Shown piece by piece: positions 1 to 64,000 of a DNA stretch of 64,000 bases. The DNA is from Actinomycetospora lemnae (lineage in GTDB: Bacteria; Actinomycetota; Actinomycetes; Mycobacteriales; Pseudonocardiaceae). The stretch is taken from contig NZ_JAQZAO010000001.1 in the NCBI RefSeq assembly GCF_028737315.1, positions 62,001 to 126,000 on the forward strand, given 5' to 3'. How positions within the stretch are numbered: the stretch's first letter is position 1; each line of letters opens with the position of its first letter. The notes beneath the pieces are model-generated. The model worked only from the letters and a program-made list of their open reading frames with translations. It made no database searches and was not told the origin of the DNA. The translations under genes and the position numbers were made by a program.

Positions 1-482
1 GTCGGGAGCGACGCGATGCGCCACTGGCCGTTCTGCTCGACCAGGCCGACGTCCACCTCGACGGGGCGCACGCCGGCGACGAAGACGCCCTCGGGGGTGA
101 GGACGCCGAGCGCGGTGGCCCGGATCCGCACCGCGGCCTCGCCGACGGGGACGGGGCGGTCGGCGAAGACGGTGTCGACCTGGTCGTTGACGACGACCGG
201 GGCGGCGCCGTCGTCCCACGTCCCGGCCGCGGCGGGCGTGAGGAACGCGCGCGCCGCCCGGTGGCGCTCGGCGGTGGCGCCGGAGGCCAGCACCCAGCCG
301 CGCACCGTCTCCAGCGGGCCGGCGTCGCGCATGGGGCCGGGCGGGGCGGTCGGCTCGGCCGCGTCGCCGACCCGGCGCAGCACGGTGACCTCGGACGACC
401 CGGGCACCGAGGCGCACCCGGCCGCGAGCGCCAGCGCGAGGAGCAGGGCCAGCGCAGCCAGCAGGCGGCGGGCCCCGCTCAC
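1..482 (-). CDS. lpqB: LpqB, MtrAB-associated lipoprotein (N-terminal part; cut by window start)
   Basis: Not closed by a stop inside the window; only the first 160 or so residues are present. The GTG start lies in a GTGA overlap with the mtrB stop, so the two are almost certainly translationally coupled. The N-terminus is a lipoprotein signal: two arginines near residues 5-6, a run of Leu/Ala, then the lipobox LAAGC with the lipidated Cys at about residue 23. The following region (SVPGSSEVTVLRRV, later VEQNGQWRIASLP) fits the N-terminal part of LpqB, which in mycobacteria modulates the sensor MtrB from the outer face of the membrane. Identity rests on the lipobox, the motifs and the mtrA-mtrB-lpqB order. 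Confidence 0.9.
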   Translation of the reverse strand, partial: MSGARRLLAALALLLALALAAGCASVPGSSEVTVLRRVGDAAEPTAPPGPMRDAGPLETVRGWVLASGATAERHRAARAFLTPAAAGTWDDGAAPVVVNDQVDTVFADRPVPVGEAAVRIRATALGVLTPEGVFVAGVRPVEVDVGLVEQNGQWRIASLP

Positions 483-2344
483 CGGACCACCGAGGACGTG
501 CCGGGGTCCGACGGCGGGGCGGGCTCGGGGAGGTCGGGGCTGCCGTTGCCGGTGTTGCCGTTGCCGGTGCCGTTGCCGCCCGCCGGGCCGGCCTCGCCGT
601 CCCCGCCCGCGTCGTCGTCGTCGGGCGGGGGCAGCGCGGTGCCGGTGGTGGGCGCGGCGTCGTGGATGCCGGGCTCGGCGGCGGCGGGCGCGGCGGCCAC
701 GGGCAGCAGGGGCAAGGGGCTCGTACGCAGCCGCTCGCCGTGACGCAGCGGCAGCGTCAGCCGGAACACCGCGCCGCGGTCGACCTCGCCCCACGCCTGC
801 AGCCAGCCGCCGTGCAGGCGCGCGTCCTCGAGGCTGATCGCGAGCCCGAGCCCGGTGCCGCCGCTGCGGCGCTGGCGCGACGGGTCGGCGCGCCAGAACC
901 GGTTGAACACCAGGCCCGCCTCGCCGGGCTTGAGCCCGATGCCGTGGTCGCGCACGACCACCGCGAGCGCGCCCTCGTCGGCGGCCAGCCGGACCTCGAT
1001 GGGCCGGCTCTCACCGTGGTCGATGGCGTTGGCGAGCAGGTTGCGCAGGATGCGCTCCACGCGCCGCGGGTCGATCTCGGCGAGGACCTGGTCCCCGAGG
1101 TCGAGCAGCAGCGGCGTGTGGGTCTCGTCGACGAGGTGCCGCACGGTCTCCGCGGCGCGACGCACCACCGCGCCGACGTCGACGGTCTCGAGGCCCAGCT
1201 CGGCCATGCCGGCGTCGAGGCGGCTGATCTCCAGCAGGTCGGACAGCAGGGTCTCGAAGCGGTCGAGCTCGTCGACGAGCAGCTGCGCCGAGCGCGCGGC
1301 GGTGACCTCGGCGGGATCGACCTGGGCGTGCAGCACCTCGGCGGCCATCCGCACGGTGGTCAGCGGGGTGCGCAGCTCGTGGCTGACGTCGGAGGTGAAC
1401 CGGCGCTGGAGCGCCCCGAACTCCTCCAGCTGGCGGATCTGCGACTGGATGCTCGCCGCCATCTCGTTGTACGACTCCGCCAGGCGCGCGACCTCGTCGT
1501 CGCCGTGCACCGGCATGCGTTCGTCGAGGTGGCCGTCGGCGAAGCGTTCGGCGACGTCGGCGGCCTGGCGGACCGGGCGCACGACCTGCCGCGTCACCAC
1601 CGACGAGATGCCCGCGAGCAGCACGAGCAGGACACCCGCGGCCAGCGCCAGCGTGCTCTGGACGAGCGCGAGCGTGCGCTGCTCGGCCGAGAGCGGGAAG
1701 AGCAGGTAGAGCTGCAGGTTGCGCCCGGCGGTGCGTACGGGCTGGCCGACCACGAGCGTCGGCACCGGCGCCGCCTGCCCCGACGAGGCGACCGTGAGGT
1801 ACTTCGTCGCGAGGAAGCCCTGCAGCACGGGTGCGCGCAGCTGGGGCGGGATGACCTGGGCCGGGCCCGCGCTGACCTCACCCGACGTCCCGCCGGGCAC
1901 CGTCGGCAGCGTGCCGGGCACGGTCCCCACGGTGTCCGAGCCCGCGATGAGCACCGCGTCGAACGCGCCGGCGTCGCTGACCGGGTCGCTGCCGCGGGCC
2001 AGCCCCGACGACTCGGCGTCCTGGCCGCTGGTGGACAGGCGGTCGAGGACGTCGTCGAGCACCGCCTGGGCGCCGTCGCGGTCGGGGTCGATGCGCGCGA
2101 GGTCGCGCTCGAGGGCCTGCCGGGAGATGTCGGCCTGGATGAGCGCGGCCTGTTCCTTGCCCTGCACCAGCCGGTCGGCGATCTGGGTCTGCAGCACGAG
2201 CCCCAGCACCGCCACGACGACGACCGACATGGCCAGCGTCGAGAGCACCACCCGCAGCTGCATCGACCGCCGCCACAGCACGCGCACCTGACCGACGCGC
2301 TCCGCGGCGAAGCGGTCGAGACGGCGGCGGACGGCGGTCAGCAC
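479..2344 (-). CDS. mtrB: MtrB sensor histidine kinase
   Basis: 621 aa, GTG start 13 bases after the mtrA stop. Membrane sensor of the MtrAB system that controls cell division and envelope genes in actinobacteria. Transmembrane segments near residues 30-52 and 230-250 flank an extracellular domain of about 175 residues. A HAMP linker follows, then the H-box with SHELRTPL (phospho-acceptor His about 322), an N-box (NLLANAIDH) and a GTGLGLAI ATP-lid motif. The C-terminal 75 residues are a Pro/Gly/Asp-rich tail with GNGTGNGN-type repeats that is probably disordered. It is embedded in tmk-mtrA-mtrB-lpqB with overlaps or very short gaps throughout. Confidence 0.96.
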   Translation of the reverse strand: MLTAVRRRLDRFAAERVGQVRVLWRRSMQLRVVLSTLAMSVVVVAVLGLVLQTQIADRLVQGKEQAALIQADISRQALERDLARIDPDRDGAQAVLDDVLDRLSTSGQDAESSGLARGSDPVSDAGAFDAVLIAGSDTVGTVPGTLPTVPGGTSGEVSAGPAQVIPPQLRAPVLQGFLATKYLTVASSGQAAPVPTLVVGQPVRTAGRNLQLYLLFPLSAEQRTLALVQSTLALAAGVLLVLLAGISSVVTRQVVRPVRQAADVAERFADGHLDERMPVHGDDEVARLAESYNEMAASIQSQIRQLEEFGALQRRFTSDVSHELRTPLTTVRMAAEVLHAQVDPAEVTAARSAQLLVDELDRFETLLSDLLEISRLDAGMAELGLETVDVGAVVRRAAETVRHLVDETHTPLLLDLGDQVLAEIDPRRVERILRNLLANAIDHGESRPIEVRLAADEGALAVVVRDHGIGLKPGEAGLVFNRFWRADPSRQRRSGGTGLGLAISLEDARLHGGWLQAWGEVDRGAVFRLTLPLRHGERLRTSPLPLLPVAAAPAAAEPGIHDAAPTTGTALPPPDDDDAGGDGEAGPAGGNGTGNGNTGNGSPDLPEPAPPSDPGTSSVVR

Positions 2345-2357
2345 GGCAGCCGTCCGA

Positions 2358-3035
2358 TCAGGGTGGGCCGGCCTTGTACCCCACCCCGCGGACCGTCAGC
2401 ACGACCTCGGGGTGCTCCGGGTCGACCTCGACCTTCGAGCGCAGCCGCTGCACGTGCACGTTGACCAGCCGGGTGTCGGCGGCGTGCCGGTAGCCCCAGA
2501 CCTGCTCGAGCAGCACCTCGCGGGTGAACACCTGGCGCGGCTTGCGGGCCAGCGCCACCAGCAGGTCGAACTCGAGGGGCGTCAGCGGGATGGTGCGCCC
2601 GTCGCGGCGCACCTGGTGGGCCGGGACGTCGATGGTGACGTCGCCGATCTGCATCTGCTCGGCCGGCTCGGCCGGGAACTGGCGCAGCCGCGCCCGGATG
2701 CGCGCGACGAGCTCCTTGGGCTTGAACGGCTTGACGACGTAGTCGTCCGCGCCGGACTCCAGCCCGAGCACGACGTCCACCGTGTCGGTCTTCGCCGTCA
2801 GCATGACCACCGGCACCCCGGACTCCGCCCGGATCGCCCGGCACACGTCGATGCCGTTCATCCCCGGGAGCATGAGATCCAGCAGCACCAGGTCGGGCGA
2901 GCTCTCGCGCAGCGCCGGCAGCGCGGCCGTGCCGTCGCCGACCACCGTCGTCTCGAAGCCCTCGCCCTCGAGGACGATCGTCAGCATCTCCGCCAGCGAG
3001 GCGTCGTCGTCCACCACGAGGATCCGAGAGCTCAT
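2358..3035 (-). CDS. mtrA: MtrA response regulator
   Basis: 225 aa OmpR/PhoB-type regulator. The receiver domain begins with ILVVDDD; the phospho-acceptor is Asp53 in LLDLMLPGMNG and the conserved Lys is about 102 in DYVVKPF. The winged-helix DNA-binding domain occupies about 130-225 (TPLEFDLLVALA, VNVHVQRLRSKVE, VRGVGYK). The ATG start overlaps the tmk stop as ATGA, so expression should follow tmk. MtrA is phosphorylated by MtrB and acts on replication, division and cell-wall genes. Length and motifs match the mycobacterial protein closely. Confidence 0.97.
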   Translation of the reverse strand: MSSRILVVDDDASLAEMLTIVLEGEGFETTVVGDGTAALPALRESSPDLVLLDLMLPGMNGIDVCRAIRAESGVPVVMLTAKTDTVDVVLGLESGADDYVVKPFKPKELVARIRARLRQFPAEPAEQMQIGDVTIDVPAHQVRRDGRTIPLTPLEFDLLVALARKPRQVFTREVLLEQVWGYRHAADTRLVNVHVQRLRSKVEVDPEHPEVVLTVRGVGYKAGPP

Positions 3036-3748
3036 GTCTCAATGGTGTCACTTCTCACCGACGATCCGGAGCCGATGTCGCCCGACGATCGTCCGACGAG
3101 CCGTTCTGCGACCACGGACTCCGCCGTTCGGGTGACAGCCGCGTACCCCTCCTCGGCCCCGACCACCGACCATGGCGCGAGCCAGGCGCGCTCGACGAGC
3201 TGGTCGTACACGTGAGCGCACCGCGCCTGCAGGGCCGCGTCGGACTCGTAACCGTCGGGCGTGCGGGTCGGGTCGGCCGCGGCGCGCTCGCGGACCCGGC
3301 GCGCGGCGACCTCCCCCGGGACGCGCACGAGCACCTGGGCGTCCGGGGCGGGCACCCCGAGCCGCTCGATCTCCAGCGCGTGCACCCACGCCACGAACGC
3401 CCCGTCGACGTCCTCCTCGCGCCGGGCGGCCCCGTAGGCGGCGTTGGAGGCGACGTAGCGGTCGACGAGGACGAGGTCGTGCGCGTCGCGGGCGGCCCGC
3501 AGCTCCGCCGCCGCGTCCGCCCGGTCGAGCGCGAACAGCACGGCCATGGCGTGCACCGAGCCGCGCAGGTCGCCGTGCTCGCCGTGCAGCGCCTCGCCCG
3601 CCAGCCCGGCGTGGACGTCGGCGTCGTAGCGGGGGAACGCGAGCGTGGCGACGCTCGCGCCCCGCCGGACGGCGGCGTCGGCGAGCGCCGCGACCAGCGT
3701 CGCCTTGCCCGCCCCGTCGAGACCCTCGACGGCCACCATCACGCCCAC
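3032..3748 (-). CDS. tmk: Thymidylate kinase
   Basis: 238 aa. Phosphorylates dTMP to dTDP. The P-loop lies at residues 8-18 (EGLDGAGKATL), and AFPRY followed by EALHGEHGDL and LFALDRA resemble the mycobacterial enzyme, whose P-loop also departs from the usual GKST. The GTG at 3748 is chosen because a -10 box (TAGGGT, 3760-3755) ends exactly six bases upstream and no Shine-Dalgarno is seen, so the mRNA is probably leaderless. An in-frame ATG three codons later is an alternative. First gene of the tmk-mtrA-mtrB-lpqB unit. Confidence 0.94.
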   Translation of the reverse strand: MGVMVAVEGLDGAGKATLVAALADAAVRRGASVATLAFPRYDADVHAGLAGEALHGEHGDLRGSVHAMAVLFALDRADAAAELRAARDAHDLVLVDRYVASNAAYGAARREEDVDGAFVAWVHALEIERLGVPAPDAQVLVRVPGEVAARRVRERAAADPTRTPDGYESDAALQARCAHVYDQLVERAWLAPWSVVGAEEGYAAVTRTAESVVAERLVGRSSGDIGSGSSVRSDTIET

Positions 3749-3754
3749 GTCGGA

Positions 3755-3760
3755 ACCCTA
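3755..3760 (-). promoter_or_regulatory. -10 box of leaderless promoter for tmk-mtrA-mtrB-lpqB
   Basis: TAGGGT on the minus strand (TAnnnT type) with 6 nt to the GTG of tmk. No good -35 is evident. Spacing predicts a transcript beginning at or next to the start codon. It lies between the ahcY terminator and tmk, so the MtrAB operon has its own promoter. Confidence 0.55.
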
Positions 3761-3779
3761 TGCAGGGGTCCGTGAGGAC

Positions 3780-3830
3780 GAGCGAAGGGCCCCTTCGCTC
3801 GAGTAGTCCGAGCGAAGGGGCCCTTCGTTC
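3780..3830 (-). terminator. Long double-palindrome terminator after ahcY
   Basis: Two 22-nt arms (3780-3801 and 3809-3830) are complementary at 21 of 22 positions with a 7-nt loop. Each arm is itself nearly self-complementary around GGGCCCC, so the DNA could also form a cruciform. No T-tract follows, as is usual for high-GC actinobacterial terminators. It sits 59 bases beyond the ahcY stop, insulating the mtr operon. Confidence 0.75.
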
Positions 3831-3888
3831 ACAGCATCACGCGCTCACGCCCCGCCGGAGCGCGGCGCATCCAGCTGGCCGCGACCAC

Positions 3889-5373
3889 TCAGTAGCGGTA
3901 GTGATCCGGCTTGTACGGGCCCTCGACGTCGACGCCGATGTACTCGGCCTGGTCCTTGGTGAGCTTGGTCAGCTCGCCACCCAGGGCCTCGACGTGCACC
4001 TTCGCGACCTTCTCGTCGAGGTGCTTCGGCAGCCGGTAGACGCCGAGCGGGTACTCGTCGTTCTTCGTGAACAGCTCGATCTGCGCGATCGTCTGGTTCG
4101 AGAACGAGTTCGACATGACGAAGCTCGGGTGCCCGGTGGCGTTCCCGAGGTTCAGCAGCCGGCCCTCGGACAGGATGATGATCGAGTGGCCGTCGTCGAA
4201 GCGCCACTCGTCGACCTGCGGCTTGATGTTGATCCGCGTGGTGCCCGACTTCTCGAGCTTCTCCATCTGGATCTCGTTGTCGAAGTGGCCGATGTTGCCC
4301 AGGATCGCCTGGTGCTTCATCCGCTTCATGTGGTCGAGGGTGACGATGTCCTTGTTGCCGGTCGTCGTGATGACGATGTCGGCCTCCTCGATCACGTTGT
4401 CGAGGACGTCGACGTCGTAGCCCTCCATGAGCGCCTGGAGCGCGCAGATCGGGTCCGCCTCGGTGACGGTCACGCGGGCGCCCTGGCCGCGCAGCGACTC
4501 GGCCGAGCCCTTGCCGACGTCACCGAAGCCGCAGATGACGGCCTTCTTGCCGGAGATCAGCACGTCGACGGCGCGGTTGATGCCGTCGATGAGCGAGTGG
4601 CGGCAGCCGTACTTGTTGTCGAACTTCGACTTGGTGACCGAGTCGTTGACGTTGATCGCCGGGAAGAGGAGCTTGTCCTCGTTGAAGAACTCGTAGAGCC
4701 GGTGGACGCCGGTCGTGGTCTCCTCGGTGACGCCGCGGATGCCGGACGCGACCTTGGTCCAGTGCTGCGGGTCCTGCTCCAGCGAGCGGCGCAGCGTGGC
4801 CAGCACGACCTGGTACTCGGCCGGGTCGTCGTCGGTGACCGACGGGACGACGCCCGCCTTCTCGAACTCGACGCCCTTGTGGACGAGCATCGTGGCGTCG
4901 CCGCCGTCGTCGAGGATCATGTTCGGACCGCGGGTGTCCGAGTCCTTCCACGACATCATCTGCTCGGCGCACCACCAGTACTCCTCCAGCGTCTCGCCCT
5001 TCCAGGCGAAGCAGGAGATGCCCTTGGGCTCGTCCGGGGTGCCGTGCGGGCCGACCACGACCGCGGCGGCCGCGTGGTCCTGGGTGGAGAAGATGTTGCA
5101 GGAGGCCCAGCGGACCTCCGCGCCGAGCTCGACCAGCGTCTCGATGAGCACGGCGGTCTGCACCGTCATGTGCAGGGAGCCGGAGATGCGCGCGCCGTGC
5201 AGCGGCTTGGCCTCCGCGTACTCGCGGCGCAGCGCCATCAGGCCGGGCATCTCGTGCTCGGCCAGGCGGATCTCCCGGCGGCCGAAGTCGGCCTGACCGA
5301 GGTCGGCGACCGCGAAATCGATCCCGTTCCGCTCGGTCCACTTCTCGTTGGCGGTGCCCACTGCGTTCGTCAT
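3889..5373 (-). CDS. ahcY: S-adenosylhomocysteine hydrolase
   Basis: 494 aa, the length of the mycobacterial SahH. Splits SAH into adenosine and homocysteine, relieving product inhibition of methyltransferases. Uses tightly bound NAD: the Rossmann glycine motif is [10 protein letters not shown]. Other family signatures are SLHMTVQTA, the DDGGDAT segment and C-terminal KPDHYRY. The start at 5373 ([12 protein letters not shown]) is preferred over upstream in-frame ATGs because AGGAG precedes it at good spacing and homology begins there. A candidate SAH riboswitch lies about 140 bases upstream, and the long terminator at 3780-3830 follows. Confidence 0.97.
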
Positions 5374-5516
5374 GACTCCTCGTCTTCTCGGGTGTGTCGT
5401 CCGGCGGTGGACCGTGGGGCCCCACCCGCGCCGCGACGTGTCTCGACCGACTCTCGACCGACGGTTCGGACACGCCGGGAGGTCACGGGATCGGGAGCAC
5501 GGTTCACCACCATCCA

Positions 5517-5600
5517 CAGGCGCCCTTGCGATGGTGCGGACCACTGCCGAGCGTGGCGGACGATCGTCGCGACCGGCCGTTGCAGCGCCACTCGACAGCT
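5517..5600 (-). promoter_or_regulatory. Candidate SAH riboswitch in the ahcY leader
   Basis: On the minus strand the P1 stem is CTGTCGAG (5598-5591) with CTCGGCAG (5551-5544), 8 bp including one G-U. It encloses the conserved-looking GGCGCTGCAACGG (5588-5576) and a 6-bp hairpin with a CGA loop. CCACGCTCGG (5556-5547) resembles the family CCAGGCUCGG. Downstream, after a small TGGT-CCGC-ACCA hairpin, AAGGGCGCC (5527-5519) supplies GCGCC to pair with GGCGC as the P4 pseudoknot. Compared from memory with known SAH riboswitches, the pseudoknot shows a compensatory A-U to G-C change. SAH binding normally turns ahcY expression on. Position directly in the ahcY leader agrees. Confidence 0.85.
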
Positions 5601-5639
5601 TCCGTTCGCACGAGGTGTGCGATCGATGCCGTGACAGCA

Positions 5640-5668
5640 AGTCCAGCACAGGGCCCATACCCGGTCAA
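5640..5668 (-). promoter_or_regulatory. Candidate ahcY promoter
   Basis: Minus strand: -35 TTGACC (5668-5663), a 17-bp spacer, -10 TGGACT (5645-5640). Transcription would start near 5633, so the transcript would carry the whole SAH-riboswitch-like fold. The -10 is weak at its second base. The stretch 5374-5516 between riboswitch and start codon contains a GTGGGGCCCCAC palindrome (5413-5424) and a doubled 11-bp unit (5440-5461) that could take part in an expression platform. Confidence 0.4.
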
Positions 5669-5846
5669 CCGCGACGGGGCCGCCCCGGGTGCCCCCGGAC
5701 GCGTGGTCCGGCACGTCCGCGCAGGTGACCGCGGGCGCCGCCACGACACCGTCAGGCGGGTCACAACGTCCGCCCACCGGGCGGCGTCCGGGCTCTCACC
5801 GTCCGTGACCGGATCCGACGAGCCGGTCATCCGGGCACGAGGTCCG

Positions 5847-5905
5847 TAGGATGCGTGACCGGAACCACAGGACGCCTGGACACCCCAGGACGAGGTCTCA
5901 GGAGG
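5847..5905 (+). promoter_or_regulatory. -10 box and ribosome binding site of the acyl-CoA ligase gene
   Basis: TAGGAT at 5847-5852 fits an actinobacterial -10. A full AGGAGG at 5900-5905 lies 8 bases before a GTG at 5914, fixing the start there rather than at the upstream ATG that overlaps the -10. Confidence 0.5.
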
Positions 5906-5913
5906 CCACGGAC

Positions 5914-7548
5914 GTGCTCGGACAGATGCAGGACTACCCACTCGCCCTGCCGCACGTGTTCCACCGCGCCGAGCAGCTCTTCGCGCACAAGGCGATCGTC
6001 GGCGTGGGCGCCGGCGGCACCGTGCACCGCACCGACTACGGGTCGTGGGCCCGGCGGGTCCGGCAGGCCGCGGCCGCGCTCGACGCGCTCGGCGTCTCCT
6101 CCGAGGGCCGGGTGGGCACCTTCTGCTGGAACAGCCCGGCGCACCTCGAGCTCTACTTCGCCGTGCCGTGCAGCGGGCGCGTGCTGCACACGCTGAACAT
6201 CCGGCTGTTCACCGAGCAGCTCATCTACATCGCGAACCATGCCGAGGACGAGGTCGTCTTCGTCGACCGCTCGCTGTTCGGGCAGTTCTGGCCGCACGTC
6301 GACCAGATGACGACGGTCCGCAAGGTCATCGTCATCGACGACGGCGCCGACGTCGCGATCCCCGACGACGAGCGCATCGTCGGCTACGAGGAGCTGCTCT
6401 CCTCGGTCGAGCCGTTCGCCGGTCGCTTCGAGATCGCGGACGAGAACCAGGCCGCGGCGATGTGCTACACGTCGGGCACCACCGGCAACCCCAAGGGCGT
6501 CGTCTACTCGCACCGCAGCTCGGTGCTGCACTCGATCGCCGTGCTCATGGCCGACGTCGCCGGCCTCGTCGAGCGGGACACCCTGCTGCCGATCGTGCCG
6601 ATGTTCCACGCCAACGCGTGGGGCACGCCGTACGCGGCGGTGTTCGCCGGCTCCTCGATCGTCATGCCCGGGCCGAACATGACCCCGAAGGCGATCGCCG
6701 GCATCCTGCGCGACCACAGGATCACCGTGACGGCGGGCGTCCCGACGATCTGGATGGGCGTGCTGCCCGAGCTCGCCGAGGGTGACCTGCCCGACCTGCG
6801 CCTGCTGCTCTGCGGCGGGTCGGCGGTGCCGAAGTCGCTGTCCGAGGCGTGGCGCCAGAAGATCGGCCTGCCGATCACCCAGGCCTGGGGCATGACCGAG
6901 ACCAGCCCGATCGCCACCACCGGCGTCCTCAAGAGCGTCCACGACGGCCTGTCCGACGACGAGCTCGCCGACGTGCGGGCCACCGCGGGCACCCCGTCGC
7001 CGCTGGTCGACCTGCGCATCTGCGACCCGGACACCGGCGAGGTGCTCCCGTGGGACGGCGAGACCTCGGGCGAGCTGCAGGCCGCCGGCCCGTGGATCGC
7101 CGCGTCGTACTACCGCAACGAGGACGGCGGCAAGCAGTTCACCGAGGACGGGTGGCTCAAGACCGGCGACGTCGCGGTGATCGACCGCTACGGCTACGTG
7201 CGCCTCGTCGACCGCACCAAGGACCTGGTCAAGTCCGGCGGTGAGTGGATCTCCTCGGTCGACCTCGAGAACGAGATCATGTCGATGGAGGGCGTCGCCG
7301 AGGCCGCGGTCATCGCGATCCCCGACGAGAAGTGGTCGGAGCGCCCGCTCGCCTGCGTCGTGCCGAAGCAGGGCGTGGAGCTCACCCGCGAGGCGGTGCT
7401 CGAGCACGTCGCTACCCGCGTGGCGAAGTGGCAGGTGCCCGACGACGTCGTGTTCATCGACGAGGTGCCCAAGACCTCCACGGGTAAGTTCTCGAAGAAG
7501 ACCCTGCGCGAGAAGTTCGCGGGCCACCAGGCCCCGGCGCAGGCCTGA
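5914..7548 (+). CDS. Fatty-acid (medium/long-chain) acyl-CoA ligase, FadD/AlkK type
   Basis: 544 aa member of the adenylate-forming superfamily: activates a carboxylic acid with ATP and loads CoA. Motifs in order: the P-loop-like YTSGTTGNPKGV near residue 185, AWGMTETSP near 325, the TGDVA and DRTKDLVKSGGEWIS hinge region near 425-445, and the catalytic Lys of PKTSTGKFSKK near the C-terminus. The overall pattern is closest to AlkK-like medium-chain ligases, but chain length cannot be read from sequence. Start chosen at GTG 5914 from the AGGAGG site. It faces away from ahcY and ends at a terminator shared with the permease gene. Confidence 0.88.
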   Translation: MLGQMQDYPLALPHVFHRAEQLFAHKAIVGVGAGGTVHRTDYGSWARRVRQAAAALDALGVSSEGRVGTFCWNSPAHLELYFAVPCSGRVLHTLNIRLFTEQLIYIANHAEDEVVFVDRSLFGQFWPHVDQMTTVRKVIVIDDGADVAIPDDERIVGYEELLSSVEPFAGRFEIADENQAAAMCYTSGTTGNPKGVVYSHRSSVLHSIAVLMADVAGLVERDTLLPIVPMFHANAWGTPYAAVFAGSSIVMPGPNMTPKAIAGILRDHRITVTAGVPTIWMGVLPELAEGDLPDLRLLLCGGSAVPKSLSEAWRQKIGLPITQAWGMTETSPIATTGVLKSVHDGLSDDELADVRATAGTPSPLVDLRICDPDTGEVLPWDGETSGELQAAGPWIAASYYRNEDGGKQFTEDGWLKTGDVAVIDRYGYVRLVDRTKDLVKSGGEWISSVDLENEIMSMEGVAEAAVIAIPDEKWSERPLACVVPKQGVELTREAVLEHVATRVAKWQVPDDVVFIDEVPKTSTGKFSKKTLREKFAGHQAPAQA

Positions 7549-7561
7549 CCCCCGCACGACG

Positions 7562-7593
7562 GCGCCCCCGGAGCCGCGGGCTCCGGGGGGCGC
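7562..7593. terminator. Bidirectional terminator between convergent genes
   Basis: A 14-bp GC stem (left arm 7562-7575, right arm 7579-7593 with one extra G) and a 3-nt loop lie 13 bases after the ligase stop and 17 bases before the end of the convergent permease gene, so one hairpin can serve both. Confidence 0.7.
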
Positions 7594-7609
7594 TCCCGTG
7601 CGCGCAGGG

Positions 7610-9166
7610 CTACTGCGGCTGGGTCGGCGGGGCCGACGGGCCGCCACCCGGATTGCTCACGGAGGCCTCCTCGCCGCGCTCGCGCTTGCCGAGCACGGAG
7701 TTCCGGCGCGAGTAGGCGAAGTAGATGACCACCCCGAGGACCATCCAGACGATGAACCGGATCCAGGTCTCGACGGTGAGGTTGATCATCAGCCACAGGC
7801 AGCTGATGACCGCGAGCGTGGCCACCAGCGGCAGGGCCTTGACGGTGAAGCCGCGGGGCAGGTCGGGCCGGTTGCGGCGCAGGTAGACGGTGCCCACGGC
7901 CACCAGCACGAACGCGAACAGCGTCCCGATGTTGACCATCGACTCGAGCTCGTCGATCGGGAAGAAGCCGGCCAGCACGGCGCAGAGCGCGCCGATGATG
8001 ATCGTGATCATCACCGGGGTGCCCCGCGAGCCCGTCCGGGCCAGGCCGCGCGGGAGCAGCCCGTCGCGGCTCATCGCGTAGAACACGCGACTCTGGCCGA
8101 GCATGAGCACCAGGACGACGGTGGTCAGACCGGCGAGGGCGCCGATGGAGATCACGGTGGAGGCCCAGTTCGCCCCGACGAGCGAGAACGCCGTGGCCAG
8201 GGTGGCGCTGTCCTCGCTGCCGGGCGGGGTGGAGAGCTGGGTGTAGCTGACCATGCCGACCAGCACGAGCGAGGTCGCGACGTAGAGGACGGTGACGACG
8301 CCGAGCGAGCCGAGGATGCCGCGCGGCAGGTCCTTCTGCGGGTTCCTGGTCTCCTCGGCGGTGGTGGAGACCGCGTCGAAGCCGATGAAGGCGAAGAAGA
8401 CCAGCGACGCCCCGGCGAGCAGGCCGTAGACGCCGAAGGTCGACCCCTCGCTGCCCGCGATCAGGGACAGCAGCGACGCGTCGGCCCCGCTACCGCCCTC
8501 CTGCTCGCCCCCGGGCGGCGGGATGAACGGGGTGTAGTTCTGCGCCCGTACGTAGAACAGCCCGACCACGATGACGAGCAGCACGACGAGCACCTTGATG
8601 GCGGTGATGGTCGCGCTGACCCGGCTCGAGAGCTTGATGCCGAGCACGAGGACGACCGTGAGGGCGCCGATGACCAGCACGGCGCCCCAGTCGAACGTCA
8701 CCGGCCCCAGTTCCAGGGACGCGGCGCTGCTGCTGCCGCTGAAGAGCTCGCCGAGGTACTGCGCCCAGCTCTTCGAGACCACCGCCGCGCCGAGGGCGTA
8801 CTCGAGGACGAGGTCCCAGCCGATGATCCACGCGATGAACTCGCCGAAGGTCGCGTAGGAGAACGTGTAGGCGCTGCCCGCCACCGGCACCGTCGAGGCG
8901 AACTCGGCGTAGCAGAGGCCGGCGAACCCGCAGGCGATCGCGGCGATGACGAACGAGATCGCGATGGCCGGCCCGGTGATGTCGCCGGCCACGCGGGCGG
9001 TGATCGTGAAGACACCGGCGCCGATGAGGACCGCGACACCGAAGATGGTCAGGTCGAGGGCACCGAGCTCGCGGCGGAGCTTGCTCCCGGGCTCGTCGGT
9101 GTCCGCGATGGACTGCTCGACCGACTTCGTCCGGAAGAGACCGCCTTGCGGCTGGGTCGACGACAT
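7610..9166 (-). CDS. APC-family amino-acid permease (CAT/YfnA type)
   Basis: 518 aa polytopic membrane protein of the amino acid-polyamine-organocation family, with about 12 hydrophobic segments. The first helix carries the family loop GAGVFTI after LTIFGVAVLIGAG; other marks are GFAGLCYAEFAS and FFAFIGFDAVSTTAEE. The pattern fits cationic amino-acid transporters, and mycobacteria have such a permease at the same place between sahH and manA. Substrate not determinable. ATG with GGGAGG upstream; a TAGGGT -10 lies at 9212-9207. The intergenic stretch 9167-9316 shows nothing else. Confidence 0.88.
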   Translation of the reverse strand: MSSTQPQGGLFRTKSVEQSIADTDEPGSKLRRELGALDLTIFGVAVLIGAGVFTITARVAGDITGPAIAISFVIAAIACGFAGLCYAEFASTVPVAGSAYTFSYATFGEFIAWIIGWDLVLEYALGAAVVSKSWAQYLGELFSGSSSAASLELGPVTFDWGAVLVIGALTVVLVLGIKLSSRVSATITAIKVLVVLLVIVVGLFYVRAQNYTPFIPPPGGEQEGGSGADASLLSLIAGSEGSTFGVYGLLAGASLVFFAFIGFDAVSTTAEETRNPQKDLPRGILGSLGVVTVLYVATSLVLVGMVSYTQLSTPPGSEDSATLATAFSLVGANWASTVISIGALAGLTTVVLVLMLGQSRVFYAMSRDGLLPRGLARTGSRGTPVMITIIIGALCAVLAGFFPIDELESMVNIGTLFAFVLVAVGTVYLRRNRPDLPRGFTVKALPLVATLAVISCLWLMINLTVETWIRFIVWMVLGVVIYFAYSRRNSVLGKRERGEEASVSNPGGGPSAPPTQPQ

Positions 9167-9316
9167 GGGCGTTCCTCCCGGGGATCCTGCGTACGGGTGC
9201 GGCGGGACCCTACGCCCGCACGCGGCCCGTCGAGCACGGACACGACAGGTTTGCTGACACGGAGTTCACCGTGCTGCCCCCGGCAGGCAGAGCGCGCTGG
9301 TCCGTTCCACCCCGCG

Positions 9317-10273
9317 TCAGCGCGTCCGGGGCGTGGGGTCCAGGGCCTCGTCGACGGGGCCGGCGTCGCTGCGGTCGAGGTCGGGCTCGAGGTAGACGAG
9401 CCGCGCCTCGGGCACCGCCGCGCGCAGCCGCGCCTCGGCCTCGTCGATGGCCTGCGCGATCGTCTCGGTGGGCAGCGAGCCCGACACCGCGATCTTGGCC
9501 GCGACCAGCAGCTCCTCGGGGCCGAGGTACTGGGTGCGCAGGTGGATGACCCGCTCCACCGGCCCGCCGACGAGCGAGGACGAGATCGTGTTGGCGATGC
9601 GCGGGCTGACCCCCTCGCCGATGAGCAGGCTCTTCGTCTCGACGATGAGGATGACCGCGATGATCCCGAGCAGGACGCCGATGCAGATCGTGCCGATGGC
9701 GTCCCAGATGACCGCGCCCGTCAGCACGCTGAGCCCGACGCCCGCGAGCGCGAGGATGAGGCCGACGAGGGCGCCGAGGTCCTCGAGCAGCACGACCGGC
9801 AGCTCCGGGTTCACCGAGGTGCGGATGAACCCCCACCACGACTGGTCGCCCTTGAGCTCCCGGGACTCCTTGACCGCGGTGCGGAAGCTGTACGACTCCA
9901 GCCCGATGGCCACGACCAGGATGACCACGGCGACGATCGGGCTCGTGAGGTCCTCGGACCCGCTGAGCTTGTGGATGCCCTCGTACAGGGCGAACACCGA
10001 GCCCAGGCTGAAGATCAGCAGGGCCACGATGAAGGAGTAGAAGAACCGGTCGCGGCCGTAGCCGAAGGGGTGCTCGCTGTCGGCGTCACGGCGCGCCCGC
10101 CGGCGCCCGAACAGCAGGAGGCCCTGGTTGCTCGTGTCGGCCACCGAGTGCACGCCCTCGGCGAGCATCGAGGACGAGCCGGTGATCGCGAAGCCGATGA
10201 ACTTGGCCACGGCGATGCCGGCGTTGGCCGCCAGCGCGGCGACGATCGCCTTGCCGCCTCCGGATGCGGACAC
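9317..10273 (-). CDS. Cation diffusion facilitator family transporter
   Basis: 318 aa. Proton-coupled efflux of divalent metals (Zn, Fe, Co or Mn) is the known family role. The metal site in the second helix is present as HSVAD (HxxxD). In the helix that normally carries a second HxxxD there is instead a Glu-Asp pair (VVLLEDLGALVG), as I recall for ZnT9-like members. Five or six hydrophobic segments precede a C-terminal cytoplasmic domain of about 100 residues ending in a Pro/Asp tail. Start is GTG 10273, with GGAGG six bases upstream; an open frame continues upstream but only as non-coding translation. Confidence 0.85.
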   Translation of the reverse strand: MSASGGGKAIVAALAANAGIAVAKFIGFAITGSSSMLAEGVHSVADTSNQGLLLFGRRRARRDADSEHPFGYGRDRFFYSFIVALLIFSLGSVFALYEGIHKLSGSEDLTSPIVAVVILVVAIGLESYSFRTAVKESRELKGDQSWWGFIRTSVNPELPVVLLEDLGALVGLILALAGVGLSVLTGAVIWDAIGTICIGVLLGIIAVILIVETKSLLIGEGVSPRIANTISSSLVGGPVERVIHLRTQYLGPEELLVAAKIAVSGSLPTETIAQAIDEAEARLRAAVPEARLVYLEPDLDRSDAGPVDEALDPTPRTR

Positions 10274-10353
10274 GAGGGGCCTCCAGGGATGGACCGGGCG
10301 GGCGTGAGGTCGCGGTGAAGGTAGCGCGTCGGGGTGCCCGGTGACCCGCCCGG

Positions 10354-11616
10354 CTAGACCCCCAGGCCGTCGGCGGCCACGAACGCCAGCGCCGGCCCGT
10401 CCACCGGGGCCACGGTGACCGGGCCGTCGCACGCCGGCAACCAGGCGGCCGTCCCCCGCGGCACCTCGCGACACTGACCCCGCGACGTGCGCAGCCGCAC
10501 GCTGCCCTCGACCGTGACGACGATGCGGGGCCCCTCGACGCCGAGGTCGACGCCGTCGTCGGGCAGGTCGGCCTCCTCGCCGGCGAACGCGCAGCGTGCG
10601 AGGCTGAAGTACTCCGACGGCGTGAACCGCGTGACGGGGCCGCGCCCCTCCCCCGGCAGCAGCGTCGGCGGCCCCGGCGCGAAGTCGAGCACCCGCAGCA
10701 GCTCGGGCACGTCGACGTGCTTCGGGGTCAGCCCGCAGCGCAGGACGTTGTCGGAGTTCGCCATGAGCTCGACCCCGGCGCCCGCCAGGTAGGCGTGCGG
10801 CGAGCCCGCCGGCTGGTAGAGACACTGGCCCGGCGCGAGCACGAAGCGGTTGAGCAGCAGGGCCGCCAGCACGCCCGCGTCGCCCGGGTAGCGCTCGCCC
10901 AGGTCGAGCAGGGTGCGCGCCTCGGTGGTGAACGGCCCGTGCTCGCGCGCGTGGGCGACGCAGCCGTCGAGCAGGGCGGGCACGAGGTCGTCGACCGCGC
11001 GCTGCGGCAGCGTGATCCAGGTGGTGAACAGCGCGCGCAGGCCGTCGGCGTCGGGCTGCGCGGCGAGCAGCTCGGTGTGGTGGTCGAGCGCGCGCACGTC
11101 GAGGGCGCGCAGGAGGGCCACGGTCTCGGCCGGGTCGCGGAACCCGGCCAGGGCGTGGAACTCGGTGAGCGCGCAGAGCAGCTCGGGCTTGGGCAGCGGG
11201 TCCGGGTAGTTGCGCTCGGCGGCCGTGCGCGGGACGCCGGCCGCCTCCTCGCGGGCGTAGCCGGCAGCCGCCTGCTCCGCCGACGGGTGCGCCTGCAGGC
11301 TCAGCGGCTCCTCGGCGGCCAGCACCTTGAGCAGGTAGGGCAGGCGGTCCGACCAGCGCTGACGGCGCGACGGGCCGAGCGCGCCCTGCGGGTCGTCGCG
11401 CAGGACGTCGGCGAGCGAGCGGGTGGCGTCCCCGCCGTTGCCGGGCGCGTCCCCGGGGGTGTCGCCGGCCAGCAGCTGCGAGGGCTCGTCGCGGTGCGCA
11501 CCGAGCCACAGCTCGGCCTGCGGGTGCGGCGACGGGACCTCCTCACCGAGCAGCTCGGCGAGGTGCGTCCGGGAGCCCCACGCATACGTGCGCACGCTGC
11601 CCCTGAGGACCTCCAC
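10354..11616 (-). CDS. manA: Mannose-6-phosphate isomerase, class I
   Basis: 420 aa. Interconverts fructose-6-P and mannose-6-P, feeding ManB and ManC for GDP-mannose. Type I cupin motifs are clear: ELWLGAHRDEPSQ early, LSLQAHPS (metal His), KPELLCALTEFHALAGFR, and YQPAGSPHAYLAGAGVELMANSDNVLR with the active-site region. Start set at GTG 11616, 20 bases after the SIS gene stop, with GAGGGG upstream. Genes from manB to manA run in one direction with gaps of 3-23 bases, so they form an operon. Confidence 0.95.
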   Translation of the reverse strand: MEVLRGSVRTYAWGSRTHLAELLGEEVPSPHPQAELWLGAHRDEPSQLLAGDTPGDAPGNGGDATRSLADVLRDDPQGALGPSRRQRWSDRLPYLLKVLAAEEPLSLQAHPSAEQAAAGYAREEAAGVPRTAAERNYPDPLPKPELLCALTEFHALAGFRDPAETVALLRALDVRALDHHTELLAAQPDADGLRALFTTWITLPQRAVDDLVPALLDGCVAHAREHGPFTTEARTLLDLGERYPGDAGVLAALLLNRFVLAPGQCLYQPAGSPHAYLAGAGVELMANSDNVLRCGLTPKHVDVPELLRVLDFAPGPPTLLPGEGRGPVTRFTPSEYFSLARCAFAGEEADLPDDGVDLGVEGPRIVVTVEGSVRLRTSRGQCREVPRGTAAWLPACDGPVTVAPVDGPALAFVAADGLGV

Positions 11617-11636
11617 TGTTCTGGTGCCCCTCGTGG

Positions 11637-12764
11637 TCAGGCGGTCCGGACCCCGGTCGTGCGCGCCCCGAGGGCGAGACCGAGGTAGACCGCGGTGAAG
11701 TCGAGACGGGTGGCGAGCACGGCCGCGCGCAGCGCGTCCGGCGCCGGCCCCTCCCCGGCCAGGTCGACGTCGTCGATCTCCAGGACGTCCGCGCCCGGGT
11801 GGCGGGCGCCGACGTCGGCGACGAGCCGTCGCACCGCGAGGTCCTCGCGCGCGGCCAGCAGCACCAGCCGGGGCGGCGGTGCCTCCGGGACCGGGTCGTC
11901 GAAGGGGTCGGCGAAGATCGACGCCTCCCCCGCGCTCTCCTGCAGCCGCGCGCGCAGCGCCGGCTGCGCGCCCGCCGCGGCGACGGTGGTGGCCTGGGCG
12001 ACGACCCCGGCGTGGGTGGCCAGCACCGTCGCGCCGTAGCCCGCGAGCAGGCCCGCGATCGGGTCGGCGCCCCACAGCAGCGGGGTGCGCTCGGCCAGGC
12101 GCAGCGCCAGGCTCTTCGCCGGGTTGACGAACGCCTCGCCCCGCGGGCCGTCGCGCTCGGCCTCGGCGTCGAGGCGGTCGGCGAGCACGTCGAGGTCGAG
12201 GTCGAGCAGATCGAGCGAGCGAGCGACGGCCAGCCCGGTCGCGAGGACCGTCCCGGTGTCCAGCCCGTCGAGGTCCTCGCCGGGCACGCCGTACGTCATC
12301 CGCGGGGCGACCGCGAGCACGCGCCCGGCGCCGGCGGCGGCCACCGGGCCCTCGGCCGGGCCCCCGAGCACCACGTGGGCGCCCCGGCGCACCGCGCGGT
12401 GCACCGCCTCGGCGAGGTCGGCCTCGACCGGGTCGCCCTCGCGCCCCCGGTGGGTGGCGACGACGACGTCGAGCGGGCCGAGCCAGGGCGGCGCGACCCC
12501 GCTGACGATCACCGGGAGGGGCGCGGTGGGCGTGAGCAGGGCCGCGAGCAGGCGGCACGCCGACTCGGTGGTCCCGGGGCGCGTCAGCAGCACCAGCGCG
12601 CGGGGGCGCAGGCCCGCGAGCTCCCGGTCCACGCCGGCCTCGCGGGCCGCCTCGGCCACGGCCCGGACCTGGGCGCCGGCCGTCGCCACCGCCCGCAACA
12701 CGCCGTCACGGTCGGCGGCGAGCAGGCGCGTCTCGTCGGAGAGCAGGGCGTCGTCGAGCACCAC
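11637..12764 (-). CDS. SIS-domain protein, phosphoglucose/phosphomannose isomerase-like
   Basis: 375 aa, between manA and a Trm112-like gene. A conserved protein sits at the same site in mycobacteria (manB to manA interval). Two SIS-like halves can be seen: ALVLLTRPGTTESAC near residue 55 and the segment around TPLLWGADPIAGLLAGYGATVLA near 230. The second half continues with FADPFDDP and an Arg/Glu-rich end. A typical SIS sugar-phosphate Ser motif is not obvious, so catalysis is uncertain; a binding or regulatory role in mannose metabolism is possible. GTG start 3 bases after the upstream stop. Confidence 0.7.
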   Translation of the reverse strand: MVLDDALLSDETRLLAADRDGVLRAVATAGAQVRAVAEAAREAGVDRELAGLRPRALVLLTRPGTTESACRLLAALLTPTAPLPVIVSGVAPPWLGPLDVVVATHRGREGDPVEADLAEAVHRAVRRGAHVVLGGPAEGPVAAAGAGRVLAVAPRMTYGVPGEDLDGLDTGTVLATGLAVARSLDLLDLDLDVLADRLDAEAERDGPRGEAFVNPAKSLALRLAERTPLLWGADPIAGLLAGYGATVLATHAGVVAQATTVAAAGAQPALRARLQESAGEASIFADPFDDPVPEAPPPRLVLLAAREDLAVRRLVADVGARHPGADVLEIDDVDLAGEGPAPDALRAAVLATRLDFTAVYLGLALGARTTGVRTA

Positions 12765-12767
12765 GAC

Positions 12768-12977
12768 TCACTCCTGCTCCTGGTGCTCGGGGCCCCCGGT
12801 CGCCTCGGACAACAGGAGCACCGGGATCCCGTCGGTGACGGGGTAGCGCCGATCGCACACCGTGCAGGTGAGGGCCGCGGCGTCGGCGTCCTCGGGCGTG
12901 CCGGGGCGCAGGGCCCCGTGGTCCGGCGCGGGGCACGCCAGGATCTCCAGCAGGTCGGCGTCCAGACCGAGCGGCAT
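12768..12977 (-). CDS. Trm112-family zinc-ribbon-like small protein
   Basis: 69 aa. The form LDADLLEILACPAPDHGAL ... LTCTVCDRRYPVTDGIPVLL is characteristic of the Trm112/YcaR family: four potential zinc-ligand positions (one Cys-Pro near residue 15, then CTVC near 38-41) and the RRYPVTDGIPVLL ending. In other organisms such proteins activate methyltransferases or stand alone with unknown role. ATG preceded by GAGGAGGAG. Lies between manB and the SIS gene and is probably cotranscribed. Confidence 0.85.
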   Translation of the reverse strand: MPLGLDADLLEILACPAPDHGALRPGTPEDADAAALTCTVCDRRYPVTDGIPVLLLSEATGGPEHQEQE

Positions 12978-13000
12978 CCGGGTTCTCCTCCTCGGTCGGG

Positions 13001-14449
13001 TCAGCCGCGGACGAGGCCCAGGACCTCGTCGCGCAGCGCGGCCACGGCGTCGTCGTCGGCGGCCTCGACGTTGAGCCGCAGCAGCGGCTCGGTGTTCGAC
13101 GGGCGCAGGTTGAACCAGGAGCCGTCGTCGAAGGTGACGGTCAGCCCGTCGAGGTCGTCGGTGGTGACACCCTCACGCGCGCCGAACGTCTGCTCGACCT
13201 CGGCCATCACGGCCCGCGGGTCGTCGACCGTGGAGTTGACCTCGCCCGACGCGGCGTAGCGCGAGTACTGCGCCATGAGCTCCGAGAGCGGGCGGTCCTG
13301 CTCGCCGAGGGCGGCGAGGACGTGCAGGGCCGCGAGCATGCCGGAGTCGGCGTTCCAGAAGTCGCGGAAGTAGTAGTGCGCCGAGTGCTCGCCGCCGAAG
13401 ATCGCGCCCGTCTCGGCCATGGTGGCCTTGATGAACGAGTGGCCCACCCGGCTGCGCTCCGGTGTCCCGCCCGCCTCGGTGATGATCTCGGGGACGGCAC
13501 GCGAGGTGATGAGGTTGTGGATCACTGTCGAGCCGGGGTGCTTGGCCAGCTCGCGGGTGGCGACGAGCGCGGTGATCGCGCTCGGGCTGACCGCGTCGCC
13601 CTTCTCGTCGACGAGGAACACCCGGTCGGCGTCGCCGTCGAAGGCGAGCCCGGCGTCGGCGCGCCCGAGGGTGATGACCTCGCGCTGCAGGTCGCGCAGG
13701 TTGTCGGGGTCGAGGGGGTTGGCCTCGTGGTTGGGGAACGAGCCGTCGAGCTCGAAGTAGAGCGGGTAGACCTCGATCGGCAGGGGATCCAGCACCGCGG
13801 GCACGGTGTGGCCGGCCATGCCGTTGCCGGCGTCGATCACCAGCGACAGCGAGCGGATGCCCGAGAGGTCGACCAGGGAGCGCAGGAAGGCCGCGTAGTC
13901 GGCCAGCATGTCGCGGTGGGAGACGCTGCCGCGCTCGCCCGGGGCCACGTCCTGGCCCGCGGACACCGCCTCGCCGGGCCCGCGGTCGAGCAGCGCGGCG
14001 ATCTCGTCGAGCCCGGAGTCCTGGCCCACGGGCGAGGCGCCGGCGCGGCAGAGCTTGATGCCGTTGTAGGTCGCGGGGTTGTGGCTCGCGGTGAACATCG
14101 CGCCGGGCATCTCGAGCGCGCCCGAGGCGTAGTAGAGCATGTCGGTGCTGGCCAGGCCGATGTGCACGACGTCGACGCCCAGCGCCGTGACGCCCTCGGC
14201 GAAGGCGTCGGCGAGCTCGGGCGAGGACTCCCGCATGTCGTGCCCGACCACGAGGCCCTTGCCGCCGCCGAGCCCGGAGCCCGTGCCGTTCTCCTGCTCG
14301 TCGAGGAGGACCCGCGCGAAGGCGGCGCCGACGTCGCGGACGAACGTCGCGTCGAGCTGGCTGCCCACGAGTCCGCGGATGTCGTACGCCTTGACGACCT
14401 GGTCGATCACCTGGGCACGGTCGGGTGCCGAGGACTGCGCACTGGCCAC
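13001..14449 (-). CDS. manB: Phosphomannomutase / phosphoglucomutase
   Basis: 482 aa alpha-D-phosphohexomutase converting mannose-6-P to mannose-1-P. Four domains: the active-site phosphoserine loop FTASHNPATYNGIK near residue 120, the Mg-binding loop DGDADR near 265, the sugar-specificity loop GGEHSAHYYF near 345, and the phosphate-binding RPSNTEPLLRLNVE near the C-terminus. The GTG start at 14449 is supported by a leaderless-type -10 six bases upstream. First gene of manB-trm112-SIS-manA. Confidence 0.96.
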   Translation of the reverse strand: MASAQSSAPDRAQVIDQVVKAYDIRGLVGSQLDATFVRDVGAAFARVLLDEQENGTGSGLGGGKGLVVGHDMRESSPELADAFAEGVTALGVDVVHIGLASTDMLYYASGALEMPGAMFTASHNPATYNGIKLCRAGASPVGQDSGLDEIAALLDRGPGEAVSAGQDVAPGERGSVSHRDMLADYAAFLRSLVDLSGIRSLSLVIDAGNGMAGHTVPAVLDPLPIEVYPLYFELDGSFPNHEANPLDPDNLRDLQREVITLGRADAGLAFDGDADRVFLVDEKGDAVSPSAITALVATRELAKHPGSTVIHNLITSRAVPEIITEAGGTPERSRVGHSFIKATMAETGAIFGGEHSAHYYFRDFWNADSGMLAALHVLAALGEQDRPLSELMAQYSRYAASGEVNSTVDDPRAVMAEVEQTFGAREGVTTDDLDGLTVTFDDGSWFNLRPSNTEPLLRLNVEAADDDAVAALRDEVLGLVRG

Positions 14450-14455
14450 CTCGTC

Positions 14456-14461
14456 AGCCTA
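14456..14461 (-). promoter_or_regulatory. Leaderless -10 box for the manB operon
   Basis: TAGGCT on the minus strand, six bases (GACGAG) before the GTG of manB. No Shine-Dalgarno is needed or clearly seen. Suggests that the mannose operon starts here. Confidence 0.5.
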
Positions 14462-14572
14462 TCGGCGCGGCCGGGCCCCCGCGCCCGCCGGGCGGGCGCG
14501 TCCGCCGATGGGTGAGGTCGTGCCCCACCGGATCGCTCCAGGTGGCGGAGGGGACACCGCGTGCGGGACCGG

Positions 14573-15031
14573 TCAGGACGACGCCGGGTCGGGCAGGACC
14601 CGGAGGTGGCCGCGACGGCCGGTGGGCGTGCTCGCGGGACCGCTCCCGACGCCGCCCGCGACGCCCGTGGCGAGGCCCGGCAGTGGGCCCGGGGGCAGCC
14701 CCGGCCCGCCGCCCGATCCCGCCGTGATCCGCGGGCGGCCGTCGGTCTCGACCGGGCGGTCGGCCCGCCCGGCCTCGCGGACGGCCTCGGCCAGGGCGGT
14801 CAGGTCGTCGACGGAGGGCTCGGTGGGGAACTCGCCCTCGTAGCGCACGACCTCCCAGCCACGCGGCGCGGTGAGGCGCACGGCGTGGCGTTCGCAGAGG
14901 TCGTACGAGTGCGGCTCGGCGCTCGTCGCCAGGGGCCCGACCACGGCGGTCGAGTCCGAGTAGACATAGGTCAGGGTGGCCACGGCCGCATGACCACACC
15001 CGGTCCGTGAGCACTTCCGCACTCCTCGCAC
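14573..15031 (-). CDS. DUF3499 family protein
   Basis: 152 aa. Conserved actinobacterial protein of unknown function, found upstream of manB in mycobacteria as well. The core is MRGVRKCSRTGCGHAAVATL, then TYVYSDSTAVVGPLA, EPHSYDLCERHAVRLTAPRGW. Cys residues in CSRTGC and a CERH further on suggest a small zinc-binding fold. The last 60 residues are Gly/Pro-rich and likely disordered. Start at GTG 15031 because the -10 TATCGT lies 7 bases upstream; GTG 15022 is an alternative. Confidence 0.85.
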   Translation of the reverse strand: MRGVRKCSRTGCGHAAVATLTYVYSDSTAVVGPLATSAEPHSYDLCERHAVRLTAPRGWEVVRYEGEFPTEPSVDDLTALAEAVREAGRADRPVETDGRPRITAGSGGGPGLPPGPLPGLATGVAGGVGSGPASTPTGRRGHLRVLPDPASS

Positions 15032-15038
15032 GCCGGGG

Positions 15039-15128
15039 ACGATAGCCCGGACGGACGCCCCCGCCCGGGAGGCGCGCGGTGGCGCGTCGGGGCACGTGCC
15101 CACGTCGCCCGGCCGCCGCGCGTAGGCT
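15039..15128. promoter_or_regulatory. Back-to-back leaderless promoters of DUF3499 and zincin-like genes
   Basis: Minus strand: TATCGT at 15044-15039, 7 nt before GTG 15031. Plus strand: TAGGCT at 15123-15128, 8 nt before GTG 15137. The divergent genes are 105 bases apart and both -10 boxes fit TAnnnT with leaderless spacing. Confidence 0.5.
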
Positions 15129-15136
15129 CACCGCTC

Positions 15137-15667
15137 GTGACCAGGAGTGCCAGCCGCCGGGGCAGCACCGCGGCGTTCGGCGCAGGGTCCGGCTCCGGGT
15201 CCGGGTCGGCGGCCGGTCCGCGCCGGCGCCGCCGCGACCGCCGCGGTCGCGGCCTGCGGATGCCGCTCTACCCGTCGGGCTCCCCCGCGTCGCGCACCCG
15301 CGCCGAGCGCTTCGACGCCCTCGTGCTCGAGGCGCTCGAGCCCATCGAGGAGCGCTGGAGCGCGGAGCTCGCCGACCTCGACGTGGCCGTCGACGACGTG
15401 CCGGAGGTGCCCGCGGGCCCCCAGGGCTCGCCGGTGGACGACGACGCGGTGCTCGGCGACGGCGAGGTGCCCCTGGCGCGGCTCGTGCCCGCGGGCATGG
15501 ACCGCCGCGGCGCCGTGACCCGCGCGCGGATCGTGCTCTACCGCCGCCCGCTGGAGGCGCGCGCGCTCGACGGCGAGGACCTCGCCGACCTGCTGCACGA
15601 CGTGCTCGTGGAGCAGGTGGCGGGCTACCTCGGCGTCGAGCCGGACACGATCTCCGGCGACGAGTAG
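15137..15667 (+). CDS. Zincin-like metallopeptidase family protein with degenerate active site
   Basis: 176 aa. Matches the small metallopeptidase family (zincin_1, COG3824 type) next to whiB2 in mycobacteria: FDALVLEALEPIEERW, LADLDVAVDDVPEVP, ARIVLYRRPLEAR, then LLHDVLVEQVAGYLGVEPDTI. Where active members have HExxH this protein has HDVLVEQ, so the catalytic Glu and second His are missing; a non-enzymatic role is likely. The first 40 residues are Ser/Gly/Arg-rich. GTG start supported by the leaderless -10. No catalytic claim is made. Confidence 0.75.
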   Translation: MTRSASRRGSTAAFGAGSGSGSGSAAGPRRRRRDRRGRGLRMPLYPSGSPASRTRAERFDALVLEALEPIEERWSAELADLDVAVDDVPEVPAGPQGSPVDDDAVLGDGEVPLARLVPAGMDRRGAVTRARIVLYRRPLEARALDGEDLADLLHDVLVEQVAGYLGVEPDTISGDE

Positions 15668-15671
15668 GCCC

Positions 15672-16061
15672 TCAGCCCCAGGTGTGGTGGACGGCTTCGA
15701 CGTTGTGGCCGTCGGGGTCGCGGAGGAACACCGCGTAGTAGCCCGGGTGGTACTCGGGGAAGATCCGCGGCGCGTGCAGCACCTCCGCCCCGTGGGCGAG
15801 CGCGGCCTCGTGCACGGCGTCGACCGCCGCCCGGTCGGGCGCGGCGAACGCGACGTGCAGCTCCTGGGCGACCGCCCCGCCCGGCGCGAGCCAGAAGTCC
15901 GGGTGCGTCCCGCCCGTGGTCATGCCCACGACCTCGGGCGCACCGGGCGGGCCGGTGGGGATGCGCACGCCCACGGCCATGCGCAGCGGCGCGAACACCG
16001 CGCTGTAGAAGGCGACGGAGGTCTCGACGTCACCGCAGGGGAATCCGACGTGGTCGAACAT
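15672..16061 (-). CDS. VOC-family (glyoxalase/bleomycin-resistance fold) protein
   Basis: 129 aa single-domain VOC protein starting MFDHVGFPCGDVETSVAFYSAV. Metal-ligand-type positions: His at residue 4, His in ELHVAFAA, and Glu near NVEAVHHTWG. FLRDPDGHNVEAV is a strong family signature. Substrate unknown. A -10 TAGTCT (16074-16069) seven bases upstream of the ATG indicates leaderless expression. Ends four bases from the convergent zincin-like gene. Confidence 0.87.
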   Translation of the reverse strand: MFDHVGFPCGDVETSVAFYSAVFAPLRMAVGVRIPTGPPGAPEVVGMTTGGTHPDFWLAPGGAVAQELHVAFAAPDRAAVDAVHEAALAHGAEVLHAPRIFPEYHPGYYAVFLRDPDGHNVEAVHHTWG

Positions 16062-16111
16062 GCCACGGAGACTAGGACCGACCCCCGACGGTCCCGGTCC
16101 GGCCGCCGGTC

Positions 16112-19100
16112 CTAGTCGAGCCGCCGGCGCGACGGCAGCGCCGACAGGGCCGTGAACAGCACCAGCGCGAGCTGGAGCAGCAGGAGCAGCAGGCGCGTGG
16201 TCTCGTCGCGGTCGACGACCACGGCCCCGCCGCCCGGCGGCACGGCGACGCCGACGAGGTGGCCCCACGCGGGCACCACCGGGGCGGCGACCCCGCCGAC
16301 GGTCGCCGACCAGCCCGACTCGAGCTCGGCGGCGACGACGAGGAGCCGGCGATCGGCGCCCGGCGACACGCGCACGGCCACGGTGGGCAGGTCCGAGGGC
16401 ACGGTGGTCAGCCCGGCGGGCCGGCGCGGGGCGGCGCGGGCCTCGGTGGCGTCGTCGGAGACCGGCGGCTCGAGCAGCACGGCCCCGGCCACCGGGAGGG
16501 CGACGCGGGCGGTGGGCCGCCCGTCGGAGACCGGCGGGGCGTCGCCGAGCAGCGGCCCCGCGGCCGTGCGCACGGCGCGGGCGGTCTGCTCGTCGGGCAG
16601 GACGACGAGGCCGGTGCCGCCGGTCGCGAGCTCGGCGACGCCCGCCTGCGCGGTGGCCGGGTCGCCGGAGAGCAGGGCGCGCACGTCGCGCTGCAGCCGG
16701 GCGGGCGACGCGCCGACCGGGGCGAGGTCGTCGTCGCCGTAGCGCGGCAGCTCCGGCCCGGCGCGGCGGGTGGTGTCCTCCTCGCGGGTCACGACGACCA
16801 CGCGCGCCCCCGACCGCGCGAGATCCGCCGCCACGGCCCGGTCGAGCGCGGGCGCGGGGGCGTCGGCGAGCGGGCCGGCCCCGCCGCGCAGGACGGTGGC
16901 GACGGCGAGCACCACGACGGCGGTCGCCACGACGGGCACCGCGACGCCCCGGGCGCGGGCGCTCGGGTCACCGGCGCCGGGGGCGCGCGAGCGCAGGCGC
17001 CCGGCCAGGAGCGACGCGCCGGCCCCGGCCCGCTCGACGGCGCCGGCGAGGCGCCCGCCGAGGCCGGCGCCCCCGAGGTCCAGCTCCGACTCGCCGCGCC
17101 GGGCGGGTCCCCGGTCGGCCCGGTCGGCGGGGTCGCCGCGGCCCAGCAGGCGCCCCAGCGGTTCGGTGCGCGAGGCCGCGACCTGCGCGAGCAGGCTCCA
17201 CAGCGCCCCGCACGCGGCGACGGCGAGCGCCGGGCCCGTCCAGCCCGGCCGCGGGTCTCCGCCGGCGAGCGGCGCCAGCGCGAAGGACCCGACGACGCCC
17301 GCGGCGACGATGCCGAGCAGCAGCAGCGCGAGCCCGGGCACCGCCGCCCTGCGCGGCGCGACCAGCGCCCCGCCGACCGCCGCCACCACGAGCACGAGCC
17401 CCGTCCACGGCAGGGTCGCGGGCCCGCCGGGGTCGAGCGAGAGCACGTCGAGCGCGGACACGAAGCGCTCGGGCACCGTCGACCCGGTGCCGTGCAGCAG
17501 GACCTCGGGCGCCGCGAGCAGCACCGTCGGCCAGGGCAGCAGCAGGAGCACCGGCAGCACGACGATGACCGCCAGCGACATCGCCCGGCGGCCGGCCGCC
17601 CGCGGCGGCGCCGGCACGAGCACGAAGCCGATCACCACGACGACGAGCACCAGCACGTGCACCAGGGGCGCGAACGCGCTGACGATCCCGAGCGCGAGCG
17701 CCGTGCCCGCGGCCGTGCTCCACCACGAGCCGCGCCGGCCCGCCGTGCGCACCCCGCGCAGCACCGCGACCACGCCGGCCAGCACCAGCGGCAGCAGCAC
17801 CACGGCCACGACGCCGTCGAGGCGCCCCTGCGCCACCGCGCCCGCCGTGATCCCGAGCAGCGCGTACACCGCCGCCGCGAGCGCGCGCAGCACCCGGCCG
17901 ACCCGCAGCTCGCGCGTCGCCAGGTACGCCGACAGGCCCGCCAGCGGCAGGGCGGCGACCAGCAGGAGCGACACCGCGGCCGGCGGGCCCCCGACCGGCC
18001 ACGCGGGCCCGCCCAGCACCCCGACCACGGCCAGCGCCGCCGGGACCGGCGCGCCGGTGCCGCCCGCGATCGGGTGCCAGCCGGCGAGGTAGGTCGACCA
18101 GAGCTCGCGCAGCCCCGGGACCTCGGCGATCCGCCCGCCGGCGAGGTCGAGCCCGAGGCGCGCGCGCTGCGTCACCAGCGAGACGAGCGTCAGCCCGACG
18201 ACGAGCAGCAGCGGCGGGGCGAGGAGCAGCTCGCGCGCCACCCGGCCCGGCGTGACCGGGACGTAGACGACGCGCTCGCCCGGCTCGGTCGGCGGGTCGG
18301 CGACGGGGGCGCCCGCAGGGGCCGGCGCGGCCGACGCCGCGGCGGGCCGGTCGTCGGCGGGCGCCCGGGGCCCGGGCAGCGCGACGGCCAGCGACTCCCC
18401 CGGGCGGCGCAGCCCCGCGGTGCGACGCCGGCGCAGCGCCGCGCCCGCGGGCAGCGCCTCGGGGCCCACGGCGCGGCGCCGGCCGTCCGCGTCCCCGCCG
18501 CCCTCGGCGTCGGGGCCACCGGTCCGTCCGCTGCGCTCGGCCCACTCGGGCAGGCGGCCGAGCTCGAGCTCCTCGCGCAGGCGTCCCCGCACGAGCGAGG
18601 TCAGCCCGCCGCGCACGGCGTTGCGCAGGCGCGTGGTGCGGCTGGTCAGCAGTCCGCGCAGCTCGCGGGGCAGCGCCGTCGCCCCGGTGCTGCGTCGGCG
18701 GCGGGCGTCGGCGAGGTCGGCGATGCCCGGGCCGGAGCCGAGCACCCGCGACAGGCCCGCGAGCTCGGCGCCCGCCGCCCGCGCCCGGCGCACGAGCAGG
18801 AGCCCCAGCGCGCGCAGCACCGCGAGCACCGGCAGGCGCAGGAGGCCGAGCACGAAGGCGGGGCTGGAGCAGTTGGCGAGGAACGTCCGCACGCCGTGGG
18901 CGCGGTCGGTGGCGCGGTAGCGGGGGTCGACGCCCGCGGTGTCGAGCGGGCGCGCCCGGGTGGTGAGCGCGCGGGCGTGGCGCAGCCGGGCCGAGGGCGC
19001 GCACAGCACGAGCCCGCCGGCGCGGTTGACCCGCCAGCCGTAGTCGACGTCCTCGCGCAGCAGGCCGAGCGCGGTGTCGTAGCCGCCGAGCGAGTCCCAC

Positions 19101-19711
19101 TCGCGGCGGCGCACCAGCGAGCCCGCCGAGCCGACCGCGAGGACCTCGGAGTTGGTCGCGAACTGGCCGAGGTCGAGCTCGTCGGCACCGATGCCGGTCT
19201 GCCGCGAGCCGGACGCGTCGATGGAGACCCCGGCCTCGACGACGAGGCGGGGGTCGTCCCAGTCGAGGCACAGGGGGCCGAGGACCGCGGCCGACGGGGA
19301 GGCCTCGGCGACCGAGAGCAGGACCTGGAGGCAGTCGGGCGCGGGGGCGGCGTCGTCGTGGAGGACCCAGAGCCAGTCCCCGGACCCCCTCTCGGCGTGC
19401 TCCCCTCTCGGCCCCACGGAGGCGGTGCGGCCCCAGCGGCGGTCGGCGTCGTCGACCGCGGTGTGCACGGCCTCGGCGAAGCCGGTGTCGCGGGGCATGC
19501 GCAGGACCACGTCGACCTGGTTGCTCGCGGCGAGGATGCCCGCGGTGCCGTCGGCCGAGCCGGTGTCGACCGCGACCACCCAGCGCGGCCGGCGCGTCAG
19601 GCGGGAGAGGGCGTCGAGCGTGCCCGGGAGCCAGGTCTCGCCGTCGTGGCAGACGAGGACGGCCAGGACCGGCGTCGATGCCCGTGTCGCGGTCGGGGAG
19701 GGTCGAGCCAC
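16112..19711 (-). CDS. Giant GT2 glycosyltransferase fused to a polytopic membrane region
   Basis: 1199 aa. Residues about 10-280 are a GT-A family 2 domain: LAVLVCHDGETWLPGTLDAL, VDTGSADGT, the WVLHDDAAP acidic motif, and LREDVDYGWRVNRAGG as acceptor/ED-type segment. From about 290 on there are many hydrophobic helices, and the last helix is LLLLLQLALVLFTALSALP near the C-terminus. A Pro/Ala/Asp-rich linker lies around 390-480. Such fusions are found near whiB2 in actinobacteria and are thought to act in cell-wall or exopolysaccharide synthesis; donor and acceptor are unknown. GTG start with AAGGA upstream. Confidence 0.8.
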   Translation of the reverse strand: MARPSPTATRASTPVLAVLVCHDGETWLPGTLDALSRLTRRPRWVVAVDTGSADGTAGILAASNQVDVVLRMPRDTGFAEAVHTAVDDADRRWGRTASVGPRGEHAERGSGDWLWVLHDDAAPAPDCLQVLLSVAEASPSAAVLGPLCLDWDDPRLVVEAGVSIDASGSRQTGIGADELDLGQFATNSEVLAVGSAGSLVRRREWDSLGGYDTALGLLREDVDYGWRVNRAGGLVLCAPSARLRHARALTTRARPLDTAGVDPRYRATDRAHGVRTFLANCSSPAFVLGLLRLPVLAVLRALGLLLVRRARAAGAELAGLSRVLGSGPGIADLADARRRRSTGATALPRELRGLLTSRTTRLRNAVRGGLTSLVRGRLREELELGRLPEWAERSGRTGGPDAEGGGDADGRRRAVGPEALPAGAALRRRRTAGLRRPGESLAVALPGPRAPADDRPAAASAAPAPAGAPVADPPTEPGERVVYVPVTPGRVARELLLAPPLLLVVGLTLVSLVTQRARLGLDLAGGRIAEVPGLRELWSTYLAGWHPIAGGTGAPVPAALAVVGVLGGPAWPVGGPPAAVSLLLVAALPLAGLSAYLATRELRVGRVLRALAAAVYALLGITAGAVAQGRLDGVVAVVLLPLVLAGVVAVLRGVRTAGRRGSWWSTAAGTALALGIVSAFAPLVHVLVLVVVVIGFVLVPAPPRAAGRRAMSLAVIVVLPVLLLLPWPTVLLAAPEVLLHGTGSTVPERFVSALDVLSLDPGGPATLPWTGLVLVVAAVGGALVAPRRAAVPGLALLLLGIVAAGVVGSFALAPLAGGDPRPGWTGPALAVAACGALWSLLAQVAASRTEPLGRLLGRGDPADRADRGPARRGESELDLGGAGLGGRLAGAVERAGAGASLLAGRLRSRAPGAGDPSARARGVAVPVVATAVVVLAVATVLRGGAGPLADAPAPALDRAVAADLARSGARVVVVTREEDTTRRAGPELPRYGDDDLAPVGASPARLQRDVRALLSGDPATAQAGVAELATGGTGLVVLPDEQTARAVRTAAGPLLGDAPPVSDGRPTARVALPVAGAVLLEPPVSDDATEARAAPRRPAGLTTVPSDLPTVAVRVSPGADRRLLVVAAELESGWSATVGGVAAPVVPAWGHLVGVAVPPGGGAVVVDRDETTRLLLLLLQLALVLFTALSALPSRRRLD

Positions 19712-19836
19712 GCGCGCCGTCCTTCCCCTCGGGCCACCACCCGAGGGCGCCCACGCTGCGGTCCGGCGTCCGAGACTAGGACCCGCCCCGGACGGGGGAC
19801 GGCCGGGGTGTCAGACGACGGCCCCCGCGCGCTGCC

Positions 19837-20205
19837 TCAGACGGCGCGGCGCTTGAGGCGCCGCCGCTCGCGCTCCGACAGCCCGCCCCAGATGCCGAAC
19901 CGCTCGTCGTGGCCGAGCGCGTACTCGAGGCACTCGCTGCGGACCTCGCAGCTGTTGCAGATCTGCTTGGCCTCCCGGGTGCTGCCGCCCTTCTCGGGGA
20001 AGAACGCCTCCGGGTCGGTCTGCGCGCAGAGGGCGCGCTCCTGCCACTCCTGCTCGTCCTCGGTCACCATGGCGAGCTCGGACAGGACGTCCCGCAGCCC
20101 TGCCCTCGGCGCCTGCGCCGGACCCGCCGGGCCCCCGGCCCAGCCCTGCTCCGCTCCGTGTCCCTGGCTGCCCAGCACCACCGACCCGCTCTCCGCACCG
20201 TTCAC
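19837..20205 (-). CDS. whiB2: WhiB-family iron-sulfur regulator (WhiB2/WhiB type)
   Basis: 122 aa. The four cluster Cys are in ALCAQTDPEAFFP, then ICNSCEVRSEC, that is C-x29-CxxC-x5-C, followed by the WhiB turn GIWGGLSERERR and a basic tail KRR. WhiB2/WhmD proteins work with the housekeeping sigma factor in septation. The place between the mannose genes and fbiA is that of whiB2 in mycobacteria. The GTG at 20205 has GAGGAGGG at correct spacing, giving a 45-residue Gly/Ala-rich N-terminal extension; a shorter protein starting at Met near 20071 is possible. Confidence 0.93.
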   Translation of the reverse strand: MNGAESGSVVLGSQGHGAEQGWAGGPAGPAQAPRAGLRDVLSELAMVTEDEQEWQERALCAQTDPEAFFPEKGGSTREAKQICNSCEVRSECLEYALGHDERFGIWGGLSERERRRLKRRAV

Positions 20206-20288
20206 GACGCCCTCCTCGCCTCGACTCCCCCGGCCCCCCGCTGAGCGGACGAGGCGTCGGCCCCGCACCGACGTGTCATCGCGTAGGA

Positions 20289-20318
20289 ATTACACCGGTG
20301 TCGTTCCATCCGGGTCAA
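20289..20318 (-). promoter_or_regulatory. Candidate whiB2 promoter
   Basis: Minus strand -35 TTGACC (20318-20313), 18-bp spacer, -10 TGTAAT (20294-20289), close to the housekeeping consensus and among the best in the window. It predicts a leader of about 75 nt before the GTG. Confidence 0.6.
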
Positions 20319-20430
20319 GCCGGGGGCCTCGTCCGGCCGCATGTCGCGACGACCGGTCGTCACGTGCGGTGAGCGTCATGCGCTATCCGTAGCAACGAAC
20401 GGTCAAACCTCATCGGGGACACTGGTCCGT

Positions 20431-21192
20431 GTGGCCCCACGCTCACGTCTGCGCTCCCCGGTCAGTCCCATCTTCCTGGTGCTCGTGGCCCTCACGGCCG
20501 CGGGGGGCGCGCTGACCCTGGTGCCCTCGGAGGGCGCGATCATCGGCGGGACGGTGCTGCTCGTGCTCGCCGGGTGGGCGGTCTCCCTGTGCCTGCACGA
20601 GTTCTCGCACGCCCTGACCGCCGACCGCTGCGGCGACCACTCCGTGCGCGCGCTGGGCTACCTGACCCTCGACATCCGCCGCTACGCGAACATCGGGCTC
20701 ACGCTCGTGCTGCCGCTGCTGTTCCTGCTGCTCGGCGGCATCCCGCTGCCCGGCGGGGCGGTGTGGATCCAGCGCGCCGCCCTGCGCTCGCGGCCCGCGA
20801 TCAGCGCGGTGTCGCTCGCGGGGCCGTTCGCGAACCTCGTGCTCGCGGCCGTCATCGCGATCGCCGTGGTGCTCACCGCGCCCCCGCTGCCGCTCGCCGC
20901 CGCGCTGATGTTCCTCGGTCTGATCCAGGTGCTGACGTTCGTGCTGAACCTGCTGCCGGTGCCGGGCCTCGACGGCTGGGGCGTCATCGACCCCTACCTG
21001 CCCTACCGCACGCGCGCCGCCGCGGCCCGGATCGCGCCCTACGCGCCGATCGCCTTCATCTTGATCATCTTCTTCGTCCCGTACGCCTCGGCCCTGCTGT
21101 TCACGGTCGCCGACGCGCTGTTCGGCCTCGTCGGCGGCGACTCCGCCCTCGCGTCGCTCGGCGGCGCGCAGTTCACCGAGCTGCTGCGCTGA
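20431..21192 (+). CDS. Site-2 protease family membrane zinc metalloprotease (M50)
   Basis: 253 aa, about six hydrophobic segments. The zinc motif HEFSH is in the second membrane region (WAVSLCLHEFSHALTADRCG), and the third ligand region is NLLPVPGLDGWGVIDP near residue 185, the NPDG-like motif of the family. A second conserved patch is SLAGPFANLVLA. Intramembrane proteases of this type may cleave anti-sigma factors or transporters; no partner can be named here. Start at GTG 20431, seven bases after the -10-like GACACT; a longer in-frame start exists at 20341. Confidence 0.88.
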   Translation: MAPRSRLRSPVSPIFLVLVALTAAGGALTLVPSEGAIIGGTVLLVLAGWAVSLCLHEFSHALTADRCGDHSVRALGYLTLDIRRYANIGLTLVLPLLFLLLGGIPLPGGAVWIQRAALRSRPAISAVSLAGPFANLVLAAVIAIAVVLTAPPLPLAAALMFLGLIQVLTFVLNLLPVPGLDGWGVIDPYLPYRTRAAAARIAPYAPIAFILIIFFVPYASALLFTVADALFGLVGGDSALASLGGAQFTELLR

Positions 21193-21264
21193 TCCGGACC
21201 CGCCGCGGCGTGGGGGTGCGCGGCAGGAGGACCATCGGGGACGGTCGGACGAGAGGAGCACCCG

Positions 21265-22218
21265 GTGCAGGTCACCGTTCTGGTCGGGGGCGTCGGGGGC
21301 GCCCGCTTCCTGCAGGGCGTCAAGGCCGCCGCCGGTCCCGGCGACACCATCCGCGCCGTCGTCAACATCGGCGACGACATCTGGATGCACGGGCTGCGCG
21401 TCTGTCCCGACCTCGACACGTGCATGTACACCCTCGGCGCGGGCATCGACACCGAGAAGGGGTGGGGCCGCGCCAAGGAGACGTGGTCGGTGCGCGAGGA
21501 GCTCGAGGCGTACGGCGCCGACCCGACGTGGTTCGGGCTCGGTGACCGCGACGTGGCGACCCACCTCGTGCGCACCCGGATGCTGCGCGCCGGCTACCCG
21601 CTCTCGCAGGTCACCGCGGCGCTGTGCCACCGCTGGTCGCCCGGTGTCGACCTGATCCCCGCGAGCGACGACCGCATCGAGACCCACGTCGTCGTCGACG
21701 ACCCCGCCGACGGCCGGCGCAAGGCGATCCACTTCCAGGAGTGGTGGGTGCGCCACCGCGCGGCGCTGCCGGCGCATTCGTTCGCCTCGGTGGGGCGCGA
21801 CGAGGCCACCGCCTGCCCCGACGCGCTCGCCGCGGTCGCCGACGCCGACGTCGTGCTCGTGGCGCCGTCGAACCCGGTGGTCAGCGTGAACACCATCGTC
21901 GACGTCCCCGGCATGCGCCCGGCGCTGACCGCGGCGCACGCGAAGGTGATCGGGGTGTCGCCGATCGTCGACGGCCACGCGGTGCGCGGCATGGCCGAGG
22001 CGTGCCTCGCGGCGGTCGACGTGCCGGTCACCGCCGAGGGCGTCGGGCGCTGGTACGGGCCGCGGGCCGCCGGCGGGCTGCTCGACGGCTGGCTCGTCGC
22101 GCCCGGCGACGGCGCCGAGGTGCCCGGCGTCGAGGTCCGCGAGGTGCCGCTGATGATGACCGACCCGGACACCACCGCGGCCATGGTCCGGGCGGCGTAC
22201 GAGCTCGCCGGTGTCTGA
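21265..22218 (+). CDS. fbiA: 2-phospho-L-lactate transferase (CofD), coenzyme F420 synthesis
   Basis: 317 aa. Transfers the phospho-lactate or phosphoenolpyruvate-derived guanylyl moiety to the deazaflavin Fo to form (dehydro-)F420-0. Signatures: [17 protein letters not shown] at the start, [50 protein letters not shown], and the C-terminal [11 protein letters not shown] start with GAGAGGAG. Overlaps fbiB by 8 bases, as in mycobacteria, indicating coupled translation. Confidence 0.96.
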
Positions 22219-23578
22219 CCACGCCGCCCAGGGCCTGACGCTCTGGGGCGTCACCGGCCTGCCCGAGTTCCGGCCCGGCGACGACCTGGCCGGGGCGCTG
22301 GTCACGGCGCTGTCTCCTCCCCACCCGCCCCTGGCCGACGGCGACGTCCTGGTCGTGACCTCCAAGGTGGTGTCGAAGGTCGAGGGCCGGCTGGTCACCG
22401 TGCCGTCCGACCCCGACGCCCGCGACGCCGCCCGCCGTGCGCTGATCGACCGCGAGACCGTGCGCCTGCTCGCCACGAAGGGCCGCACCAAGATCGTCGC
22501 CAACCCCCTCGGCATCGTGCAGGCCGCGGCCGGTATCGACGCCTCGAACGTCGCCGGCGACGAGGTCGCGCTGCTGCCCGAGGACCCCGACGCCTCAGCC
22601 GCCGCCCTGCGCGCCGCGCTGCGCGAGCGGCTCGGGGTCGACGTCGCGGTGGTCGTCACCGACACCATGGGCCGCACCTGGCGCACCGGCCAGACCGACG
22701 CCGCGATCGGCGCGGCGGGCCTCGAGGTCGTGCACGCCTACGGCGGGGCGATCGACGCGCAGGGCAACGAGCTGGTGGTCACCGAGGTGGCCGTGGCCGA
22801 CGAGGTCGCGGCGGCCGCCGACCTCGTCAAGGGCAAGCTCGGTGGGGTGCCCGTCGCCGTGGTGCGCGGGCTGCCCGCGTCGCTGCGCTCGGAGACCTCG
22901 CGGGGGGCGGATCTGGTGCGCCCGGTCGAGGAGGACCTGTTCTGGCTGGGCACGGACGAGGCGCTCGCGCAGGGTCGTGAGCAGGGACGGCGCGAGGCGG
23001 TCCCGGCCCGCCGGTCGGTGCGGGCGTTCGCCCCGGACCCCGTCGCCCCGGAGGCCCTGCACCGGGCCGGCGCCGCGGCGCTCACCGCGCCCGCCCCGCA
23101 CCACACCCGCCCGGTGCGGTTCGTGCGCCTGGCCTCGTCGGCGGTGCGCACCCGGCTGCTCGACGCCATGGCCGAGGCCTGGCGCGCCGACCTGCGCGGC
23201 GACGGGCTCGCCGAGGACGCCGTCGCGCGCCGCGTCGCCCGCGGCGACCTGCTGCGCACCGCGCCGGAGGTCGTGCTGCCGTTCCTCGTGCTCGAGGGCG
23301 CCCACGCCTACCCCGACGCCCGGCGCACCGCGGCCGAGCACACGATGTTCACCGTCGCCGGCGGCGCGGCGGTGCAGGGGCTGCTCGTGGCCCTGGCCGC
23401 CGAGGGGCTGGGCTCGTGCTGGGTGTCGTCGACGATCTTCGCGCCGGACGTGGTCCGCGCCGAGCTGGACCTGCCCGCCGACTGGGAACCCCTCGGCGCC
23501 GTCGCCGTCGGGCACCCCGCGTCCGCGCCGCCCGCGCGCGGCGGCCTCGCCGTCGACGACCGTTGGGTGGAGATGTGA
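22211..23578 (+). CDS. fbiB: FbiB, F420-0 gamma-glutamyl ligase fused to a nitroreductase-like domain
   Basis: 455 aa bifunctional enzyme. Residues 1-250 are the CofE ligase that adds glutamates ([13 protein letters not shown], then [20 protein letters not shown] and ETSRGADL). Residues about 265-455 are an FMN-binding nitroreductase-like domain ([41 protein letters not shown]) that, in FbiB, reduces the dehydro form. Length matches the mycobacterial two-domain protein. GTG start inside the fbiA end; its stop overlaps the next start as GTGA, forming fbiA-fbiB-nudix. Confidence 0.96.
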
Positions 23579-24150
23579 GCGACCCCGAGCTCGACGACCG
23601 CACCCTCGCCGCCACCACCCGCGCCGCGGTGTCCACGGCCGCCGCGCACGCCGACGCCCGCGCGGTGCTCGACCGCTGGCGCCCCGCCGTCCGCGACGTC
23701 GACTCCGTGCGCCAGGCGCTGCTGTCCTACCTCGACGCCCGCCCCGACGCGTGCTCGCGCTCCTGTGTGCCGGGGCACCTCACGGCCTCGACGCTGGTGC
23801 TCGACGCCGCCGGCGAGCACGCCCTGCTGACCCTGCACCCGCGCATCGGCGCGTGGATCCAGCTCGGCGGGCACATCGAGCCCGACGACACCACCCTCGC
23901 CGGTGCCGCGCTGCGCGAGGCCACCGAGGAGTCCGGCATCCCGGGTCTCGTGCTCGACCCGGAGCCGGTGCACGCCGAGGTCCACGCCCTGACCTGCTCG
24001 CTGGGCGTGCCCACCCGCCACCTCGACGTCCGCTTCGTCGCGCACGCCCCGCCCGGCGCCGTGGAGTCGATCAGCGAGGAGTCGCTGGACCTGCGCTGGT
24101 GGCGGCTCGCGGAGCTGCCCGACGACGTGGCGTTCGGGCGGGCGCTGTAG
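23575..24150 (+). CDS. NUDIX hydrolase, third gene of the fbiAB operon
   Basis: 191 aa. NUDIX box [20 protein letters not shown] followed by EESGI; the REATEESGI half is canonical, while the first half carries a one-residue insertion and D where E is usual, a variant found in other GGHxEPxD subfamilies. Hydrolyses nucleoside diphosphates linked to another moiety; the actual substrate is unknown. About 50 N-terminal residues with [14 protein letters not shown] precede the box. Translationally coupled to fbiB (GTGA), which suggests a link to F420 or deazaflavin nucleotides, or simple cotranscription. Confidence 0.88.
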
Positions 24151-24168
24151 ATCGGGATTCTGGCCGGG

Positions 24169-25173
24169 TCAGTACGTCCGGTAGTCCTTGGGCGAGAAGC
24201 GGGGCCCGAAGCGCGGGCGCCGGAACCCCGAGGCCTCGATGTAGCGCACCGCCCGCTGGCGCTGGGGCGTGTAGCAGGCGAGCACCTCGAGCATGCCGGC
24301 GTCGTCGAGCTTGCGGCCCACGAGCGCCCAGCCGACGGTCGCGGGGATGTGGAAGTCGCCGACGCTCACGGCGTCGGGGTCGCCCCAGGAGCGCTGGGCC
24401 ACCTCGGCGGCGGTCCACACCCCGATGCCCGGCACCTTGCGCAGCAGCGCTCGCCCCGCCTCGCCGCGCAGCTCGGCCGCCTTCTCCAGGCGGTGCGCGA
24501 CGGTGGCGCAGGCGAGGATCGCGCGCCGGCGGGCCTGGTCGACGCCGGCGCGGTGCCACTCCCAGTCGGGGATCTCGCGGGTCCGGCGCGGGGTCGGCGG
24601 CAGCTTCATGCGCCGCGGGGTCGGGCCCGGCGCGTCCTCGCCGAAGCGCCAGCACAGCTCGCGCCACGACCGGCGCGCCTCGACGCCCGTCACCTTCTGC
24701 TCGAGGATCGCGGGCAGCAGCTGGTCCCACACCGTGCGCGTGGCCCCGAGACGCAGACCGGGCATGCGCCGGCGGGTCTCGGCGACCAGCGGGTGGTGGC
24801 CGACGAACCCCGCGTCGTCGTCCTCGGCACCCAGGAGCGCCGGCACGCCGTCGACGACCCACTCCGCCCCCGGGCCCCACGCCCGCGCCCGGACCTCCCC
24901 GTCGCGCCGGGACAGCGCCAGCGTCGCCGGTCCCTCGGGCGTCGGGGTGGCGCGCCAGAGCTCGCCGCCGTGCGCCCCCTCGATGTCGGTGTGGAACGTC
25001 GGGTCGCCCTTGCCGCGGCGCAGCGGGGCGATCAGGGCGCGCACGTCGAGCACGAAGTCGGGCCGCCAGACCCGTTCTGCGGCCGGGGCCTCCCGGACCG
25101 TGACCGATGGTCCGGCTCCGCTGCGCTCCGCGTCCGTGACCTCAGGCACCACCCGAGAATCGCAGACCGCCAT
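24169..25173 (-). CDS. AlkA-type DNA-3-methyladenine glycosylase (HhH-GPD)
   Basis: 334 aa base-excision-repair protein. The helix-hairpin-helix is LLRKVPGIGVWTAAEVA and the catalytic Asp is in SVGDFHIP, about residue 270. Also typical is LGATRTVWDQLLPAILEQKVT near 145. There is a long N-terminal domain. As called (ATG 25173) it overlaps the manC end by 32 bases; GTG codons at 25152 and 25149 would shorten the overlap. None has a clear Shine-Dalgarno, so the exact start is uncertain. Convergent with the NUDIX gene, 18 bases apart. Confidence 0.87.
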   Translation of the reverse strand: MAVCDSRVVPEVTDAERSGAGPSVTVREAPAAERVWRPDFVLDVRALIAPLRRGKGDPTFHTDIEGAHGGELWRATPTPEGPATLALSRRDGEVRARAWGPGAEWVVDGVPALLGAEDDDAGFVGHHPLVAETRRRMPGLRLGATRTVWDQLLPAILEQKVTGVEARRSWRELCWRFGEDAPGPTPRRMKLPPTPRRTREIPDWEWHRAGVDQARRRAILACATVAHRLEKAAELRGEAGRALLRKVPGIGVWTAAEVAQRSWGDPDAVSVGDFHIPATVGWALVGRKLDDAGMLEVLACYTPQRQRAVRYIEASGFRRPRFGPRFSPKDYRTY

Positions 25174-26260
25174 CGGGGATGACGAGACCGGGCCAGATCC
25201 GCACGCCGGCCAACAGCTCGCACGACGCCCCGATCGCCGCGCCGTCGCCGACGACGGCGTCGCCGACCACGGTCTCGTCCCCGATCGTCGCGCCCGGGCC
25301 GATCACCGACCGCTCGACCACGGCGCCGTCGCCGATCCGCGCCCCGTCCATCACCACCGACCCGGAGACGCGGCTGCCCTCGCCGACCTGGACGTCGGCG
25401 CCGAGCGTCGTGCCGTCGGTGAGCGACGCCGAGGGCGCGACCTTGGCGCCGGGCAGCAGCAGGGCGGTGCCGACCGGTCCCGGGAGCGCGGCGGTGGGCG
25501 CGGCGCCCTGGACGAGGTCGGCGCTGCCGCGCACGAAGGAGGCGGGCGTGCCGAGGTCGAGCCAGTACGACGACTCGACGTGGCCCTGCAGGCGCGCGCC
25601 GCCCGCGAGCAGGCCGGGGAACGTCTCGCGCTCCACCGACACGGGGCGCCCGGTCGGGATGGTGTCGATGACCTCGCGGCGGAAGACGTAGCAGCCGGCG
25701 TTGACCTGGTCGGTCGGCGGCGTGAGCGTCTTCTCCAGGAACGCGGTGACCCGGCCCGTGGCGTCGGTGGGCACGCAGCCGAACGCGGTGGGGTCGGGCA
25801 CGCGCACGAGATGCAGCGTCGCGTCGGCGCCCGCCGCGCGGTGCTCCCCGATGACGGCACGGACGTCGACGCCGGAGAGGATGTCGCCGTTGAACACGAC
25901 GACCTCGTCGAACCCCGGCGCGAGCGCGTCCGCCGCGTGGCGGATGCCGCCGCCGGTGCCGAGGGGCTCGGGCTCGGGCCGGCAGGTCAGGTCCAGACCC
26001 AGCGCCGAGCCGTCGCCCAGGAAGCCCTCGAAGACCTCCGCGCGGTAGGCGGTGCCGAGCACCACCCTCCGGATGCCGGCGGCGGCGATCCGTGAGAGCA
26101 GGTGCGCCAGGAACGGCACCCCGGCCGTCGGCAGCATCGGTTTCGGCGTGCTCAGCGTGAGCGGCCGCAACCGGCTGCCCTGCCCGCCGACGAGCACCAC
26201 CGCGGCCGTGCGCGCCGGGTCGATCGCCCCCCTGTCGAGCTCCGCGTCCCCTGTCTGCAT
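25142..26260 (-). CDS. manC: Mannose-1-phosphate guanylyltransferase / sugar-1-P nucleotidyltransferase
   Basis: 372 aa. Nucleotidyltransferase domain 1-240 with the signature VLVGGQGSRLRPLT followed by PKPMLP, GTGGGIRHA, the Mg-binding FNGD and EKTLTPPTDQVNAGCYVF. Residues 260-372 form a left-handed beta-helix (hexapeptide repeats such as ADVQVGEGSRV, DGAVVERSVIG). The mycobacterial gene at this place is annotated as a GDP-mannose pyrophosphorylase, which fits manA and manB upstream. The true nucleotide specificity cannot be told from the sequence. ATG 26260, with GTG 26263 just upstream; GAGGGGGG precedes. Confidence 0.9.
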   Translation of the reverse strand: MQTGDAELDRGAIDPARTAAVVLVGGQGSRLRPLTLSTPKPMLPTAGVPFLAHLLSRIAAAGIRRVVLGTAYRAEVFEGFLGDGSALGLDLTCRPEPEPLGTGGGIRHAADALAPGFDEVVVFNGDILSGVDVRAVIGEHRAAGADATLHLVRVPDPTAFGCVPTDATGRVTAFLEKTLTPPTDQVNAGCYVFRREVIDTIPTGRPVSVERETFPGLLAGGARLQGHVESSYWLDLGTPASFVRGSADLVQGAAPTAALPGPVGTALLLPGAKVAPSASLTDGTTLGADVQVGEGSRVSGSVVMDGARIGDGAVVERSVIGPGATIGDETVVGDAVVGDGAAIGASCELLAGVRIWPGLVIPDGGLRFSGGA

Positions 26261-26387
26261 CACCCGAAGACCCCCCTCGTCGATGACGAATCGTGACCGC
26301 GGGCGATAGTGTGGACCCTCCCGGGGCCGTGTCGGCCGACGACCCGACCGAGACCCGCCGTCGGGGGAACGAGCAGGAGGGTCGCAG

Positions 26388-26867
26388 GTGGCCTCGAATG
26401 CGTGGGAGCGCGCCCAGGACGCCATCGCGCATGCCTCCCAGCGGGCCACGGAGCGTGACGAGGACGTCATCACGCCCGATTCCGCCGTCTCCCCGTTCGA
26501 CGCCTCGAGCACCACGGTCCTGCCGCACGCGCTGACGTCGCGACGGGGCCAGGGGCACGACCCGGATCTCACCCAGAGGCTGCGCCACGACGGCCTCCGG
26601 CCGGACGGGCAGGGCGACGGGCACGGGCACGGGCACGGGCACGGGCCGCGCAACGGCCACCACCGTCGCCCCGACGAGGACGACGACGGCGACCCGACGA
26701 CCGTGCGCTTCGAGACCCGCCCGTCGGCGGCCCACCCCGGCACCTCGCCGTTCCCCGCCAACCCGTTCCCCGGGGGCCCCGGCCCGCAGCCCGAGCAGCA
26801 GGACCGCGACGAGACCCCGGCCGCGGAGCCCCGGCGCTCCTGGTGGCGGCGGCTCTTCGGTCTCTGA
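26388..26867 (+). CDS. Hypothetical His/Gly-rich acidic protein
   Basis: 159 aa, function not recognised. GTG with AGGAGG eight to ten bases upstream and a TAGTGT -10 at 26308-26313. N-terminal ERAQDAIAHASQRATERDED is charged and helical. The middle is Asp/His/Gly-rich with GDGHGHGHGHGP, which could bind divalent metals. The C-terminus ends in a compact basic-aromatic RRSWWRRLFGL, possibly membrane- or partner-contacting. Divergent from manC. The repeat DNA (GGGCAC units, 26619-26645) makes length variation between strains likely. Confidence 0.65.
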   Translation: MASNAWERAQDAIAHASQRATERDEDVITPDSAVSPFDASSTTVLPHALTSRRGQGHDPDLTQRLRHDGLRPDGQGDGHGHGHGHGPRNGHHRRPDEDDDGDPTTVRFETRPSAAHPGTSPFPANPFPGGPGPQPEQQDRDETPAAEPRRSWWRRLFGL

Positions 26868-26927
26868 CGCTGCGCAGCGCGCCCGGCGGTCGGGCCACAC
26901 CTCGAACGTCCGGGCTCCGAGCGGCGC

Positions 26928-28160
26928 CTACCCGGGCAGCTCCGCCACCCCCGGCCGGGCCCCGGCGAAGCGGCGCTCGAGCTCGCGGCGCGTCCAGGCA
27001 TCCCCGGCCCGTTCGAGGGCCCGGCGCCCACGGCGGGTCCGCGCCACGAGCCCGGAGAGCACGAGGTTGCGCAGCACCGTCGGCGGCACGGTCCAGGGCA
27101 GGGACCGGAGCGGTCCGTCGGGCAGCCCCAGGTCACGCAGCGCCTCGCGGCCCAGGAACCAGCGCAGCAGGCCGAGCACGTGGCGCCGGCGCAGCTCGCC
27201 GCGCCAGGGGCTCGACGACACCGCCCGCTGGCCGTCGACCAGCGCGCCGGCCAGCGCCGGACCGGCCGGGGTGACGTCGTCCTGGACGAGCAGGACGTGG
27301 TGCAGGAAGTGGTTCTGCTCGCGTTCGGTGGTGAACAGCCAGTCCTCGTCGACGCCCATGAGCCAGCCGGTGTAGCACCACAGGTGCATGACCGCGTGCG
27401 ACTCGGCGGGCGTCACCAGCCACCCCAGCGCCCGGGCGCCGAGCAGGCCGGTGCTGCTGAAGAGCCCCAGGGTCGCGGCCTGGTCGGACTGGTTGACCGG
27501 CAGGCCCCAGTGCCCCACGTCCCAGCGCCCGTTGGTCTCGAAGCGGCGGTCGACCAGGGCGTGCATGGCGCGGACGTGCACGGTCAGGCGCCAGCCCTCG
27601 CCGTCACGGCGCAGCCCGCCCGGGGCGATCACGGCGCGCGCCCACGCCGTCGTCTCGCCGAGGCGGCGCATCGCCGTCCCGCCGGTGAGCCCGCCGGTGG
27701 CGACGAGCAGGTCGGCGGGGCCCCCGAAGCGGTAGCCGCCGATGAGCGAGAGCGTGAGCAGGACGTCGTCGAGCGTGCGGCCCATCCGCCGCAGCGCCCG
27801 GCCACCGCGCTCGACGAGCGCGGGGTCGACCCAGTCGGGGGTGTCCTCGACGACCGCGAAGAAGTCGGCGAGCGGCCCCGAGGCGGGGACGGCGGCCGGG
27901 TCGGCGAGCGCGCGGTGGAACGCGGCCATGGTGACCCGCTCCTCGTCCCCGCGCGGGCGGCTCATGGCGGCCGCGAGATCCGCCCCGACCTCGTCGCGGG
28001 CGAACATGCGCCGGCCGATGCGGTCGAGCAGCTCCTCGTCGGTCGACCGGACCCGGGCGACCAGGCCCAACGGCCGGGCGATGCGCCGCGACCGCTCGGG
28101 CGCGGCGCGGTAGCGACCGGGGTAGGGCTCCAGCTGCTCGCGTGCCACCATGCGCACCAT
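26928..28160 (-). CDS. MpaB/DUF2236 family haem oxygenase-like protein (latex-clearing-protein relative)
   Basis: 410 aa. Family signatures: YRFGGPADLLVATGGLTGG, RLGETTAWARAV, GWRLTVHVRAMHALVDRR (His a likely haem ligand by analogy with Lcp), WGLPVNQSDQAATLGLF, and CYTGWLMGVDEDWLF. Family members include rubber oxygenases (Lcp) and the fungal oxygenase MpaB. Length is close to Lcp, but I see no Tat or Sec signal peptide, so it may be cytoplasmic with another substrate. ATG 28160; ATG 28151 is an alternative. It is divergent, with a 54-base gap, from a TetR gene, as described for lcp and its repressor. Confidence 0.8.
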   Translation of the reverse strand: MVRMVAREQLEPYPGRYRAAPERSRRIARPLGLVARVRSTDEELLDRIGRRMFARDEVGADLAAAMSRPRGDEERVTMAAFHRALADPAAVPASGPLADFFAVVEDTPDWVDPALVERGGRALRRMGRTLDDVLLTLSLIGGYRFGGPADLLVATGGLTGGTAMRRLGETTAWARAVIAPGGLRRDGEGWRLTVHVRAMHALVDRRFETNGRWDVGHWGLPVNQSDQAATLGLFSSTGLLGARALGWLVTPAESHAVMHLWCYTGWLMGVDEDWLFTTEREQNHFLHHVLLVQDDVTPAGPALAGALVDGQRAVSSSPWRGELRRRHVLGLLRWFLGREALRDLGLPDGPLRSLPWTVPPTVLRNLVLSGLVARTRRGRRALERAGDAWTRRELERRFAGARPGVAELPG

Positions 28161-28214
28161 GCTGAGACGAGTTCCTGCTCGCGTTCAAGTCGCGTCTGCG
28201 CGGGCCCGACGGCC

Positions 28215-28832
28215 GTGACCGCCCCGCGCCGTCGTCGCGAGCCCCGCCAGGAGCGCTCGCGGGCGATGGTCGAGCGGATCGTGGCCGCCGGGCGCGCCGT
28301 GCTCCTCGAGCGCGGCACCGACGGCCTGACCACCAACCACGTCGCCGCCGCGGCCGGGATCAGCCCGGGCTCGCTCTACCAGTACTTCCCGGACAAGGAG
28401 GCGGTGCTCGACGAGGTCGTCCGCCGCTACGCCGACGACCTCGAGGACCGGGTGACCCGCACGTTCGTCGACACCGCCGCCGAGCGCGACGCGACGGTGG
28501 CGGTGCGCCGGGTCGTGCTCGCCCTCGTCGACGCGCTGGCCGAGCACCCGGCACTGCTGCGGGCGGTCGCCGAGCGGCTGCCGCGGTCCGGCGACGACCG
28601 GCGCGCCGCCTTCGCCCGCCGGGTCGACGCCCTGCTCACGAGCACCCTGCTCGCGCGCCACGGCGGCGAGCTGCGGCACCCGGCGGGCACCGTGGCCTGG
28701 CTGCTCGTGCGGACCGTCGAGAGCCTCGCGGTCGGCTACGTGCTCGAGGAGCCGCCGATCGCGCGCGAGGCGTTCGCCGACGAGGTCACCGCGCTGGTGC
28801 TCGGCTACCTCGATCGGGCCCTCGGGGGCTAG
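28215..28832 (+). CDS. TetR-family regulator divergent from the MpaB-family gene
   Basis: 205 aa. The N-terminal helix-turn-helix is complete: RSRAMVERIVAAGRAVLLE, then GLTTNHVAAAAGISPGSLYQYFPDK. The C-terminal ligand domain (about 75-205) is not assignable. GTG at 28215 starts TAPRRRREPRQERSR, a typical basic lead. The 54-base gap to the divergent gene contains CGAG-n6-CTCG (28168-28181) as a possible half-operator. The stop codon abuts the stop of the convergent wbbL directly with no spacing base. Confidence 0.88.
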   Translation: MTAPRRRREPRQERSRAMVERIVAAGRAVLLERGTDGLTTNHVAAAAGISPGSLYQYFPDKEAVLDEVVRRYADDLEDRVTRTFVDTAAERDATVAVRRVVLALVDALAEHPALLRAVAERLPRSGDDRRAAFARRVDALLTSTLLARHGGELRHPAGTVAWLLVRTVESLAVGYVLEEPPIAREAFADEVTALVLGYLDRALGG

Positions 28833-29741
28833 CTAGAACGCGCTGCGCGCGCCCGTCCGGGCCCGCACGCGCAGCCCGACCCGCAGCCCGAGGCGCAGCG
28901 GCGCCCAGCGCTTCCCGGGGTAGCGGTCGGCGAGGAAGCGGTAGGCGCTGCGGTGGTGCTCGGCGAGCATGCGGCTCGAGGTGGGGGCGTCGCGCTCGGT
29001 GGCGTGGCCGCCGGTGTGCACGACCTCGGCGTCGGGGACGTAGACGTTGAGCCAGCCGGCGCGCCCGAGGCGGTCGCCGAGGTCGACGTCCTCGAAGTAC
29101 ATGAAGTAGCGCGGGTCGAAGCCGTCCACCGAGTCCCACGCCTCGCGGCGCAGCAGCACGCACGAGCCCGAGAGCCAGCCCGCGGTGCGCTCGGCGACGG
29201 CGCCGTCCTGTCGGTAGGCGCGCGTCCAGGGGTTCGCGGGCCAGACCGCGGCGAAGAGCGCGTGCCCGACGCCGCGACCGAGGCTGGGCTGCAGGCGCGC
29301 CGACGGGTAGACCTCGCCGCCGGTGCGGATCAGCGGGCCCAGCGCCCCCGCGCGCGGCCAGCGCTCGCCGGCGTCGAGCAGCGCGTCGAGGCTGCCCGGG
29401 CCGAACGCGATGTCCGGGTTGGCCACGAGCACCCAGCCCACCTCGGCCGGCAGGCCCGCCACCGCGCGGTTGGCCGCTGCGCCGTAGCCCACGTTCTCGC
29501 CGATCCGCAGCAGCTCGACGCGTTCGTCGGCGGCGGCCGCGGCCTCGGGGACGCCGTCGACCGAGCCGTTGTCGGCCAGGACCACGCGGTACGGCCGGGA
29601 CGTGGCCTTCTCCAGCGAGGTCAGGAACTCGGCGAGCGACTCGCCCGGCGAGTAGGTGACGGCGACGACGGCGAGGCCGGGGCCGTAGGCAGGGCCGGAG
29701 ACAGGGCCGTTGGCGGGATCGGGCACGGCCGGCATTCTCAC
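28833..29741 (-). CDS. wbbL: dTDP-rhamnose:decaprenyl-PP-GlcNAc rhamnosyltransferase
   Basis: 302 aa GT2 enzyme that adds L-rhamnose to GlcNAc-PP-decaprenol, forming the linker between peptidoglycan and arabinogalactan. Motifs: VVAVTYSPGESLAEFLTSLE, LADNGSVDG, NVGYGAAANRAV, VANPDI (DxD-like Asp), FMYFEDVDLG and HTGGHATE. Length equals the mycobacterial WbbL. Starts with GTG three bases after the TPR gene stop. In mycobacteria it lies between manC and rmlD, as here apart from inserted genes. Probably essential, by analogy. Confidence 0.93.
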   Translation of the reverse strand: MRMPAVPDPANGPVSGPAYGPGLAVVAVTYSPGESLAEFLTSLEKATSRPYRVVLADNGSVDGVPEAAAAADERVELLRIGENVGYGAAANRAVAGLPAEVGWVLVANPDIAFGPGSLDALLDAGERWPRAGALGPLIRTGGEVYPSARLQPSLGRGVGHALFAAVWPANPWTRAYRQDGAVAERTAGWLSGSCVLLRREAWDSVDGFDPRYFMYFEDVDLGDRLGRAGWLNVYVPDAEVVHTGGHATERDAPTSSRMLAEHHRSAYRFLADRYPGKRWAPLRLGLRVGLRVRARTGARSAF

Positions 29742-29744
29742 CGG

Positions 29745-30668
29745 TCAGTCGTCGTACTCGTCGACCAGCCCGCGGTACTCGGCCTCGAGGAGGGCCTCGG
29801 CGTCCGGGTCGCCGCGCCACGACGCCTCCTCGAGGTAGGGCTGCGCCTCCTCGCGGCGACCGAGGTCGTGCAGGAAGCGGCCCAGGTGGAACGCCGCGCC
29901 CGGCTCGCCGACCTCGTGGGCCCGGCGCAGCTGCTCCTCCGCGCCCGCGAGGTCCTCGCGACGGTCGCGCAGGAACCAGCCGAGGTAGATGTGCGCGCAC
30001 GGCGCCCCGAGGTCGGCGGCGCGGCGGTAGAGCTCCTCGGCCTCGGGCACGCGCCCCTCGGCGAGGCGGCAGTCGGCGAGCGCGACGAGGGTCGCCGGCC
30101 GGCCCTCGTCGAGGAGGTCCTCGGCGAGCTCGGTGGCGGTCAGCGGGTCGTCGAGCTCCTCGAGGTGAAGGGCGACGAGGTTGAGCCCCGCGAGGTCGTC
30201 GCCCAGGCGCACCGCGCGGTCGAGCACGTAGAGCGCCTCCTGGGTACGCCCGCGCTCGCGCAGGAAGACGCCGTAGTCGTTCATGGCTGCGGGGTCGCCG
30301 GCGTCGAGGCCGACCAGGAAGGCCGCCTCGGCGCTCTCGTGGTCGCCGACCGCGGCGAGGGTCTCGCCCAGGAGGCCCGCGAGGTCCGCGCGCCCGCCCC
30401 GCATGACGGCCGGCGTCAGGATCTCGACGGCCTCGCGACGGTTCCCGCGGTCGAGGTGGGCGTTCGCGAGCAGGGCGTGCGCCGACGGCTCGCCGCAGGC
30501 CAGGGCCCGGCGCAGCACGGCGACGAGCTCCTCGTGGTGGACGGCCGGGTCGGGGTGCGGATCGGCGGCGAGCGCCCGCGCCTCGGCGCAGACCGGCTCG
30601 TCGACCTCGTGGTGCGTGTCGGCGTCGACCGACGGTCCGCTCGCCCCCGGCGCGGCCTGCTCCGTCAT
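29745..30668 (-). CDS. TPR/Sel1-like repeat protein
   Basis: 307 aa of tandem helical repeats of about 34-36 residues. Examples: ALLANAHLDRGNRREAVEIL, DYGVFLRERGRTQEALYVLD, IYLGWFLRDRREDLAGAEEQ, FHLGRFLHDLGRREEAQPYL. These are TPR-type protein-protein interaction repeats; partners unknown. Acidic N-terminus and C-terminus (VDEYDD). ATG 30668 preferred; an upstream ATG at 30692 adds eight residues. Cotranscribed with wbbL (3-base gap), so it may scaffold envelope synthesis, but this is inference. Confidence 0.75.
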   Translation of the reverse strand: MTEQAAPGASGPSVDADTHHEVDEPVCAEARALAADPHPDPAVHHEELVAVLRRALACGEPSAHALLANAHLDRGNRREAVEILTPAVMRGGRADLAGLLGETLAAVGDHESAEAAFLVGLDAGDPAAMNDYGVFLRERGRTQEALYVLDRAVRLGDDLAGLNLVALHLEELDDPLTATELAEDLLDEGRPATLVALADCRLAEGRVPEAEELYRRAADLGAPCAHIYLGWFLRDRREDLAGAEEQLRRAHEVGEPGAAFHLGRFLHDLGRREEAQPYLEEASWRGDPDAEALLEAEYRGLVDEYDD

Positions 30669-30747
30669 CGGGTCAGTGTGCGCTCCGCGCATGTGAGCAG
30701 AAAGGCGTGTCCGGGCACTTCTTCGTGCTCACGAGCGCGGAGCGCAC

Positions 30748-30987
30748 CTACAGCCGCGGGCCGCGCGTGGCGTCGTCCGGCGAGGGCAGGGTCAGCGGCC
30801 AGTACCGCCAGGCGTCGGGCGTGGCGTTCGCCGCCGTGTCGCGCCGGGCGCTGCGCCGTCGCTCGGCCTGCCACCGCTCGTCGCGGGCCACCCGGGCCCG
30901 CAGCCGATGCCGCTCGCGCCCGGCGTCGATCACCAACCACACGGCGACGAGACCGAGCAGTGCCAGGAGGACCGTCTCCACAGCCAT
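30748..30987 (-). CDS. Small single-pass membrane protein, unknown function
   Basis: 79 aa. Residues 5-22 form one hydrophobic helix (VLLALLGLVAVWLVIDAG), followed by an Arg-rich cytoplasmic region (RERHRLRARVARDERW) and WRYWPLTLPSPDD near the end. Third codon positions are nearly all G or C, as in confirmed neighbours, which supports a real gene. No family recognised. It lies between the TPR gene and rmlD on the same strand. Confidence 0.55.
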   Translation of the reverse strand: MAVETVLLALLGLVAVWLVIDAGRERHRLRARVARDERWQAERRRSARRDTAANATPDAWRYWPLTLPSPDDATRGPRL

Positions 30988-31057
30988 GACCGTTCAACGC
31001 GCGAGACGGCCCCGAGGACACGCAAATGACATCGATGGGATTACGTCTCTAGCCCGT

Positions 31058-31999
31058 TCAGCCCAACAACAGCTCCGGGTGGCGGGCGACCGCGGTGTGC
31101 AGGGCCTCGCGCCACGGTGGTAGAGGGGCGAGGCCCGCGGCACGCCACGACGCGTCCGAGAGCACCGACCACGCCGGGCGCGGGGCCGGGCGCGGGAAGG
31201 ACGCGGTGTCGCACGGGCGCACGCGGGCGGGGTCGGCCCCCAGCTCCTCGAACACCGCCCGCGCGAGCCCGCACCACGTCGTCGCCCCGCCGCCCGCGGC
31301 GTGCCGGGTCCCCGCCGGCGCCGACGAGCGCGCGAGCGCGACGAGGCCCACGGCGAGGTCCGCCGACCACGTGGGCGAGCCGTGCTGGTCGTCGACGACG
31401 TCGAGGGTGTCGCGCTCGCGGGAGAGCCGGGCCATCGTGCGCACGAAGTTCGCCCCGGTGGCGCCGTAGACCCACGCGGTGCGCACGACGTGGTGGGCGT
31501 CGGGCAGGGCGGCCCGCACGGCCTGCTCCCCCGCGAGCTTGCTGCGCGCGTAGACGCCGGCGGGCGCGGTGGGGTCGTCGGGCTCGAGGGGGCGGCGCGC
31601 GCCGTCGGGCAGCGGGCCGAGCACGTAGTCGGTGGAGACGTGGACCATCGTCGCGCCGACCTCCGCGCACGCCGCCGCGAGCAGCCCGGGGGCCTCGGCG
31701 TTGGCCGCCCACGCCGCCGCGCCGGCCTCGGGATCGGTCTCGGCGCGGTCCACCGCCGTGTAGGCGGCCGCGTTGACGAGCACCGGGCGTCCCGCTCCGG
31801 CCGTCTCGGCCGCCCACCCGTGCACCGCAGCGCGGACGGCCGCGGCGTCGGTGACGTCGAGCTCGGCGCGGGTCACGGCGAGCACGGAGTCGTCCGGCGG
31901 GGCGTCGGGAGCGGTGAGCCGGGCGACCAGGTCCGTCCCCAGTGCACCCCCCGCCCCGGTCACCATCCACCGCACCGGGCCCCGCCCCCCGTCGATCAC
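31058..31999 (-). CDS. rmlD: dTDP-4-dehydrorhamnose reductase
   Basis: 313 aa short-chain dehydrogenase making dTDP-L-rhamnose, the donor for WbbL. The Rossmann motif is MVTGAGGALGTDLV, followed by NAAAYTAVDRAE, VHVSTDYVLG, the catalytic YARSK (YxxxK) and VVRTAWVYG, DDQHGSPTW. GTG 31999 is picked because GAGACT lies 7 bases upstream in leaderless position and little homologous sequence precedes it. Internal Met at the Rossmann start is a fallback. Divergent from the LCP gene. Confidence 0.92.
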   Translation of the reverse strand: MIDGGRGPVRWMVTGAGGALGTDLVARLTAPDAPPDDSVLAVTRAELDVTDAAAVRAAVHGWAAETAGAGRPVLVNAAAYTAVDRAETDPEAGAAAWAANAEAPGLLAAACAEVGATMVHVSTDYVLGPLPDGARRPLEPDDPTAPAGVYARSKLAGEQAVRAALPDAHHVVRTAWVYGATGANFVRTMARLSRERDTLDVVDDQHGSPTWSADLAVGLVALARSSAPAGTRHAAGGGATTWCGLARAVFEELGADPARVRPCDTASFPRPAPRPAWSVLSDASWRAAGLAPLPPWREALHTAVARHPELLLG

Positions 32000-32348
32000 G
32001 TTCGGCAGTCTCCCAGCCCCGCCGGGTGACACCCGCCCGTGCCCGGTCACCGTGCTCGCACGACCCCGGCGCCTCGACCCCCAGCTCGAGCCACGGACAC
32101 GGGCCCGCTCTCACCGCGCGTCGCCGCGACGCGCCGACGAGCCGTCCAACGGGTGAGAGACACCGAACGGGACGGACGCCGTCTAGCCTCTGGACAGGCC
32201 CCTCGTCGACCGCGGGAGCCCCACCGGGCCCGGCACCGTGGGGAGCTCGTCGCGCCGCGCCGGGGGCGTCGCGGACCTGCGACGACGACGACGGACCATG
32301 ATCGACCGACGGCCCTGCCGGGCCCGGACGGCGGAGGGAGGCGGGGCG
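32000..32348. promoter_or_regulatory. Divergent rmlD / LCP intergenic region
   Basis: 349 bases without a gene. The rmlD -10-like GAGACT is at 32012-32007 on the minus strand. A plus-strand TAGCCT at 32184-32189 could drive the LCP gene, giving a leader of about 150 nt with a CCCCAC/GTGGGG stem (32219-32244). GGAGGGAGG at 32333-32341 is the LCP ribosome binding site. Nothing protein-like is convincing here. Confidence 0.4.
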
Positions 32349-34376
32349 ATGGATCGTGACGACCCCGGCCCGCCCCGCCGCGACCCGGCCCGCCGTTTCG
32401 GGCCCTCCGCCGCGCGTCGCAGCCCCGGTCGTGCCGGCGGTCCACCCCTCGACGACGACGGGTGGGGCCCGCCCCCCGACGACAGCGCCACCCAGCCCGA
32501 CCGCCGACCCTCCGCGCGCGGCAACGGCAGCGCGCGCGGCAACGGCGACGGCGGTGCGCGCACGAACGGCGACGGCCGCGGCAAGGGCAACGGGGCCGGC
32601 GCCCGCCTGCGCCGCCGCGACCTCGCCGAGCTCTCGGCCGTCCCTGCCGGGGCACGCAAGGGCGCCAAGCGCGTCGCGGGCCACGACGACCTCCTCGACC
32701 TGCCGCCCGAGCGCCCCCGGCGCCCGGCGCCCCCGCGCGACCGCGACCCAAGGGACCGCGACCCCCGCGACCCCCGCGACCCCCGCGACCCCCGCGACCT
32801 GGACCGCCGTCCCGGCCGGGACCGCCCCGACCGCGAGCGGGGTCGGCCCGGGCCGCCGCCGCCCCGGCCGCCCGGCCGCCCGCGCCCCGTGCGCGAGCTC
32901 CCCGAGGGCGACGGCCGCCGCCCGATCGGCCGCTGGATCCGGGTGGGTCTCGTGGTGCTCTCGGTGCTGGTCTTCGCGCTGTCGGGCACGGCGTGGGCGG
33001 CGCTGTCGGGCAGCGTCGGCGGGACGAGCGCGCTGGGCGACGGCCCGGTCGGCGACGCCGCCGACGGCGCCACCGACATCCTGCTCGTCGGCGTCGACAG
33101 CCGCACCGACGCCCAGGGCCAGCCGCTGCCCGAGGAGGCGCTGCGCGCGCTGGGCGCGGGCGCCGCGGACGGCGTCGTCAACACCGACACGATGATCCTG
33201 GTGCGGGTGCCCAACGACGGCAGCCGCGCGGTCGCGTTCTCGATCCCCCGCGACAGCTACGTCTCGATCCCCGGCGCCTTCCGCCGCGACAAGATCAACT
33301 CGGCGTACCCGGGCGCCAAGGCGGCGGAGGCCGACCGCCTGGTCCACTCCGGCGTCACCGACCCCCGCGAGGTCGACGTCCGCTCGTCCGAGGCCGGCCG
33401 CCAGGAGCTGGTGCGCGCCGTCGCCGGCCTCACCGGGCTGACCGTCGACCACTACGCCGAGGTCAACCTCATGGGCTTCTACACGCTGACCAACGCCATC
33501 GGCGGAGTCGACGTGTGCCTCAAGAACCCCGTGGACGACGAGCTCTCCGGCGCCCGCTTCCCCGCCGGCCCGCGGACGGTCGCCGGGCACGACGCGCTCG
33601 CCTTCGTCCGCCAGCGCCACGGGCTGCCCAACGGCGACCTCGACCGGATCCGCCGCCAGCAGGCGTTCCTCGCGTCGATGTCGCGCAAGGTGCTCTCGAG
33701 CGGCACCCTCGCCGACCCACTCACGCTCGGGCGGCTGCTCGAGGCCGTGCAGCAGTCGGTGGTCCTCGACGGCGGCTGGGACCTGCTCCGCTTCGGCCAG
33801 CAGATGCAGGACGTCAGCGCGGGCGCGGTCGCGTTCCTGACCATCCCCACCAACGGCACGCGCAACGTCGACGGCCGCGGCGAGGTGCTCGACGTCGACC
33901 CGACCGCCGTGCAGCGCTTCGTCGCCGACGCCATCGGGCCCGAGGACTCCGCCGACGCCAACGACGAGGGCCCCGCGCCCGCGACCATCCCCGTCGACGT
34001 CCGCAACGCCTCCGACGCCGAGGGCGCCGCCGCGCGCGTCGTCGCCGTGCTCTCCGCGCAGGGCTACGCCCGGGCCGTCGCCGGCAACGCCGAGGCCCCG
34101 GCCCCGCGCTCCGAGGTGCTGTTCGGCCCGGCGGGCGACGGCGCCGGCGCGCGGGTCGCCCGCAGCCTCGACGACCTGCCCACCCGCTTCGACCCGACGG
34201 TGCCACCCAACACCGTGCGCGTCCTGCTCGGCGCCGACTACGACGGCCCCGGCGCCGCGTCCTCCCCGCCCCCGGCGGTCGGCGCGACGAACGGGCTGAC
34301 CGGCACCGGCGAGGTCGCCCCGGTGCCGCCGCCCCAGCCGGCGATCACCGCTGAGGGCGTCCCCTGCATCGATTGA
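32349..34376 (+). CDS. LytR-CpsA-Psr (LCP) family cell-wall glycopolymer ligase
   Basis: 675 aa. Joins arabinogalactan or similar polymers to peptidoglycan outside the membrane. Residues 1-195 are a disordered, Arg/Pro/Asp/Gly-rich cytoplasmic tail with RDPRDP repeats; one transmembrane helix at about 198-220. The LCP domain follows: TDILLVGVDSRTD, NTDTMILVRV, SIPRDSYVSIPG, KINSAYPGAK, LTNAIGGVDVCL and LAFVRQRHGLPNGDLDRIRRQQ, holding the Arg and Asp residues that bind polyprenyl pyrophosphate. A LytR_C domain lies near 540-630 (VDVRNASDAEGAA). ATG fixed by GGAGGGAGG. Confidence 0.92.
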   Translation: MDRDDPGPPRRDPARRFGPSAARRSPGRAGGPPLDDDGWGPPPDDSATQPDRRPSARGNGSARGNGDGGARTNGDGRGKGNGAGARLRRRDLAELSAVPAGARKGAKRVAGHDDLLDLPPERPRRPAPPRDRDPRDRDPRDPRDPRDPRDLDRRPGRDRPDRERGRPGPPPPRPPGRPRPVRELPEGDGRRPIGRWIRVGLVVLSVLVFALSGTAWAALSGSVGGTSALGDGPVGDAADGATDILLVGVDSRTDAQGQPLPEEALRALGAGAADGVVNTDTMILVRVPNDGSRAVAFSIPRDSYVSIPGAFRRDKINSAYPGAKAAEADRLVHSGVTDPREVDVRSSEAGRQELVRAVAGLTGLTVDHYAEVNLMGFYTLTNAIGGVDVCLKNPVDDELSGARFPAGPRTVAGHDALAFVRQRHGLPNGDLDRIRRQQAFLASMSRKVLSSGTLADPLTLGRLLEAVQQSVVLDGGWDLLRFGQQMQDVSAGAVAFLTIPTNGTRNVDGRGEVLDVDPTAVQRFVADAIGPEDSADANDEGPAPATIPVDVRNASDAEGAAARVVAVLSAQGYARAVAGNAEAPAPRSEVLFGPAGDGAGARVARSLDDLPTRFDPTVPPNTVRVLLGADYDGPGAASSPPPAVGATNGLTGTGEVAPVPPPQPAITAEGVPCID

Positions 34377-34402
34377 CCGACGGGCGATAGCGTCCGGGCC
34401 CG

Positions 34403-35116
34403 ATGACCGTCACCGACGCCCTGCTCGCCCCCTGGCTCGCGGGCGACCCGGCCCGCCCACTGATCACCTTCTACGACGACGCCACCGGCGAGCGGATCGA
34501 GCTCTCTGGCGCCACGTTCGGCAACTGGGTCGCGAAGACCGCGAACCTCCTGCGCGACGAGTGCGACGTGGAGCCGGGCACCCCCGTCGCGGTGCTGCTC
34601 CCCGCGCACTGGCAGACCGCCGCGGCCCTGTGCGCGGTGTGGTCCTGCGGCGCCGAGGCGGTCGCCGAGCCGGCGGGTGCCGAGGTCGCGCTGGCCGACG
34701 CCGAGCACCTCGAGGCCGCGGGCGCCGCGGGGCTCGTCGTCGGCTTCTCCCTCGACGCGTTCGGCCAGGGGCTCGGGGACGCGCTGCCCCGCGGTGCGGT
34801 CGACTACGCGACCGAGGTCCGCGTGCACGGTGACCACTTCGACCCGCTCACCCCGGTCCCCGACGACGCCCCGGCCCTCGAGGGCGCCGACGTCGCGACC
34901 GTGGTCGCCGCCGCCCGGGAGCGCGCCGCGGCGCTGGAGCTCTCCCCGGGCGACCGCGTGCTCTCCTCGGCGTCGTGGCCGCTCGCGACCTCCGGTGGTC
35001 TCGTCGACGGCTTCCTCGCCGTGCTCGCCGCCGGCGCCTCGCTGGTGCAGGTGCGCCACCCCGCCGGCGACCAGGAGCGGCGCGCGTGCACCGAGAAGGT
35101 CACGCGGGTCCTGTGA
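34403..35116 (+). CDS. TIGR03089-type protein (AMP-ligase N-domain-like), unknown function
   Basis: 237 aa. Corresponds to the conserved actinobacterial protein downstream of the LCP gene in mycobacteria. The N-terminal part (PLITFYDDATGERIELSGATFGNWVAKTANLL, here given in pieces) resembles the start of acyl-adenylate ligases. No nucleotide-binding TSGTTG motif or C-domain is present, so it is not a working ligase. TAGCGT at 34388-34393 lies nine bases before the ATG. The stop overlaps the SGNH start as GTGA. Confidence 0.75.
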   Translation: MTVTDALLAPWLAGDPARPLITFYDDATGERIELSGATFGNWVAKTANLLRDECDVEPGTPVAVLLPAHWQTAAALCAVWSCGAEAVAEPAGAEVALADAEHLEAAGAAGLVVGFSLDAFGQGLGDALPRGAVDYATEVRVHGDHFDPLTPVPDDAPALEGADVATVVAAARERAAALELSPGDRVLSSASWPLATSGGLVDGFLAVLAAGASLVQVRHPAGDQERRACTEKVTRVL

Positions 35117-36273
35117 GCACCCCGCTGATCAGCACCGAGATCACCGCCGAGCTGGTCCGGGGCGCGGTCGAGCTCGAGCGCACCGAGCACGGGGTGCTCC
35201 CCCACCGCCTGCCCGCCCGGGGCCGCGCGCAGGGTGACGGCCAGATCGCGATGGCCGAGGCGCAGCCCTCCGGCGTGCGGGTCGTCGTGCGCACCCGGGC
35301 GACGGTCCTGGAGCTGGACACGCTGCGCACCCGCGTCGGCTACGTCGGCACGCCGCTGCGCCCCGACGGCGTCTACGACCTGCGCGTCGACGGCGAGCTC
35401 GTCGCGCAGGGCGGCACGACGGGCGGCAAGGTGCTGCGCCTCGACCCGGCCACCGGCGCCGCGGCGACCGAGCCGGGCCCGGTCGGCACCGTGCGCTTCG
35501 ACGGCCTCGCCGACCGCGACAAGCTCGTCGAGGTCTGGCTCCCGCACACCGAGATCACCGAGCTCGTGGCCCTGCGCTCCGACGCCCCGCTGACCGCGGT
35601 CCCGGCCGGCGGCCGCCGGGTGTGGCTGCACCACGGCAGCTCGATCAGCCACGGCTCGAACGCCGCGAGCCCGTCCACGACCTGGCCCGCGCTGGCCGCG
35701 GCCGAGGTCGGCGTGGAGTTGGTCAACCTCGGGTTCGGCGGCAGCGCGCTGCTCGACCCGTTCACGGCGCGCGCGATCCGCGACACCCCGGCCGACGTCA
35801 TCAGCCTCAAGATCGGCATCAACCTCGTCAACGCCGACCTCCTGCGCCGCCGCGCGCTCGGGCCCGCGGTGCACGGGTTCCTCGACACGATCCGCGAGGG
35901 CCGGCCGACGACGCCGCTGCTGGTGGTCTCGTCGATCCTGTGCCCGATCCACGAGGAGACCCCGGGCCCGGGCGCGATGGACGTCACCGGGGAGGGCACG
36001 CTGCTCTTCCGCGCCACCGGCGACCCGGCCGACGTCGCGACCGGGCGGCTGACGCTGCAGGTGATCCGCGAGGAGCTCGCCCGCGTCGTCGCGGCGCGGG
36101 CCCCCGACGACCCGCACCTGCACCACCTCGACGGTCGGGAGCTCTACGGCGAGGCCGACGCCGTCGAGCACCCCCTGCCCGACCGCCTGCACCCCGACCC
36201 CGCGACCCACCGGCTCATCGCCGGGCGCTTCGCCGCCCACGCCTTCGGCCCCGGCGGCCCGCTGGCGGGCTGA
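35113..36273 (+). CDS. SGNH/GDSL-family hydrolase
   Basis: 386 aa. An N-terminal beta-rich domain of about 165 residues is followed by the SGNH domain: block I HHGSSISHG (nucleophile Ser), block II LGFGGSALLDP (Gly), block III KIGINLVNAD (Asn), block V DRLHPDPATH (Asp and His). These give the complete catalytic set of an esterase, lipase or acetyl-xylan-type deacetylase. The two-domain form suits a carbohydrate esterase that trims envelope sugars, which is inference. No signal peptide seen. Coupled to the preceding gene (GTGA) and followed by a long terminator. Confidence 0.83.
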   Translation: MSTPLISTEITAELVRGAVELERTEHGVLPHRLPARGRAQGDGQIAMAEAQPSGVRVVVRTRATVLELDTLRTRVGYVGTPLRPDGVYDLRVDGELVAQGGTTGGKVLRLDPATGAAATEPGPVGTVRFDGLADRDKLVEVWLPHTEITELVALRSDAPLTAVPAGGRRVWLHHGSSISHGSNAASPSTTWPALAAAEVGVELVNLGFGGSALLDPFTARAIRDTPADVISLKIGINLVNADLLRRRALGPAVHGFLDTIREGRPTTPLLVVSSILCPIHEETPGPGAMDVTGEGTLLFRATGDPADVATGRLTLQVIREELARVVAARAPDDPHLHHLDGRELYGEADAVEHPLPDRLHPDPATHRLIAGRFAAHAFGPGGPLAG

Positions 36274-36330
36274 GGCCGGCGGGGCGAGCTCCTCGGCGCG
36301 GACGGTCCGCCCGACCGCCCCCCGCGCAGG

Positions 36331-36377
36331 ACGAACGGCGCCCTCGCTGCTCCGGGAGCAGCGAGGGCGCCGTTCGT
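36331..36377 (+). terminator. Very long perfect terminator hairpin
   Basis: A 22-bp perfect stem (arms 36331-36352 and 36356-36377) with a 3-nt loop lies 57 bases past the SGNH hydrolase stop and before the convergent DUF805 gene. The arm begins ACGAACGGCGCCCTCGCTGC and shares 15 of 19 bases with the arm of the hairpin at 61186-61230. Followed by TTCC rather than a T-tract. Confidence 0.8.
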
Positions 36378-36419
36378 TCCGTGTCGGGGCCGAGGCTCAG
36401 GATCGAGGCGGCCCGCCCG

Positions 36420-36956
36420 TCACGCCTGCGGCGCGCCCGGGTACTGCTGCTGCGGGGGGTACTGCTGCTGCTGCGGGTAGCCGCCCTGCTGGGGGTAGCC
36501 GCCCTGCTGGGGGTAGCCGCCCTGGTCGTAGCCCTGCTGCGGGTAGCCGCCCTGCGGGTAGCCGCCCGCCGCGTCCTGCTTCGGGTTCATGCCGTACTCG
36601 TTCGCGCCGGGCTGACCGTCGGTGGCCCACCAGACGATGAGGATGATGATGCCGACGAGCGGGATGAGGGCGAGCAGCTGCCACCAGCCCGAACGGCCCG
36701 TGTCGTGCAGGCGCCGGGCGCCGACCGCGAGCGACGGGATGAGCACGGCCAGCGAGTAGATCGTGCTCAGCAGCCCGCCGGTCATGGCGAAGCCGGTGCC
36801 GGTGCTGGAGAAGCTGGCCGTGCCGATCAGCACGTCGATGATGTTCAGGACGATCGACGCGAGGATGTTGAACAGCACGAACATCCAGAACTCGGTGCGC
36901 CGCGCACGCCCGTTGAAGTCGGCGTACTGCTTGAGCACCTTCAGGTACCACTGCAT
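36420..36956 (-). CDS. DUF805 membrane protein with GYPQQ-repeat tail
   Basis: 178 aa. The DUF805 core is FNGRARRTEFWMFVLFN, RLHDTGRSGWWQLL and about four hydrophobic segments. The last 50 residues are repeats of GGYPQQ type ending in PQQQQYPGAPQA, a flexible cytoplasmic tail common in actinobacterial membrane proteins. Function unknown. ATG 36956 with GAGAGG upstream; GTG 36971 is an alternative. A 13-bp inverted repeat brackets its promoter. The repeat tail DNA may vary in copy number. Confidence 0.85.
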   Translation of the reverse strand: MQWYLKVLKQYADFNGRARRTEFWMFVLFNILASIVLNIIDVLIGTASFSSTGTGFAMTGGLLSTIYSLAVLIPSLAVGARRLHDTGRSGWWQLLALIPLVGIIILIVWWATDGQPGANEYGMNPKQDAAGGYPQGGYPQQGYDQGGYPQQGGYPQQGGYPQQQQYPPQQQYPGAPQA

Positions 36957-36966
36957 GGGAGGACCT

Positions 36967-37045
36967 CTCACGGAGCGTGGGGCAGGGCCGCGTCCGCCGC
37001 GGTCCCTTTCGCCCAGGTAGGCTAGCGATCCACACGCTCCGTGAG
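36967..37045. repeat. 13-bp inverted repeat bracketing the DUF805 promoter
   Basis: CTCACGGAGCGTG (36967-36979) and CACGCTCCGTGAG (37033-37045) are perfect complements 53 bases apart. The DUF805 -10 candidate TAGCCT (37022-37017) is between them; the right arm falls at its -35 and the left arm touches its ribosome binding site. It may be a two-site operator or the ends of a tiny 79-bp element. No target-site duplication is visible. Confidence 0.55.
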
Positions 37046-37061
37046 CAGTACCCCGAACGGG

Positions 37062-38216
37062 TTACTTCTTCAGCAGGGCCCGGGCCATAACCATGCGCTG
37101 GATCTGGTTGGTGCCCTCGTAGATCTGCGTGATCTTGGCGTCGCGCATCATCCGCTCGGCCGGGAAGTCGACGGTGTAGCCGGCGCCGCCGAAGAGCTGG
37201 ACGGCGTCGGTGGTCACCGACATGGCCGTGTCGGAGGCGAAGCACTTCGACGCCGAGGCGATGAGGCCCATCTTCTCGCCGCGCTCGGCGCGCGCCGCGG
37301 CCGCGTAGACGAGGTGACGGGCGGCCTCGGTGTTCATGGCCATGTCGGCGAGCATGAACTGGACGCCCTGGAAGTCGGCGACGGCCTTGCCGAACTGGTG
37401 GCGCTCGCGCACGTAGTCGACGGCCGCGTCGAGAGCGCCCTGCGCGATGCCGACGGCCTGCGCGCCGATGGTCGGGCGGGTGTGGTCGAGGGTCGCGAAC
37501 GCCGTCTTCAGGCCCGTGCCGGGCTCGCCGATGATCCGGTCGCCCGGGATGCGGCAGTTCTCGAAGTAGATCTCGGTGGTGGGCGAGCCCTTGATGCCGA
37601 GCTTGTGCTCCTTCGGGCCGACCGAGAAGCCGGGGTCGTCCTTGTGCACCACGAACGCCGAGATGCCGTTGGCGCCCTTGTCCGGGTCGGTCTTCGCCAT
37701 GACCGTGTACCAGTCGGAGACGCCGCCGTTGGTGATCCAGCACTTGGTGCCGTTGAGCACCCAGTCGTCCCCGTCCTGGTGGGCACGGGTGCGCATCGAG
37801 ACGGTGTCCGAGCCGGCCTCGCGCTCCGAGAGCGCGTAGCTGATCATCGACTGGCCCGACGCGATGGTCGGCAGCACCTGCTGCTTCAGCTTCTCGGAGC
37901 CGGACAGGATGATCGGCATCGAGCCGAGCTTGTTCACCGCCGGGATCAGCGAGGCCGACGCGTCGACCCGCGCGACCTCCTCGATGACCATGCAGGCGAC
38001 GATCGAGTCGCCGCCCTCACCCCCGTACTGCTCGGGGATGTGGATGGCGTGGAAGCCGTTCTGCGTCAGCGCGGTGCGGGCCTCCGTCGGGAAGCGCGCC
38101 TGCTGGTCGACCTCCGCGGCGTACGGGGCGATCTCCTTCTCCGCGAGGGCACGGATCGACTCCCGCAGCGCATCGCGCTCCTCGCCGAGGCTGTACAGGT
38201 CGAAATCCGGATCCAC
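37062..38216 (-). CDS. fadE25: Acyl-CoA dehydrogenase, FadE25 type
   Basis: 384 aa FAD enzyme. Motifs in order: GFHAIHIPEQYGGEGG, YALSEREAGSDT (FAD/substrate), WITNGG, HQFGKAVADFQGVQFMLADM and QLFGGAGYTVDFPAERMMRDAKITQIYEGTNQIQR given in parts: the Glu of IYEGTNQIQR is the catalytic base position of short-chain and medium-chain enzymes. Matches the mycobacterial FadE25 position before purE. Start at GTG 38216, six bases after GGAGGG; an ATG 51 bases upstream lacks support. Confidence 0.93.
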   Translation of the reverse strand: MDPDFDLYSLGEERDALRESIRALAEKEIAPYAAEVDQQARFPTEARTALTQNGFHAIHIPEQYGGEGGDSIVACMVIEEVARVDASASLIPAVNKLGSMPIILSGSEKLKQQVLPTIASGQSMISYALSEREAGSDTVSMRTRAHQDGDDWVLNGTKCWITNGGVSDWYTVMAKTDPDKGANGISAFVVHKDDPGFSVGPKEHKLGIKGSPTTEIYFENCRIPGDRIIGEPGTGLKTAFATLDHTRPTIGAQAVGIAQGALDAAVDYVRERHQFGKAVADFQGVQFMLADMAMNTEAARHLVYAAAARAERGEKMGLIASASKCFASDTAMSVTTDAVQLFGGAGYTVDFPAERMMRDAKITQIYEGTNQIQRMVMARALLKK

Positions 38217-38281
38217 GACGTCCCTCCACACCACTGGCCCACGCCCCTGACGGCACTGCGCCATCACGGTACTCGGACGTC

Positions 38282-39613
38282 CTACCGTTGCGGGACCTCG
38301 CGCTCCCGCCGTCGGGTGTGGGACTGGCTACCCTGGTCGGCCCTCACCGGCTCGGCGCCGGGGACGGATGAGCGGCGCGCGAACGCCGGGGCCCGCTCGG
38401 GCCGCAGGCCCACCCCGATGAGGTAGGCCGGCACGATCGTCAGACGGGGGAACCGGGCGAGCAGGTGCCGGATCGGGGCGGGCGGGCCGCCGCGGCGCCC
38501 GGCCAGGACCGGCACCACGAGTCCGCGGTGCATGAGCCGCTGGACCGTCTGCACCGCGATCGTCGGCAGCAGGCGGCGGCGCCGGACGGCGTCGAGGTCG
38601 TCGGGCGTCACCCCGGCCCCGCCCTCCTGCCCGCGGAGCAGCGGGGCGGCGAGCAGCGTGGCCGCGGCGACGGCGTCCTGGACCGCGAGGTTGATGCCGA
38701 CCCCGCCGACCGGCGACATCGCGTGCGCCGCGTCGCCGAGGCAGAGCAGCCCGTCCACGTGCCAGCGCTGCAGCCGGTCGAGGCGGACGTCGAGGTGCTT
38801 GACGTCGTCCATGCTCTCCAGGGCGTCGACGCGGTCGGCGAGGTCGGGCGCGAGCTCGGCGACGTCGGCCCGGAACGCCTCGATCCCGCGGGCGCGCAGC
38901 TCGGCGTCGCGACCCTTGGGGGCCAGGTAGGCGATCTGGAAGTAGCCCTCGCGCGGGATGACGACGGCCAGGCGCCCCTCGCTCATGCGCGGGGTGAGCC
39001 CCGGCGACCCGTCCTCGGGGCGGCGCGGCAGGCGGAACCACCAGGCGTCCATGGGCACCGGGTACTCGACGACCCGCAGCCCGGCCTGCGCCCGCGCCGT
39101 GGAGCCGCGCCCGTCGCACGCGACGGTGAGGTCGGCGGCGATCTCTCCCTCGGCACCGTCGGCGGTCCGGTACACGACCCCGCGCACCCGGCCGTCGGCG
39201 TCGCGGCGCAGCTCGGTGACCTCGGTGCCCATCCGCAGCGTGAACGCCGGCTCCGCGGCGCCCGCGTCGGCGAGCAGGTCGAGCAGGTCCCACTGCGGGA
39301 CCATGGCGATGTAGGGGTGCCGGACGCGGCCGGCGAGGCGTCGCAGGTCGCCGACGACGAGCGTCTCGTCCCGGTCGATCGGGAACGCGACGCGGTCGAG
39401 CCGGCTCTGCGGGAGCGCGGCGAACCGCTCGCCGAGCCCCAGCTCGTCGAGCAGGTCCAGCGTCGTGGGGTGGACGGTGTCGCCGCGGAAGTCGCGCAGG
39501 AAGTCCCCGTGCTTCTCGAGGACCGTGACCTCGACCCCGGCCCGGGCGAGCAGCAGGCCCAGCACCATCCCCGCCGGCCCGCCCCCGACCACGCAGCACG
39601 TCGTCCGCTCCAT
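38282..39613 (-). CDS. FAD-dependent monooxygenase (PHBH-type)
   Basis: 443 aa. N-terminal dinucleotide motif CCVVGGGPAGMVLGLLLARAG, ribose-binding region FLRDFRGDTVHP, and the conserved DG motif near VACDGRGS; the GD motif is CLGDAAHAMSPVGGVGINLA. This matches class A flavoprotein hydroxylases. Substrate unknown, probably aromatic or lipophilic. ATG 39613 after GGAGGTGGGG. Controlled with the divergent TetR through two TCAACG-centred operators. Confidence 0.88.
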   Translation of the reverse strand: MERTTCCVVGGGPAGMVLGLLLARAGVEVTVLEKHGDFLRDFRGDTVHPTTLDLLDELGLGERFAALPQSRLDRVAFPIDRDETLVVGDLRRLAGRVRHPYIAMVPQWDLLDLLADAGAAEPAFTLRMGTEVTELRRDADGRVRGVVYRTADGAEGEIAADLTVACDGRGSTARAQAGLRVVEYPVPMDAWWFRLPRRPEDGSPGLTPRMSEGRLAVVIPREGYFQIAYLAPKGRDAELRARGIEAFRADVAELAPDLADRVDALESMDDVKHLDVRLDRLQRWHVDGLLCLGDAAHAMSPVGGVGINLAVQDAVAAATLLAAPLLRGQEGGAGVTPDDLDAVRRRRLLPTIAVQTVQRLMHRGLVVPVLAGRRGGPPAPIRHLLARFPRLTIVPAYLIGVGLRPERAPAFARRSSVPGAEPVRADQGSQSHTRRREREVPQR

Positions 39614-39633
39614 CGTCCCCACCTCCAGCGATC

Positions 39634-39699
39634 TCAACGCGTGTTGAATCCGAGTGTGGACCCGTCGCGTGCGGAAATCAACGCTTGTTGAACTAGGAT
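39634..39699. promoter_or_regulatory. Two TetR operators in the divergent monooxygenase/TetR promoter region
   Basis: TCAACGCGTGTTGA (39634-39647) and TCAACGCTTGTTGA (39678-39691) are 14-bp near-identical inverted repeats, with half-site TCAAC/GTTGA, 44 bases centre to centre. The second lies directly upstream of the -10 TAGGAT (39694-39699) of the tetR gene, in the -35/-10 spacer, so binding should block RNA polymerase. The first is 21 bases before the monooxygenase ATG. Confidence 0.8.
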
Positions 39700-39705
39700 C
39701 GGGTG

Positions 39706-40323
39706 GTGGCCAGCACCGACCCGATCCGGCGTGGACGGCGGCCCGGCGACTCCGGCGCGCGCGACGCGATCCTCGACGCCGCGCGGACACGGTTCGCGGG
39801 CGAGGGATTCCGGTCGGCGACGGTGCGGGCCATCGCCGGGGACGCGGGCGTCGACCCGGCGCTGGTCATGCACTACTTCGGCACCAAGCAGGCGCTGTTC
39901 GTCGCGGCGATGGAGTTCCCCCTGGACCCCGCCCAGGTCGTGCCGCGGCTGCTCGGGCCGGGGATCGACGGGCTGGGCGAGCGCCTCGTCCGATTCCTGC
40001 TCACGGTCATCGACGACCTCGGTGACGCCAACCCCATGCTCGGGCTCGTGCGTTCGGCCGTCGGGCACCCCGACGCGGCCCGGATGATGCGCGAGTTCCT
40101 CGGCGAGGCGATCCTCGACCGCCTCGCGCAGGCCATCCACGAGGCCATCGACACCGACCGTCCGCGCCTGCGCGCGGACCTGTGCGCCTCCCAGGTCGTC
40201 GGGGTCCTCGTCGCCCGTCAGATCCTGGCGCTGCCCGAGCTCGCGGCCGCCGACCGGGAGACCCTCGTCGCCGCCTACGGTCCGACGATCCAGCGCTACC
40301 TCACGGGGTCGCTGGACCCCTGA
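39706..40323 (+). CDS. TetR-family repressor, likely autoregulated
   Basis: 205 aa from GTG 39706 (206 from the adjacent GTG 39703). The HTH region is [44 protein letters not shown]-terminal half ligand-binding, including [21 protein letters not shown] 39706 is favoured because the -10 TAGGAT is exactly six bases upstream (leaderless). Twin operators sit on its own promoter and that of the divergent monooxygenase. Its 3' end overlaps convergent purE by 28 bases. Confidence 0.9.
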
Positions 40324-40829
40324 GCCTCGCCGTGCGCCCGGGCCGCGAGGGCCTCGTCCTTCGCCGCGACGGTCTCCGCGAGCCCGGCCTGGAAGCGCTC
40401 CATGGCCCGCGCGAGGGCCGGGTCCGACGCGCCGAGGACGCGCACGGCGAGCAGGCCCGCGTTGCGCGCGCCGCCGATCGACACCGTCGCCACCGGCACA
40501 CCGGCGGGCATCTGCACGATCGAGAGCAGCGAGTCCATGCCGTCGAGGTGCGCCAGCGGCACCGGGACGCCGATCACGGGCAGCGTCGTCGCCGAGGCGA
40601 CCATGCCGGGCAGGTGCGCCGCGCCGCCCGCGCCGGCGATCACGGCGCGCAGCCCGCGCCCGGCGGCCGCGGCGGCCCAGTCGAGCATGACCCGCGGGGT
40701 GCGGTGCGCCGAGAGCACCCGCGCCTCCCAGGGCACGTCGAACTCGTCGAGCGCCTCGGCGGCCGCGCGCATCGTGGGCCAGTCGGAGTCGCTGCCCATG
40801 ACGATGCCGACGGCGGGCTGGTCACTCAT
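40296..40829 (-). CDS. purE: N5-carboxyaminoimidazole ribonucleotide mutase
   Basis: 177 aa. Class I PurE of purine synthesis, moving the carboxyl of N5-CAIR to CAIR. Motifs: [26 protein letters not shown] (active-site His), [13 protein letters not shown] and [18 protein letters not shown] 40829, 13 bases after purK. The last nine codons overlap the convergent tetR end. Confidence 0.96.
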
Positions 40830-40842
40830 GCGTTGGCCAATC

Positions 40843-42030
40843 TCACGGGTGTGCTGTCCATCCGTCGCTCCACACGCCGGTGGAGAGGTGGTCGGCGGCC
40901 AGCCGGGCGCGGGTTCGCACGGCGTCGAGGTCGTCACCGCGCAGGGTCACGTGCCCGACCTTGCGGCCCGGGCGCTCGGCCTTGCCGTAGAGGTGCACCC
41001 GCGCCTCGGGGAAGCGGGCGAGGGTGTGGTGCAGGCGCTCGTCGACGCCGGTGCCGGGGGCGGGGTCGCCGCCGAGCACGTTGGCCATGACGGTGACGGG
41101 CGCGGTGGTCGCGGTGGCGCCGAGGGGGTAGTCGAGCACCGCGCGCAGGTGCTGCTCGAACTGCGAGGTCACCGAGCCCTCGATCGTCCAGTGCGCCGAG
41201 TTGTGGGGGCGCATGGCGAGCTCGTTGACCACCAGGCCCTCCTCGGTCTCGAACAGCTCCACCGCGAGCAGCCCGACCACCCCGAGCGCATGCGCGATGC
41301 GCAGGGCGAGCTCCTCGGCCTCCTCGGCGCGCGCGGGGTCGAGGCCGGGCGCGGGGGCGAGGACCTCGGTGCAGATGCCCTGCTCCTGCACGGTCTCGAC
41401 CACCGGCCACACCGCCGCCTGCCCGAACGGGGAGCGCGCGAGGACCGCGGCGAGCTCGCGGCGCAGCGCCACCTTCTGCTCGACCATCAGCGGCGTGCCC
41501 GCCGCGAGGAGCTCGGTGACCGTGGCCTGCGCGGCGTCGGCGCCGTCGAGGACCCACACCCCGCGCCCGTCGTAGCCACCCCGCACGGCCTTGAGCACCA
41601 CCGGCCAGCCGTGCTCGGCGGCGAAGGCGGTGACGTCGGCGACCTCGGCCACCGGCGCGAACGGGGGCACGGGCTCGCCGAGCTCGCGCAGGCGGGTGCG
41701 CATGACGAGCTTGTCCTGGGCGTGCAGCAGGGCGTCGGGCCCGGGGTGCACGGCGACGCCGTCGGCGACCAGGGCGCGCAGGTGCTCGCCCGGGACGTGC
41801 TCGTGGTCGAAGGTCAGGGCCTCGGCGCCGGCCGCCGCACGGCGCAGGGCCTCGAGGTCGGTGTGCTCACCCAGCACGACGTCGGGCGTCACCAGGGCCG
41901 CGGGCTCGTCCGGGCCCGTCGCGAGGACCCGCAGCGACTGCCCGAGGGCGACCGCGGCCTGGTGGGTCATCCGCGCCAGCTGACCGCCGCCGATCATCGT
42001 CACCACGGGCAGGCCGGTGCGCTCGTCCAC
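40843..42030 (-). CDS. purK: N5-carboxyaminoimidazole ribonucleotide synthase
   Basis: 395 aa ATP-grasp enzyme making N5-CAIR from AIR, ATP and bicarbonate. Motifs: [17 protein letters not shown], the ATP-grasp loop [15 protein letters not shown], the metal site [26 protein letters not shown] (conserved Glu and Asn), [12 protein letters not shown] 42030 with a TACCGT -10 (42045-42040) nine bases upstream, so probably leaderless. Operon purK-purE, as in mycobacteria. Confidence 0.96.
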
Positions 42031-42088
42031 GGTCGGAGCACGGTACGCGGGAGACGGAGCGGAGCGGAGGTCGACCCGTCGATGCTGG

Positions 42089-43063
42089 TCAGGTGTGATG
42101 TGGCTCCGGCTCGTGGTGGGGCTCGTGGTGGGGCTCGTGGTGGGGCTCGTGCTGCGGCTCCGGCTCGGCGTCGCGCAGCCGGGCGAGCAGCGCGCAGGCG
42201 CCGTCGTGGGTGGCGGGCAGGCGCGCGATCCGCACCGTCGGCGTCCCGACGAGCCCCTCGGCGGCCGCCAGCCGCCGGGTCAGCAGGCGGCGCAGCACCG
42301 CGGTGCGCTCGGGGAGGCCCTCGCGCGGGGCGAGGACGACGACGGTGCCGCGGCCGACGACCGCGATCGACTCGCCGGCGTCGAACACCACGCCCGCCGC
42401 CTCGCCGGCGATCGTGAGCGGCGCGACGCGGCGCCAGTCGCGGACGTCGAGGGCGAGCACGACCAGCGCGTGGTCGTCACCGGCGGCACGGCCGTGGGCG
42501 CGGGCGGCGCGGTAGACCTCAGTGAGGCGCGTGCGCAGGTAGCGGACGCTCGCGAGGCCGGAGAGGGGGTCGACGGCCGCGGTCTCGGCGATGTCGCCGC
42601 AGGCCACGTCGGTCCACGCGACCGAGACCGCGCGCAGCAGGCGCACGCCGTCGGGTCCGCGGACCGGGGTGTGGTGCTCGTGCTCGGCGTCGGCGCCGTC
42701 CCCGGGCTCCTCCGTCCCGGCGCCCGACACCGCGGTGCTCAGGGCGGCGAGGTCGGTCAGGGTCTCGGCGAGGCCGATGCCCGCCCCCGCGCGGGCGCCC
42801 GCCCACCGTGCGAGGACCCGCTCGACCGCGAGGTCCCGGGCGGCCCGGCCCTCGTGGCGCGCGGTGACGACCGCGCAGACGGCCTCGACCGTCGGGTCCG
42901 GCCACTCCGCCGCCGCGGCCCAGCCGAGGGCGCAGCTGCACGCGAACCACCGCTCGCGCAGCAGGGCGGCCCGGCCCGGCCGGGGTGCGGCGCCCGCGAG
43001 CGCGGCGTCGACGACGTCGGTCGCGCCGGCGGCGCGCGACCCCTCGATGCTGCTCACGTCCAT
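42089..43063 (-). CDS. Degenerate GGDEF-domain protein with His-rich tail
   Basis: 324 aa. The region DPLSGLASVRYLRTRLTEVYRAA is the start of a GGDEF domain (canonical DxLTGLxNRR), but where GG(D/E)EF should be there is VVGRGTVVVLAP, so cyclase activity is not expected. The N-terminal 180 residues are not assigned; they contain CSCALGW. The C-terminus is a tandem HEPHHEPHHEP tail, potentially metal-binding. ATG 43063 preferred over GTG 43081. Divergent from the ECF sigma gene. Function unknown; a nucleotide sensor or scaffold is possible. Confidence 0.65.
   Translation of the reverse strand: MDVSSIEGSRAAGATDVVDAALAGAAPRPGRAALLRERWFACSCALGWAAAAEWPDPTVEAVCAVVTARHEGRAARDLAVERVLARWAGARAGAGIGLAETLTDLAALSTAVSGAGTEEPGDGADAEHEHHTPVRGPDGVRLLRAVSVAWTDVACGDIAETAAVDPLSGLASVRYLRTRLTEVYRAARAHGRAAGDDHALVVLALDVRDWRRVAPLTIAGEAAGVVFDAGESIAVVGRGTVVVLAPREGLPERTAVLRRLLTRRLAAAEGLVGTPTVRIARLPATHDGACALLARLRDAEPEPQHEPHHEPHHEPHHEPEPHHT
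42109..42144. repeat. Three tandem 12-bp units coding the His-rich tail
   Basis: Exact GCTCGTGGTGGG units at 42109-42120, 42121-42132 and 42133-42144, with a fourth diverged copy following. In frame this adds HEPH steps to the preceding protein, so copy number can change without frameshift. Confidence 0.85.
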
Positions 43064-43148
43064 CCCGCGGCCGACCTCCACCGTCCTCGTCTGGCCGGGT
43101 CTCGTCCCGACCTCCGGACAGGAGACGCGCGGGACCGTCGCCCATGAC

Positions 43149-43161
43149 GGTGACGGTCACC
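43149..43161. promoter_or_regulatory. GGTGAC-G-GTCACC palindrome between the GGDEF-like and sigma genes
   Basis: A 13-bp perfect palindrome in the 157-base divergent gap; possible operator or sigma-factor recognition site. A TACAGA (43172-43177) and GGGGGGAGGTGGGG ribosome binding site (43205-43218) follow toward the sigma gene. Confidence 0.4.
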
Positions 43162-43220
43162 TCTTCGGCCGTACAGACCCCCTCACACTCGACCGGACGG
43201 GTGAGGGGGGAGGTGGGGTC

Positions 43221-44879
43221 ATGTCCGCCGACGACGGAGCCGGCAGCGGTGCGGAGGGCGTCCCGGGCGACGCCGGGGCCGGCGACGCCCGCAGCGACGC
43301 CGAGCTGATCGCGCTGCTGCGCGGACGGGGCGCGGACCGCGACTCGACCGCCGCCTTCGCCACCCTCTACGCGCGCCACCAGCTCGCCGCCCGGGTGCTG
43401 GCCCGCCAGCTCGCCCGCTCCCCCGCGGACGCCGACGACCTCGTCGCCGGCGCCTTCACGAGGATGCTCGAGGTGCTGCGCGCCGGGCGCGGCCCCACCG
43501 AGGCGTTCCGGGCGTACCTGCTGACCTCGGTGCGCCACCTCGCCTACGACCGCAGCCGCGCCGAACGCCGCGTCGACCTCACCGACGACCTCACCGACGT
43601 CCAGGGCGTCGACCCCGACCGCACGATCGTCCCGTTCACCGACCCCGCGCTGGCCGGCCTCGAGCGGACGATGGCCGCGCGCGCGTTCGCGACGCTGCCC
43701 GAGCGCTGGCAGGCGGTGCTCTGGCACCTCGAGGTCGAGGGCGACACGCCCGCCGACATCGCGCCCTTGTTCGGGCTGTCGGCCAACGCCGTGTCCGCGC
43801 TCGGCTACCGCGCGCGGGAGGGCCTGCGCCAGGCCTACCTCCAGGAGCACCTCGACAGCGGGTCCGGACGCTGGGACCGCCGGCACCGCGAGACCGGCGA
43901 GAAGCTCGGCGCCTACACCCGCGGCGGCCTCGCGCGCCGGGAGGCGGAGCGGGTCGAGGCGCACCTCGCCGAGTGCTCCGAGTGCCGCGCTCTCGCCGAC
44001 GAGCTGCGCGACGTCAACGCCGGGATGTTGCGCGCGGTGGTGGCGCCGCTCGTGCTCGGGGCGGGGGTGCTGGGCTACCTGGCCTCGCGGGGCTCGACCG
44101 GCCCGTTGGCCTTCCCCGCCAGCACCGGGGAGCTGGCCGTCGCCGGAGGCGGCGCGCTCGGGCTGCTCGGGGCGCTGACCGGGATCACGGGCGCCGTCCG
44201 GCCGGTCCCGACCGTGCGCGTGCGCACGGCCGGCGTGATCGGCCTCGCCGGGGCGGTCGGCCTCGCGGCCGTCGTGCTGGGCGACGCCCTCGAACCGGCC
44301 CCGCCGGTCGCGGCCCGCCCGGCGCCGGTGATCGTGCCGCCGGGGGTGGTGCCGCCGGGGGTGCCGGAGGTCCTGCCGCCGGGGGTGGTGGTGCCCGACG
44401 TCCCGGAGGCCCTGCCGCCGGGCGTGCCGGTACCGGACGCGTCGCCGAGCTCGGGCGCGCCGGGCGGTGGCGCGGGGCCGACCCCGGGGACGGAGCGAGG
44501 CCCGGCCCGCGCACCCTCGCCGGAGGCCGTGCTCGCGATCCCGGGCCTGACCGGCGACGGCGGTGACGGCGGCGGCGGCGGTGACGGCGGCGGTGACGCC
44601 GACCGCCCCACCGCGCCGGACCGCGCGAGCCGGTCCGCACGTGCGGCGGCCGCCGAGGCGCACGCGACCGCCGCCGCCCGTCGCGACACGACCCGCGCGA
44701 CCGTCGACGGTCGACGCGCCGAGCACCCGGCGCCCGCCGCCCGCACCACCGCCGCCCGCGCCCGACCCGCTGACCTGGACTGCCTCGTCACGGCCCGGCT
44801 GCCCGTGCTCGGCGGGACGGGCGTGATCTGCCGGACCGGCACCGCGACCCGGGAGGCCTCACTACACTCCGCCCGGTGA
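43221..44879 (+). CDS. ECF sigma factor fused to zinc-finger anti-sigma-like and membrane domains
   Basis: 552 aa. Sigma region 2 at about 45-110 (FATLYARHQLAARVL, DADDLVAGAFTRML), region 4 at about 150-205 (LPERWQAVLWHLEVEGDTPA, then LSANAVSALGYRAREGLR). It continues into a zf-HC2 anti-sigma-type motif HLAECSEC (HxxxCxxC) near 250-257, then three hydrophobic segments at about 272-350 and a Pro/Val/Gly-rich outer region ending with LDCLVTARLPVLGGTGVIC. This is a membrane-anchored sigma with a built-in control domain, like actinobacterial ECF groups with long C-terminal extensions. Target promoters unknown. Stop overlaps gtrA as GTGA. Confidence 0.82.
   Translation: MSADDGAGSGAEGVPGDAGAGDARSDAELIALLRGRGADRDSTAAFATLYARHQLAARVLARQLARSPADADDLVAGAFTRMLEVLRAGRGPTEAFRAYLLTSVRHLAYDRSRAERRVDLTDDLTDVQGVDPDRTIVPFTDPALAGLERTMAARAFATLPERWQAVLWHLEVEGDTPADIAPLFGLSANAVSALGYRAREGLRQAYLQEHLDSGSGRWDRRHRETGEKLGAYTRGGLARREAERVEAHLAECSECRALADELRDVNAGMLRAVVAPLVLGAGVLGYLASRGSTGPLAFPASTGELAVAGGGALGLLGALTGITGAVRPVPTVRVRTAGVIGLAGAVGLAAVVLGDALEPAPPVAARPAPVIVPPGVVPPGVPEVLPPGVVVPDVPEALPPGVPVPDASPSSGAPGGGAGPTPGTERGPARAPSPEAVLAIPGLTGDGGDGGGGGDGGGDADRPTAPDRASRSARAAAAEAHATAAARRDTTRATVDGRRAEHPAPAARTTAARARPADLDCLVTARLPVLGGTGVICRTGTATREASLHSAR
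44863..44868 (+). promoter_or_regulatory. Leaderless -10 box for the GtrA gene inside the sigma gene end
   Basis: TACACT, 7 nt (CCGCCCG) before GTG 44876. Gives the GtrA gene an independent promoter despite its GTGA coupling to the sigma gene. Confidence 0.5.
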
Positions 44880-45361
44880 CGGGGCTGCGCGACGTGCCGG
44901 GCCGGGCCGCGCGGCTCGTCGACCGGCACGGCGAGCTGGTCAAGTTCGCCACCGTCGGCGCGATCACCTTCGTGGTCGACACGGCCGTGTTCGTCACCGC
45001 CAAGTCCACGGTGCTCGAGCCCAAGCCCGTCACGGCGAAGGTCGTGGCGGTGCTGGTCGCGACGATCGTGGGCTACGTCCTCAACCGCGAGTGGTCGTTC
45101 CGCACCCGCGGCGGGCGCGGGCGGCCCCACGAGGCGCTGCTGTACTTCGCCGTCTCCGGCGTCGCGCTGACGATCAACGCCGCACCGCTCGGGATCTCGC
45201 GCTACGTGCTCGACCTCGCCACGCCCGCCGTCTCGTCGCTGACCGAGCACGTCGCCGACCTGGTCAGCGCCCAGGTGGTCGGGACGCTCCTCGCGATGGT
45301 GTTCCGCTGGTGGGCGTTCCGGCGGTGGGTGTTCCCCGACGAGGTCGGCCCGCTGCGGTAG
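44876..45361 (+). CDS. GtrA family membrane protein
   Basis: 161 aa with four hydrophobic segments. Typical pattern: GELVKFATVGAITFVVDTAVF, NREWSFRTRG, EALLYFAVSGVALTINAAPL and FRWWAFRRWVFPDE. Family members help flip or transfer polyprenyl-linked sugars for cell-surface polysaccharides. The mycobacterial counterpart lies next to purK and the PH-domain gene. Starts within the sigma stop. Confidence 0.88.
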   Translation: MTGLRDVPGRAARLVDRHGELVKFATVGAITFVVDTAVFVTAKSTVLEPKPVTAKVVAVLVATIVGYVLNREWSFRTRGGRGRPHEALLYFAVSGVALTINAAPLGISRYVLDLATPAVSSLTEHVADLVSAQVVGTLLAMVFRWWAFRRWVFPDEVGPLR

Positions 45362-45362
45362 C

Positions 45363-45489
45363 CGAGCGAACGCTCGACGTGACCGAGCCGGGGCCCCGAT
45401 CGGGGTACGACCCTCCGCCGACCGATGTCGTCGCGGCCACCGCATGCCGAGATCGACGACCGCCGGTCTCCGAGGCGGAGCCGGTCGTC
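45363..45489 (+). promoter_or_regulatory. Palindromes and hairpin in the 233-base gap after GtrA
   Basis: CGAGCGAACGCTCG (45363-45376) is a 6-bp hairpin that may end GtrA transcription. CCCCGATCGGGG (45394-45405) is a perfect 12-bp palindrome. GACGACCG (45455-45462) pairs with CGGTCGTC (45482-45489) around a CTCCG-AGG-CGGAG inner hairpin. TACCTT at 45523-45528 may be the -10 for the next gene. No gene is seen here. Confidence 0.35.
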
Positions 45490-45594
45490 GCCCGAACGCG
45501 CAGGGGTTTCCAAGGTTCTTGATACCTTCGGTACCGCTCGGCCGGGGAGGGCTCAGGCGGGCCGGGCCTCGAAGGACGCGGAGGAGGACCAGCT

Positions 45595-45852
45595 GTGCCG
45601 AAGCTCCCGTGCCCGCATCGCACCGCCGGCCGGGACGTCACCGCCGATCCCCTGCTCGACGCCGACGGGCTCGAGCAGTGCGACGGACTGATGGTCCTGG
45701 TCCTCGACCCCGTCACCGGTGCCGCCGACACCTACGGACCGTATCCGGCGCCGCGGGCCCGCGAGGAGGCCCACGGCCGTCGCCGGGAGCTCGACGCCGA
45801 GGACCTCACCGAGGTCACCGTCGCGCTGGTCCGCCACCACCGTCCCCGCTGA
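45595..45852 (+). CDS. Small conserved-looking hypothetical protein
   Basis: 85 aa, function not recognised. GTG preceded by GGAGGAGG at 7-8 bases. PKLPCPHRTAGRDVTADPLLD, a central CDGLMVLVLDPVTGA strand pattern and DTYGPYPAPRAREEAHGRRR make it look like a small alpha-beta domain with two Cys. Codon third positions are GC-rich as in real neighbours. Ends 13 bases before the convergent sensor kinase. Confidence 0.6.
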   Translation: MPKLPCPHRTAGRDVTADPLLDADGLEQCDGLMVLVLDPVTGAADTYGPYPAPRAREEAHGRRRELDAEDLTEVTVALVRHHRPR

Positions 45853-45864
45853 GCCGGGCCCGGC

Positions 45865-47145
45865 TCAGCGCGGTCCCGTCGTCGGCAGCGGTCGCGGGGC
45901 GGCGACGGTCCGGTCGGTGCGGGGCACGGGCAGGAACACCGCGAACGTCGCGGGCCGGGTGCGGGCGAGCTCGAGGCGCCCGCCGTCGGCCTCGACGAGG
46001 GCGCGGGCCAGGGCCAGCCCGAAGCCGGTCGACGCGGCCCCGGACACCCCGCGGTCGAACACGTGCGGGGCGAGCTCGGGCGGCACGCCGTCGCCGTGGT
46101 CGCCGACCTCGACGACGATCGTGTCGTTGTCCGACAGGCGCGCCGAGAGCGTGACCGTGCCCCGCCCGTGGCGCAGGGCGTTGTCGACGAGCACCCCGAG
46201 CGCCTCGCGCAGCCGCCCCGACGTCGCGCGCGCGACGAGGCCCTCGGGCGTGCGCACGCGGATCGTGCGGCCCTCGGCGCGCAGCGGGTCGCGCCACTCG
46301 TCCGCGACGGCCTCCAGCTCGCCCGCCACCTCCAGCGGCGCCGCCCCCGCCGCGCGGGCCGCGCGCGCCGAGGCCAGGAGCTCGTCGAGCACCTCGGCGA
46401 GCCGCTCGGCCTGCTCCAGCGCCGCCGCGCCCTCCGCCGAGACCTGCTCGTCGGGGTGGGCCGCGAGCTCGTCGAGGCGCAGCTGCAGGGCCGTGAGGCG
46501 GCTGCGGAGCTGGTGGGACACGTCGCCGACGAGCTCGCGCTCCCGCTGGAGCAGGTCGGCGAGCGCGGCGGCCGAGGAGTCGAGGACGTCGGACACCCGG
46601 TCGAGCTCCGGGATGCCGTGGCGGTGCGGCGCGGGCCGGAAGTCGCCGGCGCCGAGGCGCGCGGCGCGGCCGGCCACCTGCTGCAGCGGATCGGCCAGCC
46701 GCCGGGCGGTCAGCGTCGCCACCACCGCACCCACGGCCACCGACAGCAGCACCGCCGCGAGCACCAGCGCCGTCGCCTGCAGCTGGCGCGCCCGCATCTC
46801 GGTGATCGGCTCCGAGAGCACCGCCGACCCCGACAGCCCGAACGGCAGGGTCTCGCTGACCGTCGGCCCCGGGGCCAGCTCGCCCAGCGTGCTCGTGCCC
46901 CGCGGCGTGCGGACCACCAGCGACCCGCCCGGCGGCACCGCGATCCCGACCGCGCTGAGGTCCACCGCTCGCTCTGCCGAGACCTGCGAGTCGAGCGTCG
47001 CCACGACCTGCCGCAGCCGCGAGTTGATGTCGGCGCGCGTGAAGTCCTCGACCAGCCGCCACGTGGTGAGCGCCAGCGGCCCGCCCAGCACCGCCACCGT
47101 GATGGTGACGACGATGAGCGTCGAGACGAGGATCCGGCGGCGCAC
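45865..47145 (-). CDS. Two-component sensor histidine kinase
   Basis: 426 aa. Two transmembrane segments (residues about 5-28 and 124-145) enclose a sensor domain of 95 residues; HAMP at about 146-198; H-box VGDVSHQLRSRL (His211); N-box VDNALRHGRG; G boxes VGDHGDGVPPE and GFGLALARALVEADGG. The H-box has HQLRSRL rather than HELRTPL, a variant found in actinobacterial kinases. Follows its regulator with a 9-base gap. Signal unknown. GTG start. Confidence 0.92.
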   Translation of the reverse strand: MRRRILVSTLIVVTITVAVLGGPLALTTWRLVEDFTRADINSRLRQVVATLDSQVSAERAVDLSAVGIAVPPGGSLVVRTPRGTSTLGELAPGPTVSETLPFGLSGSAVLSEPITEMRARQLQATALVLAAVLLSVAVGAVVATLTARRLADPLQQVAGRAARLGAGDFRPAPHRHGIPELDRVSDVLDSSAAALADLLQRERELVGDVSHQLRSRLTALQLRLDELAAHPDEQVSAEGAAALEQAERLAEVLDELLASARAARAAGAAPLEVAGELEAVADEWRDPLRAEGRTIRVRTPEGLVARATSGRLREALGVLVDNALRHGRGTVTLSARLSDNDTIVVEVGDHGDGVPPELAPHVFDRGVSGAASTGFGLALARALVEADGGRLELARTRPATFAVFLPVPRTDRTVAAPRPLPTTGPR

Positions 47146-47154
47146 GGGCGGGCC

Positions 47155-47826
47155 CTAGGTGTTGAAGCGGAACCCGACCCCGCGCACCGTGCTGATGCGC
47201 TTGCCGCCGACCCCGCCGCCCTCGTCGGCGAGCTTGCGGCGCAGCCAGGACATGTGCATGTCCAGGGTCTTGGAGGTCTTCATCTCGGGGTCGTTCCAGA
47301 CCTCGCGGAGGATCTCCTCCCGGGACACCACCTGCCCGGCGTGGGCCATGAGCACCCGGAGCAGCTCGAACTCCTTGTTGGCCAGGCCGACCTCGACCCC
47401 GTCGACCGTGACCCGCCGCGCCGACGGCTCCAGCCGCACCCCGCCGGCGTCGAGCACCTCGGGCGCCCGGCGCCGCAAGAGCGCCCGCACCCGGGCCAGG
47501 AGCTCGGCGAGCCGGAAGGGCTTGCCCACGTAGTCGTCCGCACCGGCGTCCAGGCCGACGACGAAGTCGACCTCGTCGGTGCGCGCGGTGAGCATGAGCA
47601 CGGGCAGGTCGGGCTGGTCGGCGCGCACCCGCCGGCAGACCTCGAGCCCGTCCATCCCCGGCAGGCCCAGGTCCAGCACCATGAGGTCGGGTCCGGCGGC
47701 GCCCGCGCGGTGGAGCGCGGCCTGACCGTCGCCGACGACGTCGACCTCGTAGCCCTCGCGCTGCAGCGCCCGGGAGAGGGGTCCGGCGATCGCCGCGTCG
47801 TCCTCGACGAGCAGCACGGTGGTCAC
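47155..47826 (-). CDS. OmpR-family response regulator
   Basis: 223 aa. Receiver VLLVEDDAA, phospho-acceptor Asp52 in MVLDLGLPGMDG, Thr in LMLTAR and Lys in DYVGKPF. Winged helix 130-223 with ANKEFELLRVLM, MSWLRRKLADEG and STVRGVGFRFNT. GTG 47826 with -10 TACTGT exactly six bases before it, so leaderless. Regulator-kinase operon, divergent from hisN by 49 bases. Confidence 0.94.
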   Translation of the reverse strand: MTTVLLVEDDAAIAGPLSRALQREGYEVDVVGDGQAALHRAGAAGPDLMVLDLGLPGMDGLEVCRRVRADQPDLPVLMLTARTDEVDFVVGLDAGADDYVGKPFRLAELLARVRALLRRRAPEVLDAGGVRLEPSARRVTVDGVEVGLANKEFELLRVLMAHAGQVVSREEILREVWNDPEMKTSKTLDMHMSWLRRKLADEGGGVGGKRISTVRGVGFRFNT

Positions 47827-47875
47827 CGCGCCACAGTAGCCCCGGGGAGGGAGAGCCCTGGCACGATCGCCCGCC

Positions 47876-48751
47876 ATGAGCTCCGCCGGGTCCGCCGACC
47901 TCGATCCCGCCGATGACCCCGCCGATGACCCCGCCGCCGACCCCGCCCTCGACGCCGACCTCGACACCGACCTGGACGCCGACCTCGCCCTCGCCCTGTC
48001 GCTCGCGGACGCCGCCGACGCGGTGACCCTGCCCCGCTTCCGCGCCGTGGACCTGCGCGTGGAGCGCAAGCCCGACCGCACCCCGGTGACCGACGCGGAC
48101 ACCGCCTGCGAGGACCGCCTGCGCGCCGTGCTCGCCACCCACCGCCCCGACGACGACGTGCTCGGCGAGGAGCGCGGCGGCGACCTCGGCGCCGGGCGGG
48201 TGTGGGTGATCGACCCGATCGACGGCACCAAGAACTTCTCCCGCGGCATCCCGGTGTGGGCGACCCTCATTGCGCTCGTGCAGGACGGCCGTCCCGTCGT
48301 CGGCGCCGTCAGCGCGCCCGCGCTGGGCCGGCGCTGGTGGGCCGCGGCGGGGCGGGGCGCCCACACCAGCGACCCCGCCCGCGGCGTCGACGCGGCGCCG
48401 CTCGCGGTGTCGGCGATCGGGACGCTCGAGGACGCCTACGCCTCCACCACCGACCTCGAGTACTGGCGCACGATCGACCGGCAGGAGCAGTGGCTCGCGC
48501 TGACCCGGGCGTGCTGGGAGACCCGCGCGTTCGGCGACTTCTGGCACCACTGCCTCGTCGCCGAGGGCGTGCTCGACGTCGCCGTGGAGCCGGCCGCCAA
48601 CACCTGGGACCTCGCGGCCGCGCAGGTGCTCGTCGAGGAGGCCGGCGGCCGCCTCACCGACCTGGCCGGCGTCGCGCGCCCCGACGGGGGCGACTCGCTG
48701 ACGACCAACGGCCTCCTGCACGACGCGGCCCTGGAGATCGTCCGCCGCTAG
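47876..48751 (+). CDS. hisN: Histidinol-phosphatase (inositol monophosphatase fold)
   Basis: 291 aa. The core ALALSLADAADAVTLPRFRA, VERKPDRTPVTDAD, VLGEERGGD, the Mg-binding VIDPIDGTKNF and WDLAAAQVLVEEAGG match actinobacterial HisN, which dephosphorylates L-histidinol phosphate; other IMPase substrates cannot be excluded. Residues 8-36 are Asp/Ala/Pro repeats (DPADDPADDPAADPALDADL), so the catalytic fold begins near 37. ATG with CACGAT eight bases upstream. Confidence 0.88.
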   Translation: MSSAGSADLDPADDPADDPAADPALDADLDTDLDADLALALSLADAADAVTLPRFRAVDLRVERKPDRTPVTDADTACEDRLRAVLATHRPDDDVLGEERGGDLGAGRVWVIDPIDGTKNFSRGIPVWATLIALVQDGRPVVGAVSAPALGRRWWAAAGRGAHTSDPARGVDAAPLAVSAIGTLEDAYASTTDLEYWRTIDRQEQWLALTRACWETRAFGDFWHHCLVAEGVLDVAVEPAANTWDLAAAQVLVEEAGGRLTDLAGVARPDGGDSLTTNGLLHDAALEIVRR

Positions 48752-49032
48752 CCGGTCGACCCCGCGAGCCGCGCCCACACCAGCCGCCCGAACAGCGAGA
48801 AGCACGCGGCCGACTCGTCGTCGAACCGCGTCCACTCGAACCGCCCACCACGCTCGCACCAGAACACCTCCCAGCTCCCGTCCTCGGTCCCGTCCGCCCC
48901 CGGCACGCGGCGCACGCACCACGCCCGCTCGACCTCGGCGTCCACGCTGACCGCCGCCCCGGCCACCCCGGCCGCGGCCAGCCAGCCCGCCAGCTCACCG
49001 GCTCGCACACCGGGTTCGACGCAGCCGCACAC
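48748..49032 (-). CDS. Small hypothetical protein, immunity-protein-like pattern
   Basis: 94 aa, not recognised with certainty. GSWEVFWCERGGRFEWTRFDDESAACFSLFGRLVW (read here in two parts: GSWEVFWCERGG and FDDESAACFSLFGRL) is like a short module in actinobacterial proteins sometimes found beside polymorphic toxins. No toxin gene is nearby. GTG 49032, or GTG 49008. Four-base overlap with the convergent hisN stop. Confidence 0.5.
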   Translation of the reverse strand: MCGCVEPGVRAGELAGWLAAAGVAGAAVSVDAEVERAWCVRRVPGADGTEDGSWEVFWCERGGRFEWTRFDDESAACFSLFGRLVWARLAGSTG

Positions 49033-49115
49033 CGGGCGGTTCCCCCGCGAGGCGGCACCGTGCCGAGCGGGAGCTGTCGCGCCGGAGGCGGATCACCGGT
49101 GGCACGATCACCGCC

Positions 49116-49607
49116 GTGACCGCCCCCGAGGTCTGCTTCGAGGATCTGCCCGCCGGTCGGCGCATCGCGCTCGGCTCGGTGGTCGTCGACCGCGACGAGA
49201 TGCTCGCCTTCAACCGCCGCTTCGACCCCCAGCCCTTCCACGTCGACGAGGAGGCCGCCCGGGAGTCGCTGTTCGGCGGGCTGTGCGCGTCGGGGTGGTT
49301 CACCGCGTCGCTGTGGATGCGCTGCTACGTCGACGGGCTGCTCACGCGCGCGGCGTCGCTGGGCTCACCCGGCGGGGACGAGATCTCCTGGCCGGCACCG
49401 GTGTTCCCGGGCGACCGGCTCGACGCCGCGATGGAGGTGCTCGCCGCGCGGGTGTCGGCGAGCCGTCCCCACCTGGGCCTCGTCACCCTGCTGGGCACGC
49501 TCACCCGCGACGACGGCACCCCGGTCTACCGCGGGCGTTTCACCGGGATGTTCGGGCGGCGCGACGGCGCTCCCGCCGCCGCGCCCGGCGACCCCGCCAG
49601 CCCCTGA
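49116..49607 (+). CDS. MaoC-family hot-dog-fold dehydratase
   Basis: 163 aa. MaoC motif: FNRRFDPQPFHVDEEAARES (Asp and His active-site pair), FGGLCASGWFTASLWMR, and ISWPAPVFPGDRLDAAMEVL. Such proteins hydrate enoyl-CoA thioesters. GTG with -10-like CACGAT seven bases upstream, the same layout as at hisN. Its last 68 bases overlap the convergent PH-domain gene. Confidence 0.87.
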   Translation: MTAPEVCFEDLPAGRRIALGSVVVDRDEMLAFNRRFDPQPFHVDEEAARESLFGGLCASGWFTASLWMRCYVDGLLTRAASLGSPGGDEISWPAPVFPGDRLDAAMEVLAARVSASRPHLGLVTLLGTLTRDDGTPVYRGRFTGMFGRRDGAPAAAPGDPASP

Positions 49608-50250
49608 CCGGCTCATCGGTCTCGTCGGTCTCGTCGGCCTCGTCGATCTCGTCGGCCTCGTCCGGGTCCTCCTCGTCGAGGGGCTCCTCGAGCTCCTCCT
49701 CGTCCCACCCGCCCCACTCGTCGGCCGCCCGCGGGACGACCGCCCGGTCGAGCCCGCCCCGGTCCTCGGCCATGGTCTCGACCAGCGACGCCAGGCGCTC
49801 GACGTCGCCCAGCCCCGCGAACTCCCACGGCTCGTCGGTGCCCGCGGTCGCGACGACGAGCGTGCCCGCGCCCAGCACCCGCTCCGACCCGGTGCTGCGC
49901 GTGCGCACCTCGGTGATCGTCGGGCCGGCGACCTCCACGCTCTCGCGGGCGAGCACGCCCTCGCGCACGAGCAGGCGCCGGTCGGTGACGACGAGGTGCG
50001 TGCAGCGCCAGCGCACGAGCGGCAGCACGGCGAGCCAGGCGATCGCGACCACCGCGAGCAGCACCAGCGCGAGGCGGACCGCGGTGCGCGTGGAGCCGGA
50101 CGGGATGCCGTCGGCGAGGCCGGCGAGCAGGGCCGCGAGGAACACCGCGGCCGGCGGGACCAGCGCGGGCACGACGAGCATGCGCCAGTGCGGGCGCCGG
50201 TGGGCGAGCACGTGCTCGCCGCGGCGCAGCACGCCGTCGGGGTAGGCCAC
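49540..50250 (-). CDS. PH-domain (bPH) membrane protein
   Basis: 236 aa. Two helices at about 24-48 and 58-78, then a bacterial PH-like domain (WRCTHLVVTDRRLLVREGVL, ESVEVAGPTITEVRTRS, GAGTLVVATAG). A strongly acidic segment of DE-rich repeats at about 180-210 precedes a basic RRARRRERRR end. A homologue lies between GtrA and birA in mycobacteria. Function unknown. GTG 50250. Confidence 0.84.
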   Translation of the reverse strand: MAYPDGVLRRGEHVLAHRRPHWRMLVVPALVPPAAVFLAALLAGLADGIPSGSTRTAVRLALVLLAVVAIAWLAVLPLVRWRCTHLVVTDRRLLVREGVLARESVEVAGPTITEVRTRSTGSERVLGAGTLVVATAGTDEPWEFAGLGDVERLASLVETMAEDRGGLDRAVVPRAADEWGGWDEEELEEPLDEEDPDEADEIDEADETDETDEPVRGWRGRRARRRERRRAARTSR

Positions 50251-50283
50251 GCCCGCACCCCCTCCCGGGACCCTCCGGCGAGG

Positions 50284-51111
50284 CTAGCGAGCGGCGGGCC
50301 GCACGTGGACGACGTCGCCCGCCGACACGACGGTGGTGTCCCCGTCCGGGGCACGCACGGCGAGCCGCCCGTCCCGGTCGACGTCGACGGCGCGGCCGGC
50401 GAGCACCCGGTCGCCGGGCAGCGTCACCGTCACCTCGCGGCCCAACGTGGCGCAGTGCGCGCGGTAGTCGTCGACGATCCCGGCGGCGACCGCGTCCCCG
50501 TGCGCGTCGCGCCACCGCCCGTCGAGGTCGGCCAGCGCGCGCAGCACCGCGACCAGCACGTCGCCCCGCTCGAGCTCGGCGCCCTCGGCGGCGAGGGACG
50601 TCGCGCCCGCGGGCAGGTCGGCCAGCGGGGTCGCGACGTTGAGGCCGATCCCGACGACGAGCGCGCGCTCGTCACCGGTGACCGCGCCGACCTCGGCCAG
50701 CACCCCGGCGCCCTTCGCGCCGTCGCCCAGCAGCAGGTCGTTGGGCCACTTCAGCGCGGCGGGGACGGCGCCGCCGGTCAGCGCGCCCACCGCCTCGACC
50801 AGCGCCAGCCCGGCCAGCAGCGGCGCCCACCCCCAGCGCTCGGGTGCCACCTCGCGCGGACGCAGGAGCACCGAGAACGTCAGGCCCTCCCCCGCGCGGT
50901 CCTCCCAGACCCGCTCGCGGCGTCCCCGGCCCGCGTCCTGGTGCTCGGCGACGAGGACGGTCCGGTCGGGCGCGGCGTCGGGGCCGGCCACGCGCGCGAG
51001 GAGGTCGGCGTTGGTGGAGCCGGTGCTGGTCACGACGTCCAGCACCGCCCACGGCCCCGACGGCGGACCCAGCGCGCGACGCAGCGACTCTTCGTCCAGG
51101 GGAGCGGCCAC
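50284..51111 (-). CDS. birA: Biotin--[acetyl-CoA carboxylase] ligase
   Basis: 275 aa. Attaches biotin to the lysine of carboxylase BCCP domains such as AccA3 here. Catalytic motifs: STGSTNADLLARV, EHQDAGRGRRERVW (biotinyl-AMP loop), LKWPNDLLL and VVGIGLNV. No N-terminal helix-turn-helix, so a monofunctional ligase. GTG 51111 with TACGGT eight bases upstream (leaderless). Divergent from the accD5 gene it serves. Confidence 0.95.
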   Translation of the reverse strand: MAAPLDEESLRRALGPPSGPWAVLDVVTSTGSTNADLLARVAGPDAAPDRTVLVAEHQDAGRGRRERVWEDRAGEGLTFSVLLRPREVAPERWGWAPLLAGLALVEAVGALTGGAVPAALKWPNDLLLGDGAKGAGVLAEVGAVTGDERALVVGIGLNVATPLADLPAGATSLAAEGAELERGDVLVAVLRALADLDGRWRDAHGDAVAAGIVDDYRAHCATLGREVTVTLPGDRVLAGRAVDVDRDGRLAVRAPDGDTTVVSAGDVVHVRPAAR

Positions 51112-51179
51112 GACCGCGCACCGTAGTGCCGCTGATCACCCTCTCGCCCGCGTCCCCCGGCCGTGTCGGGGGCGGTCGC

Positions 51180-51232
51180 TACAGTGCCGCTCCATGACGG
51201 ACACCAAGCGGAGCGGAGCTGGACCATCATGA
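51180..51232 (+). promoter_or_regulatory. Leaderless 12-codon ORF coupled to accD5
   Basis: -10 TACAGT (51180-51185), then 8 nt and an ATG at 51194 that opens a 12-codon frame, [12 protein letters not shown], whose TGA (51230-51232) overlaps the accD5 ATG as ATGA. The transcript would begin at this ATG, and accD5 would be reached by termination-reinitiation. GCGGAGCGGAGC inside could serve as a ribosome binding site. Confidence 0.6.
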
Positions 51233-52872
51233 CCGCCGCGACGGAGCCGTTGCCGCAGCCTGACGACGCTGCCGGGGAGCCCGACGTCCACACGTCGGCG
51301 GGCAAGCTCGCCGACTGGTACCGGCGCCAGGAGGACGTGGTCCACGCCGGCAGCGAGCGCGCCGTCGAGCGCCAGCACGCCAAGGGCCGCAAGACCGCCC
51401 GCGAGCGCATCGACCTGCTGCTCGACGAGGGCTCGTTCCTCGAGTTCGACGCGATGGCGCGCCACCGCTCCACCAACTTCGGCCTCGACGCCAACCGCCC
51501 GTACGGCGACGGGGTCGTCACCGGGCAGGGCACCGTGGACGGCCGCCCGGTGTGCGTCTTCTCCCAGGACGCCACGGTCTTCGGCGGCGCGCTCGGCGAG
51601 GTCTACGGCGAGAAGATCGTCAAGGTCATGGACGTGGCCATGAAGATCGGGTGCCCGGTCGTCGGCATCAACGACGGCGGCGGCGCGCGCATCCAGGAGG
51701 GCGTCGTCGCCCTCGGCCTCTACGGCGAGATCTTCCGGCGCAACGTGCACGCCTCGGGCGTCGTCCCGCAGATCTCGCTGGTCATGGGCCCGGCGGCCGG
51801 CGGCGCGGTGTACTCCCCCGCGCTCACCGACTTCACGGTCATGGTCGACGAGACGTCGTTCATGTTCATCACGGGCCCGGACGTCATCAAGACGGTCACG
51901 GGCGAGGACGTCGGCTTCGAGGAGCTCGGCGGCGCCCGCACCCACAACGCCACGTCCGGCAACGCCCACTACCTGGCCTCCGACGAGGACGACGCGATCT
52001 CGTTCGTCCAGGAGCTGCTGGGCTACCTGCCGTCGAACAACCTCACCGACCCGCCGCGCATTCCGGGCGAGGAGGAGAGCGGGTCGGTGCCCGACGGCAT
52101 CGGCGAGACCGACCTCGAGCTCGACACCCTCGTGCCCGACTCGCCCAACCAGCCGTACGACATCCGCGAGGCGATCACGAGGGTCGTCGACGACGGCGAC
52201 TTCCTGGAGATCCAGGCGCTGTACGCGGCCAACATCGTCACCGGCTACGGCCGGGTCGAGGGCCGGCCGGTGGGCATCGTCGCCAACCAGCCCACCCAGC
52301 TCGCCGGCTGCCTCGACATCGGGGCCAGCGAGAAGGCCGCGCGGTTCGTGCGCACGTGCGACACCTTCAACATCCCGGTGCTGACCTTCGTCGACGTGCC
52401 GGGATTCCTGCCGGGCACCGACCAGGAGTACAACGGCATCATCCGCCGCGGCGCGAAGCTGATCTACGCGTACGCCGAGGCGACGGTCCCGCTCGTCACG
52501 GTCATCTGCCGCAAGGCCTACGGCGGCGCCTACGACGTCATGGGCTCCAAGCACCTCGGGGCCGACGTCAACATCGCGTGGCCCACCGCGCAGATCGCCG
52601 TCACCGGGGCGTCCGGTGCCGTGAGCATCCTCTACCGCAAGGAGCTCAAGAAGGTCGAGGACGCCGGCGGCGACGTCGAGGCCCGGCGCGCGGAGCTGCA
52701 GCAGGAGTACGAGGACACCCTCGCCAACCCGTACGTGGCCGCCGAGCGGGGCTACGTCGACGCCGTCGTCCCGCCGTCGCACACCCGCGGCTACGTCGCC
52801 CGGGCGCTGCGGATGCTCGAGACCAAGCGCGAGACGCTGCCGCCGCGCAAGCACGGGAACGTGCCCCTGTGA
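51229..52872 (+). CDS. accD5: Acyl-CoA (propionyl-CoA) carboxylase beta subunit
   Basis: 547 aa carboxyltransferase, almost the length of mycobacterial AccD5. N-half: [60 protein letters not shown]-half: [38 protein letters not shown] and [13 protein letters not shown]. Produces methylmalonyl-CoA or malonyl-CoA with AccA3 biotin carboxylase. ATG 51229 follows a coupled mini-ORF; the stop TGA merges with the tandem 29-bp units. Confidence 0.96.
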
Positions 52873-52955
52873 GCGCAGCGAACGAGGAGGTGCGGCGGTG
52901 AGCGCAGCGAACGAGGAGGCGCGGCGGTGAGCGCAGCGAACGAGGAGGTGCGGCG
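52869..52955 (+). repeat. Three tandem 29-bp translational-coupling units between accD5 and accE
   Basis: Units 52869-52897, 52898-52926 and 52927-52955 differ by a single base (the second has C for T). Each begins with GTGA overlapping the previous stop and contains a full GAGGAGG site seven bases before the next GTG. Read from its GTG each is a complete [13 protein letters not shown] (or MSAANEEARR) then TGA. Thus accD5, three 10-codon ORFs and accE form a chain with four successive GTGA junctions. Confidence 0.9.
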
Positions 52956-53198
52956 GTGAGCGACGCACCGGACGACCAGGAGGCCCCGGCCCGCCCGCTC
53001 CTGCGCATCGTGCGCGGGGAGCCGGACGCCGCCGAGATCGCCGCGCTGACCGCCGTGCTCGCCGCCACCGGCGGCGGTGCTCCCGACGAGACCCCCGACC
53101 CGACACCGACGTCGGGCTGGGCGCGCCACGTCGACCTCGTGCGCGGCCCGGTCCACCCCGGACCGGGCGGCTGGCGGGCCTCCGCCCGACCGCGATGA
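52956..53198 (+). CDS. accE: Acyl-CoA carboxylase epsilon subunit
   Basis: 80 aa. Small subunit stabilising the AccA3-AccD5 complex in actinobacteria. Signatures RPLLRIVRGEPDAAEIAALT, then AVLAATGGG, a Thr/Pro linker and the conserved end GPGGWRASARPR. GTG at 52956 overlaps the third mini-ORF stop and has GAGGAGG seven bases upstream. Mycobacterial accE5 likewise follows accD5. Confidence 0.92.
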   Translation: MSDAPDDQEAPARPLLRIVRGEPDAAEIAALTAVLAATGGGAPDETPDPTPTSGWARHVDLVRGPVHPGPGGWRASARPR

Positions 53199-53225
53199 CC
53201 CCTTCCCCGACCCTCCGGTGACCTG

Positions 53226-54116
53226 ATGGCCCTGCTGCGCCGACGCCGTCGCACGCCGATCGGTGGCGAGAGCTACCGCGACGCCGACCACGCCCTCATG
53301 CCCATCCCGCCCACGGGCGGGCTCGTCAGCGCCCAGCTGCGCAACGTCGAGGGCCGCCCGTTGCCCGGGGTCACCGTCGCGGTGATCGAGACCGAGGGCC
53401 TGCGGCGGGTGGTCACCGAGACGGTCACCGACCCCTTCGGCTTCTACACCGCCGCCGTGCCCAGCGGCTCGTACACGCTGCGCGCGACCCTCGGCGGCTA
53501 CTCCACCCTGACCCGCGACCTCGTCGTCGGCCGGGGCGAGCACGCCGCCCTCGGCGCGCTGACGATGTCCGCCGACCAGGGCAGCACGCGCCCGTCGCCC
53601 GGCGAGTGGGTCATCGACGACGCCCACAGCCGCCTGGGGTTCGTCGCGCGGCACATCGCGCTGTCGCGGGTCTACGGCCAGTTCACGCGGTTCCGCGGCT
53701 CGATCCACATCGCCGAGGACCTGGAGGACTCGAGCGTCGACGTCGTCATCGACGCGGCCAGCATCGAGACCCACAACGCTCAGCGCGACGCCCACCTGCG
53801 CTCGCAGGACTTCCTGGCCGTCGACGACTACCCGCAGCTCCAGTTCTCGAGCACGCGGTTCGGCGTCCGCGCGGGCAACGCCTGGACCATCGACGGCGAG
53901 CTCTCGATCCGCGGGCGCACCAACGACGTCCGCCTCGACACGACCTACCTCGGCACGCAGTCGTGGAACGGCACGCGCGTGGGCGCCACGGCGACGACGT
54001 CGCTGCACCGGGAGCACTTCACGCTCAACTGGCAGCAGATGGTGGCTCGCGGCATCCCCGTCGTCGGCTCGACGATCCAGATCCACCTCGACGTCCAAGC
54101 GGTCCTCCAGCTCTGA
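53226..54116 (+). CDS. YceI-family protein with N-terminal carboxypeptidase-regulatory-like domain
   Basis: 296 aa. Residues 30-115 form a beta-sandwich (QLRNVEGRPLPGVTVAV, DPFGFYTAAVPSGSYTL) like CarboxypepD_reg domains. Residues 125-296 are a YceI lipocalin-like barrel: GEWVIDDAHSRLGFVARH, YGQFTRFRGSI, LRSQDFLAVDDYPQLQF and FTLNWQ. YceI proteins bind polyisoprenoid lipids. No signal peptide is visible, only a basic start (MALLRRRRRT), so it may be cytoplasmic. ATG 53226, 28 bases after accE. Confidence 0.87.
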   Translation: MALLRRRRRTPIGGESYRDADHALMPIPPTGGLVSAQLRNVEGRPLPGVTVAVIETEGLRRVVTETVTDPFGFYTAAVPSGSYTLRATLGGYSTLTRDLVVGRGEHAALGALTMSADQGSTRPSPGEWVIDDAHSRLGFVARHIALSRVYGQFTRFRGSIHIAEDLEDSSVDVVIDAASIETHNAQRDAHLRSQDFLAVDDYPQLQFSSTRFGVRAGNAWTIDGELSIRGRTNDVRLDTTYLGTQSWNGTRVGATATTSLHREHFTLNWQQMVARGIPVVGSTIQIHLDVQAVLQL

Positions 54117-54127
54117 ACCCCGCCGTG

Positions 54128-54173
54128 CTTGCGTGATGCAACTCTCACCTCTACCGTCGTTGCATCACGCAAG
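54128..54173. promoter_or_regulatory. 15-bp inverted repeat with nested palindromes flanking the DUF899 -10 box
   Basis: CTTGCGTGATGCAAC (54128-54142) and GTTGCATCACGCAAG (54159-54173) are perfect complements. Each arm contains its own inverted repeat, TTGC-n5-GCAA. Between them TACCGT (54152-54157) fits a -10. Site centres are 31 bp apart, about three helical turns, as for a pair of repressor dimers on one face. Confidence 0.6.
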
Positions 54174-54196
54174 TCGGACGGGACGAGGTGGGGACG

Positions 54197-54940
54197 ATGG
54201 CGCTGCCGCAGGTGGCCACGCACGAGGAGTGGCTGGGCGCGCGGAAGAAGCTGCTCGAGCGCGAGAAGGAGCTCGTGCGGGCCCAGGACGCGGTGGCCGC
54301 CGAGCGCCGGCGTCTCCCGATGGTGCGCGTCGAGGTGGACTACCGCTTCACCGGCCCCGACGGCGAGGTCGGGCTGCTCGACCTCTTCGCGGGCCACCGG
54401 CAGCTGCTGGTCCAGCACCTCATGTTCGGCCCGGCCTGGGACGTCCCGTGCAACAGCTGCAGCGGGATGGCGTACGACCTCGGCGCCGCCACCCCGGCGC
54501 GCCTGGCCCGGCGCGACACGTCGTTCGTCGCGGTCTCGCGGGCGCCGATGGAGAAGCTCCGCCCCGTCGCCGAGGCCCGGGGCTGGACCTTCCCGTGGTT
54601 CTCGTCGTACGGCAGCCGCTTCAACCACGACTTCCACGTCACGCTCGACCCGGCCGTGGTGCCGGCGAGCTACAACTTCCTCGACACCGCCGAGCTGGCC
54701 GCCGACCCGGAGCTGTCATGGATGGTCGACCACGTCGGCGAGCAGCCCGGGATCAGCGCGTTCCTGCGCGACGGCGACGACGTGTTCCACACGTACTCGA
54801 CGTACGGCCGCGGCGTCGAGGTGATGATGCACGGCTACCACCTGCTCGACCTCACGGCGCTCGGGCGCCAGGAGGACTGGGAGGAGCCCGCCGGCCGCGC
54901 ACCGGTCGTGCACGAGGCCTCCGCCGGAGCCATGGCCTGA
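54197..54940 (+). CDS. DUF899 family thioredoxin-like-fold protein
   Basis: 247 aa. Matches the DUF899 pattern: HEEWLGARKKLLEREKEL, then VEVDYRFTGPDGEVGLLDLF, HLMFGPAWDVPCNSCSGMAYD (CNSC in redox-motif position), WTFPWFSSYGSRFNHDF and DDVFHTYSTYGRG. Biochemical role undefined; a thiol or peroxide-related role is possible. ATG 54197 after GAGGTGGGGACG; GTG 54188 is the alternative. Its promoter carries a double palindrome. Confidence 0.85.
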   Translation: MALPQVATHEEWLGARKKLLEREKELVRAQDAVAAERRRLPMVRVEVDYRFTGPDGEVGLLDLFAGHRQLLVQHLMFGPAWDVPCNSCSGMAYDLGAATPARLARRDTSFVAVSRAPMEKLRPVAEARGWTFPWFSSYGSRFNHDFHVTLDPAVVPASYNFLDTAELAADPELSWMVDHVGEQPGISAFLRDGDDVFHTYSTYGRGVEVMMHGYHLLDLTALGRQEDWEEPAGRAPVVHEASAGAMA

Positions 54941-55039
54941 CCCGTCGGGAGGCCGCCGTCAGCCGGTGATCCTCGCCGCGGTCGGGCGGCGGACCGGCGG
55001 CGCGGCGTCCCCGGAGCCGCCGACGTAGGGTGCCGCCCC

Positions 55040-55675
55040 GTGCGTCTGGTGCTCGCGTCCGCGTCCCCGGCCCGTCGGGCCGTCCTCCGTGCCGCCGGGG
55101 TGGAACCCCTCGTCGAGGTCTCCGACCTCGACGAGGACGCCGTCGTCGCCGAGCTCGGCGAGGGGGCGACGCCCGAGGACACGGTGTCGGCGCTGGCGCT
55201 GGCGAAGGCCCGCACGGTGGCCGCCCGCATCGCGTCCGCCGAGCCCGACTGCGTGATCGTCGGCGCGGACTCGATGCTGTGGCTCGAGGGCGAGCTCGTC
55301 GGCAAGCCGCCGTCGGTCGACGCCGCGCGCGGCCGGTGGGACCAGATGGCCGGGCGCGCCGCGGACCTGTTCACCGGGCACGCGCTGGTCCGCGTCGTCG
55401 GCGGCGCCGTGGAGCGCGAGGTCACCGGGCACGCGCGCACCGCCGTCGCGTTCGCCGAGCCCACCACCGCCGAGCTCGAGGCCTACCTCGCGAGCGGGGA
55501 GCCGATGGCCGTCGCCGGCGCGTTCACCCTCGACGGGCTGGGCGGCTGGTTCGTCGAGGGCGTCGAGGGCGACCCGTCGAACGTCGTCGGCCTGAGCCTG
55601 CCGCTGACGCGCCGCCTGCTCGCCGAGATCGGCGTCGGCGTCGACGCGCTGTGGGCGACGGCGCCCCGGAGCTGA
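55040..55675 (+). CDS. maf: Maf-family nucleotide pyrophosphatase
   Basis: 211 aa. Removes non-canonical or modified NTPs by pyrophosphate release. Motifs: LVLASASPARRAVLRAAG, CVIVGADSMLWLEGELVGKP (catalytic Asp), FTGHALVRV and DPSNVVGLSLPLT. The order after acc genes is as in mycobacteria. TAGGGT (55026-55031) eight bases before the GTG indicates leaderless mRNA. Confidence 0.93.
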   Translation: MRLVLASASPARRAVLRAAGVEPLVEVSDLDEDAVVAELGEGATPEDTVSALALAKARTVAARIASAEPDCVIVGADSMLWLEGELVGKPPSVDAARGRWDQMAGRAADLFTGHALVRVVGGAVEREVTGHARTAVAFAEPTTAELEAYLASGEPMAVAGAFTLDGLGGWFVEGVEGDPSNVVGLSLPLTRRLLAEIGVGVDALWATAPRS

Positions 55676-55688
55676 GCCGGCGCCCTGC

Positions 55689-56453
55689 TCAGGCGGGGTC
55701 GACGCGCAGCGAGCGCACGACGGCGTCCGCGGCCTCGCCGTCGGCCCCGACGGTCGGCGAGGGCCGGGCGACGGCCAGCACCGCGAGGGTGCGGCCGGGC
55801 GCGGCGATCGTGCTGACGCGCACCAGCGCACCGTCCAGCTCGCCGCCCTCGACCCGGCGCACCGAGGTGCGGGTCGGCAGGTCCGCGACCGGCACGTCGT
55901 CGTCCGTGAGGTCCGCGGTCGTCGCGCCGGGGGCCAGCAGGTCGGCGTAGGCGTCCGCCAGCCGCCGCGCCTCGGCGTCCAGGGCGGCGGACCGGGCGGG
56001 GTCGGCGACGGGCGGGTCGACGGGGACCCGCTCCGGGTCGGCGAGGCCGACGAGCACCACCGTGCCCGCGCCGCGGCGCAGGATCGTGGCGTCCACGAAC
56101 CGGCCCGGCGGCACCTCGACGACGTCCTGGTCCGGCACGACCCGCCACCCCGCCGGGAGCGCCAGCGTCGTGGCCGTCACCGCGTCGGGCACCCGCGGCT
56201 CGTCGGGGGCCGGAGCCTCCCCGGGGCCCACCGGGGGTTCCGCGGGCTCCTCGGACGCGGCCGGCTCCTCCGGCTCCTCGGACCCCTCCGCGGCCGGTGG
56301 CGGGCCCGACGGCGCGGACGCGACGTCCTCGGCCGCGAGCCGCAGGGAGGTCGCCTGGTCGGCCCCGACCGCGCCGGCGACCACCGCGACGAGGCCGGAC
56401 AGGGCCAGCACGGACGCGCACACGGCCACCGACCGCCACCACCAAGGCTGCAT
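55689..56453 (-). CDS. Hypothetical exported or membrane-anchored protein with acidic linker
   Basis: 254 aa. One hydrophobic signal-anchor at residues 7-30 (VAVCASVLALSGLVAVVAGA), then a Glu/Pro/Ala linker to about 95 (EEPEEPAASEEPAEPP) and a C-terminal domain with TTLALPAGWRVVPDQD, DATILRRGAGTVVLVGLADP and APGRTLAVLAVARP. Not recognised further; the domain resembles small secreted or lipoprotein beta folds. ATG 56453, nine bases after a TACGGT -10. Convergent with maf. Confidence 0.6.
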   Translation of the reverse strand: MQPWWWRSVAVCASVLALSGLVAVVAGAVGADQATSLRLAAEDVASAPSGPPPAAEGSEEPEEPAASEEPAEPPVGPGEAPAPDEPRVPDAVTATTLALPAGWRVVPDQDVVEVPPGRFVDATILRRGAGTVVLVGLADPERVPVDPPVADPARSAALDAEARRLADAYADLLAPGATTADLTDDDVPVADLPTRTSVRRVEGGELDGALVRVSTIAAPGRTLAVLAVARPSPTVGADGEAADAVVRSLRVDPA

Positions 56454-56675
56454 CGGTCGCCGACCGTAGCCGCGGTGGGCGGGGTGATCCGCACCGGGGC
56501 GCCGGGGTGCACGGCGCGTGAGCGGGCATCCCGTGCGTGTGGTCATGACCACGCCGGTGCCCACGACGCCGCAGCGTCGAGTACGAGAGAGTGACCCGAC
56601 CGGGCACCCGTCCGGCCGCCCCTACACTGCCCCGACCGTCCCGGTTTCAGCGACGATCCCCCAGGAGGTCCCTCG

Positions 56676-58490
56676 ATGGCCGCGTCCGCCCCGACGGGGT
56701 TCGACCCGCTGCACACCGTCCTGGTGGCGAACCGCGGCGAGATCGCGGTGCGCGTCGTGCGCGCGTGCGCCGACGCCGGCCTCACGAGCGTCGCCGTGTA
56801 CGCCGACCCGGACCGGGACGCCCCGCACGTGCGCCTCGCCGACCAGGCGTTCGGTCTGGGCGGGGAGACCGCGGCCGAGTCGTACCTCGACATCGAGAAG
56901 ATCCTGAAGGCCGCGCGGGACTCCGGCGCGAACGCGATCCACCCGGGCTACGGGTTCCTCTCCGAGAACGCCGACTTCGCGCAGGCCGTCGTCGACGCCG
57001 GGCTGATCTGGATCGGGCCGAGCCCGCAGGCCATCCGCGACCTGGGCGACAAGGTCACCGCCCGCAAGATCGCCGAGCGCTCCGGCGCGCCGCTGGTGCC
57101 CGGCACGAAGGACCCGGTCGCCGACGCCGACGAGGTCATCGCCTTCGCCGACGAGCACGGGCTGCCGGTCGCCATCAAGGCGGCGTTCGGCGGCGGCGGA
57201 CGCGGCATGCGCGTCGCGCGCGAGCGCGACGAGATCGCGGAGATGTTCGACGCCGCGGTGCGCGAAGCCGTCTCGGCGTTCGGGCGCGGCGAGTCGTTCG
57301 TCGAGCGCTACCTCGACCGCCCGCGCCACGTCGAGGCCCAGGTCCTCGCCGACCAGCACGGCAACTGCATCGTCGTCGGCACCCGCGACTGCTCGCTGCA
57401 GCGGCGTCACCAGAAGCTGGTCGAGGAGGCGCCCGCGCCGTTCCTCACCGACGAGCAGCGCAAGCGCATCCACACCTCCGCCCGCGACATCTGCGTCGAG
57501 GCCGGCTACTCCGGCGCCGGCACCGTGGAGTTCCTCGTCGGCGAGGACGGCACGATCTCGTTCCTCGAGGTCAACACGCGCCTGCAGGTCGAGCACCCGG
57601 TCTCCGAGGAGACCAGCGGCATCGACCTCGTCATCGAGCAGTTCCGCATCGCCGCCGGGCAGGAGCTGCGCTTCGGCGAGGACCCGGCCCCCCGCGGGCA
57701 CGCGATCGAGTACCGGATCAACGGCGAGGACGCCGGCCGCGGCTTCCTGCCCGCCCCGGGCACGGTGACCCGCTTCGTCGCCCCCGACGGCCCCGGCGTG
57801 CGCGTCGACTCCGGCGTCGAGACCGGCACGGTGATCGGCGGTCAGTTCGACTCGATGGTCGGGAAGCTGATCGTCACCGGCGAGGACCGCGAGCAGGCCA
57901 TCGCGCGCTCGAAGCGCGCGCTGGAGGAGCTGGTCGTCGAGGGCCTGCCGACGGTCATCCCGTTCCACAAGGCCGTGCTGCGCGACCCCGCGTTCACCGC
58001 GCCCGACGGGGCCGAGTCGTTCCTCGTGCACACGCGCTGGATCGAGACCGAGTTCGACAACCGGATCCCGCCGTACGAGGCCGCCGCGTCGGGCGAGGAG
58101 GCAGAGGACTCCCTGCCGCGCCAGACCGTGGTGGTCGAGGTCGGCGGCAAGCGCCTCGAGGTCTCGCTGCCCGGCGACCTCGCCATCGGTGGTGGCGGCG
58201 GGGGTGGCGCGCGCGCCGCGACGCCGAAGAAGAAGCGCGCACGCTCCGGCGGCGGCGCCAAGGTCTCCGGCGACGCCGTGACCGCGCCGATGCAGGGCAC
58301 CGTGGTCAAGGTCGCGGTGTCCGAGGGCGACACGGTGTCCGCGGGCGATCTCGTCGTGGTCGTCGAGGCCATGAAGATGGAGAACCCGGTCACCGCCCAC
58401 AAGGACGGCGTCGTCACCGGCCTGACCCTCGAGCCGGGCGCGAGCGTCAACCAGGGCGCCGTGATCTGCGAGATCCCCGACGCGTCCTGA
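56676..58490 (+). CDS. accA3: Acyl-CoA carboxylase alpha subunit (biotin carboxylase + BCCP)
   Basis: 604 aa. Biotin carboxylase 1-450: [34 protein letters not shown] loop [47 protein letters not shown] Gly/Lys linker near 515-535 ([20 protein letters not shown]) leads to the BCCP domain 540-604 with the biotinylated Lys of EAMKMEN. Feeds CO2-biotin to AccD subunits. ATG with AGGAGG, and TACACT at 56622-56627 as likely -10. Confidence 0.97.
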
Positions 58491-58509
58491 CCGGCGCATA
58501 CTGAGGGGC

Positions 58510-58941
58510 ATGGCCGAGGTCGGGGCGCACGAGCGGGAGCTCGCCATGGAGGCGCTCGACGCCCACCGGCGTGCCGGCCGTCTCGAGCGCGCCGAGCACG
58601 CCGGCCGCTGCGCGGCCGCGTCCCGGGCGACGTCGCGGGCCCAGCTCGAGGCGCTGTTCCGCGACCTGCCCGAGCCGCACCCGGTCTACCCGACGGCGAC
58701 GGCGCCGGCCCCCGCGCAGCGCCCCGCGGTCGCCGGGCCGCCCGCGGCGCCCGAGCTCCCGGAGCTCGTGGCCCCGGGCGGGGCGGCGATCGCGCGGCAC
58801 GCCGGCCTGATCTCGTTGCTGACCCCGGCCGCGGCCGCGGTGCTCTTCGCCGTCAGCGGCGGGCGCTTCCCGTGGATCTTCATCCTCGTGCCGATCGTGC
58901 TCGCGGCCGTGGCGTACGTCTCCCACCGCCACGGCGGCTGA
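58510..58941 (+). CDS. DUF1707-domain membrane protein
   Basis: 143 aa. The N-terminus ALDAHRRAGRLERAEHAGRC, ATSRAQLEALFRDLPEPHP is a DUF1707 SHOCT-like domain. A Pro/Ala linker and two hydrophobic helices follow (LISLLTPAAAAVLFAVSG, FPWIFILVPIVLAAVAY). Function unknown. ATG 58510 seven bases after CATACT, in leaderless position, 17 bases past the accA3 stop. Confidence 0.8.
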   Translation: MAEVGAHERELAMEALDAHRRAGRLERAEHAGRCAAASRATSRAQLEALFRDLPEPHPVYPTATAPAPAQRPAVAGPPAAPELPELVAPGGAAIARHAGLISLLTPAAAAVLFAVSGGRFPWIFILVPIVLAAVAYVSHRHGG

Positions 58942-59139
58942 GGCGTTCGCGCTCGGCGCAATCCCCGTCACGGCGGGAACACCATGCCGGTGAGCAGGCG
59001 TTGAGCACGTCGTCCGACCGGACACCCGGCGTCGCGTGTGCGGTCCCCGCAGGCGGAAACCGATCGCCTGTCGGGGGTGGGTGTGATGCTCTTGCCACCG
59101 GTCCGTGACCGCCACGGCCCGCCGCCACGAGGGGGAACG

Positions 59140-60621
59140 ATGACCGGCCCGTCCGGAACCGGCCAGCGCACGGACGCGCGACCGATGGTGATCATCATGA
59201 CGCTGGTCGTCTCGGCCTTCGTCATGATCCTCAACGAGACCATCCTCAGCGTGGCGCTGCCGCACCTCACCGGCGACCTCGGGGTGTCGGCCACGACGGT
59301 GCAGTGGTTGACCAGCGGCTTCCTCCTGACGATGGGCGTGGTCATCCCGACCACGGGCTACATCCTCAACCGCTTCACGCCGCGACAGGTCTTCCTCGCG
59401 GCGATGACGCTGTTCAGCCTGGGCACGCTGATCTGCGCCCTGTCGCCGGGCTTCACGCTGCTGCTCGTCGGCCGCATCGTGCAGGCCACGGGCACCGCGG
59501 TGATGATCCCGCTGCTCATGACCTCGGTCATGCGCCTCATCCCGCCGGAGCGGCGCGGCGCCACGATGGGCACGATCTCGATCGTCATCGCCGTGGCCCC
59601 CGCCGTCGGCCCGACCATCGGCGGCCTCATCCTCGCCTCGCTCGACTGGCGCTGGATGTTCTGGAGCGTGCTGCCGCTGTCCGTGGCCGCGCTGCTGGTC
59701 GGCGTCGTGCTCTTCCGCCTCTCCGGCGAGACGCGTCGCACGCCGCTCGACCTGCTGTCGGTCGTCCTGTCGTTCTTCGCCTTCGGCGGCATCGTCTACG
59801 GGCTCTCGACGCTCGGGCACGGCGGCGGCGCCGTGATCCCCCCGTGGGCCGCGCTGGTCGTGGGCGCCGTCGCGCTGACCACCTTCGTCCTGCGCCAGCG
59901 GCAGCTCCAGCGCTCCGAGTCGGCGCTGCTCGACCTGCGGCCCTTCGGCCACCGGCAGTTCGTCATCGCGATCGTGCTCTCGGCCCTGCTGTTCATGTCG
60001 CTGCTGGGCGCCGGGGCGATCCTGCTGCCGATCTACCTGCAGAACGTGCTCGGCGTCAGCGCGGCGACCACGGGCCTCGCGGTGCTGCCCGGCGGCCTCG
60101 TGCTCGGGTTCATGGGTCGCCCGGTGGGCCGGCTGTTCGACCGCGTCGGCGCCCGCCCGCTCGTCATCCCGGGCGCCGTCGGGCTCGCGACGTCGATGTG
60201 GCTGCTGGCCCTGCTCGGGGCCGGGGCGGCCCTGTGGATGGTCATCGCGGTGCACATCCTGCTCATGGCGTCGCTCGGTCTCATGATGACGCCGCTGCTC
60301 ACCGAGGGACTCGCGGTGCTGCCCGAGAACCTCTACTCGCACGGCAGCGCGATCCTCACCACGCTGCAGCAGGTCGCGGGCGCGGCCGGCACGGCGGGCT
60401 TCGTCACGATCGCGGCGATCGGGTCGGCGAACGCCGCCGGCACGCCCGACGCGGCGGGCCTGCGGCTCGCGTTCATGGCTGCCGGGGTCATCGGGCTGAT
60501 CGCGGTCGGTGTGTCGTTCATGGTGCGCCGCAAGCCGGCGGGCGACAGCCCGTCCGAGGGCACCGACAGCACCGGTGAGCTCGCCGGCGACACCTCGTCG
60601 ACGCCGGTCGCCGGGCGCTGA
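59140..60621 (+). CDS. DHA2-family MFS drug/lipid exporter (EmrB/LmrB type)
   Basis: 493 aa, about 14 hydrophobic segments. Typical signs: LNETILSVALPHLTGDLGVS, WLTSGFLLTMGVVIP, GRIVQATGTAVMIPLL and GPTIGGLI. Proton-driven export is the family role; substrate unknown. ATG preceded by GAGGGGG at eight bases. No regulator adjoins it. Convergent with the DUF1772 gene, 15 bases apart. The gap 58942-59139 holds nothing convincing. Confidence 0.88.
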   Translation: MTGPSGTGQRTDARPMVIIMTLVVSAFVMILNETILSVALPHLTGDLGVSATTVQWLTSGFLLTMGVVIPTTGYILNRFTPRQVFLAAMTLFSLGTLICALSPGFTLLLVGRIVQATGTAVMIPLLMTSVMRLIPPERRGATMGTISIVIAVAPAVGPTIGGLILASLDWRWMFWSVLPLSVAALLVGVVLFRLSGETRRTPLDLLSVVLSFFAFGGIVYGLSTLGHGGGAVIPPWAALVVGAVALTTFVLRQRQLQRSESALLDLRPFGHRQFVIAIVLSALLFMSLLGAGAILLPIYLQNVLGVSAATTGLAVLPGGLVLGFMGRPVGRLFDRVGARPLVIPGAVGLATSMWLLALLGAGAALWMVIAVHILLMASLGLMMTPLLTEGLAVLPENLYSHGSAILTTLQQVAGAAGTAGFVTIAAIGSANAAGTPDAAGLRLAFMAAGVIGLIAVGVSFMVRRKPAGDSPSEGTDSTGELAGDTSSTPVAGR

Positions 60622-60636
60622 CCAGCGGACAGCCCG

Positions 60637-61110
60637 TCAGGTCAGCGGCGCCGCCAGGAGGGCCACGGCCCCCAGGGTGGTGACCGCGGTGCGCACGCCG
60701 TGCGCGCGCACCCACGGGCGCTCGAAGGCCTCGCGGGCCCGGACGACGTCACCGGCGTCGGCCGGGTCCGCGTGGTCGAGGGCCGTGTTCAGCGGGATGT
60801 TCACCCCGATCGTGATCCCGATCGACGCGACCTGCAACAGCGCCCCCGCCAGCACGAGCACCACCGGCGCGCCCGCCACCAGCGCCAGCACCATCGCCGC
60901 CACGGCGACCACCGGGGCGCCGAGGAACAGCACGACGAACGCGGGCCGCACGATCACCCGGTTCACGGTCGACATGACCGACACGAGCACCGCGTCGGGC
61001 AGCCGCGCCAGCGACGGCATCACCGTCAGCGAGAACGCGAGGTAGAGCCCCGCGAGCAGGGCGGAGAGCACGCCGGCGAGCAGCGTCACCGCGGGGACCA
61101 GGGTCGTCAT
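60637..61110 (-). CDS. DUF1772 (anthrone-oxygenase-like) membrane protein
   Basis: 157 aa, four hydrophobic segments: VTLLAGVLSALLAGLYLAF, VVLFLGAPVVAVAAMVLAL, VVLVLAGALLQVASIGITIG and TLGAVALLAAPLT. NIPLNTALDHAD and RAREAFERPWVRAHGVRT are the family's polar motifs. Members include fungal anthrone oxygenases, but most bacterial ones have no known reaction. ATG 61110; a longer start at 61137 is possible. Confidence 0.78.
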   Translation of the reverse strand: MTTLVPAVTLLAGVLSALLAGLYLAFSLTVMPSLARLPDAVLVSVMSTVNRVIVRPAFVVLFLGAPVVAVAAMVLALVAGAPVVLVLAGALLQVASIGITIGVNIPLNTALDHADPADAGDVVRAREAFERPWVRAHGVRTAVTTLGAVALLAAPLT

Positions 61111-61185
61111 GGCGACGAGTCCACCGCGGGCCGACACCCTCAGCCAGTGCCGCGCGTCCGGGGTCCCTGCCCGCCCGTCCGGGCA

Positions 61186-61230
61186 CGAGGGACGCCCCCG
61201 CTGCGTCCCACGCAGCGGGGGCGTCCCTCG
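61186..61230 (-). terminator. Long perfect terminator hairpin after glpD
   Basis: 20-bp perfect stem (arms 61186-61205 and 61211-61230) with a TCCCA loop, 20 bases past the glpD stop and before the same-strand DUF1772 gene. The arm sequence is related to that of the hairpin at 36331-36377. Confidence 0.8.
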
Positions 61231-61249
61231 CTCCTGGCCGGAGCCGCCC

Positions 61250-63073
61250 TCAGCCGGTCCCGAGCGCCGCGAGCCGGGGCGCGCGGGGGTCGGGCGCGGC
61301 GACGCGCAGCTTGTCGGCCTCGACGTCGGTGTCGACGGTCTGCGAGTCCCGCTCGGCCTGCACGCGCTCGATGTACGACCGCACCTCGAGGTCGCGCTGC
61401 TCGTCGGTCCAGCCCAGCAGCTCGGCCATCTGGGCGCCGACGGCCTCGGCCGAGTCGATGCCGCGGTGGGCGTACTCGATCGAGATGCGGGTGCGCCGGG
61501 TGAGGACGTCGTCGAGGTGCAGCGCGCCCTCGTAGGCCACCGCGTAGGCGATCTCCACGCGCAGGTAGTCCGACGACGCGGGCACCGGCTCGAGCAGCGA
61601 GGCGTCGTCGTCGGCCATCGCGAGCAGGCCGTGCAGCAGCGAGCCGTAGCGGTCGAGCAGGTGCCGGACGCGGTGCGGGTGCAGCCCGTGGCGCAGGCCC
61701 AGCTGCTCGGCCTGGTTGACCAGCGCGAAGTACCCGTCGGCGCCGATGAGCGGCACCCGGTCGGTCACCGACGGCGCCACGCGCGTCGGGATGTCCTCGG
61801 CCGCCGCGTCGATCGCGTCGGCGGCCATGACCCGGTAGGTCGTGTACTTGCCGCCGGCGATCGCGACGAGGCCCGGCATGACCCGGGAGACGGCGTGCTC
61901 GCGCGAGAGCTTCGAGGTCTGCTCGGACTCGCCGGCGAGCAGCGGGCGCAGGCCCGCGTACACGCCCTCGATGTCGTCGTGGCTCAGCGGCGTGACCAGC
62001 ACCGAGTTGATGTGCTCGAGCAGGTAGTCGAGGTCCTGGCGTGTCGCCGCCGGGTGGGCGAGGTCGAGGTTCCACTCGGTGTCGGTGGTGCCGACGATCC
62101 AGTGGTTGCGCCACGGGATGACGAACAGCACCGACTTCTCGGTGCGCAGGATCATCCCGGTGTCCGAGGGGATCTTGTCGCGCGCGACGAGGAAGTGGAC
62201 GCCCTTGGAGGCCTTGACGCGGAACCGGCCGCGGGTGCCGGCGGCGTGCTGCATCTGGTCGGTCCAGACCCCGGTGCAGTTGACGACCACCGACGCGCGG
62301 ACGTCGGTCTCCCGCCCCGACTCGACGTCGCGGACGCGGACGCCGGCGACGCGGTCGACCTCGTGCAGGAAGTCGACGACCTGGGTCGAGGTGCGGACCA
62401 CCGCGCCGTACTGGGCGGCCGTGCGCCCGACCATCATCGTGTGCCGCGCGTCGTCGGCCTGGGCGTCGTAGTAGCGGATCGCGCCGACCAGGGCGCTGCG
62501 CTTGAGGGCCGGCGCCATGCGCAGCGCGCCCGACCGCGTCAGCTGCTTCTGGTGGGGCAGCGAGCTCTTGCCGCCGATCGTGTCGTAGAGCGTGACGCCG
62601 GCCGTCACGTACGGACGCTCCCAGTGCTTGGTCAGCGGGTAGAGGAAGCTGACCGGCTTGATCAGGTGCGGGGCGAGACGGGTCATGTTGAGCTCGCGCT
62701 CGCGCAGGGCCTCGCGGACCAGCCCGAAGTCGAGCTGCTCGAGGTAGCGCAGGCCCCCGTGGAAGAGCTTCGACGACCGGCTCGACGTGCCGGACGCGAG
62801 GTCGCGGGCCTCGACCAGCGCCACCTTCAGTCCCCGGGTGGCCGCGTCCAGCGCCGCGCCGGTGCCGACGACCCCGCCGCCGACCACGACGACGTCGAAC
62901 TGCTCCGAGGCCAGCCGGTCCCAGGCGCGCTCCCGCGCCGCCGGTCCCAGGCGGGACGGCTCGGCCGCGGCGTCCAGCGCCTCCGCCTCGGCCGCGGCGC
63001 CCGCGTCGGGTGCCACCCCCGCGTCACCCGCTCCGCGGTCCGCGGCGCCCCCTGCACTCCGTCCAGCGCCCAC
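61250..63073 (-). CDS. glpD: Glycerol-3-phosphate dehydrogenase (FAD-dependent)
   Basis: 607 aa. Oxidises sn-glycerol-3-P to dihydroxyacetone-P at the membrane. The FAD motif VVVVGGGVVGTGAALDAATRG starts at about residue 61 (shown without its last residues: VVVVGGGVVGTGAALD). Other motifs: SGTSSRSSKLFHGGLRYLEQ, GVWTDQM, VIPWRNHWIVGTTDTEW, GGKYTTYRVMAADAID, and a C-terminal DAO_C helical domain with RTRISIEYAHRG. The first 58 residues are Gly/Ala-rich and absent from shorter homologues. GTG 63073 with GAGAGGGG. Divergent from glpF. Confidence 0.94.
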   Translation of the reverse strand: MGAGRSAGGAADRGAGDAGVAPDAGAAAEAEALDAAAEPSRLGPAARERAWDRLASEQFDVVVVGGGVVGTGAALDAATRGLKVALVEARDLASGTSSRSSKLFHGGLRYLEQLDFGLVREALRERELNMTRLAPHLIKPVSFLYPLTKHWERPYVTAGVTLYDTIGGKSSLPHQKQLTRSGALRMAPALKRSALVGAIRYYDAQADDARHTMMVGRTAAQYGAVVRTSTQVVDFLHEVDRVAGVRVRDVESGRETDVRASVVVNCTGVWTDQMQHAAGTRGRFRVKASKGVHFLVARDKIPSDTGMILRTEKSVLFVIPWRNHWIVGTTDTEWNLDLAHPAATRQDLDYLLEHINSVLVTPLSHDDIEGVYAGLRPLLAGESEQTSKLSREHAVSRVMPGLVAIAGGKYTTYRVMAADAIDAAAEDIPTRVAPSVTDRVPLIGADGYFALVNQAEQLGLRHGLHPHRVRHLLDRYGSLLHGLLAMADDDASLLEPVPASSDYLRVEIAYAVAYEGALHLDDVLTRRTRISIEYAHRGIDSAEAVGAQMAELLGWTDEQRDLEVRSYIERVQAERDSQTVDTDVEADKLRVAAPDPRAPRLAALGTG

Positions 63074-63262
63074 GTCCGATCCCCTCTCGTTCGTCCCTGT
63101 TCGTCGCGTCGTACCAGGGCTTGCCGTACGCGGGCGATCCCCAGGGCGCTCTCCACCACTCACGCTAACGCGGCAGCGCCACCCCGGGCACCGAGCACGC
63201 GGCGCGATCACCTGGGCCGTCCCGGTAGCCGGATGCCCGTGGACACGGCGCGCCACCCGCGA

Positions 63263-63339
63263 GATCCGCGCGGATCATGGACACACGGTGAACCACGCCA
63301 CTAGCGTCGCCGATCACGCGCGCCCTGGGCCGACCCAGG
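63263..63339 (+). promoter_or_regulatory. glpF promoter with abutting operator palindrome; glpD-glpF gap
   Basis: In the 315-base divergent gap, GATCCGCGCGGATC (63263-63276) is a 14-bp perfect palindrome that ends one base before a -35-like TGGACA (63278-63283). The 18-bp spacer leads to a -10 TAGCGT (63302-63307). The leader contains a CCTGGG-CCGA-CCCAGG hairpin (63324-63339). For glpD, a minus-strand TAGCGT at 63167-63162 is a weak -10 candidate. Nothing else is seen in 63074-63262. Confidence 0.5.
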
Positions 63340-63388
63340 ACCCCGGACGAGCGTCGCAGGGGCCGGGTCGCCGCAGACGGGAGTCCTC

Positions 63389-64000
63389 GTGAGCGCAGGA
63401 AGCATCATCCTCTCGGAGTTCCTCGGCACCATGGTGCTGCTCCTCTTCGGTTGCGGGGTCGTGGCCAACGTGCTGCTGACCCGCACCAACGCCGACGGGG
63501 ACACCGCATCGTGGGTGCTGATCACCTTTGGCTGGGGGTTCGGCGTGTTCGCCGGTGCCAGCATCGCCGACGCCTCCGGCGGCGCGATCAACCCGGCCGT
63601 CACCCTGGCCAGCGCGATCGCCGGCGGCACGCCGTGGTCGCAGGTGCCGTGGTACTTCATCGGCCAGTTCCTGGGCGCGTTCGTCGGCGCGGTCCTGGCC
63701 TGGCTCGTCTACAAGCTGCAGTTCGACGCGAGCGCGGACAACTCCGGCACGCTGAACATCTTCTCGACCAACCCGCCGATCAAGAAGCCGGTGTGGAACA
63801 TGGTCACGGAGATCATCGCGACGTTCGCGCTGGTGCTGTTCCTCCTGGTCGCCCCCTACGGCAACAGCCCGGCGATCTACGCCGCCGCCGCCGCGGTCGT
63901 CATGGGTATCGGCCAGGCCCTCGGTGGTCCGACCGGCTACGCGATCAACCCGGCCCGTGACCTCGGGCCGCGCATCGCCTACGCGGTCCTGCCGATCCGC
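63389..64000 (+). CDS. glpF: Aquaglyceroporin, MIP family (C-terminus cut by window end)
   Basis: Incomplete; 204 residues are inside the window. Channel for glycerol uptake. Both pore motifs are present: SGGAINPAVTLAS near residue 65 and TGYAINPARDLGPR near 187, the second carrying the Asp after NPAR typical of glycerol-conducting members. FLGTMVLLLFGCGVVAN opens the first helix. GTG 63389 with GGGAG upstream. Divergent from glpD, so glycerol import and oxidation share one regulatory gap; a glycerol kinase gene may follow outside the window. Confidence 0.93.
   Translation, partial: MSAGSIILSEFLGTMVLLLFGCGVVANVLLTRTNADGDTASWVLITFGWGFGVFAGASIADASGGAINPAVTLASAIAGGTPWSQVPWYFIGQFLGAFVGAVLAWLVYKLQFDASADNSGTLNIFSTNPPIKKPVWNMVTEIIATFALVLFLLVAPYGNSPAIYAAAAAVVMGIGQALGGPTGYAINPARDLGPRIAYAVLPIR

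Follow-up and report, generated by a model that had tools for sequence, protein, structure and literature searches.

Tandem mini-ORFs with GTGA overlaps at the accD5-accE junction of Actinomycetospora: a minisatellite that may act as a translational relay

Insertion of MIRUs at start/stop overlaps was reportedly described by Supply in 1997, in wording that gives the overlap as DTGA. In the section of a 2025 review cited here, MIRUs are presented as repeats that insert at start codons, carry an ORF coupled at -4 nt, and likely have little effect on the gene (PMC12548453). Their unit length class is given as 53 and 77 bp in the relevant part of a further source (PMC4213456). The MIRUs of senX3-regX3 resemble the locus studied here, as both are short tandem repeats of variable number between co-operonic genes, with an ORF coupled to the next gene at -4 nt (passages in PMC12548453 and PMC4213456). 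According to the portion used here of a study in E. coli and Haloferax, reinitiation in six gene pairs was almost eliminated by a gap of some 20 nt, and in two pairs the final 15 nt of the upstream gene were enough to support it; reports to the contrary, of scanning over long ranges, are mentioned in the introduction of that study (PMC10666635). Termination-reinitiation at -4 overlaps, as treated in the cited parts of two papers, shares with our locus a stop-start overlap that joins subunit genes of one complex (PMC6728339, PMC10666635). The accD5-accE junction differs in having four overlaps in series, by way of three 10-codon ORFs.

Bicistronic expression design with a short leader ORF is mentioned in the 2025 review (PMC12548453). 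In such designs the leader delivers ribosomes to an overlapping start, which is the likeness to the present array. The array, in contrast, is natural, intercistronic, and tandem. The accE5 gene of M. tuberculosis also varies, in what we take to be an N-terminal tandem repeat. This structural variation at an accE gene is listed as intragenic, and a chain of mini-ORFs is not described in the cited parts of the two sources (PMC12817950, PMC12663572). No published description of the Actinomycetospora repeats studied here was found in the open-access literature, among the matches listed.

Three tandem 29-nt units were read between accD5 and accE at 52869-52959 of the window, i.e., the 64,000-nt stretch of Actinomycetospora lemnae DNA analyzed here (Table 1). 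Units 1 and 3 are identical, and unit 2 differs from them at 52920 alone, where C replaces T and Val becomes Ala. Each unit is a 33-nt ORF with a 4-nt GTGA overlap at both ends. The four overlaps begin at 52869, 52898, 52927, and 52956, and the step between successive ORFs is -4 nt in 4/4 steps, the short distance expected of termination-reinitiation. The initial annotation had described three 29-nt units with a one-base difference, forming 10-codon ORFs joined by GTGA overlaps with GAGGAGG before each next start; its coordinates were exact to the base, the sequence agrees with its ORFs, and a coupled architecture with one Shine-Dalgarno (SD)-like site per unit is supported. The TRF score of 181 is the top of 93 tandem-repeat rows in the window. 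In the window, the GTG at 52956 is the sole ATG, GTG, or TTG lying in frame after the last stop and before the conserved core of accE. The real start of accD5 is probably the ATG at 51226, near the point where most relatives' matches begin (mostly at residues 18-24). Biotin-ligase and Maf genes lie near accD5/accE, and the named relatives Actinomycetospora straminea and A. callitridis are 98-99% identical in the final 200 accD5 residues. Since 29 is 2 mod 3, a whole-unit change in copy number automatically preserves both frame and overlap. An explanation is therefore needed for the first unit and for its having been kept, but not for every further copy.

Table 1. Features of the accD5-accE region (positions in the window)
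Feature	Position	Strand	Details
accD5-like carboxyltransferase beta subunit	51163..52872	+	PF01039 Carboxyl_trans, E 1.2e-201; stop TGA 52870-52872
Mini-ORF 1	52869..52901	+	overlaps accD5 stop by GTGA; anti-SD energy before start only -5.5 kcal/mol
GAGGAGG SD-like site, unit 1	52884..52890	+	-15.2 kcal/mol before ORF2 start
Mini-ORF 2 (MSAANEEARR)	52898..52930	+	sole base unlike units 1 and 3 at 52920
GAGGAGG SD-like site, unit 2	52913..52919	+	-11.6 kcal/mol before ORF3 start
Mini-ORF 3	52927..52959	+	stop overlaps accE start
GAGGAGG SD-like site before accE start (unit 3)	52942..52948	+	-15.2 kcal/mol
Tandem array, period 29, 3.2 copies	52869..52962	+	TRF score 181
accE-like acyl-CoA carboxylase epsilon subunit	52956..53198	+	PF13822 ACC_epsilon, E 2.7e-20, residues 14-73

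The junction was read in 17/18 genomes of the genus. A carboxyltransferase match was present in 61/61 genomes, that of G004 only at the paralogue level, and G004 is the genome without an accD5 junction. The spacer is 0 nt in five genomes (G003, G007, G010, G011, and G012). One 38-nt unit is present in five (G001, G009, G013, G014, and G016), two 38-nt units in G015, two 29-nt units in G005 and G017, and three 29-nt units in G000, G002, and G008. The spacer of G006 measures 29+30+29 nt, and its middle unit, shifted in frame, continues through the third to close on the accE GTGA after 20 codons. In 17/17 junctions accD5 connects to the GTGA start of accE either by direct overlap or through a closed ORF chain, and the closed chain is kept in all 12 that bear units, the class label 'broken' on seven genus rows meaning just more than one unit. 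An extra in-frame accE start lies 6 or 12 nt upstream in 5/12 unit-bearing genomes (none in the window), so the annotated start in those five was our choice. The word GTGAGCGCAGCGAACG occurs 16 times in 6/18 genus genomes, always at this junction (control matches, 0), which exceeds chance; 15 of these occurrences correspond to units and the other to the start of accE in G006. A looser word of the 29-nt unit gave six more single sites elsewhere in five genomes. Tandem copies were thus found together with copy-number change between relatives, here between species with one genome per species, and the array is a minisatellite (VNTR) of varying copy number. Unit number, to which the initial annotation had given a possible tuning role, does differ between species, from 0 to 3 in the 17 junctions read. 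The assembly artefact that would have undone the same annotation is excluded, as six species carry 29-nt arrays with different unit sequences, and the 87-nt array would in addition fit in one short read.

A tree of 4350 columns separated clade A (29-nt units) from clade B (38-nt units). The six unit-bearing species of clade A grouped together with weak support (83.5/69), and two zero-unit species were nested within clade B, so that loss of units is likely there. Copy number has turned over between sister species, with three units in G000 and two in G005, and three in G002 and two in G017. Differences per 29 nt averaged 0.58 between units within genomes vs 2.8 between genomes (the 30-nt unit of G006 omitted), and 3/15 between-genome unit pairs were at 1.2 or less, G005-G017 (0.5) and G002-G017 (0.7) being as low as within genomes. 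Turnover of the units themselves is likely from these distances, and it would not be uniform.

The repeat in most clade-A genomes has the form CTGTGAGCG + [20 nt + CTGTGAGCG]n, the shared part in the window being GTGAGCG. The overlap sequence is repeated in the array, and therefore each unit holds a copy of the junction itself. The initial annotation had regarded the array as repeated duplication of the accE translation start. This holds for the overlap alone (GTGAGCG; CTGTGAGCG in most sister species), which is common to unit and junction; it fails for the remaining approximately 20 nt, which zero-unit genomes lack, and a unit-like accE start occurs in G006 alone. Insertion combined with duplication of the junction would fit better, and the 29-nt unit may have begun as an insertion. 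A dispersed origin of this unit was not found, a 20-mer with ≤2 mismatches occurring only at this locus in its own genome. Its best look-alike is one arm of a separate palindromic repeat (15/16 to the G005 unit), equalled by 0 of 2000 shuffles for G005, 5 for G000, and 82 for G006. A weaker look-alike is the CGCAGCGGAGCGGAG element, for which 17, 182, and 357 of 2000 shuffles were equally good. A second dispersed family was noted in G000, G005, G006, G010, and G017 (L158-L172). It is a REP-like imperfect palindrome of about 55 nt, CGGAGCGAACGGGGAGTTCG...CGTTCGCTCCGG, mostly with TAG inside, and several copies adjoin a tRNA-like stretch.

The 38-nt unit has as its core CGCAGCGGAGCGGAG, a dispersed repeat with 259 copies in 17/18 genomes (control matches, 2), in places tandem at 36 or 45 nt. 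The element is about 28 nt long, with variants that end in GCTCGACC, GCCGGACC, and GCTGCCGC (L138-L157, L298-L326). The 38-nt unit of G009 matches the dispersed form at 26/26 nt, and 0/2000 shuffles were as good. At the junction upstream of a CT_A_B (PF02626) carboxyltransferase gene, presumably a pxpB-pxpC-like junction, the element is present in G000 and absent in its sister G005; no Pfam match was found in the last 60 residues of the upstream gene. G000 has GTGACGATC at this place and then 35 inserted nt, the last four of which are a second GATC, and a 13-codon ORF leads from the upstream stop to the ATGA of the next gene, forming a 38-nt relay. G002 carries a different insertion at the same place, with 41-nt spacing, and its 14-codon relay is closed as well. 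As the sister of G002, G017, is empty, the two appear to be separate insertions. In the other 14 of 16 matched genomes the match was 35 nt shorter than the query span, as expected of empty sites. Five of these were aligned and have a direct GTGA or ATGA overlap, and nine of the 16 loci are classed as empty by match length only; G001 and G015 gave no full match. The junction between the biotin carrier and biotin carboxylase genes (accB-accC; PF00364/PF00289) was read in 15 genomes. The element lies just after GTGA as an in-frame extension in G000, G008, and G011; nine genomes are empty, and three have shorter unrelated inserts. The filled and empty sites at the CT_A_B junction show the dispersed element entering a GTGA overlap, where it makes a doubly coupled mini-ORF like those at accD5-accE.

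Genus-wide, 35 element copies (13.5% of the 259) lie ≤20 nt after a GTGA, most copies being elsewhere, within or between genes. These 35 form 13 relays, 21 in-frame extensions (first ORF of at least 60 codons or running off the stretch), and 1 neither. As background, the other 187 GTGA sites present in the retrieved stretches gave 16 relays, 110 extensions, and 61 neither (Fisher p 5e-5 for relay and 1.3e-4 for neither). Where the upstream ORF was open for 60 codons, the counts were 9, 19, and 1 of 29 vs 11, 55, and 26 of 92 (p 0.023 and 0.004), and relays remained at 10/32 when orthologous sites were counted once (p 0.001). The 'neither' outcome is disfavoured already because the element has no stops of its own. 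Element copies were also seen as N-terminal extensions of glmM-like and era-like genes. At three loci the element is in tandem right after GTGA and in frame, with a period of 39 nt (L302) or 36 nt (L309 and L317), and encodes repeated N-terminal peptides, e.g., GDAAERSST.

In comparison with MIRUs, a small ORF with overlaps of about 4 nt at both ends and a tandem repeat of variable copy number between genes are both found at accD5-accE. The unit length is different (29 or 38 nt vs 53/77 bp), as are the genus and the operon, and the array has up to three relays, each with one SD-like site, in a beta/epsilon carboxylase pair. The 29-nt unit is confined to one locus and so is not dispersed at many loci, whereas the core of the 38-nt unit is. 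Insertion at overlaps in the MIRU manner was found for the dispersed element, at the CT_A_B junction (GATC duplicated, empty sites) and at accB-accC. The array was not filed as a MIRU, because its unit is shorter and the 29-nt unit is not dispersed, MIRUs being compared by description. By analogy, it appears to share with them the principle of coupling-preserving insertion.

The same junction was surveyed in 94 loci of the family outside the genus, which we selected at no more than about four per genus from the listing (match in at least 158/160 genomes) plus 14 from the 61-genome set. Three were dropped, accE not being located, and among the remaining 91, accD5 and accE overlap directly in 43, a single ORF bridges them in 15 (from 10 genera), 10 are near or broken, and no start lies at the stop in 23. 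The frequency of bridging ORFs (15/25) vs pseudo-relays (8/23) was not clearly above chance (p 0.09), and 4/15 family relays have a second possible accE start that changes the label or lies nearer the core. Repeats with a period of at least 12 were found in the 0-120 bin after accD5 at 10/77 loci (two of them Actinomycetospora) vs a mean of 1.7 in the other 29 bins, the 77 being those of 80 loci with full flanks. The crude pattern behind the repeat leads missed the accE core in 34/94 loci. Pseudonocardia kunmingensis (L062) has a 33-nt in-frame tandem repeat of the accE start just after accD5 (3.3 copies), which gives four possible GTGA starts or a repeated N-terminus. Actinophytocola gossypii (L075) has a 22-nt repeat at the junction that resembles the accD5 3' end and forms one open bridging ORF, ending on GTGA in frame with accE. 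In L249 and L250 (genus g66) an in-frame repeat of the accE start is present at the junction, of 18 nt in L249 (ATGTCTGGAGAAGCCGCC) and less regular in L250.

We consider it probable that the units of this minisatellite serve as translational relays across the junction and maintain accD5-accE coupling. A short sequence would have entered the 4-nt overlap, which is the direct joint in zero-unit relatives, duplicated it, as GTGAGCG in the window and as CTGTGAGCG in most sister species, and then been amplified in tandem. After finishing accD5, a ribosome would initiate again on mini-ORF 1, terminate, and repeat this on each following ORF until it arrives at accE. Given a unit length of 2 mod 3 and an open frame, steps of -4 nt would replace an 87-nt gap. 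Each unit would place an SD-like site ahead of the next start and supply accE with the SD that is absent from the end of accD5, and the peptides would be by-products. Since some 20 nt of separation almost eliminated reinitiation in the gene pairs covered by the cited part of the earlier study (PMC10666635), inserting 87 nt would be expected to uncouple accE from accD5 if no ORFs bridged the distance. The favoured reading is that the relay keeps, and perhaps strengthens, the accD5-accE link; ribosomes would use the mini-ORFs, and the cell may benefit. Units are absent from 5/17 species, which counts against this reading, and where SD sites are strong, ribosomes might initiate directly at accE. 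Since coupling is automatic on whole-unit change, the support for selection is limited to about two independent origins at the junction.

A close rival is that the array is a coupling-neutral passenger, a slippage-prone minisatellite without benefit that is tolerated since accE would still be expressed after any whole-unit change, either through the relay or from the SD in the last unit. We regard this as quite possible, though somewhat short of probable. It is not exclusive of the relay, nor are the likelihoods given here exclusive of one another; it denies only the benefit, and the relay may still be the mechanism. Unit numbers of 0-3 among close species and the likely losses in clade B are in its favor, and other genera, too, tend to have repeats at the 5' end of accE. 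The peptide is unconstrained: among seven distinct 29-nt units, 66 nonsynonymous vs 4 synonymous summed pairwise differences gave a pN/pS of 5.0, and seven 38-nt units gave 1.22 (155 vs 43). A functional decapeptide was rejected at pN/pS 5.0, a value from few sites with low power, and a useful product is unlikely from these ratios. Across the seven 38-nt units, parsimony placed 32 changes on 34 inner columns (approximately 0.94 per column), none on the 8 GTGA columns, and no change in length. The constancy of the overlap bases and of the 38-nt length is modest evidence for constraint, because the neighbouring genes hold most overlap bases and all seven units stayed stop-free in 68% of neutral simulations. 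The GTGA columns are mostly held by the accD5 stop and accE start, and the one free position, the last A, would be unchanged by chance with a probability of 0.39. The passenger explanation has against it that the chain is broken in 0/12 unit-bearing junctions, where even the G006 indel (30-nt unit) still ends on the next GTGA, and that element insertions at GTGA give a relay or extension more often than background sites do.

The unit might instead give accE its own ribosome-binding site at an SD-less overlap, allowing independent initiation, with the mini-ORFs incidental; this seems rather unlikely to us. The anti-SD energy at the start overlapping accD5 is weak in 17/17 genomes (-4.3 to -5.5 kcal/mol). 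Before accE it is -9.5 kcal/mol or stronger in 10/12 genomes with units and -4.3 to -5.5 in 5/5 without, with means of -10.4 and -4.8 kcal/mol, respectively, and the clade-A SDs mostly exceed shuffles (0 to 0.095 of 400 as strong). A single unit would be enough for this purpose, however, and frame and overlap need not be kept. The unit SDs are also weak in G015, which has practically none, and in G013, and those of clade B are no better than shuffles (0.105 to 0.86 as strong). That unit number sets the AccE:AccD5 ratio, with a fraction of ribosomes lost or gained per step as in a contingency locus, we hold to be doubtful. Unit number differs between sister species, compared in sequence at one genome per species. 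According to the parts of the sources cited, M. smegmatis requires both genes and transcribes them together (PMC4064979), and promoter tandem repeats of M. tuberculosis are reported to be phase-variable (PMC12817950). An RNA or promoter element in place of translation is very improbable. The MIRUs of senX3-regX3 are said to drive senX3-independent regX3 expression in the section cited (PMC4213456), yet searches of the array region found no sigma-70-like promoter (the type searched), no Rfam family, and no special RNA fold (folding z +1.07), and these candidates were rejected.

The principle of the accD5-accE array is already known from MIRUs, and what is new is this variant, which comes with good experimental material. 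It offers a natural series of 0, 1, 2, and 3 coupled mini-ORFs at one gene pair in close species, in which serial termination-reinitiation and its cost per step can be tested. The filled and empty sites are at hand for the study of repeat entry at gene joints. The junction illustrates how repeat DNA could enter the joint of two subunit genes with their link kept, outside mycobacteria. More tentatively, it is possible, though on balance we doubt it, that Actinomycetospora has a MIRU-like system of its own, in which dispersed repeats that are stop-free in the forward frames insert into GTGA overlaps and yield a mini-ORF relay or an in-frame extension, the accD5-accE relay having been amplified to three steps and adjusting subunit supply. 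If so, operon coupling would be a niche to which repeats have adapted more than once.
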